Shown here one piece after another: positions 1-64,000 of a stretch of 64,000 bases of DNA. The notes beneath the pieces are model-generated. The model saw only the letters and a list, made by a program, of their open reading frames with translations. It was not told where the DNA came from and did not search any database. Source of the stretch: Pseudomonadota bacterium. Lineage in GTDB: Bacteria > Pseudomonadota > Gammaproteobacteria > Burkholderiales > Rhodocyclaceae. Each line of letters begins with the position of its first letter. Position 1 is the stretch's first letter. A program made the translations under genes and the position numbers. The DNA is taken from contig JAFEDK010000002.1 in assembly GCA_018241665.1 (NCBI GenBank), positions 124,001 to 188,000 on the forward strand. Direction: 5' to 3'.

Positions 1-94
1 GTGCAAGGCCGTTGCCGGCGAGCGGCCCGGCTGTGAGGGCAGGGCTGATCCTTGCCCCTAGTGGCCGCCGTCGCTCATTGTTGGGGGTAGCACC

Positions 95-238
95 ATGGAA
101 ATTTCGGAAGGCTGGTTGCAGTTCCTGTTCGTGGCGGCTCCTGTGCTGTCGCTGCTTGGCACCTGGATGGGCTTGAGGTCGGCGGGGCGCTTCGCCGAGC
201 GACGGCGGGAACCGGAGAGCCGCCGCGACGGTCGGTAG
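95..238 (+). CDS. Possible small membrane protein, 47 aa
   Basis: A short open frame starts at an ATG preceded by a G-rich stretch (GGGGG, 83-87) that could serve as a ribosome binding site. Residues 8-26 are hydrophobic and could form one membrane segment, followed by a strongly basic and polar tail rich in Arg and Glu. That membrane-anchor plus charged-tail pattern is common in small bacterial proteins. No family is recognised, and without homologues the frame could be chance. It ends about 300 bases before the phosphatase gene. Confidence 0.3.
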   Translation: MEISEGWLQFLFVAAPVLSLLGTWMGLRSAGRFAERRREPESRRDGR

Positions 239-544
239 CGGGGCGGGCAACTGGCACCGAGGGGGGCGGTGGTCCGTCGAGAATTTCTTGGTGTTGGCTG
301 GAGGGGGCGAGAGGGAGCCTGGAATGAGGTAGGAAATACCCGTTCAACATCGATGCCGCAATGATGAATATGTCACGAGTGCGTTCTGAAAGATTGTGTT
401 GGGGCCGAGGGTTTAGCCGGCATATTTTGAATTAACGGTTAATATTAAGAAATTGAAAATCGTCGTCTATCCCCGGCCGGGTAGCGCCGGAAATTTGAAT
501 GCGCAGACGCCAGTGACGACTTACCAGCCATTGTTGCCCGCCTT
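239..544. other. Intergenic region upstream of the PP2C gene
   Basis: About 300 bases without a convincing gene. The last half (about 415-470) is strikingly AT-rich compared with the surrounding GC-rich DNA, as expected for a promoter or a binding site for nucleoid proteins. No transcript, tRNA or terminator was recognised. Confidence 0.5.
431..448. promoter_or_regulatory. AT-rich overlapping palindromes upstream of the PP2C gene
   Basis: Two overlapping palindromes are visible: ATTAAC-G-GTTAAT at 431-443 and TTAATATTAA at 439-448. They lie about 100 bases before the phosphatase start in an AT-rich patch. A regulator or H-NS-like protein could bind here; this is inference from symmetry and composition only. 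Confidence 0.3.
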
Positions 545-1369
545 ATGCTAAGACCAAGCCCATCCTCGTTTGCGGCGCCCGATACCACGTCAGCCAAGAA
601 GCGCTATCAGGCGGAAGCCTGCGTGGCCAAGCATACGGGTGACCGGACCGAGCAGCAGGACAGGGCTGCAGTCTTTGCGCATCCCACCCGGAAAGGGACG
701 CTGATGGCGGTGCTTGCGGATGGCATGGGTGGGCACTCCGGTGGCGCGATGGCGGCGGAACAGGTGATCCTGAAGGCACGCCAGAATTTCGAGGCCTTTG
801 CGCCGGCTTCCGAGAGCGCGACAGACCTGCTGCACAGCATCGTCGATGAGGCGCACATCGTCATCAAGCTGACCCGCTTCACCAGCGAGCAGGATCCCCA
901 CAGCACGGCGGTCGTTTTTATGATGCAGCCGGACCGGGCCGACTGGGCTCATTGCGGGGATTCACGTTTCTATCACTTCAGGGCTGGCAAGCTGGTGACC
1001 CGCAGTGTCGATCATTCGTTGGTGGAGGAACTGGTGCGCAAGGGGCGACTGGATCCGGAAGGGGCGCTACGCCACCCTAACCGCAACGTACTGCTGTCCT
1101 GCCTGGGATCGGAGCGGGAGCCCCGCGTGGATTTCGGCCATGCGTCGCCGCTGGTGGGGGGCGATGCCTTCCTGCTGTGTTCCGATGGCTTGTGGGCCTA
1201 TATCAACGAAGACGAGACGGGCCAGATCCTGGCCAGCATGTCACCCCGCGATGCTGCTTCGGCCTTGATTGAGCTGGCGCGCCAGCGGGCCAAGGGAGGG
1301 GGTGACAACATCTCCCTGGCCATCGTCAAGCTGGTGGAAGTCAATAACACTCCGTCCCACCGCCGCTGA
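545..1369 (+). CDS. PP2C-family serine/threonine protein phosphatase
   Basis: This 274-residue protein is a single PP2C (PPM) catalytic domain, a metal-dependent phosphatase that removes phosphate from Ser/Thr residues and is expected to be cytoplasmic. The family motifs are in order: R-T-E-Q-Q-D-R at 34-40 (a variant of the first metal-binding motif), L-A-D-G-M-G-G at 57-63, H-C-G-D-S-R at 136-141, C-S-D-G-L-W at 212-217 and G-G-D-N-I-S at 252-257. The metal-binding aspartates are therefore present and the enzyme should be active. No partner kinase is adjacent. It converges on the CorA gene with a two-base gap. Bacterial homologues of this size (Stp1/PppA type) act with Hanks kinases or in type VI secretion; which applies here cannot be told. 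Confidence 0.88.
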   Translation: MLRPSPSSFAAPDTTSAKKRYQAEACVAKHTGDRTEQQDRAAVFAHPTRKGTLMAVLADGMGGHSGGAMAAEQVILKARQNFEAFAPASESATDLLHSIVDEAHIVIKLTRFTSEQDPHSTAVVFMMQPDRADWAHCGDSRFYHFRAGKLVTRSVDHSLVEELVRKGRLDPEGALRHPNRNVLLSCLGSEREPRVDFGHASPLVGGDAFLLCSDGLWAYINEDETGQILASMSPRDAASALIELARQRAKGGGDNISLAIVKLVEVNNTPSHRR

Positions 1370-1371
1370 AT

Positions 1372-2454
1372 TCAGCGCGTGCGCAACCAGTTCCGGCGCC
1401 AGAACGATGCGGCCATCAGGGCTGCGGCGCCGAGCATCATCCCCAGTGCAATGTCGAAGCCGTCGTGCTCGGCGAGCAGCGGCATGTCGTGGAAGTTCAT
1501 GCCGAAGATGCCGGCAATCAGGGTGGCCGGCATGAACAGTGTGGTCAGCACGGTAAGAATGCGCACCTCCGTATTGAGCCGGTTGCTGACGCTGGACAAA
1601 TAGATGTCCAGCAGGTCGGCGAGCAGGTCGCGCACGGATTCCAGCGTCTCGAGCACATGCACCGTGTGGTCGTAGATATCCCGTAGATACAGGCGCGTGT
1701 CGCCGGAGAAGAAGCCGTTATCCGCACGACCCAGGGCATTGAGCACTTCCCGCAGGGGCCACACCGCGCGGCGAAGCTTCAGGGCTTCATGTTTGACCCG
1801 GTTGATCTCCGCCAGCAGCTCCGGTGTCGGGCGGCTCAGGGCCTGGTCTTCCAGCTCCTCCGCTATGTCGGCCAGGTTGTCGAGCATCACGAAATAGCGG
1901 TCCACCAGGGTGTCCAGCAGCGCGTAGGCCAGGTAGTCGACGCCGTGGGTGCGCATCGCCCCGTGTTCGGAGCGCAGGCGTTCCCGCACGGCCTCGAAGG
2001 TGCCGGTGGCGCGTTCCTGGAAAGTCAGCACGAAATTGCGGCCGAGCACGATGCTGACCTGGTCGGAGCTCAGGCTGCGACTTTCCGGATCGAAATCGAA
2101 GCAGCGTGCGACGATGTAGAGGTAATCGGCGTATTCGTCGTTCTTGGGCCGCTGATGGGTATTGAGGATGTCCTCCTGCACCAGCGGGTGCAGCTTGAAG
2201 CGCCGGCCGATTTCCGCCATCACGGCCGGGTCGTGCAGCCCATATACATTCAGCCACAGCTTGCCACCGCCGGGTTGATACTGGCGGGATGCTTCGACGG
2301 AATCGAAGCGTGTTTCCACCAAGCCATTGGAATCGAACTCTATGAGGGTGATGCTCGGCTTTTCAGTCTTGATTTCACCGATATGGACCAGTGAACCTGG
2401 GGGTAACCCTAGCTTTCGGCTGGGATGGGATCGTTTCTTGCTAGACTTTCGCAT
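1372..2454 (-). CDS. corA: CorA-family magnesium/cobalt transporter
   Basis: Inner-membrane divalent cation channel of the CorA (MIT) family, about 360 residues from the chosen start. A long cytoplasmic alpha/beta and helical domain is followed by two C-terminal membrane helices with the signature Gly-Met-Asn at about 318-320, in the context F-G-M-N-F, and a basic tail. A longer reading frame exists upstream to 2685, but it runs into the pntAA promoter region and has no family-like sequence. The ATG at 2454 gives a lysine-rich N-terminus and normal family length. Mg2+ is the usual substrate; Co2+ or Ni2+ are possible and Zn2+ efflux (ZntB) cannot be excluded. Confidence 0.9.
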   Translation of the reverse strand: MRKSSKKRSHPSRKLGLPPGSLVHIGEIKTEKPSITLIEFDSNGLVETRFDSVEASRQYQPGGGKLWLNVYGLHDPAVMAEIGRRFKLHPLVQEDILNTHQRPKNDEYADYLYIVARCFDFDPESRSLSSDQVSIVLGRNFVLTFQERATGTFEAVRERLRSEHGAMRTHGVDYLAYALLDTLVDRYFVMLDNLADIAEELEDQALSRPTPELLAEINRVKHEALKLRRAVWPLREVLNALGRADNGFFSGDTRLYLRDIYDHTVHVLETLESVRDLLADLLDIYLSSVSNRLNTEVRILTVLTTLFMPATLIAGIFGMNFHDMPLLAEHDGFDIALGMMLGAAALMAASFWRRNWLRTR

Positions 2455-2466
2455 CGTATTTGCGAT

Positions 2467-2487
2467 ATTCGGTTCAAATAACCGAAT
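2467..2487. promoter_or_regulatory. 8-bp inverted repeat between corA and pntAA
   Basis: ATTCGGTT and AACCGAAT are perfect inverted arms separated by CAAAT, placed just upstream of the corA start and about 120 bases before pntAA in the divergent region. Position and symmetry suggest an operator for one or both genes. The binding protein is unknown. Confidence 0.35.
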
Positions 2488-2608
2488 TTTTATGCAGGAT
2501 TCAGGTGAAAACCGGCTTTTTTTAGGGTATTCACCAATAGCTTTGGGTCGTTCGTGAAACCCTCTCACGACGATAGCAGATTTCCAACTACCCCTCGAAG
2601 GAGCTTTC

Positions 2609-3733
2609 ATGCCCCTGGTCATCGGTGTGACCAAAGAGCTTACGCCGGGAGAGCGCCGCGTTGCGCTGGTTCCGGACGTAGCCAAGAAATATCAAGGGCT
2701 TGGCGCAGCTTTGCTGCTCCAGGCAGATGCCGGCGCATCGGCTTACTACCGTGACGCAGATTACGGAGAAGCCGAACTGGCCAGCGATCAGCTGTCGGTG
2801 CTGAAGAAGGCCGACGTCATCCTGCAGGTCCAGCCGCTGGGGCTCGAAGCCCTGGCCGAGCTGAAGCCCGGTACGGTTCTGGTGGGTTTGCAACAACCCT
2901 GGTCCAGCAAGGAGCGCGTGGAGCTTTTGCGCCAAAAACAGATCACCTGTTTCGCTTTGGAACTGCTGCCCCGTATCAGTCGTGCACAGAGCATGGACGT
3001 GCTGTCCAGCCAGGCCGCCGTTGCTGGCTACGAGTGTGCGCTGATCGCTGCCGACCATTCGCCGAAGTTCTTCCCGATGCTCACCTACGCGGCCGGCACC
3101 ATCCGCCCGGCCAAGGTGCTGGTGATCGGTGCCGGTGTGGCCGGCCTGCAGGCCATCGCCACGGCCAAGCGCCTGGGCGCGATGGTTTCCGGCTACGACG
3201 TGCGACCGGAAACCAAGGAGCAGATCGAGTCGCTGGGTGCCAAGTTTGTTGACACCGGCGTCTCTGCTTCCGGCGCTGGCGGCTATGCCCGCGAGCTCAC
3301 CGACGACGAAAAGCGCCAGCAGGCCGACAAGCTCGGCAAGGCGGTCGCCGATTGCGATGCGCTGATCACCACCGCAGCGATCCCGGGCAAGAAGGCGCCG
3401 GTGATCATCAGCGCCGACATGGTGGCGCGCATGAAACCGGGTTCGGTGGTCGTCGACATGGCGGCCGAGACCGGCGGCAACGTGGCCGGCACGGTGGCGG
3501 GCGAGAAGGTGTGGGTCGGCGAGACCCTCATCATCGGCCCCACCCACATCCCCAGCCGCATGCCGGTGCATGCCTCCGAGATGTATGCCAAGAACCTTTT
3601 CAACTTCATCAGCCCGTTCATCAAGGACGGCGCGCTGACCCTCGACTGGGACGATGAAGTGATGGCCGGCGCCTGTCTGACCCACGCGGGCGAGCTTCGC
3701 CACGCGGGCGTCAAGCAGGCCCTGGGCCTCTGA
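2609..3733 (+). CDS. pntAA: NAD(P) transhydrogenase, alpha subunit part 1
   Basis: Encodes the soluble NAD(H)-binding domain I (374 aa) of the proton-translocating transhydrogenase, which moves hydride between NADH and NADP+ coupled to the proton gradient. The N-terminus has the alanine-dehydrogenase/PNT signature (G-V-T-K-E-L-T-P-G-E-R-R-V-A). A Rossmann fold follows at about 170-190 with V-L-V-I-G-A-G-V-A-G-L-Q-A. The alpha subunit is split into two genes here, as in Rhodospirillum and many betaproteobacteria; Escherichia coli has it fused. A strong ribosome site (AAGGAG, 2598-2603) precedes the ATG. It is first gene of pntAA-pntAB-pntB. Confidence 0.96.
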   Translation: MPLVIGVTKELTPGERRVALVPDVAKKYQGLGAALLLQADAGASAYYRDADYGEAELASDQLSVLKKADVILQVQPLGLEALAELKPGTVLVGLQQPWSSKERVELLRQKQITCFALELLPRISRAQSMDVLSSQAAVAGYECALIAADHSPKFFPMLTYAAGTIRPAKVLVIGAGVAGLQAIATAKRLGAMVSGYDVRPETKEQIESLGAKFVDTGVSASGAGGYARELTDDEKRQQADKLGKAVADCDALITTAAIPGKKAPVIISADMVARMKPGSVVVDMAAETGGNVAGTVAGEKVWVGETLIIGPTHIPSRMPVHASEMYAKNLFNFISPFIKDGALTLDWDDEVMAGACLTHAGELRHAGVKQALGL

Positions 3734-3748
3734 CCGGGAGACGAGACC

Positions 3749-4033
3749 ATGGACGGATTTGTTGCAATCTACATCTTCATGCTCGCCGCCTTCACCGGCT
3801 ACGAGGTGATTTCCCGTGTGCCGGTGATCCTGCACACCCCGCTGATGTCCGGCTCGAACTTCGTGCACGGCGTGGTGCTGGTGGGCGGCATGATCGCCCT
3901 CGGCCAGGCGGAAACCCCGCTCGAGCAGGCCATCGGCTTCGTCGCCGTACTGCTGGGTGCCGCCAACGCGGCGGGCGGTTACGTGGTGACCGAACGCATG
4001 CTCGCCATGTTCAAGGCTAAGGAGAAGAACTGA
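3749..4033 (+). CDS. pntAB: NAD(P) transhydrogenase, alpha subunit part 2
   Basis: A 94-residue integral membrane protein carrying the transmembrane helices that in fused enzymes follow domain I. The hydrophobic runs, at about 5-25, 40-60 and 65-85, fit three helices of domain II. It lies 15 bases after pntAA and its stop overlaps the pntB start by one base, so the three subunits are almost certainly co-translated and assembled together in the inner membrane. Confidence 0.95.
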   Translation: MDGFVAIYIFMLAAFTGYEVISRVPVILHTPLMSGSNFVHGVVLVGGMIALGQAETPLEQAIGFVAVLLGAANAAGGYVVTERMLAMFKAKEKN

Positions 4034-5406
4034 TGGCTATCAAATGGCTGATCGACGCGAGCTACTTCGTCGCCGCGATCCTCTTCATCCTCGGCCTGAA
4101 GGGCATGAGTTCGCCGGTCTCGGCGCGTAAAGGCATCGTCTGGGCCGGTGTCGGCATGGTGCTCGCCACCGTGGTGACTTTCCTCACCCCGGGCATGAAC
4201 AACTTCGCGCTGATGATCATCGCCATCGCCGTCGGCGGTGCGCTGGCCTGGATCTCCGGCAAGAAGGTCGCCATGACCGACATGCCGCAGATGGTGGCGA
4301 TCTACAACGGCATGGGCGGTGGCGCCGCAGCGGCCATCGCGGCGGTGGAGTTCGCCCGCGGCGAGATGCACGGCGTGGTGGTGACCCTGCTGGCAACCCT
4401 TGGTGCCCTGATCGGTGCAGTGTCCTTTGCCGGTTCGGTGGTGGCCTGGGCCAAGCTGCAGGGAGTCATGAAGAAGGCCTTCCGGCTGCCCGCCCAGAAC
4501 GGGGTGAACATCCTCCTCGCCCTGGTGACGGTGGGTGTTGGCGCGGCCATCGTGATCGCTCCGGAGATCGACCCGACTCTGGTCGGCGCCTTCTTCGTCC
4601 TGGCGCTGGTGCTCGGCACCGTCATCACACTGCCGATCGGCGGCGCCGACATGCCGGTGGTGATCTCCCTGTTCAACGCCTTCACCGGCCTGGCTGTAGG
4701 TTTTGAAGGCTTCGTGATGGGCATTCCGGCGCTGATCATCGCCGGTATCGTCGTCGGCGCAGCCGGCACGCTGCTGACCCAGCTGATGGCCAAGGCCATG
4801 AACCGGCCGATCAGCAACATCCTCTTCGTACCGATGGCAGCCGCCGGCGGCGGCGAAGCGGTGGAGGGCGAGCAGAAGGAAGTCGGCGCGATGGATGCGG
4901 CGGCGATGATGCGTTACGCCTCCAAGGTCATCATCGTGCCGGGCTACGGCATGGCGGTGGCCGGCGCTCAGCACAAGGTGTGGGAAATGACCGAGCTGCT
5001 GGAGGAAGCGGGCGTCGAGGTGAGCTTCGCGATCCACCCGGTGGCGGGCCGCATGCCGGGCCACATGAACGTGCTGCTGGCCGAGGCGGGCGTGCCCTAC
5101 GACAAGATCTTCGATCTGGAAGAGATCAACGGCGACTTCCCGCAGGCCGACGTGGCCCTGGTGATCGGCGCCAACGACGTGGTGAACCCGTCGGCCCGCA
5201 CCGACAAGTCAAGCCCGATCTACGGCATGCCGATCCTCAATGCCGATCTCGCCCAGAACGTCATCGTCGTCAAGCGCGGCAAGGGCACCGGCTACTCGGG
5301 CATCGAGAACGCGCTGTTCTACAAGGACAACACCCGTCTGCTGTACGGCTCGGCCCAGCAGGCGATCGGTGAGGTCATCCAGCACGTCAAGGCGCTGTCG
5401 GTGTAA
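4033..5406 (+). CDS. pntB: NAD(P) transhydrogenase, beta subunit
   Basis: Full-length beta subunit (457 aa). About the first 270 residues are a membrane domain with eight or nine helices; the C-terminal part is the NADP(H)-binding domain III. The latter contains the nucleotide-binding loop G-Y-G-M-A-V-A-G-A-Q-H at about 304-314, the H-P-V-A-G-R-M-P-G-H-M-N segment, and the G-A-N-D-V-V-N-P region that contacts NADP. With PntAA and PntAB it forms the energy-linked enzyme supplying NADPH. A repeat cluster and a bidirectional terminator follow it. Confidence 0.96.
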   Translation: MAIKWLIDASYFVAAILFILGLKGMSSPVSARKGIVWAGVGMVLATVVTFLTPGMNNFALMIIAIAVGGALAWISGKKVAMTDMPQMVAIYNGMGGGAAAAIAAVEFARGEMHGVVVTLLATLGALIGAVSFAGSVVAWAKLQGVMKKAFRLPAQNGVNILLALVTVGVGAAIVIAPEIDPTLVGAFFVLALVLGTVITLPIGGADMPVVISLFNAFTGLAVGFEGFVMGIPALIIAGIVVGAAGTLLTQLMAKAMNRPISNILFVPMAAAGGGEAVEGEQKEVGAMDAAAMMRYASKVIIVPGYGMAVAGAQHKVWEMTELLEEAGVEVSFAIHPVAGRMPGHMNVLLAEAGVPYDKIFDLEEINGDFPQADVALVIGANDVVNPSARTDKSSPIYGMPILNADLAQNVIVVKRGKGTGYSGIENALFYKDNTRLLYGSAQQAIGEVIQHVKALSV

Positions 5407-5426
5407 GGGCGGCGCTGCACCTCCGC

Positions 5427-5445
5427 GGGCGAATGAATTCGCCCC
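5427..5445 (-). repeat. REP-like palindromic repeat, copy 1 (inverted)
   Basis: GGGCGAATGAATTCGCCCC is the exact reverse complement of the 19-mer at 5473-5491. It is itself nearly palindromic and lies between pntB and the terminator, in the typical position of extragenic repeats. Confidence 0.6.
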
Positions 5446-5472
5446 CACGGGGGATGCACGGAACGATTCGTT

Positions 5473-5491
5473 GGGGCGAATTCATTCGCCC
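5473..5491 (+). repeat. REP-like palindromic repeat, copy 2
   Basis: GGGGCGAATTCATTCGCCC, exact inverted partner of copy 1 about 27 bases away. Together the two could fold into a long hairpin in the pntB 3' untranslated RNA. Confidence 0.6.
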
Positions 5492-5513
5492 TCCGGGATC
5501 TCAGCGCGTAGTT

Positions 5514-5532
5514 GGGGCGGATTCATTTGCCC
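5514..5532 (+). repeat. REP-like palindromic repeat, copy 3 (degenerate)
   Basis: GGGGCGGATTCATTTGCCC differs from copy 2 at two positions, in the same orientation, with the same preceding GTTGGGGCG context seen at copy 2 (TTGGGGCG). Three copies in about 110 bases mark a small repeat cluster. Confidence 0.5.
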
Positions 5533-5575
5533 ATCTGCGCCGCCGGGATTCCGGCCATGTCGATCCTGTGCAATG

Positions 5576-5610
5576 AAAAAGGGCCACCGGGTTCTCCCGG
5601 TGGCCCTTTT
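5576..5610. terminator. Bidirectional rho-independent terminator, pntB/sixA
   Basis: A-run, then an 11-bp perfect GC-rich stem (GGGCCACCGGG pairing with CCCGGTGGCCC) with loop TTCT, then a T-run. A-run and T-run flank both sides, so it can stop transcription of pntB and of the convergent sixA gene. Confidence 0.9.
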
Positions 5611-5631
5611 GCGTGCTTGCGATCGTGTTTC

Positions 5632-6084
5632 CTAAACCAGATCGGCGGGCATCACGGTGCGCAGGACGGTCTGGGTTTCACCTTCACGGACGCGGTTGGT
5701 GAACCACCACAGGGCGCCTTTCTTGATCGTCCAGTCGGCTTCGTGGCCGGACAACAGCAGGGAGGCCAGGCGGCCGAGTTCCGGCTGATGGCCGACGACC
5801 AGCACCGAGCCGCCACCATCCGGCCAGCCGCAAGCGGCGAGGATGCCGGAGATGTCGTTCCCCGGCGCCAGGGCCGGGACGATCTCGAAATCGGTGGTGA
5901 AGGCGCTGGCCGTCTGGCGGGTCCGCGTGGTCGGGCTGACCAATACGCGCAGCTTCTTGGGGCGGCGGCTCTCAAGCCATTCGGCGACCTTGTGGGCCTG
6001 GCGCATGCCACGCTCCGTCAGTTCGCGGGTGTTGTCCGGCAGGCCGTCCACGGCTTCGGCGTGGCGCCATAGCAGCAGATCCAT
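5632..6084 (-). CDS. sixA: Phosphohistidine phosphatase SixA
   Basis: A 150-residue protein of the histidine phosphatase (RHG) superfamily. The catalytic start motif is R-H-A-E at 7-10, and a second histidine lies in V-G-H-Q-P-E-L near residue 98. SixA removes phosphate from phosphohistidine of HPt domains or of the nitrogen PTS protein NPr; the substrate in this organism is unknown. The ATG at 6084 is preferred over an upstream one at 6183 because it is preceded by a GAGGAGA site and gives the usual short N-terminus directly before the catalytic His. It lies about 70 bases downstream of the CYTH-CHAD gene, same strand. Confidence 0.88.
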   Translation of the reverse strand: MDLLLWRHAEAVDGLPDNTRELTERGMRQAHKVAEWLESRRPKKLRVLVSPTTRTRQTASAFTTDFEIVPALAPGNDISGILAACGWPDGGGSVLVVGHQPELGRLASLLLSGHEADWTIKKGALWWFTNRVREGETQTVLRTVMPADLV

Positions 6085-6155
6085 TTTTGTTGTCTCCTCA
6101 CTCCTCGAAAGAGGGCGGGAGTCTGCGGCCGCGACGTTACCGGAAGATGAAGCCA

Positions 6156-7661
6156 TCATCGCCTCCACGGGGCTTTGCCCCACAGGATGGGTTCGAGGGA
6201 GGCCAGCACGCTCTTGCGCAGGCGGGCGATACGTGGGGCGTGCCAGCCCGCGACGAAGGCCGCGCCGCTGCGCAGCTCGGGGTCCTTGCCGGCCCAGCCC
6301 TTCAGGCGGCTGCGGGCCACCGCCTCATCGTTCAGATAGCCAAGGGTTTCCTGTACTTCGGCGATGTCGTTGGCGTAACGCACGGTAGCCTTTTCCGGCA
6401 GCAAGGGCAGCAGGAACTCGATGGCGTAGCGCAGGCGCTTGAGGGAGACCCGCAACTCGTGGAGCTTTTCCGGGTGAAGCTCAGCTGCCGCGGCATGGCG
6501 CTTGCGGGCCCGTTTGCGCAACTGACTCAACTGCAGACGGGCGAAGGTGGTGAGGTTCGCGGACTTCACCAGGGCATCGCTTTGCAGCGCATAGAGATCG
6601 GCAGCGAGAGCCAGCATCTGGCGGCCGTGGCTGGCAGCGAGGAGTTGTTCGCGGGCGGCGGCTTTCTCGCGGTCACGGCGGTCCACGGCCATGGCGATCA
6701 GGCGCAGCGTTGATTCATCGGCGAGGCCTGACTCGGCAACCGGCGTGAGTACTTCGGCGAGCATCACGTCGAGGTCACGGGCCGCGCCGAGTCCATCGGC
6801 AGCCTCCTTGAGACCATCGGACCAGCGTTGCACGAACTCGGTCGGCAGGGCCGGGCCGAACAGGCGCAGCGCGGAGCGCAGGCGGCGCAGGGCGACCCGC
6901 AGCTGGTGGATGAACTCAGGGTCGTCGCTTTCTCGGGCGCCGGACTCGTTGGCCTGCCATAGGGCCAGGCAGTCGAAGGCGATGACGCGGAAGGCATCCA
7001 CCGGTGACTGCTCGGCATTCAGGCGCGACGGTCTGGCCTTGGCCGGCCGCAGGGCGTGGTTGGAATACAGGCGATAGCCGCGCTCCGCCTTGCTGACGTT
7101 CTCGGGCGTCAGGGGCAGGGTTTCCGCCAGTTGCAGCGCGATGGCATACAGCTCGCGTGGATCGCCTTCCACCAGTTCCAGCTCGAGTTCGCACAGGGGC
7201 GTGCTGCGGCCGGCGGCCTCGATGTTGCCGCTGTCGATCATCGCCAGCACCTTGATGCCTTCGCGCGGCGTGAGGACGCAGGTCTCGCGTTTGAAGTGGG
7301 TGGTGAACACCGGCACCAGCCGCGGGTGGAGGGTTTCGAGGCGGGAGCGCACGTCGTCCCGGTCGATGGCCGAGAAATCGAAGCTGCCGTTGGCGTACGG
7401 CTGCTCCCATTCCGGTCGGCTGGACAGGCCGGCGACGGATTCGGCAGCGCACTTGACCGTCTGCAGCCAGTGATTGCCGGCCTTGCGGGTACGCACGGCC
7501 ATGCGGCGCTCGCGCAACTCCAGCTCTGGCGTATCGAAATAGGTGTTCTCCAGGGTCACGCTACGGCCTTCGCGAGGGGCGTCGGCGATCAGCGGGTGGC
7601 GGCGCAGGGCGGCCAGAGATTTTTGCGGGAAGGTGAGCTTGAGCTCGATTTCGTTGCTCAT
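6156..7661 (-). CDS. CYTH and CHAD domain protein, inorganic triphosphatase (YgiF-like)
   Basis: 501 residues with two domains. The N-terminal CYTH domain (about 1-200) opens with the family signature E-I-E-L-K-L at residues 4-9, whose glutamates bind metal in the tunnel that hydrolyses triphosphates. The C-terminal CHAD domain (about 220-490) is an alpha-helical, Arg/His-rich repeat that binds polyphosphate. Escherichia coli YgiF has this layout and hydrolyses tripolyphosphate. The sixA gene follows on the same strand; whether the two cooperate is unknown. Confidence 0.88.
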   Translation of the reverse strand: MSNEIELKLTFPQKSLAALRRHPLIADAPREGRSVTLENTYFDTPELELRERRMAVRTRKAGNHWLQTVKCAAESVAGLSSRPEWEQPYANGSFDFSAIDRDDVRSRLETLHPRLVPVFTTHFKRETCVLTPREGIKVLAMIDSGNIEAAGRSTPLCELELELVEGDPRELYAIALQLAETLPLTPENVSKAERGYRLYSNHALRPAKARPSRLNAEQSPVDAFRVIAFDCLALWQANESGARESDDPEFIHQLRVALRRLRSALRLFGPALPTEFVQRWSDGLKEAADGLGAARDLDVMLAEVLTPVAESGLADESTLRLIAMAVDRRDREKAAAREQLLAASHGRQMLALAADLYALQSDALVKSANLTTFARLQLSQLRKRARKRHAAAAELHPEKLHELRVSLKRLRYAIEFLLPLLPEKATVRYANDIAEVQETLGYLNDEAVARSRLKGWAGKDPELRSGAAFVAGWHAPRIARLRKSVLASLEPILWGKAPWRR

Positions 7662-7800
7662 GGCGTGTCGTTGACGAAGAAGGGGCGCTGCCGTCGGAAG
7701 AGAGATCAGGCCGGCTGGATGGCGGGCATTCTAGCCCCGCGTCGGGGGGCTGTCTTGCGTGCGCAGATTACAAGGCCGGCAGTCCGCCAGCCCGCGGGAT

Positions 7801-8118
7801 TCAGGTCGTGCCGAAGGTGGTTTCGGCGTCGCCACGTTGTCCGCGGTTGTCGAGCCAGGCGACGTCGATCCGGTCACCGGTCTTGACGTCCTGAAGCTGG
7901 AACGCGAACTGGGGGTTGGCCGATACGGCCGTACCCAGGCCGGCTTCGATCACCGGCCGGCCATTGAGGCTCAGCGTCAGGGAAGTGATGTAGTGAGCGG
8001 GAATGGTCTGGCCCGCCGGATCATGGCGCAGGCCCGACTCCATCGGGTGGGGGATCAGCAACCGGACTTCTCCGGTGCTGCCCTTCAGCGTCGCGCGGAT
8101 CTTGATCGGATCGGACAT
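7801..8118 (-). CDS. soxZ: Sulfur carrier-complex protein SoxZ
   Basis: 105-residue SoxZ. SoxZ pairs with SoxY to make the periplasmic carrier on which sulfane sulfur is oxidised in thiosulfate oxidation. The N-terminal I-K-I-R-A-T-L-K-G and the central H-P-M-E-S-G-L-R region are typical. It has no signal peptide, as is usual: SoxZ is exported with SoxY by the Tat system. It follows soxY with an 8-base gap. No soxA, soxB, soxX or soxCD genes are in the window. Confidence 0.93.
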   Translation of the reverse strand: MSDPIKIRATLKGSTGEVRLLIPHPMESGLRHDPAGQTIPAHYITSLTLSLNGRPVIEAGLGTAVSANPQFAFQLQDVKTGDRIDVAWLDNRGQRGDAETTFGTT

Positions 8119-8126
8119 GGTGTTCC

Positions 8127-8591
8127 TTATGCTCCGCAGCCACCGACAGTGACCTTCACGTCCCGGAATACGGTGTAGAACCGGCCGCCGGCCGTTGCGA
8201 CCAGACGCAGGCGCGAACTCTCGGCCATCTTGATCCGGGTCTGGAAGCGCGGCTGGACTTCCGGACCGAAGCTGAACTGTACGACGAGAGGAAAGGGGTT
8301 CTTGTCCACCAGTACGGACAAGCTTGTGGTGCCCGGGATGGTGCTGATGCCCTCGATCGGAACGGCGGCGCCGTTCTCGGCGATTTCCGGTGCCCTGATC
8401 GTCAGGGCAGCGTTTTGTTCGGCAGCGCCGGCACCGAGTTGGCGCAGGGCGTCGAGAGCCGTTTGGGCTTCGAAGGCTGCGCGCCCGCTGTCCGTGGCGA
8501 GCGCTGTTTGAGGCATGAGCAGACCACTGCCGATGAGCGGGGTTAGGGCCGTGGCGGCGCCGAAGGCCTGCAGAAAGCTCCGGCGGCGCAT
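8127..8591 (-). CDS. soxY: Sulfur carrier-complex protein SoxY
   Basis: 154 residues with a Tat signal at the N-terminus (M-R-R-R-S-F-L-Q-A-F followed by a hydrophobic stretch and A-L-A cleavage site near 32). The C-terminus ends in V-G-G-C-G-A, the swinging arm whose cysteine carries the sulfur substrate; canonical SoxY ends GGCGG with minor variation. It is 3 bases downstream of moaC and directly upstream of soxZ. As an orphan soxYZ pair it may serve a truncated thiosulfate pathway or another sulfur carrier function. Confidence 0.93.
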   Translation of the reverse strand: MRRRSFLQAFGAATALTPLIGSGLLMPQTALATDSGRAAFEAQTALDALRQLGAGAAEQNAALTIRAPEIAENGAAVPIEGISTIPGTTSLSVLVDKNPFPLVVQFSFGPEVQPRFQTRIKMAESSRLRLVATAGGRFYTVFRDVKVTVGGCGA

Positions 8592-8594
8592 GCC

Positions 8595-9074
8595 TCAGCC
8601 TTCTGCCTTCCAGTGGCCGGACTTGCCGCCTTCCTTCTCGAGCAGGCGGATCCCTTCCATCGTCATGCCTTTATCCACTGCCTTGCACATGTCGTAAATG
8701 GTGAGCAGGCCGACCTGGACGGCGGTGAGGGCTTCCATCTCTACGCCAGTGCGGCCGACGGTTTCAGCCGTGACGGTACAGCGGATGGTGTCGTCGCCCT
8801 CCGGCACGAAGTCGGCGGCGACGCGGGTCAGGGGAATCGGGTGGCACAGGGGGATCAGGTCGGCGGTCCGCTTGGCGCCCTGGATGGCGGCGATGCGGGC
8901 AATGCCGATCACGTCGCCCTTCTTGTTGTCGCCGGCGAGGATCCTGGCCAGGGTGCTTGGCAGCATCACGATGCGCCCTTCGGCACGGGCAACCCGGCGG
9001 GTTTCGGACTTGGCAGAGACATCCACCATGTGGGCCTGGCCGTGGGCGTCGAAATGGGTGAGGGCGTCGCTCAT
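8595..9074 (-). CDS. moaC: Cyclic pyranopterin monophosphate synthase MoaC
   Basis: MoaC with MoaA converts GTP to cyclic pyranopterin monophosphate in molybdenum cofactor synthesis. The 159-residue product carries the family motifs P-L-C-H-P-I-P-L near 75-82 and G-V-E-M-E-A-L-T-A near 110, followed by Y-D-M-C-K-A. The ATG at 9074 was chosen over a longer frame reaching 9248 because the extension overlaps the opposing protease gene and is not family-like. It begins the moaC-soxY-soxZ transcription unit and is divergent from the M48 gene, with only about 40 bases between the starts. Confidence 0.95.
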
Positions 9075-9115
9075 GGGGCGGGGAACTGGTTGCAGGGGTC
9101 GCGTATCATAGCACC

Positions 9116-10555
9116 GTGAAAAATCGACTGATCGCCGCCCTGTTGTGCGTGGCCATGATGCCGCGCGGCTTTGCCCAGAACCTGCCGGAGCTCGGTGACA
9201 GTTCCGCGAGCGACCTTTCCCCGGTTGCCGAGCAGCGCATCGGTGCACAGATCATGCGCGAGATCCGCTGGCGTGATCCCGCCTACCTGCAGGACGCCGA
9301 GATCGAGGACTACCTGAACCACCTCGGTGATCGGTTGGTGGCCGCGGGGGCCGGGGCGGGGCTGCCGTTCGAGTTCTTTGGTGTGAGCGATCCTTCGCTC
9401 AATGCCTTCGCGATGCCCGGCGGCAAGATCGGCGTGCATACCGGGCTGATCGTGGCGGCGCAGAGTGAATCCGAACTCGCCGGTGTGCTGTCCCACGAAA
9501 TCGCCCACGTCACCCAGCACCATATCGCGCGCATGGTGGGCAAACAGAGCCAGACCGGCATCCTGATGCTGGCGTCACTGCTGGTGGCGGTGCTGGCCGC
9601 CAAGTCCAGTTCCCAGGTCAGCCAGGCGGCGATCATGGCCGGCCAGGCGGCGGGCATCAGCACCCAGCTCGCCTACTCGCGGGATTTCGAAAGCGAGGCC
9701 GACCGGCTTGGCGTGCAGAATCTGGGCGCAGCCGGTTTCGACGTGCGCGGCATGTCGAGCTTTTTCGAGCGCCTGCAGAAGAACAGCCGCCTCTACGAGA
9801 ACAGCGCCCCGGCCTATCTGCGGACCCACCCGCTGACCTCCGACCGGATCACCGAGATGGAGGGGCGAGTGATGCAGCTGCCTTACCGCCAGGTGCCGGA
9901 CTCCCTGGATTTCCAGCTCGTGCGCGCCAAGCTCAAGGTTGGCAAGCAGGTGCGCCGCGAGCAGATCGAGGAACTGGAACGCCTGGGACGGACGGCGTCA
10001 CTGGCGGTGCCGGCCCAGTACGAGCTGACCCGGGCTTACCTGGCCGCCAAGCGGCTGGCGGACGCCGACAAGGCAATGGCCGAGCTGCGCAAACGCCGCG
10101 TGGTGTCGCCGATGATCGACGGGCTGGAGGCGGACCTGCGTCTCGCCCACGCCGATCCGGCCGGGGCCGCGAAGATCTTTCGCGAGGCGCGAGCCCGCTT
10201 TCCCCAGTCCCTGCGCCTGATCTACGGCGAACTGGGCGCCCTGGTCGATGGCGGTCGGTACGCGGAAGCGCTTGAACTGGCCAAGGCCGAGGTGCAGACC
10301 CGGCCGGGTAACGCGGCCCTGTGGGAACTGCGTGCCCGGGCGGAGTCGGGGATTGGCAGGCGGCTGGCCCAGCATCGCTCGCTCGGCGAGGTCTATGCGA
10401 TCCAGGGCAATTATGCGGCGTCAGCCGAGCAGCTCACGCTGGCCCAAGGTGCGAACGATGGGGATTTCTTCGAACACTCGGCGGTGGACTCCCGCCTGCG
10501 CGAGGTGCGTGCCCTGCTGGCCGAGCAGATGAAGGAGCGGCGCGAACAGCGCTGA
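9116..10555 (+). CDS. M48-family metalloprotease with TPR repeats (BepA-like)
   Basis: 479 residues starting at GTG. A signal peptide (about 1-20, ending G-F-A-Q) is followed by an M48 zinc metalloprotease domain with H-E-I-A-H at 127-131 and the third ligand region F-E-S-E-A-D at 191-196. The C-terminal 200 residues are Ala/Leu-rich helical repeats of TPR type. This is the architecture of periplasmic BepA (YfgC), which assists and surveys outer-membrane LptD and BAM substrates. The lptF/lptG genes lie about 10 kb away. It ends in a convergent arrangement with the roadblock/GTPase operon. Confidence 0.88.
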
Positions 10556-10566
10556 GCGGCCGGGCT

Positions 10567-11202
10567 TCAGATCCGGCCATAGCGCGTGTAGAGCGCCCAA
10601 ACGAGTTCGGCAAAGGCACGCTGGTTGAAGCGCGGCCGGCCGCTGACCGCCAGTACAAGCCGCGTGCGGCCGACATGCATCGGCCAGAAGCTGAGGCCGC
10701 TTACGCCTGCGGCGTCCACATTGCCCCAACCGTCGAGAAGGTGGGCCCCGAGCTGCGCCAGGGGTGTGGCCTGCCGTTCGGCAACCGACAGGATGTCGGC
10801 ACCGACGGCCGCCAGCGCATCCCCGATTTCAGCTGTATAGCCGGTAACCGCCAGGCAGAAGCCCTGATGGTCGGCCAGCAGGGCATGACCACTGTCGCCG
10901 AGCACCGCCAGATACTGGGGCAGGGTGCTTCCCAAGGCGCCGCTCGGGGCGCTGCGGGGGGATGGCCAGGCTTCGAGGCTGGCATCGTCCTGCAGGGACA
11001 GGAGGGCTTCCAGGGCTTTCTCCGCCGATTTCTCCCCGCTCCATGCAATGGCCGAATCCACGCTCAGCAGCGGGCTCTCGGTTTCCTGGAGAATGCTGCG
11101 CAGGATGCGTCGCCGCGGGCCACCGTCGTCCGCGCGGGCGACGGCCAGCCATGCCCCGTAGGGGGTGACGGCGAGATGGGAGCCGGGGACGATCTCAAGC
11201 AT
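10567..11202 (-). CDS. Unknown protein, last gene of roadblock/GTPase operon
   Basis: 211 residues, no signal peptide, no family I can name with certainty. The C-terminal half (about 95-211) reads like a roadblock/LC7-type fold: a strand ending near L-A-D-H-Q-G-F, then a helix, then a strand and a closing helix F-N-Q-R-A-F-A-E-L-V. This is a judgement by eye. Its start overlaps the end of the GTPase gene by 8 bases, so the two are probably translated together and may bind each other. Roadblock proteins are known GTPase-activating or scaffold partners of MglA-type GTPases, which would fit. Confidence 0.7.
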   Translation of the reverse strand: MLEIVPGSHLAVTPYGAWLAVARADDGGPRRRILRSILQETESPLLSVDSAIAWSGEKSAEKALEALLSLQDDASLEAWPSPRSAPSGALGSTLPQYLAVLGDSGHALLADHQGFCLAVTGYTAEIGDALAAVGADILSVAERQATPLAQLGAHLLDGWGNVDAAGVSGLSFWPMHVGRTRLVLAVSGRPRFNQRAFAELVWALYTRYGRI

Positions 11203-11755
11203 CGCTCAGTCCGGGATTGAGGGTGAACAGGAGCGCCCTGACCAGCATTGCCACGTCTTCGCGGCTGCGCGCGTCGACGCGGAAGACGGCGGGCAGCGGG
11301 CTGTGGCCGAGGTCGGCGAGTCGCGCCCGGTAGGCATCGAGAGCAGGTGCGGGTGCGCGATCCATGTGGGTGATGCCGATGGTGACGGCAGTGCCGGCAA
11401 TGAACTTCGAGAAGGCTGACAGATAGCTCTCCAGGTCGGTGAGCGGATCGGGGCGGGCGTTGTTGATCAGCAGGATCAGGCCGATCCCGCCAGTGCTCAG
11501 GATCTCCCACATGAAGCTGAAGCGCTCCTGGCCCGGGGTGCCGTACAGCATGACCTTCTCGCCGTCTGGCAAGTTGAGTACGCCGTAGTCCATGGCGACG
11601 GTGGTGGTCTTCTTGATGCCGGCGATCTCGTCGCTGGCCAGGGCTTCGGTGCTGACCGGCAGGATGTCGCTCAAGGCATTGATGGCAGTGCTTTTGCCGG
11701 CACCGACGGTGCCGGAGAAGATGATCTTGTTGTGGCGGACGCGTTCAGACTGCAT
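11195..11755 (-). CDS. Small Ras-like GTPase of the conservon/MglA-related type
   Basis: 186 residues with a P-loop G-T-V-G-A-G-K-S-T (15-23), a Thr-rich switch I at 50-52, a switch II motif Y-G-T-P-G-Q-E-R-F (71-79) and a base-recognition-like T-H-M-D (129-132). The Asp normally starting switch II is replaced by Gly and the NKxD motif is altered, both features also seen in the CvnD GTPases of Streptomyces conservons (COG2229). A roadblock/LC7 gene in the same operon strengthens the match. It is cytoplasmic and predicted to be a molecular switch; its effector is unknown. It overlaps both neighbouring genes. Confidence 0.88.
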   Translation of the reverse strand: MQSERVRHNKIIFSGTVGAGKSTAINALSDILPVSTEALASDEIAGIKKTTTVAMDYGVLNLPDGEKVMLYGTPGQERFSFMWEILSTGGIGLILLINNARPDPLTDLESYLSAFSKFIAGTAVTIGITHMDRAPAPALDAYRARLADLGHSPLPAVFRVDARSREDVAMLVRALLFTLNPGLSDA

Positions 11756-12872
11756 TGAGAAGTTTCCTCAGAATGCGGGACAGGATGGAGGGGCGTTGGG
11801 GGGAAGGAGGGCGGTGTGCCTCCGGTGCGATAGCGGGCGGTATTCCTGCCTGGGGCCCGGCGTCGAACAGCCCCGCGAAATGGGCCGACGCGCAAACCGA
11901 AAACACATTGCGTTGCGGAATGTCGAGCCGGGCGGCGAGCTGGACCGGACTGACCCACTCTCGGGTCCACAGGGCGGCGATCCGTAGCGCGTGCGGTGCG
12001 GCCCAGGCGCGTGTGAAATTGGGCCAGGCACGCAGGCGGTGCGGGCGGTAAGGGTCGATACCGGCCGGCAGGCGGCCCCGGGATGCCCAGGCTGCGGTAT
12101 TCCACAGGAGGTCTTCGGCGGCATGGATCGTGTCGCCGCTGGCGGATCCGCTGATGGTGAGGGCATTCACGATGCGGGCGGTGGCGTCCGGCAACTGGGC
12201 CATGGAGAGCGGCCGCAGCTGGGTGTCGCGGAAGCCGGTCACACAGACGGGCTGGGGCAGGGGATGGACGCCGATCAGGCGGGGCAGGCCGGAGAGCACG
12301 TGGGGCCGCCCGGTTCTCAGTGCTTCGTCAAGGGCCCGGGCGAGGTGCCCGACCAGATACAGCTCGGGGGCAAAGAACAGCCGGTCGGGCAGCGCTGCGC
12401 CGGGAACAAGGGGCAGATCCGCCTGGGTGCCGCACAGCTCCGGCTCGTCGTCACCCGGGCGCGGGCGTGATGGGGAGGCCTCGGGGATCGAGATGTTGGA
12501 CGGGGAGACCGAGAGCCGGGCGCGGCTGCGTGTGGCTGCCTGGCCCAGGGCTTCCGGCAGGATGGCGAGATCGAGGGGCTTGCCGAGCGTAAGGTGGTCG
12601 GGATGGCGCGCTTGCAGGCCTTCCGGGCGGAAAGCATAGCCGACGACGCGGACATGCGGGTGGCTGGCGAGCAGGGCGAGGGCCTTGTCGACGCCGGGGC
12701 GGTCGTGGTCGATGAGCGCGATGTCGGCGTCGTCGAGGGATTGAGCGAGGCGGATGCTCCGCTGCCAGTGCCGCTCGACCGACAGGCCGATCAGGCGGGT
12801 GTCCATGCTGCCGATGTGCAACAGGAAGATGGCGGTTGGCGCTGGCGCCGGATTGGGCGAAGGACGGCTCAT
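11745..12872 (-). CDS. Unknown protein with receiver-like N-terminus and C-terminal winged-helix-like region
   Basis: 375 residues. The first 110 resemble a degenerate response-regulator receiver: a strand ending in L-I-D-H-D-R-P-G (53-60) where the phosphoacceptor Asp would sit, and L-G-K-P-L-D-L (96-102) at the place of the conserved receiver Lys-Pro. Residues 110-150 are a low-complexity linker. The region around 285-340 looks like a winged helix, and the tail is a basic helix. None of this names a family, and assignment rests on eye inspection. It overlaps the GTPase start by 11 bases. Confidence 0.7.
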   Translation of the reverse strand: MSRPSPNPAPAPTAIFLLHIGSMDTRLIGLSVERHWQRSIRLAQSLDDADIALIDHDRPGVDKALALLASHPHVRVVGYAFRPEGLQARHPDHLTLGKPLDLAILPEALGQAATRSRARLSVSPSNISIPEASPSRPRPGDDEPELCGTQADLPLVPGAALPDRLFFAPELYLVGHLARALDEALRTGRPHVLSGLPRLIGVHPLPQPVCVTGFRDTQLRPLSMAQLPDATARIVNALTISGSASGDTIHAAEDLLWNTAAWASRGRLPAGIDPYRPHRLRAWPNFTRAWAAPHALRIAALWTREWVSPVQLAARLDIPQRNVFSVCASAHFAGLFDAGPQAGIPPAIAPEAHRPPSPQRPSILSRILRKLLNAV

Positions 12873-12911
12873 GGTGACGGTGCAGGGCGGTGGCCTGGAT
12901 GGCTCGGTGGC

Positions 12912-13400
12912 TCAGGGTGTGGGCAATGGGCCGCGCTCCGGCTTGGCCGCCGCCGGGCGGAGGAAGGCGCGGCTTCCTTCCACTGGGCTGGCCAGGACGA
13001 CGCCGCGCAGGGCGATCTCGGGGGCATGGCGATCGATGCCGCGGTGCAGGCGGGCGTGCAGGTAGATATCCAGGTTGTGCTGCTCTAGGGCTGCGTGATG
13101 TACGTTGAGCACGCGGGTCCGCAGCTCGATTCCGCAGGTGCCCAGGGCGATCCACAGGTCGATGACGGCTGCGGCGGTCTGGGCCGGGTTGCCCAGCTTC
13201 TGCCAGATGGAGATCCTTTGCATGTGCGCATGCAGGTTGCCAGGCCGACGCCCAATCTCGGCGGCCAGCAGCGTGGCTGTGGCGGGTGAGCGCCAGGCGG
13301 CAGAGATGTCCAGGCTGCGGACGGGCAGTCCGAAGTCGGCTGGCGGACTCGGTGTGCGGATCCGGCCAGGGTTGCCAGGGGCCGTGATGAAGGTGTTCAC
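12912..13400 (-). CDS. Unknown protein in roadblock/GTPase operon
   Basis: 162 residues, cytoplasmic by appearance (no signal peptide or membrane segment). A central region (about 45-115) is predicted helical with several His and Leu residues. The N- and C-terminal ends are Pro-rich and probably disordered. Its start overlaps the end of the PhnD-like gene by four bases, which supports it being real. I recognise no family. About 40 bases separate it from the receiver-like gene. Confidence 0.6.
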   Translation of the reverse strand: MNTFITAPGNPGRIRTPSPPADFGLPVRSLDISAAWRSPATATLLAAEIGRRPGNLHAHMQRISIWQKLGNPAQTAAAVIDLWIALGTCGIELRTRVLNVHHAALEQHNLDIYLHARLHRGIDRHAPEIALRGVVLASPVEGSRAFLRPAAAKPERGPLPTP

Positions 13401-14143
13401 CGGGTCAGCGTGGAGATGATGTCGATCATGAACTCCACGTCCTCTTGCTGCACGGCCTGCCAGCGGCTGGCGCCGAGGGCGGACAGCATGGTTTGTCCCC
13501 TGTCGGTTTCATGCATGGACAGGAGGGCGTGCAGAAAATCGTCGGTACGGGAGTGCAGGTCGCGGCCGAGCAAGAATACGTGGTGGATCACCTGGATGTC
13601 GCTGGTGACCAGCGTCCGCAGTTCGCGGCGGACCAGGGACGACAGGCCATGGTAGGCACCGACCGGCATGAAGCCCACGTCGGCCTGTCCGCGCAGGAGA
13701 TCCTTGGCGACCTGGATGTAGGTCTCCTTTTGCTGTTCGATGGTGTTGTCGGCGCTGAGGTTGGCGGGCTCGAGGAGGATGCGGCCTATGGTGTTGACGC
13801 AGGGGTCGTTAGTGCAGGCAATGCGGGTGCCGGGCTGGAGGTCGTGGATGGATTGGGCCGGGTGTCCGAGGGCTGTGACGATGACCATTTCATCGGGCGC
13901 GCCGTCGGGGCGCGCGATGGCGCGGAAACCCTTTTCCCTGACCAGCAGGGAGGCGTCGAAGGGATTGGCGTGGATCAGGTCCACCTGACCGGCTTCGATC
14001 GCTGCCCGTTGCGCGTCGAAGCCGTCGTGCAGTTCGAGATGGATCGGGATGGACAGGGAGCGCTGCAGCCAAGTATTGAAGATGTACCAGTCGGAAATGC
14101 GCTCGGCTGGGAAGCTGGGGCTGACGGTGAAGTTGAAGCTCAT
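13397..14143 (-). CDS. PhnD-like substrate-binding protein lacking a signal peptide
   Basis: 248 residues from the ATG at 14143, which overlaps the PAS gene stop. The sequence has the two-lobe pattern of phosphate/phosphonate ABC binding proteins: N-terminal F-T-V-S-P-S-F-P-A-E, then the D-L-I-H-A-N-P-F-D region (about 53-61), and A-D-V-G-F-M-P-V-G-A-Y in the second lobe. Unlike transported PhnD proteins, it has no export signal or lipobox, and no ABC permease is nearby. It therefore probably binds a small anion inside the cell as a sensor for the adjacent PAS and GTPase proteins. The ligand is unknown. Confidence 0.75.
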   Translation of the reverse strand: MSFNFTVSPSFPAERISDWYIFNTWLQRSLSIPIHLELHDGFDAQRAAIEAGQVDLIHANPFDASLLVREKGFRAIARPDGAPDEMVIVTALGHPAQSIHDLQPGTRIACTNDPCVNTIGRILLEPANLSADNTIEQQKETYIQVAKDLLRGQADVGFMPVGAYHGLSSLVRRELRTLVTSDIQVIHHVFLLGRDLHSRTDDFLHALLSMHETDRGQTMLSALGASRWQAVQQEDVEFMIDIISTLTR

Positions 14144-14619
14144 GACCGGTTCCACTCCCTGTAGTTGGCTTCTGCCTGGGCGACCTTCTCCCGGGAGGGT
14201 TGCCGCCTCACCGAGGTATAGCCGACGATGCGCCCGTCCCGGATGTTGGGGACGATGGTGGCGAACACCCAGTAATGGCCGCCGTCCTTGCGCAGATTCT
14301 TGACGTAGCCGTGCCACTGGCGTCCGCCCTGGACGGTCTCCCACAGCTCGCGGAAGACGGCAGAAGGCATGTCGGGATGGCGCAACAGGCAATGGGGCTG
14401 GCCGATCAGTTCGTCACGGGTGTAGCCCGACATGTCCACGAAGGACTGGTTGCAGTGGGTGATGATGCCGCGAGTGTCCGTGCGCGAAACGATCAGCCGC
14501 CCCTGCGGGTAGGGGGTTTCGATGTGCGTAATGAATACCTGTCGGCGGCTCCCGTCGGCATGATCGAGGCGGTGCCCGGTAACGTCGCCTGCGTCGGTGG
14601 GAGGAGGCATGTCGAGCAT
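14140..14619 (-). CDS. Single PAS domain protein, Aer-type
   Basis: 159 residues containing one PAS domain (about 40-145) much like the N-terminal sensor of the aerotaxis receptor Aer: I-T-H-C-N-Q-S-F-V-D-M-S-G-Y, then E-L-I-G-Q-P-H-C-L-L-R-H-P-D-M-P, and the later W-H-G-Y-V-K-N-L-R-K-D-G-G-H-Y-W. Aer-type PAS domains bind FAD and sense redox. No HAMP, kinase, GGDEF or methyl-accepting domain is attached, so it must signal through partners, plausibly the operon GTPase. The chosen ATG follows a GGAG and sits 13 bases after the roadblock gene end. Confidence 0.8.
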   Translation of the reverse strand: MLDMPPPTDAGDVTGHRLDHADGSRRQVFITHIETPYPQGRLIVSRTDTRGIITHCNQSFVDMSGYTRDELIGQPHCLLRHPDMPSAVFRELWETVQGGRQWHGYVKNLRKDGGHYWVFATIVPNIRDGRIVGYTSVRRQPSREKVAQAEANYREWNRS

Positions 14620-14632
14620 CGGTCGCTCCGGT

Positions 14633-14998
14633 TCAGCCGAGAATGCCGCCAATCGCGTCGGCGGCACGGCGTACGTCGAGGAAGACCAGGCCCAGCTTGG
14701 CGCTGGGCTTGGCCATTACGGTCAGTACCGCATCGGTGCCTGCCTGGACCATCAGTACGTAGCCCCTGGCGCCCTTGATCAGCACCTGCTCAAGATTGCC
14801 GCGGGCGAGTTCCCGTGCGGTGCGGTCGCCGAGGGACAGCATGGCGGCGCTCATCGCACCGACCCGGTCCTCGTCCACGGTATTGGGCAGCAAGGCGGCC
14901 ATCATCAGGCCGTCGGAGGAGATGATGGCCGAAGCCTCGATATCCGCCGAGCTTCCGTTCAGGTCATTGAGCACGGTTTGAAGCATGTCGGATCGCAT
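14633..14998 (-). CDS. Roadblock/LC7 domain protein (MglB/CvnB-like)
   Basis: 121-residue single roadblock/LC7 domain: A-S-A-I-I-S-S-D-G-L-M-M-A (22-34), the helix around A-M-S-A-A-M-L-S-L-G-D-R-T-A (48-61), then L-I-K-G-A-R-G-Y-V-L-M-V and the closing helix. Proteins of this fold dimerise and act as activators or platforms for small GTPases such as MglA and CvnD. It is the first gene of the seven-gene operon whose sixth gene is the GTPase. A palindrome-containing divergent region separates it from tusA. Confidence 0.9.
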   Translation of the reverse strand: MRSDMLQTVLNDLNGSSADIEASAIISSDGLMMAALLPNTVDEDRVGAMSAAMLSLGDRTARELARGNLEQVLIKGARGYVLMVQAGTDAVLTVMAKPSAKLGLVFLDVRRAADAIGGILG

Positions 14999-15080
14999 GT
15001 CGCATTACTTTCGAAGTCGATTGTCCTGTAGCACCCGGACTTAACGGCGATGCCAGTCCGGGTTGTTCGATATATTTCCG

Positions 15081-15107
15081 TGACATCCAGTGAAATATTG
15101 AATGTCA
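15081..15107. promoter_or_regulatory. TGACAT/ATGTCA inverted repeat between roadblock operon and tusA
   Basis: TGACAT at 15081-15086 and ATGTCA at 15102-15107 are perfect inverted arms 15 bases apart in a markedly AT-rich stretch, upstream of both the roadblock operon and tusA. Position suggests a regulator site controlling one or both. No regulator is identified. Confidence 0.35.
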
Positions 15108-15235
15108 TTATTCCATATGTTGAGAGGGTATTTAAGGGCGTTGTCGCAGAAGCAGGGCGTGATATCCGGCAGATGGCCAGTGCCGCCGCGTTAGAATCCG
15201 GGTTTGATTGCCTCAGCACGAGATGGAGCTCGACA

Positions 15236-15466
15236 ATGGATTTCGACAAGGAAGTGGATGCCCGGGGGCTTAACTGCCCGTTGCCGATCCTGCGCGCCAA
15301 GAAGGGATTGGCCGAATTGCAGGCCGGGCAGGTGATGCGCGTGCTGGCCACCGACCCGGGGTCGGTCAAGGACTTCGCTGCCTTTGCCCGCCAGACGGGC
15401 AATGAGCTGATCGGGCAGCAGGAGTTGCCCGATGGAGCTTTTGAGTTCTTCCTTCGCCGCAAGTAG
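15236..15466 (+). CDS. tusA: TusA-family sulfurtransferase
   Basis: 76 residues of the SirA/TusA family with the active-site motif C-P-L-P at 14-17, in the context G-L-N-C-P-L-P. TusA relays persulfide sulfur, for example to thiolated tRNA, molybdenum cofactor or dissimilatory sulfur routes. The ATG was selected because GGAG precedes it and it yields the usual short protein; the frame extends further upstream without a family match. A strong terminator follows the stop. Confidence 0.88.
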   Translation: MDFDKEVDARGLNCPLPILRAKKGLAELQAGQVMRVLATDPGSVKDFAAFARQTGNELIGQQELPDGAFEFFLRRK

Positions 15467-15478
15467 GAAGGAAAGGAC

Positions 15479-15513
15479 AAAAAAATGGCCACGCGATGCG
15501 TGGCCATTTTTTT
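15479..15513. terminator. Rho-independent terminator after tusA
   Basis: Perfect 10-bp stem ATGGCCACGC/GCGTGGCCAT with loop GAT, A-run before and T-run after. It can act in both directions, serving tusA and the convergent valS gene. Confidence 0.92.
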
Positions 15514-15542
15514 GCGGTGGCGCCGCGTGGGCGCCCGGACGG

Positions 15543-18389
15543 TCAGTGACCGGCCAGCTTGGCCAGCTGCGGCTTCAGCTTGTCGACGGTGGCGGTGAAA
15601 CTGGCCAGGCGTTCCTTCTCCTGGGCCACGACTGCAGCCGGGGCGCGGGCCACGAAGCTCTCGTTGGACAGCTTGGCGTTGGCCTTGGCGATCTCCCCTT
15701 CGAGGCGGGCAATCTCCTTGGACACACGCTCGCGCTCGGCGGCGATGTCGATCTCCACCTTGAGCATCAGGCGCTGCTCACCCACCACGGCAACCGGGGC
15801 GAGTTCCTCGCTGCCGATCTCGTCTACCACCTGCACTTCCGACAGCTTGGCGAGGCCGGCGATGTAGGGCGCGAACTTGCTCAGGCGCTCGGCATTGCCG
15901 GTTGCAATCAGCGGCAGGCGCTGAGCGGGAGAGATGTTCATCTCGCCACGCAGGTTGCGGCAGGCATAGATCAGGCCCTTGAGTTCGGCCACATCGGCTT
16001 CGCTCTTCTCGTCGAGCTTGCCCACGTCGGCCTCGGGGTAGCGGGCCAGGCACAGGCTGTCGCTGTCCTTGCGGCCGGCCAGCGGGGCGACGGTCTGCCA
16101 CAGCTCTTCGGTGACGAAGGGGATCAGCGGATGGGCCAGGCGCAGCACGGTCTCCAGCACGCGGATCAGCGTGCGGCGGGTGCCGCGCTGGGTGGCCTCG
16201 TCGCCGGTCTGGATCTGCACCTTGGCGAGTTCCAGGTACCAGTCGCAGTATTCGTCCCAGATGAATTCGTAGACGGATTTGGAAACCTGGTCGAAGCGAT
16301 ATTCGCCAAAGTGGTTGGCGATCTCCTGCTCGAGGCGCTGCAGGCGGCTGACGATCCAGCGGTCCACGAAGGAGAAGGCCAGCGGAGCGCTGCCACCGCA
16401 GCTGGGGCCGTCCTGCGTGTGCTCGAGGCCCAGGTCGTGGCCCTGGACGTTCATCAGCACGAAGCGGGTGGCGTTCCACAGCTTGTTGCAGAAGTTGCGG
16501 TAGCCCTCGCAGCGGCTCATGTCGAACTTGATGTCGCGGCCGGGGCTGGCGAGGCTGGCGAAGGTGAAGCGCAGCGCGTCGGTACCGAAGGCCGGGATGC
16601 CTTCCGGGAATTCCTTGCGGGTCTTCTTCTCGATGCTGGCGGCCTGCTTGGGGTTCATCAGGCCGGTGGTGCGCTTGGCAACCAAAGCATCGATGCCGAT
16701 ACCGTCGATCAGGTCGATCGGGTCGAGCACGTTGCCCTTCGACTTGGACATCTTCTGGCCTTCGCCGTCGCGGATCAGGCCATGCACGTACACGTGCTTG
16801 AACGGGATCTTGCCGGTGATGTGCTTGGTCATCATGACCATGCGCGCCACCCAGAAGAAGATGATGTCGAAGCCGGTGACGAGCACCGTGGACGGCAGGT
16901 AGAGGTCCAGCGCGTCGTTGGACTTGGCGGGCCACTCGGACGTCCAGTCGAGAGTCGAGAACGGCCACAGGGCGGACGAGTACCAGGTGTCGAGCACGTC
17001 CGGGTCGCGGGTCAGCGGGCCGGGGTAGCCGGCCTTGTCGGCCAGGGCGCGGGCTTCTTCCTCGCTGTGGGCAACGAAGCACTCGCCGTCGATGCCGTAC
17101 CAGGCCGGAATCTGGTGGCCCCACCACAGCTGGCGGGAAATACACCAGTCCTGGATGTTGTTGAGCCACTGATTGTAGGTGTTGACCCAGTTGCCGGGGA
17201 CGAACTCGATTTCGCCGGAGCTGACGACTTCCAGCGCCTTCTCGGTGATCGACTTGCCGTCTTCGCCCGGCTTGGACATGGCGACGAACCACTGGTCGGT
17301 GAGCATCGGCTCGATGACCACGCCGGTACGGTCGCCGCGGGGAACCTGCAGCTTGTGGGGCTTGGTGTCCACCAGCACGCCGGCGGCTTCCAGGTCGGCC
17401 ACGATGGCCTTGCGGGCGTCGAAGCGGTCGAGGCCCTGGTACTTGGCCGGGGCGTGCTCGTTGATCTTCGCGTCCAGCGTCAGGATGCTGATCTGGGCGA
17501 GCTTGTGGCGCTGGCCGACAGCGTAGTCGTTGAAGTCGTGGGCCGGGGTGACCTTGACCACGCCGGTGCCGAACTCGCGGTCCACGTAGTCGTCGGCAAT
17601 GATCGGGATGTCGCGCTCGCACAGGGGCAGGCGGACGGTCTTGCCGATCAGGTGGGCGTAGCGCTCGTCTTCCGGATGCACCATCACGGCTACGTCGCCG
17701 AGCATGGTTTCAGGACGGGTGGTGGCAACGGTCAGGCCGGTCAGTTCACCGATCTGGCCTTCGCTGAACGCGTAGTGGATGTGCCACATGAAGCCTTCTT
17801 CTTCTTCCTGGACCACTTCCAGGTCGGAGACGGCGGTGTGCAGCTTGGGATCCCAGTTGACCAGGCGCTTGCCGCGGTAGATCAGGCCTTCGTTGTAGAG
17901 GCGCACGAAGGTTTCGGTGACGACCTTGTTGAGGCCGGCATCCATCGTGAAGCGCTCGCGGCTCCAGTCCGGGCTGGTGCCCAGGCGGCGCATCTGCTTG
18001 GTGATGGTGCCGCCGGAGTATTCCTTCCACTCCCAGACCTTCTCGAGGAATTTCTCGCGGCCGAGGTCGTGGCGGGAGACGCCCTGGGCGTCGAGCTGGC
18101 GTTCGACGACGATCTGGGTGGCGATGCCGGCGTGGTCAGTGCCAGGCTGCCACAGGGTGTTCCAGCCCCGCATGCGGTGGTAGCGCGTCAGCGCGTCCAT
18201 GATGGTCTGGTTGAAGCCGTGACCCATGTGCAGGGTGCCGGTGACGTTGGGCGGCGGCAGCAGGATGCAGAAGGATTGTTCGGCAGGCTTGCTGCGATCG
18301 AGGCCGGCGGCGAAGTAGCCGCTGGCTTCCCAGTGTTCATACCAGCGGCGTTCAATCTCCGCCGGCTCGAAACTCTTGGCCAGTTCCAT
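15543..18389 (-). CDS. valS: Valyl-tRNA synthetase
   Basis: 948-residue class Ia aminoacyl-tRNA synthetase charging tRNA-Val. The HIGH-type motif H-M-G-H is at 54-57 within [13 protein letters not shown], and K-M-S-K-S lies near 545 within [10 protein letters not shown]. The editing domain lies between them, and the C-terminal end is the family coiled coil (about 880-948). Length fits bacterial ValRS. It follows a short acidic-protein gene, holC and pepA on the same strand, a common order in betaproteobacteria. Confidence 0.98.
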
Positions 18390-18472
18390 GGGGTCTGTCT
18401 TTTAAGGCAAAACGCGAATTATAGCGGATGCGCCGGGCTCGACCGCCGGCGACCGTGGATGCGCCAGAAGGA

Positions 18473-18919
18473 TCAGTCCTGGCGGTTGTCGTCGAGGGTG
18501 TCGGCGATCTCGGCGGACAGGGCTGGAATGAGGGTGGCGCGCAGATGGGCGGCAGCGGCTTCGCGCAGCCTTTCGGCCAGCTCGTCCAGCTCGCGCGAAA
18601 CGAGCTGGGGCAATTCGTTGTTGACCCACTCTTCAATGTGCCGGCTGATGGCCGTATCGAGGGCGACAAGGCGCTCGGCCAGCAGTTCGTTCTGGATGCT
18701 GGGCGAAGATGGGGGGAGAGGGGCTTCCGCGGCCGGGGCTGCTTCTGCATCGACGGACTCGAGGATGATGGGCGTGGCCTCGCCGATATAGGGCTCTATC
18801 CGTTCCTCGACCACGTCGGTCAACAGAGGTAGATCCTCGCCTTCGTCCAGCACGTCGAGCGGGGGCGCATCTTCGTCGTCGAGGGAAATTTCGAAATCCG
18901 GTTTGTCTGTTTGCGTCAT
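18473..18919 (-). CDS. Conserved acidic hypothetical protein between holC and valS
   Basis: 148 residues. The N-terminal 60 are very acidic (L-D-D-E-D-A-P-P-L-D-V-L-D-E-G-E-D), followed by a Pro/Ala linker and a C-terminal amphipathic helical region rich in Leu, Glu and Arg (about 80-140). Acidic proteins of this kind commonly sit between holC and valS in betaproteobacteria; I cannot give a function. Its start overlaps the holC stop by four bases, so expression is coupled to DNA polymerase chi. Confidence 0.7.
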   Translation of the reverse strand: MTQTDKPDFEISLDDEDAPPLDVLDEGEDLPLLTDVVEERIEPYIGEATPIILESVDAEAAPAAEAPLPPSSPSIQNELLAERLVALDTAISRHIEEWVNNELPQLVSRELDELAERLREAAAAHLRATLIPALSAEIADTLDDNRQD

Positions 18920-19350
18920 TCGCCACTCCGTTGAGCAAGGTCGTGGGCGCTGAGGGCGTAACCGCGCTCCTTGTAGTTGCGGTATCGGCGGCGGGCTGCC
19001 TGGCGCTCGGCTTCGCTGGGCCCGACGATTTCTAGCACCAGCTGGAAGCGCTCGAAGGAGGGCGGCAGTTCGTCACCGAGATTGACCAGCACCTCGTCGT
19101 GGGGCAGTACGTCCAGTGTGTTGCCGATGACGACCGGCGTTTCCGCCGCCAGCGGCGAAGCCGCGGCCACGTGGGGTACGAAGGCGAGGGGCTGGAAGCC
19201 CCACAGCATCTGGTCGAAATGGCGTGCGGTGCCATTGTCCGGCGCGAAGACCGAGACCTTGTGCCCGCGCGCGCTGGCCTTGGCGGTCAGCACGCAGGCC
19301 ACCCGCAGGCGGTCGGGAGCATTGTGGTAGAAGCGGATCTCGTTCGTCAC
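18916..19350 (-). CDS. holC: DNA polymerase III subunit chi
   Basis: HolC, about 144 residues, links the clamp loader to single-strand DNA binding protein through its complex with psi. Recognisable are the N-terminal strand I-R-F-Y-H-N-A, the Q-M-L-W segment (F-D-Q-M-L-W-G-F), and L-V-N-L-G-D-E-L-P. A GTG at 19350 gives a normal N-terminus; an in-frame GTG at 19386 would add 12 residues and overlap pepA. Neither has a clear ribosome site, so the start is uncertain. pepA lies immediately upstream, as in many proteobacteria. Confidence 0.85.
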   Translation of the reverse strand: MTNEIRFYHNAPDRLRVACVLTAKASARGHKVSVFAPDNGTARHFDQMLWGFQPLAFVPHVAAASPLAAETPVVIGNTLDVLPHDEVLVNLGDELPPSFERFQLVLEIVGPSEAERQAARRRYRNYKERGYALSAHDLAQRSGE

Positions 19351-19369
19351 GCCGGGCTCGCGGGATGGA

Positions 19370-20857
19370 TCAGTGGCCGCCGGCACGGCCGATCAGGAAC
19401 TCGGTGAGCAGGGGTACCGGGCGGCCGGTAGCACCCTTGTCGCCGCCGGACTTCCAGGCGGTGCCGGCGATGTCCAGGTGAGCCCACTTGTAGGCCTTGG
19501 TGAAGCGCGACAGGAAGCACGCAGCGGTGATGGTGCCGGCGCCCTTGGTGCCGATATTGGGGATGTCGGCGAAGTTGCTCTTCAGCATGTCCTGGTATTC
19601 GTCCCACAGGGGCAGCTGCCATGCCTTGTCGCCAGCCGCCTGGCCGGAGGCCAGCAGTTCGGCCGCGAGTTCGTCGTCGTTGGCAAGCAGGCCTGACGTG
19701 GCATTGCCCAGCGCGATGATGCAGGCGCCGGTCAGGGTCGCGATGTCCACCACGGCCGCCGGCTCGTAGCGCTCGGCGTAGGTGAGGGCGTCGCACAGAA
19801 TCAGGCGGCCCTCGGCGTCGGTGTTGAGGATCTCGATCGTCTGGCCGGACATGGAGGTGACGATGTCGCCAGGCTTGATGGCCGAGCCGCCGGGCATGTT
19901 CTCGGTGGTGGGGATCAGGCCGACCACGTTGATCGGCAGCTCCATGCGGGCGATGGCCTTGAAGGTGCCGAGCACGCTGGCGGCGCCGCACATGTCGTAT
20001 TTCATCTCGTCCATGCCCTCGCCGGGCTTGAGGGAGATGCCGCCGGTGTCGAAGGTGATGCCTTTGCCGACCAGCACCACCGGCTTGTCCTTGGCCTTGC
20101 CGCCCTTGTAGTTGAGAATGATGAACTTCGGGGGTTCGTGGGAGCCGCGGGCCACCGACAGCAGGGAGCCCATGCCGAGCTTTTCCATGTCGGTGCGCTC
20201 GAGCACCTCGACCTTGATCTTGTGCTCCTTGGCGAGCTTGCGGGCGGTAGTCGCCAGATAGCCCGGCGTGCACACGTTGCCCGGCAGATTGCCGAGGTGC
20301 TTTGCCAGGGCCATGCCTTCGGCAACGGCTTCGCCGCGCAGCAGGGCGGCCTGGATTTCGTCGCCGGCCTTGCTGCGGACGATGAAGGCGAGTTTCTTGA
20401 CGCCTTTTTTCGAATCGTCCTTTTTGGATTTCAGCGTGTCGCTGCGATAGGTGCTGTCCAGCAGGATCTGCGCAGCCTGGCCGAGCCGCCAGGGCAGGTC
20501 GCGCGGGGCGTCGATGTCGGCGAGCGCAAAGGCTGCGTCGTCGGTGGCGAGCCCGCCCAGTTGCTTGGCGGCAGCCGCGACGGCATCGCGGTAGGCCTTG
20601 TCGGACAGTTCGGAGGCCTTGCCCAGGCCGACCAGCAGGACGCGGGGCGTGGCAACGCCAGGCAGGCTGTGCAGCAGAAGGGTGGCGCCGGCCTTGTCGT
20701 CCAGATCGCCGCGCGCGAGGATGGCCGCCAGGGCGCCATCACTGGCCTTGTCGAGGGCTTGTGCGGCGCTACTGAGTTCCCCACCCGCGTACACGCCCAC
20801 CACCACGCAGCCGTTTTTGAGTTTTTCCGGCGATCCGGCCTTTATGGTAAATTCCAC
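19370..20857 (-). CDS. pepA: Leucyl aminopeptidase (cytosol aminopeptidase)
   Basis: About 495 residues from a GTG start preceded by AAGGAG, giving V-E-F-T-I-K at the N-terminus. This M17 metallopeptidase removes N-terminal residues from peptides and in Escherichia coli also binds DNA at cer sites. The M17 signature N-T-D-A-E-G-R-L lies near 345 and the zinc ligands precede it ([11 protein letters not shown]). Frame upstream to 20929 was rejected because the GTG has the better ribosome site. It is divergent from lptF. Confidence 0.95.
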
Positions 20858-20963
20858 CCGCTTCTCCTTGGAAATACGCGTCAATCGGACATCGCGCCAC
20901 ATTATGGCCGCCACCCCGACCCACGTCAAAACGGCCAGCTGTCGCCGCTAATACTGTTCCCGC

Positions 20964-22040
20964 ATGATTTTTCTTCGAGCCGCCCAGCGCGAATTTACGC
21001 AGAACGCCGTGGCGGTCTTCGTGGCGCTGTTCGCAATCCTGATTTCCACGGTCCTGATTCGCCTGCTGGGGCAGGCGGCAGGCGGCCGGGTGCCGGCTGA
21101 CGCGGTGCTGGCCCTGATTGGCTTCGGCGCCATCGCACAGATGCCGGTAGTGTTGTCGCTTACCGTATTCATTGCGATTCTGATGTCCCTGTCACGCTGC
21201 TACCGGGATTCCGAAATGGTGGTGTGGTTTTCCAGCGGCCTGCCGCTGACCGCCTGGGTGCGGCCGGTGCTGCGTTTCACGCTGCCGGTGGCTGTTCTGA
21301 TCGCCTGTTTGTCCCTGTTTGTCGCACCCTGGGCTCAGAAGAAGAGCGTCGAGTACAAGGAACAGCTGAACAACCGGGACGATGTTTCCCGGGTGGCGCC
21401 GGGCCTGTTTCGAGAGTCCTCGGGCGGGGAGCGGGTCTTCTTTGTAGAAGCCCTTTCCGGCGAGGAAGGGCGGGTCCGCAACGTCTTTGCCAGCAGCATG
21501 CAGCATGGGCGTTTGGGGGTGATGGTCGCCGCACAGGGGCACGTGGAGAACGATGCGGCGGGCAACCGTTTCGTCGTGCTCGAGCACGGGCGGCGCTACG
21601 AGGGAACGCCGGGAACGCCGAGCTATAGGGTGATGGAGTTCGAGAAATACTCTATCCGGATGGAGTCGAAGGAAGCCAACACCTCTGAGCGGCAGCCAAA
21701 GACCCTCGCGCTGCCTGCCCTGATCAAGAATCCGGATAGCCGGAACCAGGGAGAGCTGCTGGCCCGGATCAGTGCGCCCTTGCTGGCCACGATGCTGGCC
21801 CTCCTCGCAATCCCCTTGTCCTTCGTGAATCCGCGGGCCGGGCGCACCAACAACCTGGTGCTGGCGATCCTTGTCTACCTGATCTATAGCAATACGCTCA
21901 GCGTCTGCCAGGCCTGGGTTGGCCAAGGGCGGCTGCGTTTCGATGTGGGTTTGTGGGCGCCGCACCTGATCATGCTGGTGGCCTTGGGTGCTTTGTTCTA
22001 CCGACGTCTGAGCGTTTTTGCGCGCTGGCGGAAACGCTGA
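20964..22040 (+). CDS. lptF: LPS export ABC transporter permease LptF
   Basis: 358-residue YjgP/YjgQ-family permease. Three membrane helices at the N-terminus, a periplasmic jellyroll-like domain (about 130-260) and three C-terminal helices match LptF. With LptG and the LptB ATPase it extracts lipopolysaccharide from the inner membrane for transport through LptC-LptA-LptDE. Its stop overlaps the lptG ATG in a TGATG arrangement, so the two are translated together. pepA is divergent from it, as in E. coli. Confidence 0.93.
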   Translation: MIFLRAAQREFTQNAVAVFVALFAILISTVLIRLLGQAAGGRVPADAVLALIGFGAIAQMPVVLSLTVFIAILMSLSRCYRDSEMVVWFSSGLPLTAWVRPVLRFTLPVAVLIACLSLFVAPWAQKKSVEYKEQLNNRDDVSRVAPGLFRESSGGERVFFVEALSGEEGRVRNVFASSMQHGRLGVMVAAQGHVENDAAGNRFVVLEHGRRYEGTPGTPSYRVMEFEKYSIRMESKEANTSERQPKTLALPALIKNPDSRNQGELLARISAPLLATMLALLAIPLSFVNPRAGRTNNLVLAILVYLIYSNTLSVCQAWVGQGRLRFDVGLWAPHLIMLVALGALFYRRLSVFARWRKR

Positions 22041-23116
22041 TGATTCCCGTCTATATCCGTTATTTGAGCCGCGAGATCTATGCGGCGGTGGCGCTCGTGC
22101 TGCTGGCCTTCCTGGGCTTGTTCGCCTTTTTTGATCTGGTGAACGAACTGGACGACATCGGCAAGGGGGGGTACATGCTCCATCACGCGGCGATCTACGT
22201 TGCGATGATCATGCCGGGGCGGGTGTATGAATTGATGCCCATCGCCGTGCTCATCGGTACGCTGTACGCGCTGACGACGCTGGCCCGCCACTCCGAAATC
22301 ACCGTGCTGCGTGCGTCGGGGCTGTCCACCCGGCGCCTGCTGTCGGCCCTGCTGGCAGTGGGGAGCGTCTTCGTGGTGCTGACCTTCATTTTTGGCGAAT
22401 ACCTGGCGCCTCCTGCCGAGCGGGCGGCGCAGCAATGGCGGCTGGCCGCGACACGCTCCATGGTGTCCCAGGAGCTGCGCACCGGCCTGTGGGTTCGCGA
22501 TGGTCGGCGTTTCGTGAATGTCACCAGTGTCCTTCCGGATACCAGCCTGCAAGGGGTGCGCATCTACGAGTTTGATGAGCGTTCTGCGCTGGTCTCGATC
22601 AGCGAGGCGGAGTCCGGCGCATACGACGGAAAGGACGGCTGGCGTTTGCGCAAGATCGCACAGACGCGCTTCTCCGATAGTGGAACCTCAACGATCTCGC
22701 TGCCGGAGATGGTCTGGAAGTCGGAGCTGACGCCGGAGGTGTTGTCGGTGCTGATGGTGGTGCCGGAGCGTATGTCCGTGTCTACCCTGTATTCCTACAT
22801 CCATCACCTGCGGGAAAACAACCAGAAGACCACGCGCTATGAAATTGCCCTGTGGAAGAAGCTGGCGTACCCGTTTGCGGCGTTTGTCATGATGGGCTTG
22901 GCGCTCCCCTTTGGCTACATGCAAACCCGGATGGGCGGGGTCAGCCTGAAGGTGTTTTCCGGGATCATGATGGGGGTGGGCTTCCACCTGCTGAACGGCC
23001 TGTTCTCCAATCTTGGGGTCATCAACGGGTGGGTGCCGGCGGTGGCCGCCCTGACCCCCAGTGTCACCTTCTTCCTGGCGGCGGCCTTCATGATGTGGTG
23101 GGTCGAACGCCGCTAA
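22040..23116 (+). CDS. lptG: LPS export ABC transporter permease LptG
   Basis: 358 residues, homologous to LptF, with helices at about 13-33, 60-80 and 100-120, a periplasmic domain, and C-terminal helices near 270-358. The ATG at 22040 overlaps the lptF stop and gives the typical M-I-P-V-Y-I-R-Y start; the upstream frame to 21953 lies inside lptF. It forms the heterodimeric permease with LptF. Confidence 0.93.
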   Translation: MIPVYIRYLSREIYAAVALVLLAFLGLFAFFDLVNELDDIGKGGYMLHHAAIYVAMIMPGRVYELMPIAVLIGTLYALTTLARHSEITVLRASGLSTRRLLSALLAVGSVFVVLTFIFGEYLAPPAERAAQQWRLAATRSMVSQELRTGLWVRDGRRFVNVTSVLPDTSLQGVRIYEFDERSALVSISEAESGAYDGKDGWRLRKIAQTRFSDSGTSTISLPEMVWKSELTPEVLSVLMVVPERMSVSTLYSYIHHLRENNQKTTRYEIALWKKLAYPFAAFVMMGLALPFGYMQTRMGGVSLKVFSGIMMGVGFHLLNGLFSNLGVINGWVPAVAALTPSVTFFLAAAFMMWWVERR

Positions 23117-23128
23117 GGCCGATCGGGT

Positions 23129-23605
23129 TCAGTTCTTGGCGTTGTTGAGCAGCAGCACGATACGGGTGCCCGCCAGCCGGTCGTGCAGGAACTGGCGTTC
23201 CTTGTCGAGCAGCGCCCACAGGATGCCGATACCAAACAGCAGCACGGAAGGCCAGGCCAGCGCGTAGCGGATGCATCCCTGGCGAATGGAGATCTGCTCC
23301 CCCTTTGTGTCGACGATGCGCAGTTTCCAAGTCTGCATGGCCAATGTCTGCCCGCCTGTGCGCCAGTACCACATGAAGTAGCCGCCCAGGACGAGGAAGA
23401 CATACAGCCAGAGAAGGCCGCCGGGAGGGGTGTAGTTCAGGGCGGCCCCCAGAATCAGCAAGGGCACCATGAAGGCGAGAGCCAGTACGCCGAGTAGCAG
23501 CAGGATTTCGTAAAGCATGCTTGCCAGGCGGCGGCGCAGGCCGGCTAGTTCGACGGCCTGCCGCGCCGGCGCGTTGACGCCGGCAGCAAGGGTTTGTTGG
23601 GGCAT
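23129..23605 (-). CDS. RDD family membrane protein
   Basis: 158 residues with the RDD family pattern: L-R-R-R-L-A-S-M at the first helix, two helices (about 30-55 and 65-85), then G-Q-T-L-A-M-Q-T-W-K-L-R-I-V and a third helix with C-terminal D-R-L-A-G-T-R. Function of the family is not settled; transport or stress roles have been proposed. It is the last gene of the sigma factor operon, 7 bases after the DUF3106 gene, and converges on lptG. Confidence 0.8.
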   Translation of the reverse strand: MPQQTLAAGVNAPARQAVELAGLRRRLASMLYEILLLLGVLALAFMVPLLILGAALNYTPPGGLLWLYVFLVLGGYFMWYWRTGGQTLAMQTWKLRIVDTKGEQISIRQGCIRYALAWPSVLLFGIGILWALLDKERQFLHDRLAGTRIVLLLNNAKN

Positions 23606-23612
23606 GGTGCGC

Positions 23613-24263
23613 CTAGGGTTTTGTGGGGGACGCCGGGGAGGGGGCTGCTTCCGCCGTGCTTGCGACGGCTGCCGGTCCGGTGGCCTGCGGCGCCACGCCG
23701 GCCGGCGACGGGCTTGCTGCGGCTTGTTCAGGCGTGACGGGCGGCGGCTTGATCTTAGGGTAATTGGGACGTGCTGGCGGCGGCGGGGCCGTCAGCGGCT
23801 TGATCGGCGGTGCGCCTGTTTTGGGAATGGCCGGCTTGACGGGCTGTTTGGCGGCGGCTTCTGTGAAGCGCTTCTTCTCGTCGCTGGGCAGGTCCTGGTA
23901 CGCGTTCCACTTTTCCCGTAGTGTTTCACGCTTCTCGGGCGCAATGCGCTGGAGATTCCGGTACTGATCGCGCGCGATCGTGCGCTGCTCTGGTGTGAGG
24001 GAAATCCAGGTCTGCATCCGGCGCTGCAGGCGTTCCTGCTCTTCCGGCGTGTATCCGGGGAAGCGGTCCGCGATGCCGACCCACTTGCGCCGACGCTCGT
24101 CGGGCAGGTCGCGCCACTCCTTGGCTAGCGGCGCCAGGGTGCGTTGCTGCGCCGGTGTCAGATCACTCCAACCCGGTGCACTGATGGGCGGGGCTGGCAC
24201 GGCAGAGGCCGACCAGCCCAGCAGGAGCGCAAGGCTCACTCGGGCGAGTCGTTTTGCACCCAT
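23613..24263 (-). CDS. DUF3106 family secreted protein
   Basis: 216 residues with an N-terminal signal-like hydrophobic stretch (about 7-24). The mature part contains four repeats built on W-x-x-L-[TPS] followed by acidic and Arg-rich helix (for example W-S-D-L-T-P, W-R-D-L-P-D, W-I-S-L-T-P, Y-Q-D-L-P-S). A Pro-rich tail follows. This is the DUF3106 pattern, of unknown function, probably periplasmic. It overlaps the DUF3619 gene by 28 bases and follows it in the sigma factor operon, where it could be a periplasmic stress sensor, by analogy only. Confidence 0.78.
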   Translation of the reverse strand: MGAKRLARVSLALLLGWSASAVPAPPISAPGWSDLTPAQQRTLAPLAKEWRDLPDERRRKWVGIADRFPGYTPEEQERLQRRMQTWISLTPEQRTIARDQYRNLQRIAPEKRETLREKWNAYQDLPSDEKKRFTEAAAKQPVKPAIPKTGAPPIKPLTAPPPPARPNYPKIKPPPVTPEQAAASPSPAGVAPQATGPAAVASTAEAAPSPASPTKP

Positions 24264-24610
24264 GCGTCGAATCCGCGGTCCAGGTAAGCGTCGATCGGAA
24301 GGTCGTCGGCGAGCAGTGCGCTATCCACTTCCTCCAGGTCGGCAGTGTGCTGCAGCTGCCCAAGCAGGGCGCTGCCCAGCGCTGCCAGGATGATTGCGAC
24401 CATCGCAATCGTGGTCTTGCCCCGCGGCAGCATGCGTTCGGTGATCATCTGGCCGAAGCCGGCCAAGCTCAGGCCGCGCACGGTGACTTTCTGGCGGCTT
24501 AAGGCTTTCTGGCGTGCCTCGTGCAGGCGTGACGATGCGCCCGGCGGAAGATTCCATGCCGATGCGTTGAGGTGTTGCCGGACCCGGCGGTGAAATTCCT
24601 GGTCGTTCAT
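24236..24610 (-). CDS. DUF3619 family membrane protein, possible anti-sigma factor
   Basis: 124 residues. The N-terminal half is soluble and basic with an amphipathic helix, and one membrane helix lies near 68-84 (M-V-A-I-I-L-A-A-L-G-S). The short C-terminal end is acidic. This size and topology fit a cytoplasmic anti-sigma domain with a single membrane anchor, and DUF3619 genes are often adjacent to ECF sigma genes. Its ATG overlaps the sigma gene stop by four bases. I see no zinc-binding anti-sigma motif, so the role is inferred from context. Confidence 0.72.
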   Translation of the reverse strand: MNDQEFHRRVRQHLNASAWNLPPGASSRLHEARQKALSRQKVTVRGLSLAGFGQMITERMLPRGKTTIAMVAIILAALGSALLGQLQHTADLEEVDSALLADDLPIDAYLDRGFDAWVQNDSPE

Positions 24611-25173
24611 AGTGTGATGCCCTTTGCTGCAAGTGCTGCAGCCAAAGTGTGCGTCGCCCGGGAGCAGTGCGTTTTCACGCTTCCTTCGGAGCAACCCATT
24701 GCTGCAGCCGTTTCGGCTATGTCCATTTCCTCCCAGTAACGCATGAGGAAGGCTTCGCGTTGACGGGCTGGGAGCTTTTCGATTTCCTTTTCTATGACCG
24801 ACAGCGTCTGGTGTTGTTCAAGCTGGGTCTGGGGGGATTCACTCTTGTGTTCGCTGTCTGCGGATTCGAGCGTTTCGAGCGGGTCGTAGTCCTCGTCGTC
24901 CGAGTTCGAGGAGAAGGCCGACAGCAGTGTCGTCCACATGCTGCGCACCTTCTGCCGGCGATAGTGGTCGCGGATCACGTTCTGCAGGATGCGCTGAAAC
25001 AGCATCGGCAGCTCTTCCAGTGGCTTGTCGCCATATTTTTCGGCGAGCTTGAGCATCGCATCCTGAACGATGTCGAGGGCCGATTCTTCGTTGCGGACCG
25101 CGAACAAGGCCTGTTTGAATGCCCTTTTCTCGACGCTGGCGAGGAAGTCCGATAGTTCGAGACGGGAAGGCAG
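24607..25173 (-). CDS. ECF-type RNA polymerase sigma factor (RpoE-like)
   Basis: Extracytoplasmic-function sigma factor with region 2 around A-L-D-I-V-Q-D-A-M-L-K-L-A and region 4 around L-P-A-R-Q-R-E-A-F-L-M-R-Y-W-E and G-C-S-E-G-S-V-K-T-H. Family-like sequence (L-S-D-F-L-A-S-V-E-K-R-A-F) continues upstream of the first conventional start, a TTG at 25107, so the true start must be further upstream. No in-frame ATG, GTG or TTG exists there. The CTG at 25173, with GAGGA about eight bases before it, is the best candidate and is used here, with an uncertain start. About 188 residues. It is divergent from ilvB and heads the DUF3619-DUF3106-RDD operon. Confidence 0.8.
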   Translation of the reverse strand: MPSRLELSDFLASVEKRAFKQALFAVRNEESALDIVQDAMLKLAEKYGDKPLEELPMLFQRILQNVIRDHYRRQKVRSMWTTLLSAFSSNSDDEDYDPLETLESADSEHKSESPQTQLEQHQTLSVIEKEIEKLPARQREAFLMRYWEEMDIAETAAAMGCSEGSVKTHCSRATHTLAAALAAKGITL

Positions 25174-25348
25174 GGGAGAATCCTCAGCTGGAGCGTGGCA
25201 CCCCTCTTGCGGGTGGGCGGGGGTTGTGCCAATTAAAACGATGCACCCGGTGCCTGGATCGCAATGCCGCCAGAGGCGCCTTGACCAATCGCCTGGGCGG
25301 CGGTATGGTTCAACGTTTCACATTGCCGAAACAGCTTCGGGTGCAGCG

Positions 25349-27058
25349 ATGGTAATTACCGGTGCGGAAATTGTAATCAGGAGTCTTCAGGAAGAAAAGG
25401 TCGATTATCTCTTCGGCTATCCTGGTGGCGCGGTACTTTACATCTACGACGAGTTGTTCAAGCAGGACAAGGTTCGCCATGTGCTCGTGCGTCACGAGCA
25501 GGCTGCGATCCATGCGGCAGATGGCTACGCGCGCTCTACCGAAAAGGTTGGTGTTGCGCTGGTGACCTCCGGTCCGGGCGCGACCAATGCAGTGACCGGT
25601 ATTGCTACTGCCTATTGTGATTCCATTCCGATGGTGATCATTTCCGGTCAGGTGCCGTCGTCGGCCATTGGTCAGGATGCCTTCCAGGAAGTGGACACCG
25701 TTGGCATTACCCGTCCCTGTGTGAAGCATAACTTCCTGGTGCGTGACGTGCGCGACATCGCGCCGACCATCAAGAAAGCCTTCTACCTCGCCAAGAGTGG
25801 CCGTCCGGGTCCGGTGCTGGTCGATATTCCGAAGGACATCACGGCTCAGAAGTGCGAGTTCGAGTACCCGCAGACGGTGGCGATGCGCTCCTACAGCCCG
25901 GTGGTCAAGGGCCATCACGGGCAGATCAAGAAGGCGTTGCAGCTTTTGCTCGAAGCCAAGCGCCCGATGGTCTATGCCGGCGGCGGTGTGGTGCTCGGCG
26001 ACGCGGCGGACAAGCTGACCGCGCTGGTGCGCAAGCTCGGGTTCCCCTGTACCAACACCCTCATGGGGCTTGGTGGCTATCCGGCTACCGATCGTCAATT
26101 TGTCGGCATGCTGGGCATGCATGGCAACTACGAAGCCAACATGGGGATGCACTATTGTGATGTGCTGCTCGCCGTTGGTGCCCGTTTTGACGATCGTGTT
26201 ATCGGTAGCCCGGCTCATTTTGCGTCCGAGCCGCGCAAGATCATCCATATCGACATCGACCCGTCTTCCATCTCGAAGCGGGTGAAGGTCGATGTGCCCA
26301 TCGTCGGTGACGTGGGTGAAATCCTCGGCGAGCTGCTGGCGCTGCTGGATGGCACGACCGAGCGCCCCGATCAAGAGGGGCTTGGTGACTGGTGGAAGCA
26401 GATCGAAGAGTGGCGTCGCCGTGATTGCCTGAAGTTCAATCAGGGTACCGATGTCATCAAGCCTCAGTTTGTGGTGCAGAAGCTCTGGGAAGTGACCGGC
26501 GGCGACGCCTTCGTGACTTCCGATGTGGGTCAGCACCAGATGTGGGCGGCCCAGTACTACAAGTTCGACAAGCCGCGTCGCTGGGTGAATTCCGGTGGTC
26601 TGGGCACCATGGGTTTCGGCCTGCCTGCCGCAATGGGCGTTCAGCTGGCGCATCCTGGCTCGTCGGTGGCCTGTATCACCGGCGAAGGTTCGGTGCAGAT
26701 GAACATCCAGGAGTTGTCTACCTGTAAGCAGTTCCGTCTGCCGATCAAGGTGATCCTGCTCAACAACGGTTATCTCGGCATGGTTCGCCAGTGGCAGGAG
26801 TTGTTCCACGGCAATCGTTACTCCGAGTCCTACATGGATGCATTGCCCGACTTCGCCAAGCTCGCCGAGGCCTATGGTCACGTGGCCCTGCGCGTGCAGA
26901 AGCCGGGCGACGTGGAGGATGCCCTTCGTGAAGCGTTCAAGCGCAAGAATGACCTGGTCTTCCTCGACTTCCAGGTCGATCCGACCGAGAACGTGTACCC
27001 GATGGTTCAGGGTGGCAAGGGTCTGACCGACATGATCCTGTCCGCCGAGGACCTCTGA
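25349..27058 (+). CDS. ilvB: Acetolactate synthase large subunit, biosynthetic type
   Basis: Catalytic subunit of acetohydroxyacid synthase, joining pyruvate to pyruvate or 2-oxobutyrate in valine, isoleucine and leucine synthesis. From the ATG at 25349 it is 569 residues, the usual size. The N-terminal L-F-G-Y-P-G-G-A-V-L and the FAD-binding middle domain are present, and the C-terminal TPP-binding region has T-G-E-G-S-V-Q-M-N-I-Q-E. The ribosome site is weak and the frame continues upstream, so the start could be a few codons earlier. ilvH and ilvC follow. Confidence 0.96.
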   Translation: MVITGAEIVIRSLQEEKVDYLFGYPGGAVLYIYDELFKQDKVRHVLVRHEQAAIHAADGYARSTEKVGVALVTSGPGATNAVTGIATAYCDSIPMVIISGQVPSSAIGQDAFQEVDTVGITRPCVKHNFLVRDVRDIAPTIKKAFYLAKSGRPGPVLVDIPKDITAQKCEFEYPQTVAMRSYSPVVKGHHGQIKKALQLLLEAKRPMVYAGGGVVLGDAADKLTALVRKLGFPCTNTLMGLGGYPATDRQFVGMLGMHGNYEANMGMHYCDVLLAVGARFDDRVIGSPAHFASEPRKIIHIDIDPSSISKRVKVDVPIVGDVGEILGELLALLDGTTERPDQEGLGDWWKQIEEWRRRDCLKFNQGTDVIKPQFVVQKLWEVTGGDAFVTSDVGQHQMWAAQYYKFDKPRRWVNSGGLGTMGFGLPAAMGVQLAHPGSSVACITGEGSVQMNIQELSTCKQFRLPIKVILLNNGYLGMVRQWQELFHGNRYSESYMDALPDFAKLAEAYGHVALRVQKPGDVEDALREAFKRKNDLVFLDFQVDPTENVYPMVQGGKGLTDMILSAEDL

Positions 27059-27168
27059 TTCGCCGGGGGCGTGTCGTGGGGAATTCCTTGCGACCCGCTT
27101 CCGAATCCTTACCAAGGCTCGACGCCCACTGGTTGCGCGGGCTGATGGTCAGCAAGCAAGACATCCAT

Positions 27169-27660
27169 ATGAGACACGTCATCTCCCTTCTCATCGAGAA
27201 TGAATCCGGCGCGCTGTCGCGCGTCTCCGGGCTGTTTTCCGCCCGTGGCTACAACATCGAGTCCCTGACGGTGGCGCCGACCGAGGATGCCTCGTTGTCG
27301 CGCATGACGATCGTCACGTCCGGTTCGGATGACATCGTCGAGCAGATCACCAAGCAGCTCAACAAGCTGGTGGAGGTGGTGAAAGTGGTCGATCTGTCCG
27401 AGTCGGCCCACATCGAGCGCGAACTGATGCTCGTCAAAGTGCGGGCAACCGGCAAGGATCGGGAAGAAATGAAGCGCATGGCGGACATCTTCCGTGGGCG
27501 CATCATCGATGTGACGGATACCAGTTATGTGATCGAGTTGACCGGCACCCAGGCCAAGCTCGATTCCTTTGTCGGCGCCATCGATGCCGACCTGATTCTC
27601 GAAACCGTGCGCTCCGGTATCTGCGGCGTTGGCCGTGGTGACCGGGTATTGAAAGTGTGA
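27169..27660 (+). CDS. ilvH: Acetolactate synthase small (regulatory) subunit
   Basis: 163 residues with an N-terminal ACT domain (M-R-H-V-I-S-L-L-I-E-N-E-S-G-A-L-S-R) that binds valine for feedback inhibition, and a C-terminal ACT-like domain. The ATG at 27169 gives the exact family length; upstream in-frame codons (from 27076) are not conserved. It lies about 110 bases after ilvB. The product completes the enzyme with IlvB. Confidence 0.95.
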   Translation: MRHVISLLIENESGALSRVSGLFSARGYNIESLTVAPTEDASLSRMTIVTSGSDDIVEQITKQLNKLVEVVKVVDLSESAHIERELMLVKVRATGKDREEMKRMADIFRGRIIDVTDTSYVIELTGTQAKLDSFVGAIDADLILETVRSGICGVGRGDRVLKV

Positions 27661-27698
27661 AGCAGGGGGCGGGCCGCATGGCCGGCACTTCCCTGTAA

Positions 27699-28745
<1,047 letters not shown>

Positions 28746-28766
28746 GCGGGCTGGCAGGTAGCAAGA

Positions 28767-28788
28767 TCGGGGGACGCAAGTCCCCCGA
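28767..28788 (+). terminator. Hairpin after ilvC
   Basis: Nine-base-pair perfect stem (TCGGGGGAC/GTCCCCCGA) with a GCAA tetraloop directly after ilvC. The following T content is low (GTCGTTTC), so it may be a weak terminator or an RNA-stabilising hairpin rather than a full stop. Confidence 0.5.
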
Positions 28789-28855
28789 GTCGTTTCTGGG
28801 CCTGCAGCATCCACCTGCGTTACAATCGCATCCGACTCCACATATCGTCCCCTCC

Positions 28856-29644
28856 ATGGCCGATCTGCAATCTCGTAAGCCCCTGTTGAATCCCGAACGG
28901 CGTCGCAGGGGAATCTATATTCTCCCCAACCTTTTCACGACTGCAGCACTCTTCGCCGGCTTCTATGCCATCGTGCAGGCGATGAACGGTCTGTTCGAGC
29001 AGGCGGCGGTCGCGATCTTCATCGCGATGGTCCTTGACGGGCTGGATGGTCGCGTGGCGCGTCTAACCCGCACCCAGAGTGCCTTCGGAGCCGAATACGA
29101 CTCCCTGTCCGACATGGTGTCCTTTGGTGCGGCACCGGCGCTGATCATGTATGAATGGGCGCTGAAGGGCATGGGCAAGCTCGGCTGGATGGCAGCCTTC
29201 ATCTATTGTGCGGGCGCAGCCTTGCGCTTGGCGCGCTTCAACACCAACATCGATGTCATCGACAAGCGTTACTTTCAGGGCTTGCCCAGTCCGGCTGCGG
29301 CGGCACTGGTCAGTGGCCTGGTGTGGGTGATGCTGGACAACGGCGTGGCCGGGCCGGATGTGCGTTGGTACGCCTGCGCGCTGACGATCTTTGCTGGCGT
29401 GTCGATGGTCAGCAATGTGCTGTTCTACAGCGGCAAGGAAATCAATCTGCGCCGTAGTGTTCCGTTCATCGTGATCATTGCCTTTGTGCTGGGTTTCTTG
29501 CTTGTGTCCAGCTATCCGCCGGGGGTGCTGTTCGGATTGTTCCTGTGCTACGCCGTTTCCGGTTACGTGACGAGCGCTTGGGCTTGGCTCAAGGGTACGC
29601 GCCGCAGTGCCGTGAAGGCACCCGCCGAGAACGTGGACTCCTGA
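28856..29644 (+). CDS. pssA: CDP-diacylglycerol--serine O-phosphatidyltransferase
   Basis: Membrane enzyme making phosphatidylserine from CDP-diacylglycerol and serine, first step to phosphatidylethanolamine. 262 residues with about seven helices and the CDP-alcohol phosphotransferase motif D-G-L-D-G-R-V-A-R, ending in Y-D-S-L-S-D-M-V. This is the type II enzyme of the kind in Bacillus and many betaproteobacteria, not the E. coli type I. The ATG at 28856 is preferred over the earlier frame start inside ilvC. No psd gene is adjacent. Confidence 0.93.
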
Positions 29645-29695
29645 GCCTTGCTCCGCCGCGCTCCCGGTGGGGCATCGGGGGCGTGTTTACCTGTC

Positions 29696-29721
29696 GTGGC
29701 ACGGAACGGTGGCCGTGCCAC
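29696..29721 (+). promoter_or_regulatory. Inverted repeat in leuA leader
   Basis: GTGGCACGG and CCGTGCCAC are perfect inverted arms with an 8-base spacer, between pssA and leuA and about 37 bases before the leuA start. No T-run follows. It could be a weak terminator for pssA or a leader RNA element for leuA. Confidence 0.35.
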
Positions 29722-29757
29722 TCAATCAAAACATCAATAATCTGGCAGGAGCCAATC

Positions 29758-31290
29758 ATGAGTGATCAGCTGATCATTTTCGACACCACCTTGCGTGACG
29801 GGGAGCAGAGTCCGGGTGCCTCGATGACGCGCGACGAGAAGCTGCGTATCGCGCGCCAACTCGAGCGGATGAAGGTCAACGTGATCGAGGCTGGCTTTGC
29901 TGCGGCATCAAACGGCGACTTCGAGGCTGTCCGTGCGGTGGCGGAGGCGATCAAGGATTCGACGATCTGCTCACTGGCAAGAGCCAACGAGAACGACATC
30001 CGGCGTGCCGGGGAGGCGATCCGACCGGCAGCTTCGGGACGCATCCATACCTTCATCGCTACCAGCCCGATCCATATGGAGAAGAAGCTGCGCATGAGCC
30101 CCGACCAGGTGGTCGAGCAGGCGGTGCGGGCGATCGGTTGGGCGCGGGAGTACACCGGCGACATCGAGTTCTCCGCCGAGGATGCGGGGCGTTCTGAAAT
30201 CGACTTCCTGTGCCGCATTTTCGAGGCCGTCATCAAAGCTGGTGCCACGACCATCAATGTGCCGGATACCGTCGGTTACAACGTGCCGGAGCAGTTTGCG
30301 GCAACGATCCGTACGCTGATCGAACGCGTGCCGAACTCCGACAAGGTGGTGTGGTCCGTGCATTGCCATAACGACCTTGGTCTGGCGGTGGCCAATTCGC
30401 TAGCCGCTGTGCGTGCGGGTGCGCGCCAGGTGGAATGTACGGTCAATGGCCTTGGCGAACGGGCAGGCAACGCATCGCTGGAGGAAATCGTGATGGCGGT
30501 GCGTACCCGCAAGGACATTTTCCTGTGCGATACGCGCATCGATACGACGCAGATCGTGCCGGCTTCCAAGCTGGTGTCCAGCATCACCGGTTTTCCGGTG
30601 CAGCCCAACAAGGCGATCGTTGGTGCAAACGCTTTTGCCCACGAGTCCGGCATTCATCAGGATGGCGTGCTGAAGCATCGTGAGACCTACGAGATCATGC
30701 GTGCCGAGGATGTGGGCTGGACCACCAACAAGCTGGTGATGGGCAAGCATTCGGGGCGCAACGCCTTCCGTTCGCGGCTTGTCGAGCTCGGGGTCGAGAT
30801 CAAGTCCGAGGAACAGCTCAATCACGCATTTGCCCGCTTCAAGGAGTTGGCCGACAAAAAGCATGAGATCTTCGATGAGGATCTGCAGGCGCTGATGAGC
30901 GATGACAGCTCGGAGCCGCAGGAGCATTTCCGGTTGGTGGCATCTTCATTCCACTCCGAGACTGGTGAGACTCCCTGCGCGCGCCTGACCTTGTCCGTCG
31001 GCGGCAAGGAGGCCAAGGTCGAATCTGGTGGTTCGGGGCCGGTGGATGCCGCTTTCAAAGCCATCGAGGCGGTGGCGGACAGTGGTGCCGAGCTGCTGCT
31101 GTATTCGGTCAATGCCATCACCACGGGTACCGACGCCCAGGGCGAGGTTACCGTCCGTCTGTCGAAGGAAGATCGTGTCGTGAATGGGCAGGGCGCGGAT
31201 ACCGACATTATCGTCGCATCCGCGAAGGCCTACCTCAATGCCCTCAACAAGCTGCACTCCAAGCTTGAGCGGGTGAATCCCCAGGTGTGA
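29758..31290 (+). CDS. leuA: 2-isopropylmalate synthase
   Basis: 510 residues. Condenses acetyl-CoA with 2-oxoisovalerate, the first leucine-specific step. The N-terminal TIM-barrel signature [12 protein letters not shown] is at 9-20, the metal-binding V-H-C-H-N-D-L-G-L motif is near 200-208, and a C-terminal domain for leucine feedback (LeuA dimer) is present from about 390. The ATG at 29758 has GCAGGAG upstream; the frame extends through the end of pssA, but this is not conserved. Confidence 0.96.
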
Positions 31291-31309
31291 TCCGTTCTTC
31301 CCCGGGGCT

Positions 31310-33549
<2,240 letters not shown>

Positions 33550-33559
33550 TCGTGCCTCG

Positions 33560-35035
33560 TCAGAGCGGATAGGGGTCGATTTCGTACTGGAACAGTTCGA
33601 TGGCCGATGTCTGCATGTCGAGGCTGAGTAGGCGGCCTTGGGCCACATAGAGTCGGTTGGTGTCTGAAACCAGCATGAAGCGCCGTGCCGAATAAGTGCC
33701 GGCCGGCGCCAGAATGGCCTGCTGGCGCCCGAGGGCTGCGATTGGGGGAAGCACCAGAGCGGGGCGCATCGGGCGGGTCTGGCCGCCGCTGCGGAAGCCG
33801 ACAGTGACCGGTTTGGCGGTATTGGCGATGACCTGCAGGCCGAGTTCGACCTGTTCGGGAGTTTCAGTGCGGATCCAGCGTACGACGCACAGGGTCCACG
33901 GGTCGTCCTCATTGCGACGCAGCGCCAAGGCCATGCCGGCGACCAGTTCGGAGGCTGTTCCGGTGACCTGCATGATTGCGTAGCCGGTTGGGCTTTCGTT
34001 GACGACCATCCACTCCGACGTGTGTGCTTCCTGTCTCGCGGAGCCGCTTTCTCTCAGCATCTTCCAGATCGTCTCAAGGCCGCTGCAAACGCGAACTGCA
34101 TATTGATTGCGACGTCGGGAGTGCTCGCGGTGTGGAGGCGTTGCCCAGTATTCTCGAACCCGGCGCAGTAGCGTGGCAGCTTCAGCGACGGCCAGCCCTT
34201 GGGGGAGCCCATCCAGCGAGGGTGCTTCGGCGTCGAGGGCCTCGATCCATCTTGTGGCTTTGCGCGCCAGTTCTTCGGCAGAGAAGTAGATCAGTCCTTC
34301 TACCGGCGGAGGGGCGCGGCGCTTATCGGAAATCGGCGGTGTGTCCTGGTCCGGATCAATCCAGAACCAGCCAAGGTCGTTGTCGCCAGGCGGGGTGTAG
34401 CTGATAGCCGTGTCGCCGGCGATGGAGTCCAGAAGGTCTGCCAGCCAGCAGGTTTCTGGGCCGGTCAGGCCTTCGGGTTGGGCAGAATAGAGTGCCAGCA
34501 GGAATTTGTAGGCGCTGTCGGCGTCTCGGGTCTCGCCGTGGCTGTTGGCCTGGCCGGTCAGGAATAGCGTGTGAGCCCGCAGCCAGAAACCGTAGGGGGC
34601 GCTGTTGCCGGCCAGATGGGCAATGACGAATTGCTCGCAAAGAACCGCCAAGCCTTTGGCGCTGATGGCCTGGGGGGGCTGGCGCCCACCTTTGCCGGCC
34701 CGGAGGTGGGCGTCTTTGATGCCGTCCTCGTAAGCCGTGGCGAGCTTCCCGAAGGCTGATACCAGGCGGGTGGCTGAGCGGTGCAGGCTGACATTGAGCG
34801 GCAGCGCCGTTGCCGCGAGCTTTTGGCGGAACATCCGGCTGATCTGGAGGCCGCGGGCCTGAAGAGGGTCCAGGCAGCGCTGGAGTTGTCCCTGGCCGAC
34901 CTCGGGGCGCGTCAGGTCCTCCACGTGGCGCACGAAGGCGGCCAGTTCGAGCTCGGCGTCGGCGGTGAGCTCGGTGGCGAGCCAGTCGAGGACAGGGGCT
35001 GTGCGGTCGGAAAGGGGAGTGTCGGCGGCGCTCAT
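33560..35035 (-). CDS. Conserved hypothetical protein, 491 aa
   Basis: A long soluble protein with no signal peptide or membrane helix. The N-terminal 350 residues are largely alpha-helical, with repeated Leu/Ala-rich stretches. The C-terminal part (about 350-460) appears beta-rich with W-M-V-V-N-E-S-P-T-G-Y-A-I and W-T-L-C-V-V-R-W-I-R-T, which resembles the PilZ-like barrels of cytoplasmic proteins. I do not see the RxxxR and D/NxSxxG pair in canonical form, so cyclic-di-GMP binding is not claimed. It is the only gene between yihY and rpsP. Confidence 0.75.
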   Translation of the reverse strand: MSAADTPLSDRTAPVLDWLATELTADAELELAAFVRHVEDLTRPEVGQGQLQRCLDPLQARGLQISRMFRQKLAATALPLNVSLHRSATRLVSAFGKLATAYEDGIKDAHLRAGKGGRQPPQAISAKGLAVLCEQFVIAHLAGNSAPYGFWLRAHTLFLTGQANSHGETRDADSAYKFLLALYSAQPEGLTGPETCWLADLLDSIAGDTAISYTPPGDNDLGWFWIDPDQDTPPISDKRRAPPPVEGLIYFSAEELARKATRWIEALDAEAPSLDGLPQGLAVAEAATLLRRVREYWATPPHREHSRRRNQYAVRVCSGLETIWKMLRESGSARQEAHTSEWMVVNESPTGYAIMQVTGTASELVAGMALALRRNEDDPWTLCVVRWIRTETPEQVELGLQVIANTAKPVTVGFRSGGQTRPMRPALVLPPIAALGRQQAILAPAGTYSARRFMLVSDTNRLYVAQGRLLSLDMQTSAIELFQYEIDPYPL

Positions 35036-35127
35036 TGCCTACGGTGTATTTTGGCCAAGCGCATATTGTAAATAACTTCCCTGCTAACAGGTGTTGATAT
35101 GACTTGATGGCGGTGCGTGGCTTGGCC

Positions 35128-35154
35128 GTGGCAGCCATGCGGCACGGCTGCCAC
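35128..35154. promoter_or_regulatory. Perfect 9-bp inverted repeat upstream of rpsP
   Basis: GTGGCAGCC and GGCTGCCAC are inverted arms with a 9-base spacer, about 90 bases before rpsP and 95 bases upstream of the divergent unknown gene. No T-run follows. It may be an operator or RNA leader hairpin. Confidence 0.3.
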
Positions 35155-35244
35155 CACACGTGCCCGTCAATCTGCTTTCTTGCGGATTTTTCCGCTGTGA
35201 TTTAATATCCTTCGTTTTTCCATTCCATCGGATCAAGATCAGTC

Positions 35245-35496
35245 ATGGTTGTCATTCGTCTCGCCCGCAGCGGCTCCAAGAAGCGCCCCTTTTACAACAT
35301 CGTTGCCGCCGACTCCCGCAATCGTCGCGACGGCCGTTTCATTGAGCGTATCGGTTACTACAACCCGGTTGCTTCCGGCAATGCCACCGGCCTCGTCGTG
35401 AACGCCGAGCGTCTGGCTCACTGGCAAGGTACCGGCGCCCAGCTGTCCGAGACCGTTGCTCGTCTGGTCAAGCAGGCTGCCAAGGCTGCCGCCTGA
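35245..35496 (+). CDS. rpsP: 30S ribosomal protein S16
   Basis: 83-residue S16 with typical start [17 protein letters not shown] and the [17 protein letters not shown] block. It is the first gene of the classic rpsP-rimM-trmD-rplS operon, in the usual order. Confidence 0.98.
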
Positions 35497-35536
35497 GTTG
35501 GCTGAGCAGTCTCCCGGTCTTCCGCCTGCCGTGCAG

Positions 35537-36043
35537 ATGATCGTTCTCGGGCGTATCGTCGCCCCGTATGGCGTTGGAGGTTGGGTAAAGGTTCATCCTT
35601 TCGGGGATGATCCTTTGTCGTGGAAAAAAATGCCGCAATGGTGGCTCGGTGCCGATTCAGAAGGCAGCGACTGGAAACCGTACACGCTGAAGGGTTGCAA
35701 AGCCCATGGCAAGGCGGATTCTCTGGTCGCGGCCTTCGAAGAGGTGCCTGACCGCAATGCGGCGGAAGCCATTGATGGCCTCTATATCGCTGTGCCGCGT
35801 GATGCACTGCCGAAGCCTGCCGAAGATGAATATTACTGGGCTGATCTGATTGGTCTGGAGGTCGTCAATGCTTCGGGAGTCCGGCTCGGTGCGGTGAAAG
35901 GGCTGCTGTCCACGGGCGCGCATGATGTGCTCGAGGTGCAGGATGGCGAACTGGAGCGACTGATCCCCTTTGTCGCAAGCTATGTGACTGAGGTGGATGC
36001 GGTGGCTCGGCGCATTCTGGTGGAATGGGAGGCGGACTGGTGA
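35537..36043 (+). CDS. rimM: Ribosome maturation factor RimM
   Basis: 168 residues. RimM binds S19 and assists assembly of the 30S head. The N-terminal RimM barrel starts [18 protein letters not shown], followed by a PRC-barrel ([11 protein letters not shown] and later H-D-V-L-E-V). The ATG at 35537 matches the family start; the frame is open up to 35456 inside rpsP. Its stop overlaps the trmD start by four bases. Confidence 0.95.
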
Positions 36044-36822
36044 CGGCAGTCGGTGGCCGCAAGGCCTACGATGTCGTAAGTCTGTTTCCCGAGATGTTTT
36101 CCGCCTTGTCGGAGTTTGGCATCACCGGGCGTGCGCGTGAGCGTGGCCTGTATGAGCTGAATTGCTGGAACCCCCGCGATTTTGCCGAAGATCGCTATCG
36201 CACCGTGGATGACCGTCCTTACGGAGGTGGTCCGGGCATGGTGATGATGCCGGGGCCTCTGGAAAAATCCATCCGGGCGGCGCGCGAGCGTCAGGGGGCA
36301 AGCGTGGGTGCTGAGGGGCGAGTGATCTATCTGTCGCCCCAAGGGCGCCCCCTGGATCATCGGCGGGTTCTTGAGCTGGTGTCCGAGCCGGCGCTGGTGT
36401 TGCTGTGTGGTCGCTATGAAGGCGTCGATCAGCGTTTGATCGAGCGCTGCGTGGATGAAGAAATTTCGTTGGGTGACTTTGTCCTCTCCGGAGGTGAGTT
36501 GCCGGCCATGGTGCTGCTCGATTCAATGATTCGGCAGTTGCCGGGGGCGCTCAACGACGAGGATTCGGCCGTCGAGGATTCGTTCGTCGATGGCCTTCTC
36601 GACTGTCCGCATTACACGCGGCCGGTCGATTATGAAGGAATGCTGGTGCCGGGCGTGCTCATGTCCGGCAATCATGCGGAAATCCGGCGATGGCGTCTGC
36701 AGCAGTCACTCGGGCGCACCGAGTTGCGACGGCCGGACCTGTTGGCGGAACGTCCGTTGAGCAAGGAAGAAATTCGTTTGCTGGAAGAATTCCGGCAGGC
36801 AGAAAGGAAGCCGGAGAGCTGA
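36040..36822 (+). CDS. trmD: tRNA (guanine-N1)-methyltransferase
   Basis: 260-residue SPOUT enzyme that methylates G37 next to the anticodon and prevents frameshifting. Y-G-G-G-P-G-M-V-M (about 55-63) and the knot segment L-C-G-R-Y-E-G-V-D (about 115-123) are present. The GTG at 36040 overlaps the rimM stop and has GGGAGGCG before it, better than an ATG at 36025 inside rimM. It acts with the S16 and L19 genes in one operon. Confidence 0.95.
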
Positions 36823-36909
36823 TTTCCGGTTTCCATAACAAAGCCGTGCACCAGGTGGCGACCTGCTCTGTACGAAAGGCCACTGGCCCATATTTTTCAG
36901 GAGTTACGC

Positions 36910-37305
36910 ATGAACCTCATTCAGCTGCTTGAGCAGGAAGAAATCACCCGCCTGACCCAGGGCAAGACGATCCCGGAATTCGCTCCTGGCGATACCGTTA
37001 TCGTTCAGGTCAAGGTCAAGGAAGGTACTCGTGAGCGTTTGCAGGCTTACGAAGGTGTCGTGATCGCCAAGCGCAATCGCGGCCTGAACTCCGCCTTCAT
37101 CGTTCGCAAGATCTCTTCCGGCGAAGGTGTGGAGCGTACTTTCCAGACCTACTCCCCGCTGGTTGCCAGCATCGAAGTGAAGCGTCGTGGTGATGTGCGC
37201 CGTGCCAAGCTGTACTACCTGCGCAGCCGCTCCGGCAAGTCTGCCCGTATCAAGGAAAAGCTGGACTACAAGTCCTTCGCTGCCAAGGCTGCCGCCAAGG
37301 CCTGA
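36910..37305 (+). CDS. rplS: 50S ribosomal protein L19
   Basis: 131-residue L19, slightly longer than usual because of a C-terminal Lys/Ala tail. The core [16 protein letters not shown] is family-typical. It is the last gene of the rpsP operon and is followed by a strong terminator. Confidence 0.98.
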
Positions 37306-37318
37306 TTTTCCGCGGTAC

Positions 37319-37352
37319 AAAAAAAACGGAACCCTCGGGTTCCGTTTTTTTT
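37319..37352 (+). terminator. Rho-independent terminator after rplS
   Basis: A-run, a 9-bp stem ACGGAACCC/GGGTTCCGT, then eight T. It lies 14 bases after the L19 stop and ends the rpsP operon; an A-run on the other side may also serve folE2. Confidence 0.93.
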
Positions 37353-37390
37353 GCCCATCGCCCGGTGGAGCCGGGCGCAGCAGGGTTTCT

Positions 37391-38200
37391 TCAGGTGAGC
37401 TTGTTGCGCTCGATCAGTGCGTAAGCGGAGTGGTTGTGGATCGATTCGAAGTTCTCGGACTCGACCACGTAGGCGTCGATACGGCTTTCGCGATTGAGGG
37501 CTCCGGCAACGTCACGGACCATGTCCTCGACAAATTTGGGGTTGTCGTAAGCACGTTCGGTGACGAATTTTTCGTCAGGGCGCTTGAGCAGTCCGTAAAG
37601 CTCGCAGGAGGCCTGCTCCTCCACCAGTTGGACCAGCTCCTCAATCCAAAGGTGATTGTTGGTGGTGGCCGTCACTGTGACGTGGGAGCGCTGGTTGTGG
37701 GCGCCGTACTCCGAGATCTTCTTCGAGCAGGGGCACAGGCTGGTGACCGGGACGACAACCTTCATCGTGAACTCGTAGCTGCCGCCTTCACGAATTTCAC
37801 CAATGAATGTGACTTCGTAGTCCATCAGGCTCTGTACGCCGGAAACGGGTGCGGCCTTGTTGATGAAATACGGAAAGGTCATTTCCACATGACCTGTTTC
37901 AGCTTCGAGTTTGCGGACCATCTCCCGCAGCATCGGCTCGAAGGATTCGACCGAGATCTCACGCTCGTGGCTGTTGAGGATCTCCACGAAACGGGACATG
38001 TGCGTCCCCTTGAAATTGTGGGGCAGGCCAACGTACATGTTGAACACCGCAATGGTGTGCTGCACGCCACCGCTCTTCTTGTCCTGCACCTTGATGGGGT
38101 GGCGGATCGCCTTGATGCCCACCTTGTTGATAGCGAGCTGGCGGGAGTCGGCGGAGTTCTGTACGTCTGGGATTGGGGTTGGGGCTTCGCAGGTGGTCAT
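37391..38200 (-). CDS. folE2: GTP cyclohydrolase IB (FolE2 type)
   Basis: 269-residue enzyme converting GTP to 7,8-dihydroneopterin triphosphate for folate and queuosine. The catalytic and metal-binding [17 protein letters not shown] motif is present. FolE2 works without zinc and is typical in zinc-limited settings, where FolE fails. The ATG at 38200 was chosen because the following [10 protein letters not shown] is normal; a frame to 38287 is unlikely. The queuosine genes tgt and queA are about 10 kb away. dxs lies upstream on the same strand. Confidence 0.93.
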
Positions 38201-38283
38201 GGCTGTTCTCGATGATTCTCGTTGGGAAATAGGGATCTGGCGCCCCTCAATGGATTCGATCCTATCATTCCCGACAAAAGCGC

Positions 38284-40173
38284 TCAACTATTCCTCTGGA
38301 TGGTGTCTTCTATGCGCTTCAGGATGCCAGCGGCGTCGAGACCGACCTCCGCGAGCAGTTGCTGCTGGTCGCCGTGGTCGATGAAGCGGTCGGGCAAGCC
38401 GAGTTGGAGCACCTGAACGGTTTTGCCGGCTTCCTTGAGGGCGCGGACCACTTCTGACCCGGCGCCGCCGATGATGGCGTTTTCCTCAAGGGTAACCAGG
38501 ATTTCGTGGCTGTCCGCCAGCTCAAGGATCAGATCCTTGTCGATGGGTTTCACGAAGCGCATGTTGGCGACGGTGGCGCCCAGCGTGTCGGCAACCTGGA
38601 GGGCTGTGCCGAGCATGCTGCCGAAGGCGAGGAGGGCGTAACGTGCGCCGTGGCGACGGATTTCGCCCTTGCCGATTGGCAGGGTGTGCATGAGTTGTTC
38701 AGGCTGGGTGCCCAGGCCACTGCCGCGCGGATAGCGTACGGCGGTCGGGCCGTCATGCTGGTAGGCGGTGTAGAGCATCTGGCGGCATTCGTTCTCGTCA
38801 GCCGGGCAGAAGATCGTCAGGTTGGGCACGCAGGCCAGGTAGGAGAGGTCGAAGGCGCCGTGGTGGGTGGCGCCGTCTGCGCCGACCATGCCAGCGCGGT
38901 CGATGGCCATCATCACCGGCAGGTTTTGCAGGGCGATGTCGTGGATCAGTTGGTCGTAGGCTCGCTGCAGGAAGGTGGAGTAGATCGCCACTACTGGCTT
39001 GAAGCCTTCGCAGGCGAGGCCGGCGCCAAAAGTCAGTGCGTGCTGCTCTGCAATACCGACATCGTAGTACCGGTCGGGGTATTCGTGGGCGAAGCGCACC
39101 ATGCCCGAGCCTTCGCGCATGGCGGGGGTGATTGCCACCAGGCGCTTGTCGATCGCCGCCATGTCGCACAGCCAGTCGCCGAAGACCTGGGTGTAGGTAA
39201 GCTTGCCGCCGCCCTTGCCGGTTGTGATGCCGGCTGCGTGGTCGAACTTGGATACGCCGTGATAGAGGATCGGGTCGGCTTCGGCCAGCTTGTAACCCTG
39301 CCCCTTGCGGGTGATCACATGGAGGAATTGCGGGCCCTTGAGCGTGCGCAGATTCTGCAGGGTCGGCAGCAGAGCTTCGAGGTCGTGGCCGTCGATCGGG
39401 CCGATGTAGTTGAAGCCGAACTCCTCGAACATCGTGCCGGGCATCATCATGCCTTTCACGTGCTCCTCGGTGCGCTTGGCCAGCTCGAATACCGGCGGCG
39501 GGAGGTTTTCGAGGAAGCGCTTGCCGATGGTCCTGGCGCCGTTGTACAGGCGGCCGGAAAGCAGGCGGGAGAGGTGCTTGTTGAGCGCGCCGACGGGGGG
39601 CGAGATGGACATCTCGTTGTCGTTGAGGATGACCAGCAGGTTGGTGTCGCTGATGTCGCCGGCGTTGTTCAGGGCCTCAAAGGCCATGCCTGCTGACATC
39701 GCACCGTCGCCGATGACTGCAATCGCGCGGCGATCCTCGCCGCGCAGGCGCGCTGCCTCGGCCATGCCGAGGGCGGCTGATATCGATGTGGACGAGTGTG
39801 CGGTGCCGAAGGTGTCGTACGGGCTTTCGCAGCGCCGCGGAAAGCCTGATATCCCTTGGTACTGGCGCAGGCCGGCCATGGCCTCGCGGCGTCCGGTCAG
39901 TATCTTGTGGGCGTAGGTCTGATGGCCAACGTCCCAGACGATGCGGTCATCGGGGGTGTTGAAGACGTAGTGCAGCGCAATGGTCAGCTCTACGGTCCCG
40001 AGGTTGGACGACAGGTGGCCGCCGGTGCGGGAAACCGAGTCGATCAGGAAGTTGCGCAGCTCGTCGGCCAGCTTGGGGAGTTCGCCGGGGTCGAGCTGGC
40101 GCAGGTCCGCGGGAGATGTGATGCTGTCCAGCAGGCTGGCGCGAGATTTGGCGGGCTGCGTTGCAAAGGGCAT
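38284..40173 (-). CDS. dxs: 1-deoxy-D-xylulose-5-phosphate synthase
   Basis: 629-residue TPP enzyme that joins pyruvate and glyceraldehyde 3-phosphate, first step of the MEP isoprenoid path. The TPP motif starts [13 protein letters not shown] and ends with I-L-N-D-N-E-M, and the transketolase middle domain has [11 protein letters not shown]. The ATG at 40173 gives the family start; the frame continues to 40530 inside ispA without similarity. It follows xseB and ispA on the same strand, a common operon. Confidence 0.97.
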
Positions 40174-40223
40174 TCCGGGATACCGGGTCGTTAATGGGTA
40201 TTCTTTATGTCGATCCGCCGGCT

Positions 40224-41120
40224 TCAGAACTGGCGCCGAACGATGAAGCGCGTCAGTTCGGACAGGCGCTGGGCCGTGTCGCCGAAGGGGGCGAGGCTGG
40301 CGAGGGCGTCCTGGCACATCTCCTCGGCCAGTTCTCGGGCGCGGCTCACCCCGAGCAGGCTGACGTAGGTGGGCTTGTCGTTGGCAGCATCCTTGCCGGC
40401 CGTCTTTCCGAGGGTGGCGGTGTCCGCCTCCGCGTCGAGAATGTCGTCCACAACCTGGAAGAGCAGTCCGACGACCTTGCCGACATGATCGAGGGTAGCC
40501 ATGGCTTCGTCGCCCAGCGGTCGGCCGCACTGTGCGCCCAGTGCGATCGATGCCCGGATCAGGGCGCCGGTCTTGTGGATGTGCATGAACTCGAGTTCCG
40601 ACAGGTTCAGTTCAAGGCCGACCGATGCCAGGTCGATGGCCTGGCCCCCTGCCATGCCGCGGGAGCCTGAAGCGATCGCGAGCTGGCGAATCATGGCGAT
40701 GTGGCGCACCGGGTCGTCGCAGAGGCTGGCTTCGGCAACATGCTGAAAGGCGAGGGTCTGCAACGCATCCCCGACCAGCAAGGCGGTGGCTTCGTCATAC
40801 TCCACATGTACCGTTGGCTTGCCGCGCCTCAGGGCATCGTCGTCCATGCAGGGCATGTCGTCATGCACAAGGGAGTAGGCGTGGATCAGTTCAAGCGCGG
40901 AGGCAATCCGGTCCAGACGGGCGTTGTCGGCCTGGACCAATTGCCCGGCGGCGTGCACCAGCAGCGGTCGAACGCGCTTGCCGCCGCCCAGCACCGCATA
41001 GCGCATGGCCTGATGAAGGCGCTCTGGAGCAACGTCGGCAGCTGGCAAGGCACGATCAAGGGCGGCTTCGGTGCGTTGCTGGATGTCACCCATCCATTGG
41101 CTGAAACTGCGGTGGCTCAT
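40224..41120 (-). CDS. ispA: Farnesyl diphosphate synthase
   Basis: 298-residue polyprenyl synthase making farnesyl diphosphate. First Asp-rich motif is H-D-D-M-P-C-M-D (about 91-98), the second is F-Q-V-V-D-D-I-L-D (near 225-233). Its start overlaps the xseB stop by four bases, and dxs follows 50 bases later, so isoprenoid flux genes are co-expressed. Confidence 0.96.
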
Positions 41121-41350
41121 GGCTGGAGGAGGTCCGGGTTGGCTGCGGCGCTTTCGACGACGCGAATGCTTTGCTCCGCCTTGTTCAGTACGTCCTGGCT
41201 GTGGCGCAGAAGGGCCGTGCCGCGTTCGTAGGCTGCGAGGGACTGCTCGAGAGACAGCGTCCCGTTTTCCATTTCCTGGACGATGGATTCGAGTTCGGAA
41301 ATGGCGGACTCGAAGCTGGAGGGCGTTTTGGCGGAGGCGGATTTGACCAT
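41117..41350 (-). CDS. xseB: Exodeoxyribonuclease VII small subunit
   Basis: 77-residue XseB with the helical core F-E-S-A-I-S-E-L-E-S-I-V-Q-E-M-E-N-G. It assists the XseA subunit that degrades single-stranded DNA. The ATG at 41350 fits family length; a frame to 41410 lies in the promoter region. First gene of xseB-ispA-dxs. Confidence 0.93.
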   Translation of the reverse strand: MVKSASAKTPSSFESAISELESIVQEMENGTLSLEQSLAAYERGTALLRHSQDVLNKAEQSIRVVESAAANPDLLQP

Positions 41351-41411
41351 GGGTGGCCGGTTAGACTGGAGTAAAGCGTAAAAATAGCCTATGGCCGGGC
41401 TACAGGTCAAA

Positions 41412-41435
41412 CGCGTAATACTATATAATTACGCG
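41412..41435. promoter_or_regulatory. Palindrome CGCGTAAT/ATTACGCG with embedded TATAAT
   Basis: Perfect 8-bp arms at 41412-41419 and 41428-41435 with spacer ACTATATA lie in the divergent region between xseB and the Rieske gene. TATAAT at 41424-41429 is a good -10 box on the plus strand. A repressor bound here would block the Rieske promoter and perhaps xseB. Confidence 0.5.
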
Positions 41436-41476
41436 CTTTACGTTTCGGGCTTTCGCTTTGAATCAGGGGGTTCGGG

Positions 41477-42580
41477 ATGTCTGACATCGCTTCTCAGGCA
41501 CAGCTTTCTCCGGCGGTTTCCCAATTGCCGGTCTCGTGGTATTTCGACGAAAAGGTCTTCGAATTGGAGAAGCGTCTCCTCTTCGATGCAGGGCCCGGCT
41601 ACGTCGGCCACGAGCTGATGGTGCCTGAAGCCAATCAATACCGATCCCTGGAATGGCTCGACCATTCAAGCCTGCTGATCAATCGGGAAGACGGGTTTTA
41701 CCAGATGTCCAATGTCTGCCGCCACCGGCAGGCAATCATGCTACAGGGCTCCGGGGTTGCCGACCGCAATATCGTCTGCCCGATTCATCGCTGGACCTAT
41801 AACCCGGACGGTTTGCTGATCGGCGCGCCGCACTTTCCCGAAAATCCCTGCCTCAATCTGCAGCGCCAGAAACTGGACAGCTGGCATGGGCTCCTGTTCA
41901 AGGGGCCGCGCTCGGCGTCGGCGGATCTGGCTGGCATGCAAGTGGCCAGCGAGCTCAATTTCGCGGGCTACAAGCTGGATAAGGTTGAAATCCACGAGTG
42001 CAATTACAACTGGAAGACCTTCATCGAGGTCTACCTCGAGGATTACCACGTTGAGCCCTACCATCCGGGGCTTGGTCAGTTCGTCACCTGTGACGACCTC
42101 ACCTGGCAGTTTGGCGAATGGTATTCCGTTCAGCGTGTCGGCATCACGTCATTGAAGAAGCCGGGTTCGCCCGCCTACAAGCGCTGGCACGAGGCCGTGC
42201 TCAACTACCATGGCGGCGAAATGCCGAAGCATGGTGCCATCTGGTTGACCTATTTCCCCAACATCATGGTCGAGTGGTATCCCCATGTGCTGGTGGTGAG
42301 CACGCTCATACCGACGGACGTGAACAAGACCACCAATGTGGTCGAGTTCTACTATCCGGAAGAAATCCTCGAGTTCGAGCGGGACTTCGTCGAGGCCGAG
42401 CAGGCCGCCTACATGGAAACGGCCATCGAGGACGACGATATCGGTGAGCGCATGGATCGTGGTCGCCTCGCGTTGTTGAAGGCAGGGCGGAATGAGGTGG
42501 GGCCGTATCAGTCGCCATATGAAGACGGGATGCAGCATTTTCACGAGTTCTATCGGCGGATCATGCAGCCCCATCTTTAA
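41477..42580 (+). CDS. Rieske non-heme iron oxygenase, alpha-subunit type
   Basis: 367-residue Rieske-type oxygenase. The N-terminal 2Fe-2S domain has C-R-H-R near 81 and C-P-I-H-R-W near 101. The catalytic domain carries a probable mononuclear iron site in Y-L-E-D-Y-H-V-E-P-Y-H (about 184-194; D, H, H). No beta subunit, ferredoxin or reductase is adjacent, so it may be a homotrimeric single-component type using general electron carriers. The substrate cannot be read from sequence; relatives act on aromatics, quaternary amines or sterol-like lipids. It is divergent from the xseB-ispA-dxs operon and followed by a strong terminator. Confidence 0.87.
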   Translation: MSDIASQAQLSPAVSQLPVSWYFDEKVFELEKRLLFDAGPGYVGHELMVPEANQYRSLEWLDHSSLLINREDGFYQMSNVCRHRQAIMLQGSGVADRNIVCPIHRWTYNPDGLLIGAPHFPENPCLNLQRQKLDSWHGLLFKGPRSASADLAGMQVASELNFAGYKLDKVEIHECNYNWKTFIEVYLEDYHVEPYHPGLGQFVTCDDLTWQFGEWYSVQRVGITSLKKPGSPAYKRWHEAVLNYHGGEMPKHGAIWLTYFPNIMVEWYPHVLVVSTLIPTDVNKTTNVVEFYYPEEILEFERDFVEAEQAAYMETAIEDDDIGERMDRGRLALLKAGRNEVGPYQSPYEDGMQHFHEFYRRIMQPHL

Positions 42581-42625
42581 AGGATTGCGTGCATAGAAGA
42601 GGCCAGGCGACGCCATTTCAGGCAT

Positions 42626-42676
42626 ACGCCAAAAGCACAAGGCCCCCGCATTGCGGGGGCCTTGTGCTTTTGGCGT
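42626..42676. terminator. Bidirectional terminator with 24-bp perfect stem
   Basis: A 24-base arm (core AGCACAAGGCCCCCGC) is exactly repeated in inverted form around an ATT loop. Long stem, flanking A- and T-rich ends, and position between convergent Rieske and ispH genes fit a bidirectional terminator. Confidence 0.88.
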
Positions 42677-42701
42677 GCGACTCTCGGCGCTGCTGCAGTG
42701 C

Positions 42702-43634
42702 TTAACCGTGCGTGCCCTGGAGCTCTTTCGGAAGGGGGAAGGTTACCTTTTCCGGAACCCCGTCGAGCTGGCGCACGGACTGAGCCCCCAGTTCCTTGAG
42801 GCGGGTGATCACCGAGTTCACCAGCACTTCCGGCGCGGAGGCGCCGGCAGTCACGCCGATGCGCCGCTTTCCAGTAATCCAGTCCGGGTCGATGGCCTCC
42901 GCGTTATCCACGAGGTAGGCCGGAACATTCAGGAGCTCGGCCACTTCGCGGAGACGGTTGGAGTTGGAGCTGTTGGGAGATCCGACCACCAACACCAGAT
43001 CGGACTGCGGTGCCATGAACTTCACGGCATCCTGCCGATTCTGCGTGGCATAGCAGATGTCGTCCTTCTTCGGTCCGATGATGTCTGGAAAGCGTTCGCG
43101 CAGTGCGGCGACGATTGCTCCTGCGTCGTCGACGGACAGCGTGGTCTGAGTGACATACGCGAGCATGTCCGGCTTGCTGACCTGCAAATTTGCCACATCG
43201 TCGACGGACTCCACCAGGTAGATTCCGTCGCGAACCTGACCCATCGTTCCTTCCACCTCGGGATGCCCCTTGTGGCCGATCATGATGAGCTCGCGCCCTT
43301 GGTCGCGCATGCGGGCGACCTCAAGGTGAACCTTGGTGACGAGCGGGCAGGTGGCGTCGAAGACCCGCAGCCCGCGGGCTTCGGCTTCGGTGCGAACGGC
43401 CTGGGACACGCCGTGGGCACTGAAGATCACGGTATTGCCGGCCGGAACGTCGGAGAGTTCCTCGATGAAGACAGCGCCTTTGGCACGCAGGCCATCCACC
43501 ACGAAGCGGTTGTGCACGACTTCGTGGCGCACGTAGATCGGTGCGCCGAACTGTGCGAGAGCACGTTCGACGATCTCGATGGCGCGTTCAACGCCGGCGC
43601 AAAAGCCGCGGGGAGTGGCGAGCAGGACTTCCAT
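42702..43634 (-). CDS. ispH: 4-hydroxy-3-methylbut-2-enyl diphosphate reductase
   Basis: 310-residue iron-sulfur enzyme for the last MEP step, making IPP and DMAPP. The conserved cluster cysteines lie in R-G-F-C-A-G-V (residue 12), F-D-A-T-C-P-L-V (near 96), and the C-terminal Cys region. Expected H and E active-site residues are present around S-A-H-G-V-S and H-K-G-H-P-E. It is last of a minus-strand group ribF-ileS-lspA-fkpB-ispH, the usual order in proteobacteria. Confidence 0.96.
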
Positions 43635-43653
43635 CGGATACCTCGGGTTGTGT

Positions 43654-44085
43654 TCAGTTGATGCCGATTACTTCGACTTCGAAGCGGATCGACTTGCCGG
43701 CCAGCGGGTGGTTGAAGTCAATCACCGCATGGGTGTCGAGGACTTCGCGGATCAGGCCCGGGTAACGGGTGCCGTCAGGCGCGGTGAACTCCATGATGAC
43801 CATCGGCGCGACCTCGGCATCCGCCGGGAAGTCTTCCAGGCGGACTTTCTCGATCAGATCTTCACGGTGGGCCCCAAAAGCGTTTTCCGGCTCAAGCAGG
43901 AAGGTGTGGTGCTCGCCGACGGTGATTCCGGCCAAGCAGCGCTCCAGCGCAGGAGCGATGTCGCCATGGCCCAGCTGCATCGTGGCGGGCTGGGACTCGA
44001 AGGTGCTGATGAGGGGCTGTCCGTTTTCCAGGGAAATCCGGTAGTGAAGGGTCAGCAGGCTGTCGGGCTGGACGATCTGGGTCAT
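43654..44085 (-). CDS. fkpB: FKBP-type peptidyl-prolyl isomerase, SlpA/FkpB-like
   Basis: 143 residues with an FKBP core interrupted by an insert-in-flap domain: N-terminal [12 protein letters not shown] and [10 protein letters not shown], with the C-terminal [12 protein letters not shown]. No His-rich tail as in SlyD, so FkpB/SlpA fits better. It catalyses prolyl isomerisation and acts as a cytoplasmic chaperone. The start overlaps the lspA stop. Confidence 0.88.
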
Positions 44086-44576
44086 GAGAGTTTCTCTTGG
44101 GCGGGGGCGTGGCGATGCTCGCGCAACTGGGCGACGATCATCAGGACCACGCCGACCGTGATGGCGGAGTCCGCCACGTTGAAGGCCGGCCAGCCGTAGC
44201 TGCCGATGTGGAAATATAGGAAGTCGACGACCGCACCGAAAACGAAACGGTCGATGACATTGCCGATGGCGCCGCCGATGATCAGCGAGAAGGCCAGCGG
44301 TTGCAGCAGTTCATGCTGGTGGCGTGCCAGCAGGCGGAGCAGCCAGCCGCAGATGACGGTCGCCAGGACCACGAAGAACCAGCGCTGCCAGCCGGCCTGG
44401 TCGGCCAGGAAGCTGAAGGCAGCGCCCGGGTTGAAGGCGAGCACAAGGTCGAAGAAATCGGTGACGCGGATGACTTCACCGTTGCGCAGGGCGCCGCGGA
44501 CAAGGTGCTTGGTCCACTGATCGGCGAGCACGACAATGGCCGCAAGGCCGATCCAGTTGCCGAGGCGTAGTTTCAA
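44082..44576 (-). CDS. lspA: Lipoprotein signal peptidase
   Basis: 164-residue aspartyl peptidase in the inner membrane that cuts the signal from prolipoproteins. Four helices and the catalytic pairs G-N-V-I-D-R (about 108-113) and F-N-V-A-D-S (about 135-140) are present. It lies between ileS and fkpB, as in E. coli. Confidence 0.96.
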   Translation of the reverse strand: MKLRLGNWIGLAAIVVLADQWTKHLVRGALRNGEVIRVTDFFDLVLAFNPGAAFSFLADQAGWQRWFFVVLATVICGWLLRLLARHQHELLQPLAFSLIIGGAIGNVIDRFVFGAVVDFLYFHIGSYGWPAFNVADSAITVGVVLMIVAQLREHRHAPAQEKLS

Positions 44577-44603
44577 GGGCGGGCTCCTGCTGTGTGTCGA
44601 GGC

Positions 44604-47408
44604 TCAGGCGGCCGAACGGGCTTCGCCGGCGCCATGCAGATTGGACGTGCAACGGCCGCAAAGTTCCGGATGGGCCGCGTCGTGCCCCACATCTTCCCGG
44701 TAGTGCCAGCAACGCTCGCATTTCTTGTACTGGGAGGGTGTGACGAGGATGGCTTCGTCGGCCTCGCTGGAGACCTGGACCAGGGTGGCCTTGGAGCAGA
44801 TCAGCACGAAGCGTAGATCGTCCGCAAGGCTGGCCAGGGTGTCGTATTTGGCGCCCGCGGCGCGGATTTCCACCTCGGCTTGCAGCGAGGAGCCAAGCTT
44901 GCCTTCGGTGCGGACAGCCTCGATGACCTTCAGTACGTCGGCGCGGGCGGCGCGGATGGCGTTCCAGCGCTCCAGCAGTGCCTCTTCGCCGTCCTGTGCG
45001 GGCAGTGGGTGGAAGGTGTGCAGCATCACGCTGTCGTCCGCATCCTTCGTCAGCAGTTGCCAGATTTCTTCGGCGGTGAAGGACAGGATCGGCGCCATCA
45101 GCTTCACGACGGTTTGCAGCACGTGCCACAGGGCGCTCTGCGCGGAGCGGCGGGCGACGGACTTGGCCTGGGTGGTATAGAGGCGGTCTTTCAGGATGTC
45201 CAGATAAACGGCGCCAAGGTCTTCGGCGGCGAAGTTCTGCAGGGCCTGGACAATCCGGTGGAACTCGAAACGACCGTAGTCGGCCTCGGCCTGGGTCTGC
45301 AGCTTGCGGGTCAGGGCCAGCGCGTAGCGGTCGATTTCCAGCCAGTCCGTCACCGGCAGCATGTCGGTAGCCGGATCGAAGTCGGCTGTATTGGCGAGCA
45401 GGAAGCGCAGGGTGTTGCGCAGGCGGCGATACACCTCGACGACGCGGTCGAGGATTTCCTTGGAAATGGACAGCTCGCCGGAGTAATCGGTGGAGGCCAC
45501 CCACAGGCGCAGGATGTCGGCGCCGAGCTTGCTGGTGACTTCCTGCGGCACGACCACGTTGCCCAACGACTTGCTCATCTTGCGGCCGGCGCCATCCACG
45601 GCGAAGCCGTGAGTCAGCAGGGCCTTGTAGGGAGGATGGCCGTCGATCGCGCAGCCCGTCAGCAGGGAGGAGTGGAACCAGCCGCGGTGCTGGTCGGAGC
45701 CTTCCAGGTAGAGGTCGGCGCGCGGGCCCGTGGCGTGGCCGTCATTGTGGGAGCCACGCAGCACGTGCCAATGGGTCGTGCCTGAGTCGAACCACACGTC
45801 GAGGGTGTCGCTGATCTTCTCGTACTGATCCGCCTCCGCGCCCAGTAGCTCGGCGGGGCTCAGTTTGAACCAGGCCTCGATGCCCTCCTGCTCGATGCGC
45901 TTGGCGACCTGTTCCATCAGTTCGACAGTGCGCGGATGCAGCTCGCCGGACTCCTTGTGCAGGAAGAAGGGGATCGGTACGCCCCAGTTGCGCTGGCGTG
46001 AGATGCACCAGTCGGGACGGTTGGCGATCATCGCGTGCAGGCGGGCCTGGCCCCAGGAGGGGAAGAACTGCGTGGCGTCCACGCCGCCGAGGGCGAGCTC
46101 GCGCAGGCTCTTGCCGCCTTCAGGCTTGAGATCCATGCCGACGAACCACTGAGCGGTGGCGCGGTAGATCAGCGGCGTCTTGTGGCGCCAGCAGTGCATG
46201 TAGCTATGGCTGATCTTCTCATGGGAGAAGAGGGCGCCGACTTCCTGCAGCTTCTCGACGATGACCGGGTTGGCCTTCCAGATGTGCAGCCCGCCGAAGA
46301 AGGGCAGGGATTCGGCATAGACGCCGTTGCTCTGCACCGGGTTGATGATGTCGTCGTTGGTGAAGCCGTTGGACTTGCAGGAGTTGAAGTCGTCCACACC
46401 GTAGGCCGGGGCGGAGTGGACGATGCCGGTGCCGGCATCCAGGCCGACGTAGTCGGCGACAAAGACCGGCGACTGACGATCGTAGAATGGATGCTGGAAG
46501 CGGATGTGGTCGAGCTTGCCACCGTTGGTGCGGGCGACGACCTGGCCTTCAAGGCCGAAGCGCTTGAGGCTGGATTCGGTCAGTTCGGCCATCAGCACCA
46601 GTAGGCCGCGGGGGGTGTCCACCAGTACGTATTCGTGTTCCGGATGAACGTTGAGAGCCTGGTTGGCGGGGATGGTCCATGGGGTGGTGGTCCAGATAAC
46701 CGCCAAGGCATCCTTGCCGGCGGGCAGCGACGGCAGGCCGAAGGCGTCCGCGAGCTTCTCCGGGTCGGCGCATTTGAAGCCCACGTCGATCGCCGGGCTC
46801 TGCTTGTCCTGGTATTCCACCTCGGCTTCGGCCAGCGCGGAGCCACAGTCGAAACACCAGTTCACCGGCTTGAGGCCCTTGAAGACCCAGCCACGCTTGA
46901 CCATCTCGGCCAAGGCACGCACTTCGCCGGCTTCGTTGCCGAAGTCCATGGTGCGGTAGGGGTTGTCCCAGTCGCCGAGGACGCCGAGGCGGATGAAATC
47001 CTTCTTCTGCTCCTCGACCTGTTCCGCGGCATAGCTGCGGCAAAGCTCACGCACTTTGTCGGCGGGCAAGCCCTTGCCGTGGGTGACTTCGATCTTGTGC
47101 TCGATGGGCAGGCCGTGGCAGTCCCAGCCCGGCACGTAAGGCGCATCGAAGCCGGCAAGGGTCTTCGAGCGGATGATGATGTCCTTGAGGATCTTGTTCA
47201 GCGCGTGACCAATGTGGATGCTGCCGTTGGCGTAGGGGGGGCCGTCGTGAAGCACGAACTTGGGCCGGCCGGCGGACGCCTTGCGGATCTTCTGGTAGAG
47301 CTTGCGCTGCTGCCAGTCGGCGATCCAGGCGGGCTCGCGCTTGGCGAGGTCACCGCGCATCGGGAAGGGCGTGTCGGGCAGGTTCAGGGTCTTGCGATTG
47401 TCGGACAT
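44604..47408 (-). CDS. ileS: Isoleucyl-tRNA synthetase
   Basis: 934-residue class Ia synthetase. HIGH motif S-I-H-I-G-H-A lies near 67, KMSKS-type [10 protein letters not shown] near 606, and the C-terminal zinc finger includes C-E-R-C-W-H-Y and C-G-R-C. The editing domain is present. Type is the standard bacterial one rather than the mupirocin-resistant eukaryote-like form. It follows ribF and precedes lspA. Confidence 0.98.
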
Positions 47409-47424
47409 GGTCGGGGGCGTGAAT

Positions 47425-48357
47425 TCAGAGGGGATTCTGGACGAAGTAGGCGCGTGCCTCTTCGGCGTCGCGGGCGATCTGGGCGGTAAGGGCTTCGAGG
47501 CTGTCGTAGCGCTCCTCGTCCCGTTGCTTGCGCAGGAAGTTGACTCGCAGGTGAGCGTCGTAGCAGTCGGCGTTCCAGTCGAACAGATGGACTTCGAGGG
47601 TCGCGCGGCCGGCGTCGTTGATGGTTGGGCGCACGCCGATGCTCGCCACGCCGGGCCAGGGCTTGTCGGCCAGGCCGTCGACGCTGACGGTGTAGATGCC
47701 CATCAGTGGCGGGCTGCGGTGCTTGAGCTGGATGTTGGCGGTCGGGAAGCCGATCGTGCGGCCGATCTTGTCGCCGTGCATGACGCGGCCGCTGATGCTG
47801 TACGGGCGGCCGAGCAGGCGGGCGGCGTGGGGCATGTCGCCTTCGGTCAGGGTGTCGCGGATCGCCGAGCTGGAAACGCGTTCGCCGTCATGGACCAAGG
47901 TGTGCATGGCCTCGACGGTGAAGCCCGCGGTCTGACCGGCGTGCTGCAGCATCGCGAAATCGCCTTTGCGGCCTTTGCCGAAGCGGAAGTCGTCGCCGAT
48001 CATCAGGTCGCGCACGCCAAGCCCGCGGATCAGGATGTCCTCGACGAACTGCTCGGCGGTGAGCGACGCGAAGCGGGCGTTGAAGCGGCCGATATAGAGG
48101 CGGTCTACGCCCTGGGCGGCGAGGAGCTGGATCTTTTCGCGCAGGGAGGTGAGCCGGCGCGGCCGGTTCTCATGGGCGAAATACTCGCGCGGATGGGGCT
48201 CGAAGGTGAGCACCGAAGCGGGCAGTCCGGTGGCGCGCGCCTTTGCGGTGAGTTTCGCCAGCAGCGCCTGATGGCCGCGGTGCACGCCATCGAAGTTGCC
48301 GATGGTGAGCACGCAGCCGTGTTCGGTGCGTTCGGGAATTCCGCGGAAAACCTGCAT
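47425..48357 (-). CDS. ribF: Bifunctional riboflavin kinase/FMN adenylyltransferase
   Basis: 310 residues from the ATG at 48357. N-terminal FAD synthetase domain has [10 protein letters not shown] (about 20-29) and the C-terminal riboflavin kinase domain has P-T-A-N-I and later H-L-F-D. It turns riboflavin into FMN and FAD. The frame extends to 48414, but the chosen start matches family size. It is followed 16 bases later by ileS. Confidence 0.95.
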
Positions 48358-48432
48358 GGAGGGATGCTGGTAAAAGGCGCGATTATAGCGGCAAGGGCCG
48401 GGCGGGCGAAGCATCCCCGGCTTACAGGCCGC

Positions 48433-50570
<2,138 letters not shown>

Positions 50571-50616
50571 GGGTTGATACAGGTAACAGTTTCGTAGATA
50601 ATGCGCGGCTTCCCAT

Positions 50617-50701
50617 GCCGGGATGGCGGAATCGGTAGACGCAGCGGATTCAAAATCCGCCGCCGCAAGGTGTGGGGGTTCGAGTCCCCCTCCCGGCACC
50701 A
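50617..50701 (+). tRNA. tRNA-Leu (anticodon CAA)
   Basis: 85-base tRNA. The acceptor arms GCCGGGA and TCCCGGC pair fully; the anticodon stem GCGGA/TCCGC encloses the loop TTCAAAA with anticodon CAA, which reads UUG. A long variable arm marks a class II Leu tRNA; the T arm is GGGGG-TTCGAGT-CCCCC. The 3' CCA is encoded at 50699-50701. Confidence 0.96.
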
Positions 50702-50967
50702 GCAATACTCTAGCAAGCCTCCTTCATTTAGTCCATTTTCTTCGTTTAATCAAAGGCTTGAGTCTTGATTGACGATAGTCTCTCGGCGAGTCGGTTGCTT
50801 CTTTCCCCGATTTCCTCTGCTGCGCCGCTCTTATGGTGCGTGGCGCCGCGCACTTTGGTCCCATATTTGCTTTTCAGTAGGTTCCGGGTCGGCTGGCTGG
50901 GAGCGGCTGTGTGCGTTGCTCCACGCTCTGTCGATGTTGCTCTTGAGGTTCGGGAGAGGGGCCAGTG

Positions 50968-52236
50968 ATGAAGGTGCTTGTTCTAGGCGGCGGTGCGATC
51001 GGCGTGTCCTGTGCGTACTTTCTGGGCAGGGCGGGCCACGAGGTCACTGTTCTCGAGCGTCGTTCTGGCGTTGCGCTGGAGACCAGCTTTGCGAATGCCG
51101 GTGAGGTGTCGCCGGGATACGCCTCACCTTGGGCTGTGCCTGGCATGCTTGCCAAGGTTGTCGGGTGGCTGCTTATGGAGCATCGGCCGCTGGTATTGTG
51201 GCCGCGGTTGGACCCGGGGCTGTGGGCTTGGTTGATCAAGCTGCTCGGCAACTGCAATGCCGACGCCTACATGCGCAACAAGGCGTCCATGTTGAGGCTG
51301 GCCGAGTACAGCCGGGACTGCCTTCGTCAGCTGCGCGAAGACACCGGGATCTCCTACGATGAGCGTGCGCGCGGGACCTTGCAGGTCTTTCGCCACCAAA
51401 AGCAGATGGATGCCGCGGGCGACGATGTAGCGGTTCTGGAGCGATTCGGTGTGCCGTTTTCTCTGCTCAGCCAGGAGGGGTGTGTCGCAAAGGAGCCGGC
51501 TCTCGGTCGGGTTCGCGACAAACTGGCCGGTGGCTTGTGGCTGCCGGGGGATGAGACCGGAGATTGCTTCAAGTTCACCCAACGTCTTGCGGAAATGGCT
51601 GAAGGGCTGGGGGTGCGCTTCCGGTTTGATGCCGTCATTTCAGGCCTGCAGGTTGAAGGCGGGCGTATTGCCGGTGTCACGCTCGGCGATGCAGTCGAGC
51701 GCGCGGATGCCTACGTGCTGGCTCTTGGCAGCTATTCCCCTGGCCTGCTGAAGCCCCTCGGTATCGATCTGCCGGTCTACCCGGTAAAGGGTTATTCCCT
51801 GACGTTGCCGATTGTCGATCCGGCAGCTGCGCCCGAGTCCACGGTCATGGATGAAACGCACAAGGTTGCGGTCACGCGCCTCGGCGAACGGATTCGTGTC
51901 GGCGGCACGGCGGAACTCGCCGGCTTCAATCTCGATTTGCGCCTGCCGCGGCGGCGGGCGTTGGAGCATGTGGTCGGTGATCTTTTCGGGGGGGCGGGTG
52001 ATCTGTCCCGAGCGGAGTTCTGGACCGGATTACGCCCGATGACGCCGGACGGTGCCCCTGTGCTCGGCGCGACACCCATCTCCAACCTCTATCTGAGCAC
52101 CGGCCATGGCACGCTGGGCTGGACCATGGCTGCCGGAACGGGGCGCATCATGGCGGACCTGCTGTCTGGTCGAGCCCCGGATATCGACATGACGGGGCTG
52201 GGTCTGGAGCGCTATCGGGGCCGGCAACTCGGGTAG
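50968..52236 (+). CDS. dadA: D-amino acid dehydrogenase small subunit (DadA-like)
   Basis: 422-residue FAD-dependent dehydrogenase that oxidises D-amino acids, usually D-alanine, passing electrons to the respiratory chain. The FAD dinucleotide loop V-L-G-G-G-A-I-G-V-S (6-15) and the later substrate/FAD end motif (S-T-G-H-G-T-L-G-W-T) are present. A GTG (50965) and an ATG (50968) are adjacent; GGGAGAGG precedes both, and the ATG is used. No alanine racemase gene is adjacent. tRNA-Leu lies 266 bases upstream. Confidence 0.9.
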   Translation: MKVLVLGGGAIGVSCAYFLGRAGHEVTVLERRSGVALETSFANAGEVSPGYASPWAVPGMLAKVVGWLLMEHRPLVLWPRLDPGLWAWLIKLLGNCNADAYMRNKASMLRLAEYSRDCLRQLREDTGISYDERARGTLQVFRHQKQMDAAGDDVAVLERFGVPFSLLSQEGCVAKEPALGRVRDKLAGGLWLPGDETGDCFKFTQRLAEMAEGLGVRFRFDAVISGLQVEGGRIAGVTLGDAVERADAYVLALGSYSPGLLKPLGIDLPVYPVKGYSLTLPIVDPAAAPESTVMDETHKVAVTRLGERIRVGGTAELAGFNLDLRLPRRRALEHVVGDLFGGAGDLSRAEFWTGLRPMTPDGAPVLGATPISNLYLSTGHGTLGWTMAAGTGRIMADLLSGRAPDIDMTGLGLERYRGRQLG

Positions 52237-52315
52237 AATGTTGTTTAAAAAGGCAAGCCATTGAATAGTTTGTCTTTCTTGTTCAATCCGTATTTATCTC
52301 CCCAGACAGAATTCC

Positions 52316-53275
52316 ATGGCCCTCGACCCCCAAGCCAAGGCCTTGCTCGACATGGTTTACCGTGTTGGAGCGCCGCGTTTCCATGAGCTGGATGTACATC
52401 AGGCTCGCCACTCATTTGAAAAGCTGCAATTCGCGCTGAGGCCGGAGGCCCCAGCCGTGGCTTCGGTGACCGACGTGCCGATTCCCCAGGCGCATGGCCG
52501 TGACGGGGTGATCATGGCACGCCTGTATCGCCCCCTGGATGCGAAGCCGGACGCGGCGCTGCCGCTGGTTTTCTACTTTCATGGCGGTGGCTGGTGTGTG
52601 GGCAACATCCCGAGTTACGACGTTCTGTGTCGCGAATTGGCTAACTACAGTGAATGCGCGGTGCTTTCGGTGGATTACCGTCTCGCTCCGGAGCATCCGT
52701 TCCCAGGGGCGGTGGAGGATGCTCACCAGGCAGTGATCTGGTCTCTGGCCAATGCCGGGCTGCTCGGTATCGACCCGGCGCGTTTTGCCCTTGCAGGTGA
52801 CAGTGCGGGTGGCACGCTGAGTGCCGTGACGGCGCTGCAGTTGCGCAATGAGGGTGGTCCGGGCGCAGCCCATCAAGTGCTGATTTACCCGTGCACCGAC
52901 ATTCTCAGTCAGCGTCCTTCACGTCGCACTTACTCAAACGGCTATTTTCTGGATACCGAGAGCCTGGCCTGGTTCTTTGAAAAGTATCTGCCCTCGGATT
53001 CTGACTGGAGCGACTGGCGCGCTTCTCCCTTGCTCGCGCCGCGTTTTGATGGCCTGCCGCCGGCCACGTTCATTGTGGCCGGCTGTGATCCGCTGACCGA
53101 TGATGTCCGTGCCTACGCTGACGCCCTACGTGAAGCCGGGAATGCCGTTCGTCTCCACGAGTTCGAGGGCATGGTCCATGGCTTTTTCACGCTCGGGAAG
53201 TTCTTCCCGCAGGCGCGCGAGGCTGTCGAGCTGGCGGGCAATGCGCTCGCTGAGGCGCTGAAGGCTCCCGCCTAA
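52316..53275 (+). CDS. Alpha/beta hydrolase, hormone-sensitive-lipase family
   Basis: 319-residue esterase-type hydrolase. The oxyanion motif H-G-G-G-W (about 88-92) and nucleophile G-D-S-A-G-G (about 161-166) are classical for the HSL family, with D-P-L-T-D and G-M-V-H-G-F near the C-terminus completing Asp and His of the triad. No signal peptide. The natural ester substrate is unknown; short acyl esters are usual. It converges with the cyclase-FHA gene with a four-base overlap. Confidence 0.88.
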   Translation: MALDPQAKALLDMVYRVGAPRFHELDVHQARHSFEKLQFALRPEAPAVASVTDVPIPQAHGRDGVIMARLYRPLDAKPDAALPLVFYFHGGGWCVGNIPSYDVLCRELANYSECAVLSVDYRLAPEHPFPGAVEDAHQAVIWSLANAGLLGIDPARFALAGDSAGGTLSAVTALQLRNEGGPGAAHQVLIYPCTDILSQRPSRRTYSNGYFLDTESLAWFFEKYLPSDSDWSDWRASPLLAPRFDGLPPATFIVAGCDPLTDDVRAYADALREAGNAVRLHEFEGMVHGFFTLGKFFPQAREAVELAGNALAEALKAPA

Positions 53276-54168
53276 AGACAGACGAAGCTGATCAGCTGGG
53301 GGCTGCTTGCGCAGCTGCGGCCAAGGGAGAAATGGCCGCGGCCGCGCAGCACGACTTCTTCCCGGGAAAGCTGGAATTCCCGCTCCCCTTCGATCTGTAC
53401 GAAGGTTCCGTTGCTGCTGCGGTCGATCAGTACGAACTTGTCGCCGCGCAGTTCAATTTCAGCATGGCGCCGGGAAGACTGGCTGTCGCCGATCACGATG
53501 TCCGCAGCCGGATCCCGGCCAATCCGCACGCTGGGGTGGGCCGAATTCAGGACAAGCGAGCTGCTGCCGACGTAAAGGTGGAGTTCCGGTTCTGCATCGA
53601 GCAGAAAGTGGTCGCTCTGCACGATGGTCAGTTCTCCGACCGCCTCGCACATCAGTTCGCATAGCTCCACCGGACGGCTGACGCCGCGGATGACTCGCGG
53701 AGCGAGTGGGTGCAGGACCGAGCGCCATTCCGGCCCCAGGCGGCGTGCCGTCTCGGCCGAAATAATGGCTTTGCCGGGGGAGGCCAGCTCGGCCAGGCGG
53801 GCTGCGAAGTTGACGGTGTCGCCGAAGACGTCGGTTCCACTGGCTACGACGGCGCCAAACTGGAAGCCGATGCGAACGGCCAGCCGCTGCTGCTCGGGCG
53901 GCGATGGAAGTTCCTTGACGCTCTGATGGATGGCGAGCGTGGCATCGGCCGCGCTGTCGGCGTCCCGGAAAACCGCCATCAGGCCGTCTCCGGTGTGCTT
54001 GACCACACGCCCCCCCTTGGTTTCGACCGAGATGCGCATGGAGCGGATGCAGCGATCGACCATCTCGAATGCCGACGTGTCACCGACGCGCTGATACAGC
54101 TGCGTGCTGCCGACAAGGTCGGCAAACATTACAGCGCATTCTTGAGCGGGCAGCGTCGGGTCCGGCAT
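53272..54168 (-). CDS. Class III adenylate/guanylate cyclase fused to FHA domain
   Basis: 298 residues. The first 180 are a class III cyclase homology domain: metal-binding F-A-D-L-V-G-S-T (15-22) and H-T-G-D-G-L-M-A-V-F (about 58-67), and transition-state N and R in G-D-T-V-N-F-A-A-R-L (near 115-124). The last 100 residues are an FHA domain, R-I-G-R-D-P (near 215), S-S-R-R-H-A and N-G-T-F-V. FHA domains bind phosphothreonine, so the cyclase may be recruited or controlled by phosphorylated partners, such as those handled by the PP2C phosphatase at the window start. No signal or membrane segment. Confidence 0.87.
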   Translation of the reverse strand: MPDPTLPAQECAVMFADLVGSTQLYQRVGDTSAFEMVDRCIRSMRISVETKGGRVVKHTGDGLMAVFRDADSAADATLAIHQSVKELPSPPEQQRLAVRIGFQFGAVVASGTDVFGDTVNFAARLAELASPGKAIISAETARRLGPEWRSVLHPLAPRVIRGVSRPVELCELMCEAVGELTIVQSDHFLLDAEPELHLYVGSSSLVLNSAHPSVRIGRDPAADIVIGDSQSSRRHAEIELRGDKFVLIDRSSNGTFVQIEGEREFQLSREEVVLRGRGHFSLGRSCASSPQLISFVCL

Positions 54169-54424
54169 CTGGGCGTGGCAGGCTTAGGAGGCGTGATTCT
54201 AGCGGAGTCCGTGAAATTTTCCGCATAGGCAAGGTAACAAATTTGCCGTGCTGCGGGGAGCCGTCCGTCGGGGAAAAACGCGGCTGCTTCGGTCCGGACG
54301 AGCTTCCGTACATTTTCCTTGATCTAAGTAGAGGCATTGGGGCTGCGCAGTGGGATAATGGTACGTTTAGCCGCGAATGGAACCGTCTCCTCGTGGCGCG
54401 TCATGTCTGTCTGGAAGGGGTTTC

Positions 54425-55687
54425 ATGAAACGAGTTGATGATTTCCGTCTGCGCTTTGGCAAGCAGGAACTGGTGCCTATCGTGATCGGCGGTATGGGGG
54501 TGGATATCTCCACCGCGGATCTGGCGCTGGAGGCTGCACGCCTGGGCGGGATCGGTCACATCTCGGATGCGATGGTCAAGACGGTCGCCGACCGTCGCTT
54601 CAATACCAAGTATGTGAAGGACAAGCTTCAGCAGTACAAGTACAACGTCGCCAACCCCGACAAGTCGGTGGTGCAGTTTGATCTTGGGCAGCTGGCCGAG
54701 GCGACGATGCTGCACGTCGGCAAGACCATGGAAGCCAAGCGCGGGCCGGGCCTGATCTTCGTCAACTGTATGGAGAAGTTGACGATGAACGCGCCGAAGG
54801 AGACTTTGCGCGTGCGTTTGACCGCGGCTCTGGACGCAGGGGCGGACGGCATCACGCTCGCTGCGGGGCTGCACCTCGGCTCCTTTGGTCTGATCGAGGA
54901 TCATCCGCGCTTCCGGGATGCCAAGCTGGGCATCATCGTGTCGTCCCTGCGCGCGCTGCAACTGTTCCTGCGCAAGAGTGCCCGTACGAACCGCTTGCCG
55001 GACTACGTCGTGGTGGAGGGCCCTCTGGCCGGTGGGCACTTGGGTTTTGGCATGGATTGGGCGAAGTATGATCTGGCGGTCATCGTGGCCGAGATCCGTG
55101 CATGGCTGATCGCCGAAAAGCTGGATATTCCGCTGATTCCCGCCGGCGGTATTTTCACCGGCAGCGATGCGGCCGCGTTCCTTGAGAACGGCGCAGGTGC
55201 GGTGCAGGTGGCGACCCGGTTCACGGTGACGAAGGAATGTGGCTTGCCGGAGGATGTCCAGCAGCACTACTTCAAGGCCAGTGAAGAAGAGATCATCGTC
55301 AACCAGATTTCCCCTACCGGTTATCCGATGCGGATGCTGACGGGGAGTCCCGCCATTGGTTCCGGTATTCGTCCGAACTGCGAGGCGTACGGCTATCTGC
55401 TGGACAGCAACGGGAATTGCTCCTATATCGACGCCTATAACAAGCAGGTGGCGCTGCATCCCGGCGTCAAGAAGATTTCAGTGATCGACAAGACCTGCTT
55501 GTGCACTCATATGCGGAATTTCGACGTCTGGACCTGTGGTCATTACACGTACCGCCTCAAGGATACGTCGCGCAAGTCCGCCGATGGTAATTACCAGATC
55601 CTGTCTGCTGAGCATGTATTCCACGATTATCAGTACAGCACTGATAATGCAATTGCTCTGCCGGAGTCGAGCGGTAGCGGCGAATAG
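54425..55687 (+). CDS. FMN-dependent nitronate monooxygenase-like enzyme
   Basis: 420 residues of the 2-nitropropane dioxygenase/NPD family, a TIM barrel binding FMN. Recognised features are P-I-V-I-G-G-M-G-V-D-I near the N-terminus, the G-G-H-L-G phosphate region (V-E-G-P-L-A-G-G-H-L-G) and I-P-A-G-G-I-F-T-G-S with V-Q-V-A-T-R-F. The C-terminal part has C-L-C-T-H and W-T-C-G-H-Y, about four Cys that could bind metal. The ATG at 54425 fits the family. Substrate may be nitroalkanes, propionate-3-nitronate or an unrelated fatty-acyl compound. Confidence 0.8.
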   Translation: MKRVDDFRLRFGKQELVPIVIGGMGVDISTADLALEAARLGGIGHISDAMVKTVADRRFNTKYVKDKLQQYKYNVANPDKSVVQFDLGQLAEATMLHVGKTMEAKRGPGLIFVNCMEKLTMNAPKETLRVRLTAALDAGADGITLAAGLHLGSFGLIEDHPRFRDAKLGIIVSSLRALQLFLRKSARTNRLPDYVVVEGPLAGGHLGFGMDWAKYDLAVIVAEIRAWLIAEKLDIPLIPAGGIFTGSDAAAFLENGAGAVQVATRFTVTKECGLPEDVQQHYFKASEEEIIVNQISPTGYPMRMLTGSPAIGSGIRPNCEAYGYLLDSNGNCSYIDAYNKQVALHPGVKKISVIDKTCLCTHMRNFDVWTCGHYTYRLKDTSRKSADGNYQILSAEHVFHDYQYSTDNAIALPESSGSGE

Positions 55688-55729
55688 AGACAGTAATGGC
55701 CGGACTGGCTGTCCGGCAAAAGAGAAAAT

Positions 55730-55755
55730 GGGGCGAGTCAATCGCCCCGTTTTTT
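55730..55755 (+). terminator. Rho-independent terminator after NPD-like gene
   Basis: Seven-bp GC-rich stem GGGGCGA/TCGCCCC with GTCAA loop, then GTTTTTT. An AAAA on the other side may also let it stop the convergent citE-like gene. Confidence 0.88.
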
Positions 55756-56749
55756 ATTGCAGGAAGAAACGTTTTGTTGCTTCGTCCGGAATGCTCATGC
55801 CGGTGGCGCGGGCGCGTTTCAGCAATTCCCAGTAATAGCGATAGGAGGCGCGGTCGTGCAGTTTGCCGGCATGCTGGATCGGCCCCCAATGTTTGTCCTG
55901 AGCAGCTGCGAGAATCTGGCTGGCCTCCTCGACCTCGGAGAAATTTGGCCGCATGGCCTCGAGAATGGGCACGATCTGGTTGGGGTGGATGCTCCACATC
56001 CGGAGGTAGCCAAATTCCTGACGAGCCCGCTCGGCGTCCCGGCGGATATAGTCGATATCCTTTAGTTCGGTTGTGACGTTGTGGGACGGAACGACTCCAT
56101 TGGCGAGCGCGGCCGCAGCAATGTCGCACTTGGCGCGCGCAACGAGCGGATGGTCGAACTGACCGGGGCTGCGCATCGCGGATCCGGGGATGGCGCCGTG
56201 GTGACCGCTGACAAAGTCCATCAGGCCGAAATCGAGGGATTCGACACGCTCCAGCGCGGCGATTTCCCAGGCCTCGCGCAGGGCGCCATGGGTCTCGATC
56301 AATACGTGAACCGGGATTGCCCTGTCAATGCCGTGGCGCAATTCTGCGCTGCGGATGGCCTCTATCTGCCGGACTACGTCGGCCGAACTACGGGGCTTCG
56401 GGATGGTGAGAAATGCCAGGCGCTGACCAGCCCTGCCGACCAGAATGTCCACATCTGCTTCCCAGTGCTCGTGGGTGATGTCGTGGATGCGGGCGCCGAC
56501 GCGCCCGAAGTGGTTGTCGCCGGACATTACGATGTCTGCAGCCATCGTGGCATGTTCGGCCTCGGCGCCAGCACGGGCGCCATCTTCACAGTCGCAGGTG
56601 ATGTCGAAAACCGGGCCGAGCCCTTGCTGTACGCCCAAGGCCTTAAGCATCAGCTTTTCACTGCCGGCGTAATGATCGACGGCAGGCAGGATCGGGAAGG
56701 GCTTTTCGCCCTGGAACAGGATGAGGTCGGGGTGGGGCAGGGTGGACAT
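55754..56749 (-). CDS. HpcH/HpaI aldolase family, CitE/malyl-CoA lyase-like protein
   Basis: 331 residues from the ATG at 56749. TIM-barrel family with F-D-I-T-C-D-C-E-D-G-A (Mg-binding Glu/Asp), I-P-V-H-V-L-I-E-T-H-G-A and L-D-F-G-L-M-D-F-V-S-G. The family includes citrate lyase beta and malyl-CoA/citramalyl-CoA lyases. No citD or citF genes are nearby, so acyl-CoA lyase activity, linked to the surrounding TCA-cycle genes, is more likely than citrate fermentation. The upstream frame to 56803 overlaps the mdh terminator and was dropped. Confidence 0.82.
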   Translation of the reverse strand: MSTLPHPDLILFQGEKPFPILPAVDHYAGSEKLMLKALGVQQGLGPVFDITCDCEDGARAGAEAEHATMAADIVMSGDNHFGRVGARIHDITHEHWEADVDILVGRAGQRLAFLTIPKPRSSADVVRQIEAIRSAELRHGIDRAIPVHVLIETHGALREAWEIAALERVESLDFGLMDFVSGHHGAIPGSAMRSPGQFDHPLVARAKCDIAAAALANGVVPSHNVTTELKDIDYIRRDAERARQEFGYLRMWSIHPNQIVPILEAMRPNFSEVEEASQILAAAQDKHWGPIQHAGKLHDRASYRYYWELLKRARATGMSIPDEATKRFFLQ

Positions 56750-56804
56750 GACGGATATGTTCTTGGGAATGAGTCGGTCGCAGGGTAACAAATAATACGC
56801 CATG

Positions 56805-56834
56805 AAAAAACGCGGGGACGTTTCCGTCCCCGCG
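56805..56834 (-). terminator. Rho-independent terminator after mdh
   Basis: Ten-bp perfect stem CGCGGGGACG/CGTCCCCGCG with a four-base loop; on the minus strand it is followed by six T. It separates mdh from the citE-like gene. Confidence 0.9.
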
Positions 56835-56862
56835 TCTTGTGATGCTGGATGTCTGGCCTTAA

Positions 56863-57855
56863 TTAGCCCAGCAGATCCTTCACGCCGTCACGCTCTTCTA
56901 GCAGTTCGTTGAGCGTGTTGTTCATGCGGTCACGGGAGAACTCGTCGATTTCCAGACCCTGGACGATCTTGTACTCGCCGTTCTCGGTGGTGACCGGGAA
57001 GCCGTAGATGATGCCTTCGGGGATGCCGTAGGAGCCATCGGACGGAATGCCCATGGTGACCCATTCGCCGTTGGAGCCGAGCCACCAGTCACGAATGTGG
57101 TCGATGGCGGCATTGGCGGCGGAAGCGGCGGACGACAGGCCGCGGGCTTCGATGATGGCGGCGCCGCGCTTGCCGACGGTCGGCAGGAACACATCGCGGT
57201 TCCAGGCTTCGTCGTTGATCAGGTTCTTGACGTTGTCGCCATTGGCGGTCACGGCACGGTAGTCGGCGTACATCGTGGGGGAGTGGTTGCCCCAGACGAC
57301 CAGCTTCTTCAGGCTGGAGACTTCACGGCCGGACTTGGAGGCCAGCTGGGACAGCGCGCGGTTGTGGTCCAGGCGCAGCATGCCGGTGAAGTTCTTGGCC
57401 TGCACGCGGCCGTACTTGACGGCGATTTCCTTGGCAATGTAGGCGTTGGTGTTGCAGGGGTTGCCGACGACCAGGACCTTGACGTTCGGATTGGCGTACT
57501 GGCCGATGGCGGCGCCCTGCACGGTGAAGATCTTGGCGTTTTCGGTCAGCAGGTCCTTGCGCTCCATGCCGGGGCCGCGGGGGCGTGCGCCCACCAGCAG
57601 GGCAACCTGGGCATCCTTGAAGGCGACGTTCGGGTCGTCGGTGGCGATCACGCCGGCCAGCAGCGGGAATGCACAGTCTTCGAGCTCCATGATGACGCCC
57701 TTGACGGCCTTCTGGGCTTGCGGGAGGTCGAGCAGCTGGAGGATGACAGGCTGGTCCTTGCCCAGCATTTCGCCACTGGCGATGCGGAACAGGAGGCTGT
57801 AGCCGATCTGGCCGGCGGCGCCGGTGACTGCGACACGAACGGGGGCTTTTGCCAT
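56863..57855 (-). CDS. mdh: Malate dehydrogenase
   Basis: 330-residue NAD-dependent enzyme oxidising malate to oxaloacetate. Rossmann motif [10 protein letters not shown] (9-18), substrate loop with R-K-D-L-L-T (about 98-103) and catalytic H in V-V-W-G-N-H-S are present. Length and N-terminus match the group 2 Mdh. It faces the GntR gene over the operator region and belongs to the TCA block. Confidence 0.97.
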
Positions 57856-58008
57856 TTATGAAACTCCCTCTAGTAAGAAGTGAATCGACACCATGCTGCA
57901 GACTCGCGCGGCCTCCCACAGGTCGTCGCGATGCGCAATCGAAGTTGCGATCAATCGATGATCAGTCAACACATGAATCGTAGGTGCATTTGCCAAGACT
58001 GTCAATTC

Positions 58009-58058
58009 ATGTCTTATGTCTTATATAAGATAGAAGACATGCCGTGGACTGTCTTCTA
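58009..58058. promoter_or_regulatory. Cluster of ATGTCTT half-sites between mdh and gntR
   Basis: ATGTCTTAT occurs at 58009-58017 and 58016-58024. The perfect palindrome TCTTATATAAGA is at 58019-58030, and AAGACAT at 58034-58040 mirrors the first half-site around the same centre (58024.5). TAGAAGACA (58031-58039) and TGTCTTCTA (58050-58058) form a further perfect 9-bp inverted pair. Stacked symmetric half-sites between mdh and a GntR gene indicate autoregulation and control of mdh. Confidence 0.65.
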
Positions 58059-58079
58059 AAAGTGTGCTTCAATAACCCA

Positions 58080-58808
58080 ATGCGACCCGAATCGCCCACC
58101 TTCAGCCCTCTGTATCGTCAGATCAAGAATCTGATGATCAATGCACTGCAGTCCGCCGAATGGCGGCCGGGGCAGGCTATTCCCAGCGAGCAGGAACTTG
58201 CACTGCGATTTAATGTAAGTCAAGGGACTGTGCGCAAGGCCATCGACGAGTTGGCTGCTGAGAATCTGCTTGTCCGGAAGCAGGGCAAGGGCACATATGT
58301 TGCCTCCCATAACGATCCGCGGGCTATGTTCCGGTTCTTGCGGCTCGTTCCGATGGATGGCGATCTGTCACATCCGCAAAGCATTCCCCTTGATTGCTGG
58401 AAGGCCAAGGCTGGTAATGAGGCGGCGCGGATGCTCGGTATCGAGCTCGGTGCGCCGGTCACCATCCTGCGGCGCCTGTTACGTTTTTCAGGCAAGCCGG
58501 TGGTTGTGGATGAAATCTATTTGCCTGGCGAAATCTTTCATGGGCTCACCATGGAGGTGCTTCAGTCCACGCACGGCTCACTTTATGGCTTGTTCGAAGC
58601 GCGTTTTGGCGTCCGTATGATTCGGGCGGAAGAGCGTATTCGTGCGGTGGCTGCCGATCGTATGACCAGTGAAACCCTGGGTGTCGTCGAGGGCGTACCG
58701 TTGCTGTCTGTTGAGCGGGTGACCTATACCTATGGCGACCGTCCCGTCGAATGGCGGCGCGGGCTGTATTCGACGGCAGAGCACTATTATTTGAACGAAC
58801 TCAGTTAG
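58080..58808 (+). CDS. GntR family transcriptional regulator, HutC/UTRA type
   Basis: 242 residues from the ATG at 58080, beyond the palindrome cluster. N-terminal winged helix: L-Y-R-Q-I-K, then G-Q-A-I-P-S-E-Q-E-L-A-L-R-F-N-V-S-Q-G-T-V-R-K-A-I (recognition helix). C-terminal UTRA effector domain with W-R-R-G-L-Y-S at the end. A small-molecule ligand, probably a TCA intermediate given its neighbours, would change DNA binding. It lies upstream of sdhCDAB and divergent from mdh, so it is a good candidate regulator of both. Confidence 0.9.
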   Translation: MRPESPTFSPLYRQIKNLMINALQSAEWRPGQAIPSEQELALRFNVSQGTVRKAIDELAAENLLVRKQGKGTYVASHNDPRAMFRFLRLVPMDGDLSHPQSIPLDCWKAKAGNEAARMLGIELGAPVTILRRLLRFSGKPVVVDEIYLPGEIFHGLTMEVLQSTHGSLYGLFEARFGVRMIRAEERIRAVAADRMTSETLGVVEGVPLLSVERVTYTYGDRPVEWRRGLYSTAEHYYLNELS

Positions 58809-58869
58809 GTTAAGCAGGGTGAATTGATGGGTGGGCCCGGCCTGTCAATGCAGGGTAAGGGTATATACT

Positions 58870-58875
58870 TATAAT
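58870..58875 (+). promoter_or_regulatory. -10 box upstream of sdhC
   Basis: A perfect TATAAT in an AT-rich context (TATATACTTATAATTTTG), 54 bases before the sdhC start. No strong -35 is visible at 17 bases, so an activator or an extended element may help. Confidence 0.4.
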
Positions 58876-58928
58876 TTTGTGTGGGAAAAGTGCGATTTGT
58901 TGATCGCAATTGCTAGAGGGAAAAATCT

Positions 58929-59318
58929 ATGACAGAGGTGACTTTGAAAAAACAGCGCCCGAAGCATCTGGCGCTGAACGAGATCAGGCTGCCCTTGCCT
59001 GGCAAGGTCTCGATCCTGCACCGGGTTAGTGGTGCAGGTCTCTTCCTGATGCTGCCGGTTCTGCTGTCGCTTTTCGGTAGCAGCGTCGGTTCGCCCGAGT
59101 CCTTCGCTTCCTTCAAGGAAGTCGTGGACAACGTGTTCGTCAAACTCATCCTGTCGGGTTTGGTGTGGGCTTACCTGCATCATTTCTGTGCCGGCATCCG
59201 TTTCCTGCTGCTGGATGTGCATGTTGGTGTGGATAAGCAGTCCGCCGTGTCCAGCGCCCGTCTCGTGCTGATCGTCAGCCTCATCCTCACTGTCATTCTG
59301 GTGTCCAAGCTATGGTAA
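58929..59318 (+). CDS. sdhC: Succinate dehydrogenase cytochrome b556 subunit
   Basis: 129-residue inner-membrane subunit with three helices. The quinone-site pattern I-L-H-R-V-S-G-A-G (about 35-43) and heme-binding His in Y-L-H-H-F-C-A-G-I-R (near 83-92) are seen. It anchors SdhAB with SdhD. AGAGGG precedes the ATG; sdhD overlaps by seven bases. Confidence 0.93.
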   Translation: MTEVTLKKQRPKHLALNEIRLPLPGKVSILHRVSGAGLFLMLPVLLSLFGSSVGSPESFASFKEVVDNVFVKLILSGLVWAYLHHFCAGIRFLLLDVHVGVDKQSAVSSARLVLIVSLILTVILVSKLW

Positions 59319-59659
59319 AGCCCATCATCGTCGGCGCCCATTACGGTTTCCGTGATTGGCTCGCCCAGCGCATCACCGCCGTGGTGATGGCCATTTACAC
59401 CGTCGTTCTCGCTGTTGCCGTGTTGACTTCCTTCGATGGCTCCTATGAGAGCTGGCGTGGCGTGTTCAGCGGCGGTTTCATGCGTTTTGCGACCTTCCTG
59501 TTCTTCATGTCCCTGTTCTTCCATGCCTGGATTGGCGTGCGGGACATCTTCATGGACTACATCAAGCCGACCGGCATTCGCCTGACCCTGCATTCGGTCG
59601 TTGCTCTTCTGCTCATCGGTTACGCCGGCTGGGCTGCTCAGATTCTCTGGAGGCTGTAA
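59312..59659 (+). CDS. sdhD: Succinate dehydrogenase membrane anchor subunit
   Basis: 115 residues with three helices. R-D-W-L-A-Q-R-I-T-A-V (12-22) and F-F-H-A-W-I-G-V-R-D-I-F-M-D-Y (about 68-82), with a heme-ligand His, match SdhD. Its stop is directly followed by the sdhA start with no gap. Confidence 0.93.
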   Translation: MVKPIIVGAHYGFRDWLAQRITAVVMAIYTVVLAVAVLTSFDGSYESWRGVFSGGFMRFATFLFFMSLFFHAWIGVRDIFMDYIKPTGIRLTLHSVVALLLIGYAGWAAQILWRL

Positions 59660-61453
59660 GTGAAAGTCGCAAAGCGTACCTTTGATGCAGTGATCGTCGG
59701 CGCTGGTGGCGCCGGTCTGCGGGCCGCCCTGCAGCTTTCCGAAGCCGGTCTCAAGACCGCCGTTCTGACCAAGGTCTTCCCGACCCGCTCCCACACCGTG
59801 GCGGCACAGGGCGGGGTGGCCGCGTCTCTCGGCAACTCCACCGAGGACAACTGGCACTGGCACATGTACGACACCGTGAAGGGGTCGGACTGGCTGGGCG
59901 ACCAGGATGCCATCGAATTCATGGTCAAGAAGGCTAATGAAGTCGTGGTTGAACTCGAACACTACGGCATGCCTTTCGACCGTACCGACAACGGCAAGAT
60001 CTACCAGCGTCCGTTCGGTGGTCACTCGCAGAACTACGGTCAGACCCCCGTGTCCCGTTCCTGTGCCGCCGCTGACCGTACCGGCCATGCGATGCTGCAC
60101 GCGCTGTACCAGCGCAACGTGCGCGCCAACACCCAGTTCTTCGTCGAATGGATGGCGATGGACCTGATCCGCAATGCGGATGGTGATGTGCTCGGCGTGA
60201 CCGCCATGGAAATGGAAACCGGCGAAGTGTCCATCTTCCACGCCAAGGCCACCATTTTCGCGACCGGCGGCTCCGGCCGCATCTATTACAGCTCCACCAA
60301 TGCCTTTATTAACACCGGCGACGGTGTCGGTATGGCGGCCCGTGCCGGTATTCCTCTGGAAGACATGGAGTTCTGGCAGTTCCACCCCACCGGCGTGGCT
60401 GGTGCCGGCGTGCTGATCACCGAAGGTGTGCGCGGCGAAGGCGGCATCCTGCGTAACGCCTCCGGCGAGCGCTTCATGGAGCGTTATGCGCCGAACCTGA
60501 AGGATCTGGCCTCCCGTGACGTGGTGTCCCGTTCGATGGTCACCGAGATCAACGAAGGTCGTGGCTGCGGTACCGACAAGGACCACGTGCTGCTCGACAT
60601 CACCCACCTGTCGCCCGAGACGATCAACAAGCGTCTGCCCGGCATCCGCGAGATCTCGATCCAGTTCGCCGGTGTGGATCCGATCAAGGCGCCGATCCCG
60701 GTCGTGCCGACCTGCCACTACCAGATGGGCGGCATTCCGACCAACTATAAGGGCCAGGTTGTGGTGCCGAAGGATGGCAACCCGAACGTTCCGGTTGCCG
60801 GTTTCTACGCCGCTGGCGAATGTGCTTGCGCATCCGTGCATGGCGCCAATCGCCTGGGTACCAACTCGCTGCTCGACCTGCTGGTCTTCGGCAAGGCGGC
60901 TGGTGAAACCGTGGTGTCTGACTTCCAGTCCGGTCAGCTGACCCTCAAGCCGCTGCCCGAGAACGCCGCCGACGTGTCGCTGGCCCGTATCGCCCGTCTG
61001 GAATCCCAGACCAACGGCGAAGAGGTCCACGAAGTTCGTCTGGCCATGCAGCGCACCATGCAGAAGCACGCCGGTGTGTTCCGTTTTGCCGACATGCTGA
61101 AGGAAGGCGTCACCAAGATCCTCGAGGTCGCCGAGCGCGCCAAGCACACCCAGATCAAGGATAAGTCCAAGGTCTGGAACACCGCCCGTACCGAGGCGCT
61201 GGAACTCGACAACCTCATCGAAGTGGCCAAGGCCACGATGGTTTCCGCCGAAGCCCGCAAGGAATCCCGCGGTGCCCACGTGCGTGACGACGCGATCGAT
61301 TGCGCCGAGACCCCGAACGGCCGCGACGACAAGAACTGGCTCAAGCACACGCTGTGGTACAGCGAGGGCAACCGCCTCGATTACAAGCCGGTCACCCTTC
61401 AGCCGATGTCGGCCGACGTCGAGCCGATCGCCCTTGCCAAGCGTACCTACTGA
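59660..61453 (+). CDS. sdhA: Succinate dehydrogenase flavoprotein subunit
   Basis: 597 residues starting at GTG. FAD-binding V-I-V-G-A-G-G-A-G-L-R near 10-20, covalent FAD His in R-S-H-T-V-A-A-Q-G-G (about 43-52), substrate-site residues in H-P-T-G and R-G-E-G-G. Oxidises succinate to fumarate, with electrons passed to SdhB and then to ubiquinone. Confidence 0.98.
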   Translation: MKVAKRTFDAVIVGAGGAGLRAALQLSEAGLKTAVLTKVFPTRSHTVAAQGGVAASLGNSTEDNWHWHMYDTVKGSDWLGDQDAIEFMVKKANEVVVELEHYGMPFDRTDNGKIYQRPFGGHSQNYGQTPVSRSCAAADRTGHAMLHALYQRNVRANTQFFVEWMAMDLIRNADGDVLGVTAMEMETGEVSIFHAKATIFATGGSGRIYYSSTNAFINTGDGVGMAARAGIPLEDMEFWQFHPTGVAGAGVLITEGVRGEGGILRNASGERFMERYAPNLKDLASRDVVSRSMVTEINEGRGCGTDKDHVLLDITHLSPETINKRLPGIREISIQFAGVDPIKAPIPVVPTCHYQMGGIPTNYKGQVVVPKDGNPNVPVAGFYAAGECACASVHGANRLGTNSLLDLLVFGKAAGETVVSDFQSGQLTLKPLPENAADVSLARIARLESQTNGEEVHEVRLAMQRTMQKHAGVFRFADMLKEGVTKILEVAERAKHTQIKDKSKVWNTARTEALELDNLIEVAKATMVSAEARKESRGAHVRDDAIDCAETPNGRDDKNWLKHTLWYSEGNRLDYKPVTLQPMSADVEPIALAKRTY

Positions 61454-61472
61454 GCGTTCCGGAGAATAGAAC

Positions 61473-62186
61473 ATGAGCAGCAAGCGAACCGTACAGTTCA
61501 AGATTTACCGCTACGATCCGGACAAGGACGCCGCACCGTACATGCAGGACATTTCCGTCGAGCTCGAAGAGTCCGACAAGAAGCTGCTGGACGCCCTGGT
61601 GCGCCTGAAGGCCAAGGACGACTCCCTGTCCTTCCGTCGTTCCTGCCGTGAAGGCGTGTGTGGCTCCGACGCCATGAACATCAATGGCAAGAACGGCCTG
61701 GCCTGCCTGACCAGCATGGACGACATCGCCCAGCCGATCACGCTGCGTCCGCTGCCCGGCCTGCCGGTCATCCGCGACGTGATCGTCGACATGACCCAGT
61801 TCTTCAAGCAGTACCACTCGATCAAGCCGTACCTGATCAACAACGAGCCCGCTCCCGAGCGTGAGCGCCTGCAATCGCCGGAAGACCGTGATGAACTCAA
61901 CGGTCTGTACGAGTGCATCCTGTGCGCCTGCTGCTCCACGAGCTGCCCGTCGTTCTGGTGGAACCCGGACAAGTTCGTCGGTCCCGCCGGTCTGCTCGCG
62001 GCCTACCGCTTCCTGGCTGATACGCGTGACCAGGCAACCAGCGAGCGTCTGGACAACCTGGAAGATCCGTACCGTCTGTTCCGTTGCCACTCCATCATGA
62101 ACTGCGTCGACGTCTGCCCGAAGCATCTGAATCCGACGAAGGCGATCGGCAAGATCAAAGACATGATGGTTCGCCGCGCGGTATGA
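61473..62186 (+). CDS. sdhB: Succinate dehydrogenase iron-sulfur subunit
   Basis: 237 residues with three cluster motifs: C-R-E-G-V-C-G-S-D (2Fe-2S), C-I-L-C-A-C-C-S-T-S-C-P (4Fe-4S) and C-V-D-V-C-P-K (3Fe-4S). It transfers electrons from SdhA to the quinone site. The stop overlaps the sdhE start in ATGA. Confidence 0.98.
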   Translation: MSSKRTVQFKIYRYDPDKDAAPYMQDISVELEESDKKLLDALVRLKAKDDSLSFRRSCREGVCGSDAMNINGKNGLACLTSMDDIAQPITLRPLPGLPVIRDVIVDMTQFFKQYHSIKPYLINNEPAPERERLQSPEDRDELNGLYECILCACCSTSCPSFWWNPDKFVGPAGLLAAYRFLADTRDQATSERLDNLEDPYRLFRCHSIMNCVDVCPKHLNPTKAIGKIKDMMVRRAV

Positions 62187-62419
62187 CGCTCAACCGGGGG
62201 CGTGTGCGCTGGCAGTGCCGTCGGGCTCTCCTCGAGCTCGATCTGGTGTTCACGCGCTTCCTCGAAAGGCACTTCGATCGTCTTGGCGACGATCAGCTGG
62301 CCGATCTGGATGACCTCTTGCTAGTCGAAGATCATGACCTGTGGGCCATGATCAACGGCAGCAAGCCGGTCACCAAGGAGCGCTGGCAGGAAATGGTGGA
62401 CCTGCTGCGGGCTCCGTAG
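62183..62419 (+). CDS. sdhE: FAD assembly factor SdhE
   Basis: 78-residue SdhE/Sdh5 family protein (DUF339) that helps attach FAD to SdhA. The signature R-x-R-W-Q-C-R-R-A-L-L-E-L-D and F-x-R-F-L-E-R-H-F are present. The RGxxE motif of E. coli SdhE is varied here (R-R-A-L-L-E-L). The ATG at 62183 overlaps the sdhB stop. Confidence 0.9.
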   Translation: MTLNRGRVRWQCRRALLELDLVFTRFLERHFDRLGDDQLADLDDLLLVEDHDLWAMINGSKPVTKERWQEMVDLLRAP

Positions 62420-62476
62420 CCGGGCAGGTCTAGTCAATAGGGAGCTGGAGTTTCAACAGGGAAAAGGGATCAAAAT

Positions 62477-63772
62477 ATGACCACGCAACGTACTGCTACA
62501 CTGACCGTAGGTGACAAGGCCGTAGATTTTCCGATCATGTCGGGAACCCATGGCAATGATGTGATCGACATTCGTACCCTGGGCGGCAAGACCGGGTACT
62601 TCACGTATGACTCCGGCTTCCTTTCCACGGCCAGCTGTCAGTCCAAGGTCACCTATATCGATGGCGACAAGGGCGAGCTGCTGTACCGCGGCTATCCGAT
62701 CGAGCAACTGGCCGAAAACTGCAACTTCCTGGAAGTCACCTACCTGCTGAAGAACGGCGAGCTGCCGAACGCCACGCAGAAGACCGACTTCGAAAAGACC
62801 ATCAAGAACCACACGATGGTCCATGAGCAGCTGACCAAGTTCTACTCCGGCTTCCGCCGCGACGCCCACCCGATGGCCGTCATGACCGGCGTGGTCGGTG
62901 CCCTGTCCGCGTTCTACCACGACGCGATGGACTTCTCCGACTCCGAGCATCGCAACATCAGCTTCAACCGTCTGGTTGCCAAGATGCCGACCATCGTCGC
63001 GATGGCCTACAAGTACAGCACCGGCATGCCGTTCATGTATCCGGACAACGAGCTGGACTACACCGCCAACTTCATGCGCATGATGTTCGGTAATCCGTGC
63101 GAGAAGTATGAGCCGAATCCGGTGCTGGTTCGCGCCCTCGACATCATCTTCACGCTGCACGCCGACCACGAGCAGAACGCGTCCACCTCCACCGTCCGTC
63201 TGGCTGGCTCTTCCGGTGCCAACCCGTTCGCCTGTATCGCTGCCGGTATCGCCTGCCTGTGGGGCCCGGCACACGGTGGCGCGAACGAAGCCTGCCTGCA
63301 GATGCTGGAAGAGATCGGCGACGTGTCCCGCGTTGGCGAGTACATCAAGCGTGCGAAGGACAAGAACGATTCCTTCAAGCTGATGGGCTTCGGTCACCGC
63401 GTTTACAAGAACTTCGATCCGCGCGCCAAGCTGATGGGCAAGGTCTGCGCCGACGTCCTTGGCGAACTGGGTCTCGAGAACGACCGCCTGTTCAAGCTGG
63501 CCAAGGAACTCGAAAAGATCGCCCTCGAAGACGAATACTTCGTCGAGAAGAAGCTCTACCCGAACGTGGACTTCTACTCCGGCATCGTCCAGAAGGCGCT
63601 CGGCATTCCCACTGAAATGTTCACCTGCATCTTCGCTCTGGCCCGTACGGTCGGCTGGATGACCCAGTGGGAAGAAATGATCACCGATCCCGAGTACAAG
63701 ATCGGTCGCCCGCGTCAGCTGTACATCGGCGCCGCTCGCCGCGACGTCGTCCCGCTGGCCCAACGCGGCTAA
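62477..63772 (+). CDS. gltA: Citrate synthase
   Basis: 431-residue type II (hexameric, NADH-sensitive class) citrate synthase that joins oxaloacetate and acetyl-CoA. Catalytic H in G-P-A-H-G-G-A-N-E (about 265-273), second His in G-F-G-H-R-V-Y-K-N (near 305-313) and Asp in N-V-D-F-Y-S-G (near 362-368) are present. Follows sdhE after about 57 bases and precedes sucA. Confidence 0.98.
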
Positions 63773-63810
63773 GTTTGCCCGGAAGGGGAGGGGGAAACAG
63801 GAGAGCGAAC

Positions 63811-63850
63811 GCGGGATGGTCGAAGCATCAGGCCATCCCGCTTCGTTTTT
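63811..63850 (+). terminator. Rho-independent terminator after gltA
   Basis: Nine-bp stem GCGGGATGG/CCATCCCGC with a 13-base loop, then TTCGTTTTT. It partially or fully separates gltA from sucA. Confidence 0.82.
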
Positions 63851-63934
63851 CTGAAGAAGTGAATCAAACAGGGATTTCTCCCCACCGAAAGCAAGTACCT
63901 TCAAAAAGACAAGATATAAGCCAGGTGGTCGCCC

Positions 63935-64000
63935 ATGATGAAACAGCTTTTTGAGAGCTCCCAACTGTTCGGCAGCAATGCGCCGTTCGTTGAAGAGCTT
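63935..64000 (+). CDS. sucA: 2-oxoglutarate dehydrogenase E1 component, partial
   Basis: Only the first 22 codons lie in the window, reading M-M-K-Q-L-F-E-S-S-Q-L-F-G-S-N-A-P-F-V-E-E-L and open at the edge. This matches the start of the E1 subunit in betaproteobacteria, and the position after gltA agrees. Two adjacent ATGs (63935 and 63938) are possible starts. Upstream, AAGACA and ATATAAG at 63906-63920 recall the gntR half-sites but only weakly. Confidence 0.82.
   Translation, partial: MMKQLFESSQLFGSNAPFVEEL

Follow-up and report, generated by a model that had tools for sequence, protein, structure and literature searches.

Which signals reach the small GTPase encoded in a packed block of seven genes of a Zoogloea genome, and does the block belong to a system that already has a name? 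The block lies on the minus strand at 10567..14998 of the window analysed, a 64,000-nt stretch of contig JAFEDK010000002.1 (GCA_018241665.1, positions 124,001-188,000). A first-pass annotation had described seven minus-strand genes in which a roadblock protein and a GTPase are joined to a PAS protein and a cytosolic binding protein, with no kinase. All of this was borne out: the block is real and conserved, and a family scan of its seven proteins revealed no sensor histidine kinase (CvnA). The homologue search that the annotation had proposed as a check recovered all block families as a group in further beta- and gammaproteobacteria. A scan of 10450-15300 detected no sigma-70-like promoter and no terminator-like site on the minus strand.

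A Group 3 MglA core

We compared the G2 and G3 motifs of the GTPase (186 aa; 11195..11755, minus strand) with those of 95 homologues, in an alignment that was filtered by score and length. Members of other MglA groups may be caught by its profile too, and a script chose the start codons of homologues for the family alignments. G3, the switch II motif, reads YGTPGQERF (residues 71-79; 11519..11545, minus strand), G2 is TTT, with Thr and not Arg, G4 is THMD and G5 is VDARS. The G-T-P-G-Q-E-R-F and the altered NKxD that had earlier been likened to CvnD are both there. D161 and R163 are present in 100% of the 95 homologues, some of which have TKTD in G4. According to the main text of Wuichet & Sogaard-Andersen 2014 (PMC4316618) on the Group 3 MglA system of beta/gammaproteobacteria, Group 3 is marked by GTPGQ at G3, Thr replacing Arg at G2, G4 often without Lys and DAR in G5, and Group 1 by TVPGQ and Arg at G2. 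Neither Group 1 mark was seen in our GTPase or its homologues. Judged by its motifs, the GTPase is a Ras-like protein of the Group 3 MglA type.

The 375-aa protein (11745..12872, minus strand) has, in its sequence and structure model, a receiver-like N-terminus (residues 13-118; 12519..12836, minus strand) and an HTH-type C-terminus, with model helices at residues 295-332 (11877..11990, minus strand), a part that the fold search barely probed. The normal acidic pair is missing from the receiver-like domain. Its C-terminal half gave a weak end-to-end profile match to CvnC (probability 36, E 3.9e-4), where five unrelated pairs used as a baseline gave E values of at least 0.16; the homologue set comprised 91 distinct sequences after score and length filters. 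A conserved basic helix, which had the look of one that might target a membrane, lies at residues 363-374 (11751..11786, minus strand), and the C-terminal tails were in the top 5% of shuffles for amphipathicity in 26 of 92 cases (median fraction 0.21). The protein fits the Group 3 neighbour described in the main text of PMC4316618, which has a receiver-like N-terminus, a variable linker and a wHTH-like C-terminus.

The block encodes two roadblock proteins. One, of 121 aa and MglB type (14633..14998, minus strand), is the only Robl_LC7 match in its own genome and is 91-99% identical across eight congeners. The other, of 211 aa (10567..11202, minus strand), had been annotated as of unknown kind. 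Profile comparison of the two proteins failed (probability 1.6, and 3.3 when the alignments were widened to 72 and 75 sequences), and the identity of the 211-aa protein was therefore settled by its structure model, which has a roadblock fold (residues 87-210; 10573..10944, minus strand). In Foldseek its best E-value was 7.9e-4, with one row below 0.001, and the best 50 of 422 matches were roadblock/LC7-type proteins, including what we take to be Ragulator parts. Going by the model, the 211-aa protein is a second roadblock (MglB-type) protein. A few other entries also appear among the fold matches, for example Mon1-Ccz1 and a Rag-type GTPase.

The main text of PMC4316618 reports one or two coupled MglB proteins in Group 3 systems and Neisseria members in the Group 3 clade. 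The GTPase motifs, the receiver/wHTH protein, the coupled MglB proteins and the beta/gamma range are thus common to both, and the core of the block (GTPase, 375-aa protein and two roadblocks) is, on sequence and predicted fold, not new but the named Group 3 MglA system. The first-pass annotation, which knew of no named system of such composition, does not stand for the core; it stands for the addition of PAS and PhnD-like proteins, which was not found in print. These two proteins, the 162-aa protein and the efflux-linked core copies described below are unnamed in the main text of PMC4316618, where 'PAS', 'phosphonate' and 'periplasmic' occur zero times (figures and supplementary neighbourhood tables are separate from that text). 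A literature search, which covered few subscription papers, found no paper that connects PAS or PhnD proteins with an operon for a roadblock protein and a GTPase. Group 3 MglA systems are present in many beta- and gammaproteobacteria, including Neisseria, and the searchable literature yielded a single functional study, on a bee symbiont, with no input described.

The putative sensory part and its distribution

The PAS protein (159 aa; 14140..14619, minus strand) has Aer as its closest solved relative (8dik, 1.5e-39). In the Aer receptor the PAS domain is joined to a chemoreceptor signalling domain, whereas the block protein lacks HAMP and chemoreceptor parts and consists of a PAS domain alone with its own N-terminal extension, which is common to its homologues. 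Thirty-one PAS homologues retain an RHPxMP stretch, which presumably has a role in FAD binding. The PhnD-like protein (248 aa; 13397..14143, minus strand) belongs to the same family, PF12974, as PhnD and PtxB. Those proteins, however, are exported and work with an ABC permease and ATPase, whereas the block protein has no signal peptide recognisable by eye and no transporter gene is found among the block's seven. It also differs from PtxB at an aligned loop and histidine, which we take to be involved in ligand binding. The conserved 162-aa accessory protein (12912..13400, minus strand, GTG start) has longer homologues elsewhere, with a weak TPR-like end.

Single-sequence searches gave one weak order-level GTPase match (5e-17) and four weaker ones, suggesting a system confined to the genus; profile searches overturned this. 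Over part of the range of the Group 3 system, the PAS, signal-less PhnD-like and 162-aa proteins belong to it, with their genes in circularly permuted orders. The GTPase was also present in 11 of 12 PhnD-positive genomes of an order sample (300 searched) and in 17 of 20 of a class sample (369 searched), with PhnD-only genomes (G330, G479, G686 and G697) counted as misses and phylogeny allowed for by counting genera in the order sample only. In one of these, G479, the six remaining families stand together and the GTPase search gave no match.

PAS and PhnD are optional. Of 44 loci outside Zoogloea (from 63, L117-L179, less the 19 of the Zoogloea group; in 20 of the 44, one side spans less than 6 kb), 11 carry both and the rest neither, so that in most loci the core stands without them close by. 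The locus listing kept 80 of 91 confirmed loci. For PhnD, 37 of 39 loci were used; L183 and L218 fell outside the position filter and duplicate the sites of L192 and L211. At PhnD sites scoring below 196 bits, PAS is adjacent in 4 of 19 and a roadblock gene in 10 of 19. Among seven Neisseria-like genomes, PAS and PhnD are found in two; since a second roadblock gene is found in only one, the link between an orphan MglB and PAS/PhnD in this group rests on one genome. An internal stop interrupts the PAS homologue of the Neisseria-like genome that has the separate unit.

Possible input and output of the switch

We propose that the block is a Group 3 MglA switch on which soluble redox and ligand sensors act via the roadblock pair, with the 375-aa protein as readout, an explanation that, taken whole, we hold to be evenly balanced between right and wrong. 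The PAS protein would read redox state, probably with FAD by analogy with Aer, and the PhnD-like protein would bind a small cytosolic ligand. The 121-aa roadblock, which travels with both, may be their point of entry. The roadblock pair would be a GAP on the GTPase, biased by this input, and the 375-aa protein would read the state of the GTPase and, by analogy to CvnC/MfpC, may also load it. Output would pass through the 375-aa protein, most likely as changed gene expression, and the role that the sensor kinase CvnA has in conservons would here fall to the two soluble sensors. Several of the observations above weigh against this reading: PAS and PhnD are missing near most non-Zoogloea cores, PAS and roadblock genes are missing beside many of the lower-scoring PhnD sites, G479 gave no GTPase match, one PAS homologue has an internal stop, the CvnC likeness is weak, and the receiver-like domain is without its acidic pair.

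More tentatively, with the balance somewhat against it, the block may represent a beta/gamma G-protein system in which the conservon membrane kinase has been replaced by two soluble cytosolic sensors, a flavin-PAS redox sensor and a transport-type binding protein turned intracellular ligand sensor, acting via one half of a roadblock heterodimer on the Ras-like GTPase. Roadblock, PAS and PhnD would then be a detachable input cassette, and the 375-aa protein, GTPase and 211-aa protein a portable core, whose duplicate in Zoogloea would have been co-opted by a metal-type efflux operon. Should PAS and PhnD prove to be the input, what a bacterial Ras-like switch senses could be tested on soluble proteins in purified form, with no need of a membrane kinase. 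A further implication would be that a roadblock protein can serve as a sensor's route to a small GTPase, and it would then be worth seeking PAS and PhnD next to 'orphan' MglB proteins.

It is possible, though we think it unlikely, that the block serves polarity or motility. The GTPase would then set where or how type IV pili work, as MglA/MglB do in Myxococcus, the 375-aa protein would be an effector or scaffold and not a transcription factor, and PAS and PhnD would supply surface movement with aerotaxis-like or nutrient signals. Carriers of the system include Beggiatoa, Thiomargarita and Thioploca records, and these bacteria glide. In the class sample a PilT-family gene was present in 66 of 66 GTPase-positive and 243 of 303 other genomes (Fisher 2e-6). 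PilT is, however, a poor proxy, because it occurs in 309 of the 369 genomes and E. coli, too, gives matches to the family, and genome size confounds the test, since 14 of the 20 PilT-negative genomes listed (60 in all) are of 2.1 Mb or less. The flanks, surveyed as 116 proteins (150-700 aa) from 20 loci, include PilJ-type domains in three proteins, along with response regulators (four), histidine-kinase ATPase domains (three) and GGDEF (two); the 25 of 94 flanking families listed, each in at most four proteins, are mostly housekeeping and include no gene of the pilus machinery. The Snodgrassella mgl operon resembles ours in its Group 3 mglA and two coupled mglB genes, and there is also an orphan mglB, mutation of which produced motile flares on soft agar and raised fitness in the non-native host; the evidence comes from these orphan mutants, and 'PAS domain' has zero matches in the text available (PMC11112851).

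A second core copy, which speaks against polarity, sits ahead of an RND efflux operon in many Zoogloea genomes. Paralogues of the 375-aa protein precede the efflux operon in 17 of 17 named paralogous loci, closely in 16, and six of these loci are without the GTPase. This observation, the HTH-type helices and the transcriptional output suggested for Group 3 in the main text of PMC4316618 would fit a 375-aa protein that is a direct DNA-binding regulator, with the GTPase as local co-regulator and each copy controlling its own operon. We regard this as improbable, as nothing in the main block stands out as a client gene and the weakly CvnC-like half of the protein points to CvnC, which is likely a GEF.

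PAS and PhnD might instead be unrelated neighbours, co-transcribed by chance, as their absence from 33 of the 44 non-Zoogloea loci might suggest. This is very improbable, since they lie next to each other in permuted gene orders and in distant lineages, the PAS proteins have an N-terminal extension in common, and the PhnD family co-occurs with the GTPase.

Conservons and other related systems

The block had been called conservon-like, which holds for its architecture and not for membership. Like conservons and Mfp it has a roadblock protein and a CvnD-like GTPase, besides the weak CvnC likeness; in contrast to conservons it has no kinase and no Pfam match to DUF742 among its seven proteins, and it has an extra receiver-like domain, two roadblocks and soluble sensor-type proteins. 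In a tree that left Groups 1 and 4 unsampled, 41 beta/gamma GTPases, including our own and a Neisseria gonorrhoeae piece, split from six CvnD and two Deinococcota sequences with support of 100, placement inside the 41 being mostly weakly supported. A true conservon acquired from Actinomycetota, which the shared motifs and the weakly CvnC-like C-terminus might evoke, is contradicted by this tree and hardly credible.

MglA/MglB of Myxococcus and Thermus (Group 1) likewise pair a Ras-like GTPase with a roadblock partner, but differ from the block in their GTPase marks and in the block's sensor-type proteins. An annotated locus on a Thermus brockianus plasmid (L291) resembles the block in that genes for a GTPase and a roadblock protein lie close to what is probably a soluble gas/redox sensor (a protoglobin); it has, however, a DUF4388 protein in place of the 375-aa protein, and its GTPase groups with Deinococcota.

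Make-up and variants of the block

The block is a real, conserved seven-gene G-protein system. As claimed in the first-pass annotation, seven ORFs run from 14998 to 10567 on the minus strand; four neighbouring pairs overlap, and short gaps separate the other two. Pfam scans of the seven proteins bore out the roadblock/LC7 (121 aa), PAS, PhnD-like and GTPase identities; Pfam and NCBIfam gave no match worth naming for the 162-, 375- and 211-aa proteins. By eye, the block is flanked on one side by a TusA-like gene that runs divergently from about 15242 and on the other by a convergent gene for an M48-like peptidase. The order of the flanking genes is mostly preserved in the stretches examined from congeners, most of which go under the name Zoogloea. 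The source genome (5.4 Mb) has one match each to the roadblock, GTPase and PhnD profiles, every one inside the block; the 375-aa protein likewise has a single match there. At 7801-8591 of the window, SoxZ- and SoxY-like ORFs (by eye) adjoin a MoaC-like gene.

Co-conservation, the check proposed in that annotation, held: among the named loci that encode the 375-aa protein (80 used out of 91) the seven genes recur together in two orders, circular permutations of each other. The order roadblock-PAS-PhnD-162-375-GTPase-211 is found in Zoogloea, L117, L118 and L130 (Methylophilaceae bacterium), and 162-375-GTPase-211-roadblock-PAS-PhnD in the gammaproteobacterial records L148, L151, L169, L170 and L178; L167 and L171 have the latter with the front end missing, and L175 has the 162-aa gene in last place. 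Non-Zoogloea loci hold the GTPase (44/44), the 121-aa roadblock (38/44), the 211-aa roadblock (31/44) and the 162-aa gene (29/44). PAS and PhnD occur in the same 11/44 loci (5/24 once the 20/44 near a contig end are set aside), and the pair is therefore an optional addition to the core. In L140 a 162-aa homologue (1418-1825) lies on the strand opposite to the core; thus this gene is not always in the core's operon. L117 carries an extra roadblock-375aa-GTPase set (12717-15023) immediately after its seven-gene block.

The core as a Group 3 MglA system

According to the available text of Wuichet and Sogaard-Andersen (PMC4316618), Group 3 MglA systems come from beta/gammaproteobacteria and carry one or two MglBs, a GTPase that has a GTPGQ motif, Thr in the G2 position, a G4 often without Lys and DAR in G5, and a partner protein with a receiver-like N-terminus, a variable linker and a wHTH-like C-terminus. 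The block has all these features, the wHTH part being judged from a structure model alone. The core is, on that description, an already named system. The annotation had found no named system of this composition; this still stands for the sensory make-up (PAS and PhnD with roadblock/GTPase), which was not found in the literature that could be searched and, within it, goes beyond published description.

The "conservon-like" label holds in part. In profile comparison the GTPase scored 4.8e-35 against CvnD and the 121-aa roadblock 5.4e-14 against CvnB. Weaker likenesses were those of the 375-aa C-terminal half to CvnC (3.9e-4, probability 36, running to the C-terminus) and of the 211-aa protein to CvnB (6.3e-4, probability 28); the 211-aa protein reached just 0.013 against the 121-aa protein, and five unrelated pairs all gave 0.16 or more. 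However, in a tree of 49 GTPases, with Groups 1 and 4 unsampled, 41 beta/gamma sequences (including the block's own and a Neisseria gonorrhoeae piece) separate from six CvnD and two Deinococcota with support 100. In one N. gonorrhoeae strain (L268) the GTPase and 211-aa homologies each span two reading frames, which suggests that the system has decayed there.

The PAS and PhnD-like proteins

A search of 300 genomes from the order gave matches to the GTPase profile in 31, to the PhnD profile in 12 and to both in 11 (Fisher 2.6e-11; by genus, own genus excluded, 8/9, 1.8e-7); for 369 genomes from the class the figures were 66, 20 and 17 (2.2e-11). PhnD sites of at least 196 bits adjoin PAS in 18/18 cases and a roadblock gene in 17/18, against 4/19 and 10/19 below 196 bits. 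The GTPase system is linked to one particular PhnD subfamily, and less so to more distant relatives. Genome G479 clusters the other six genes (L256) with no GTPase match anywhere by profile search, which speaks against strict dependence of those families on the GTPase. PhnD-like genes form a tandem pair in L181, L182, L183 and L187.

Among solved structures Aer is nearest to the PAS protein (8dik, 1.5e-39; profile 1.9e-42), and most of its best matches in a plasmid collection carry the annotation methyl-accepting chemotaxis protein; homologues share its N-terminal extension. PhnD-like homologues start near the first strand, with no signal peptide by eye, and the block's protein differs from PtxB at the loop and histidine positions, where aligned. 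Redox sensing and binding of a cytosolic ligand, respectively, are reasonable but unproven guesses. Both genes are absent from 5/7 Neisseria-like genomes; in another, the roadblock, PAS and PhnD genes form a unit of their own some 225 kb away from the core (L248, L249), and the PAS homologue there carries an internal stop. An orphan MglB of Group 3 in Snodgrassella influences both soft-agar spreading and the bacterium's fitness when its host is non-native (PMC11112851, available text). A Thermus brockianus plasmid (L291:845-3222) has a row of DUF4388, MglA-type GTPase, protoglobin, hypothetical and roadblock genes, a further GTPase/roadblock set with a likely soluble gas or redox sensor.

Proposed mechanism and output

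In the mycobacterial Mfp conservon, CvnB is a GAP and CvnC likely a GEF (PMC13343842, available text). Following that analogy, in our preferred mechanism the 121- and 211-aa roadblock proteins would act as GAP and the 375-aa protein as GEF or effector, and PAS and PhnD would occupy the place of the conservon kinase; beyond the seven proteins forming one system, we infer every step.

Zoogloea congeners carry a paralogous core upstream of an OEP/HlyD/RND operon, which lends support, short of proof, to the idea that the 375-aa protein controls nearby genes. A pilus role for the G-protein system would fit the presence of PilT in every GTPase-positive genome of the class sample (66/66, against 243/303 others), but both genome size and the commonness of PilT confound this association. 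As to nearby-gene control, an OEP gene lies downstream on the same strand in 17/17 named paralogous loci, and in 16/17 its distance from the last core gene is about 0.55 kb or less; the GTPase is absent from 6/17, and the 162- and 211-aa genes are found in 5. The three paralogous GTPases sampled form one clade (support 100) beside the main-block GTPases, and the L032 pump is of CusA/CzcA type (TIGR00914, 976 bits, cut-off 701). The congener loci L032, L036, L154, L157, L165, L176 and L179 have a second core (162-375-GTPase-211) immediately upstream of an RND-type efflux operon, a position at which some congeners retain the 375-aa gene alone.
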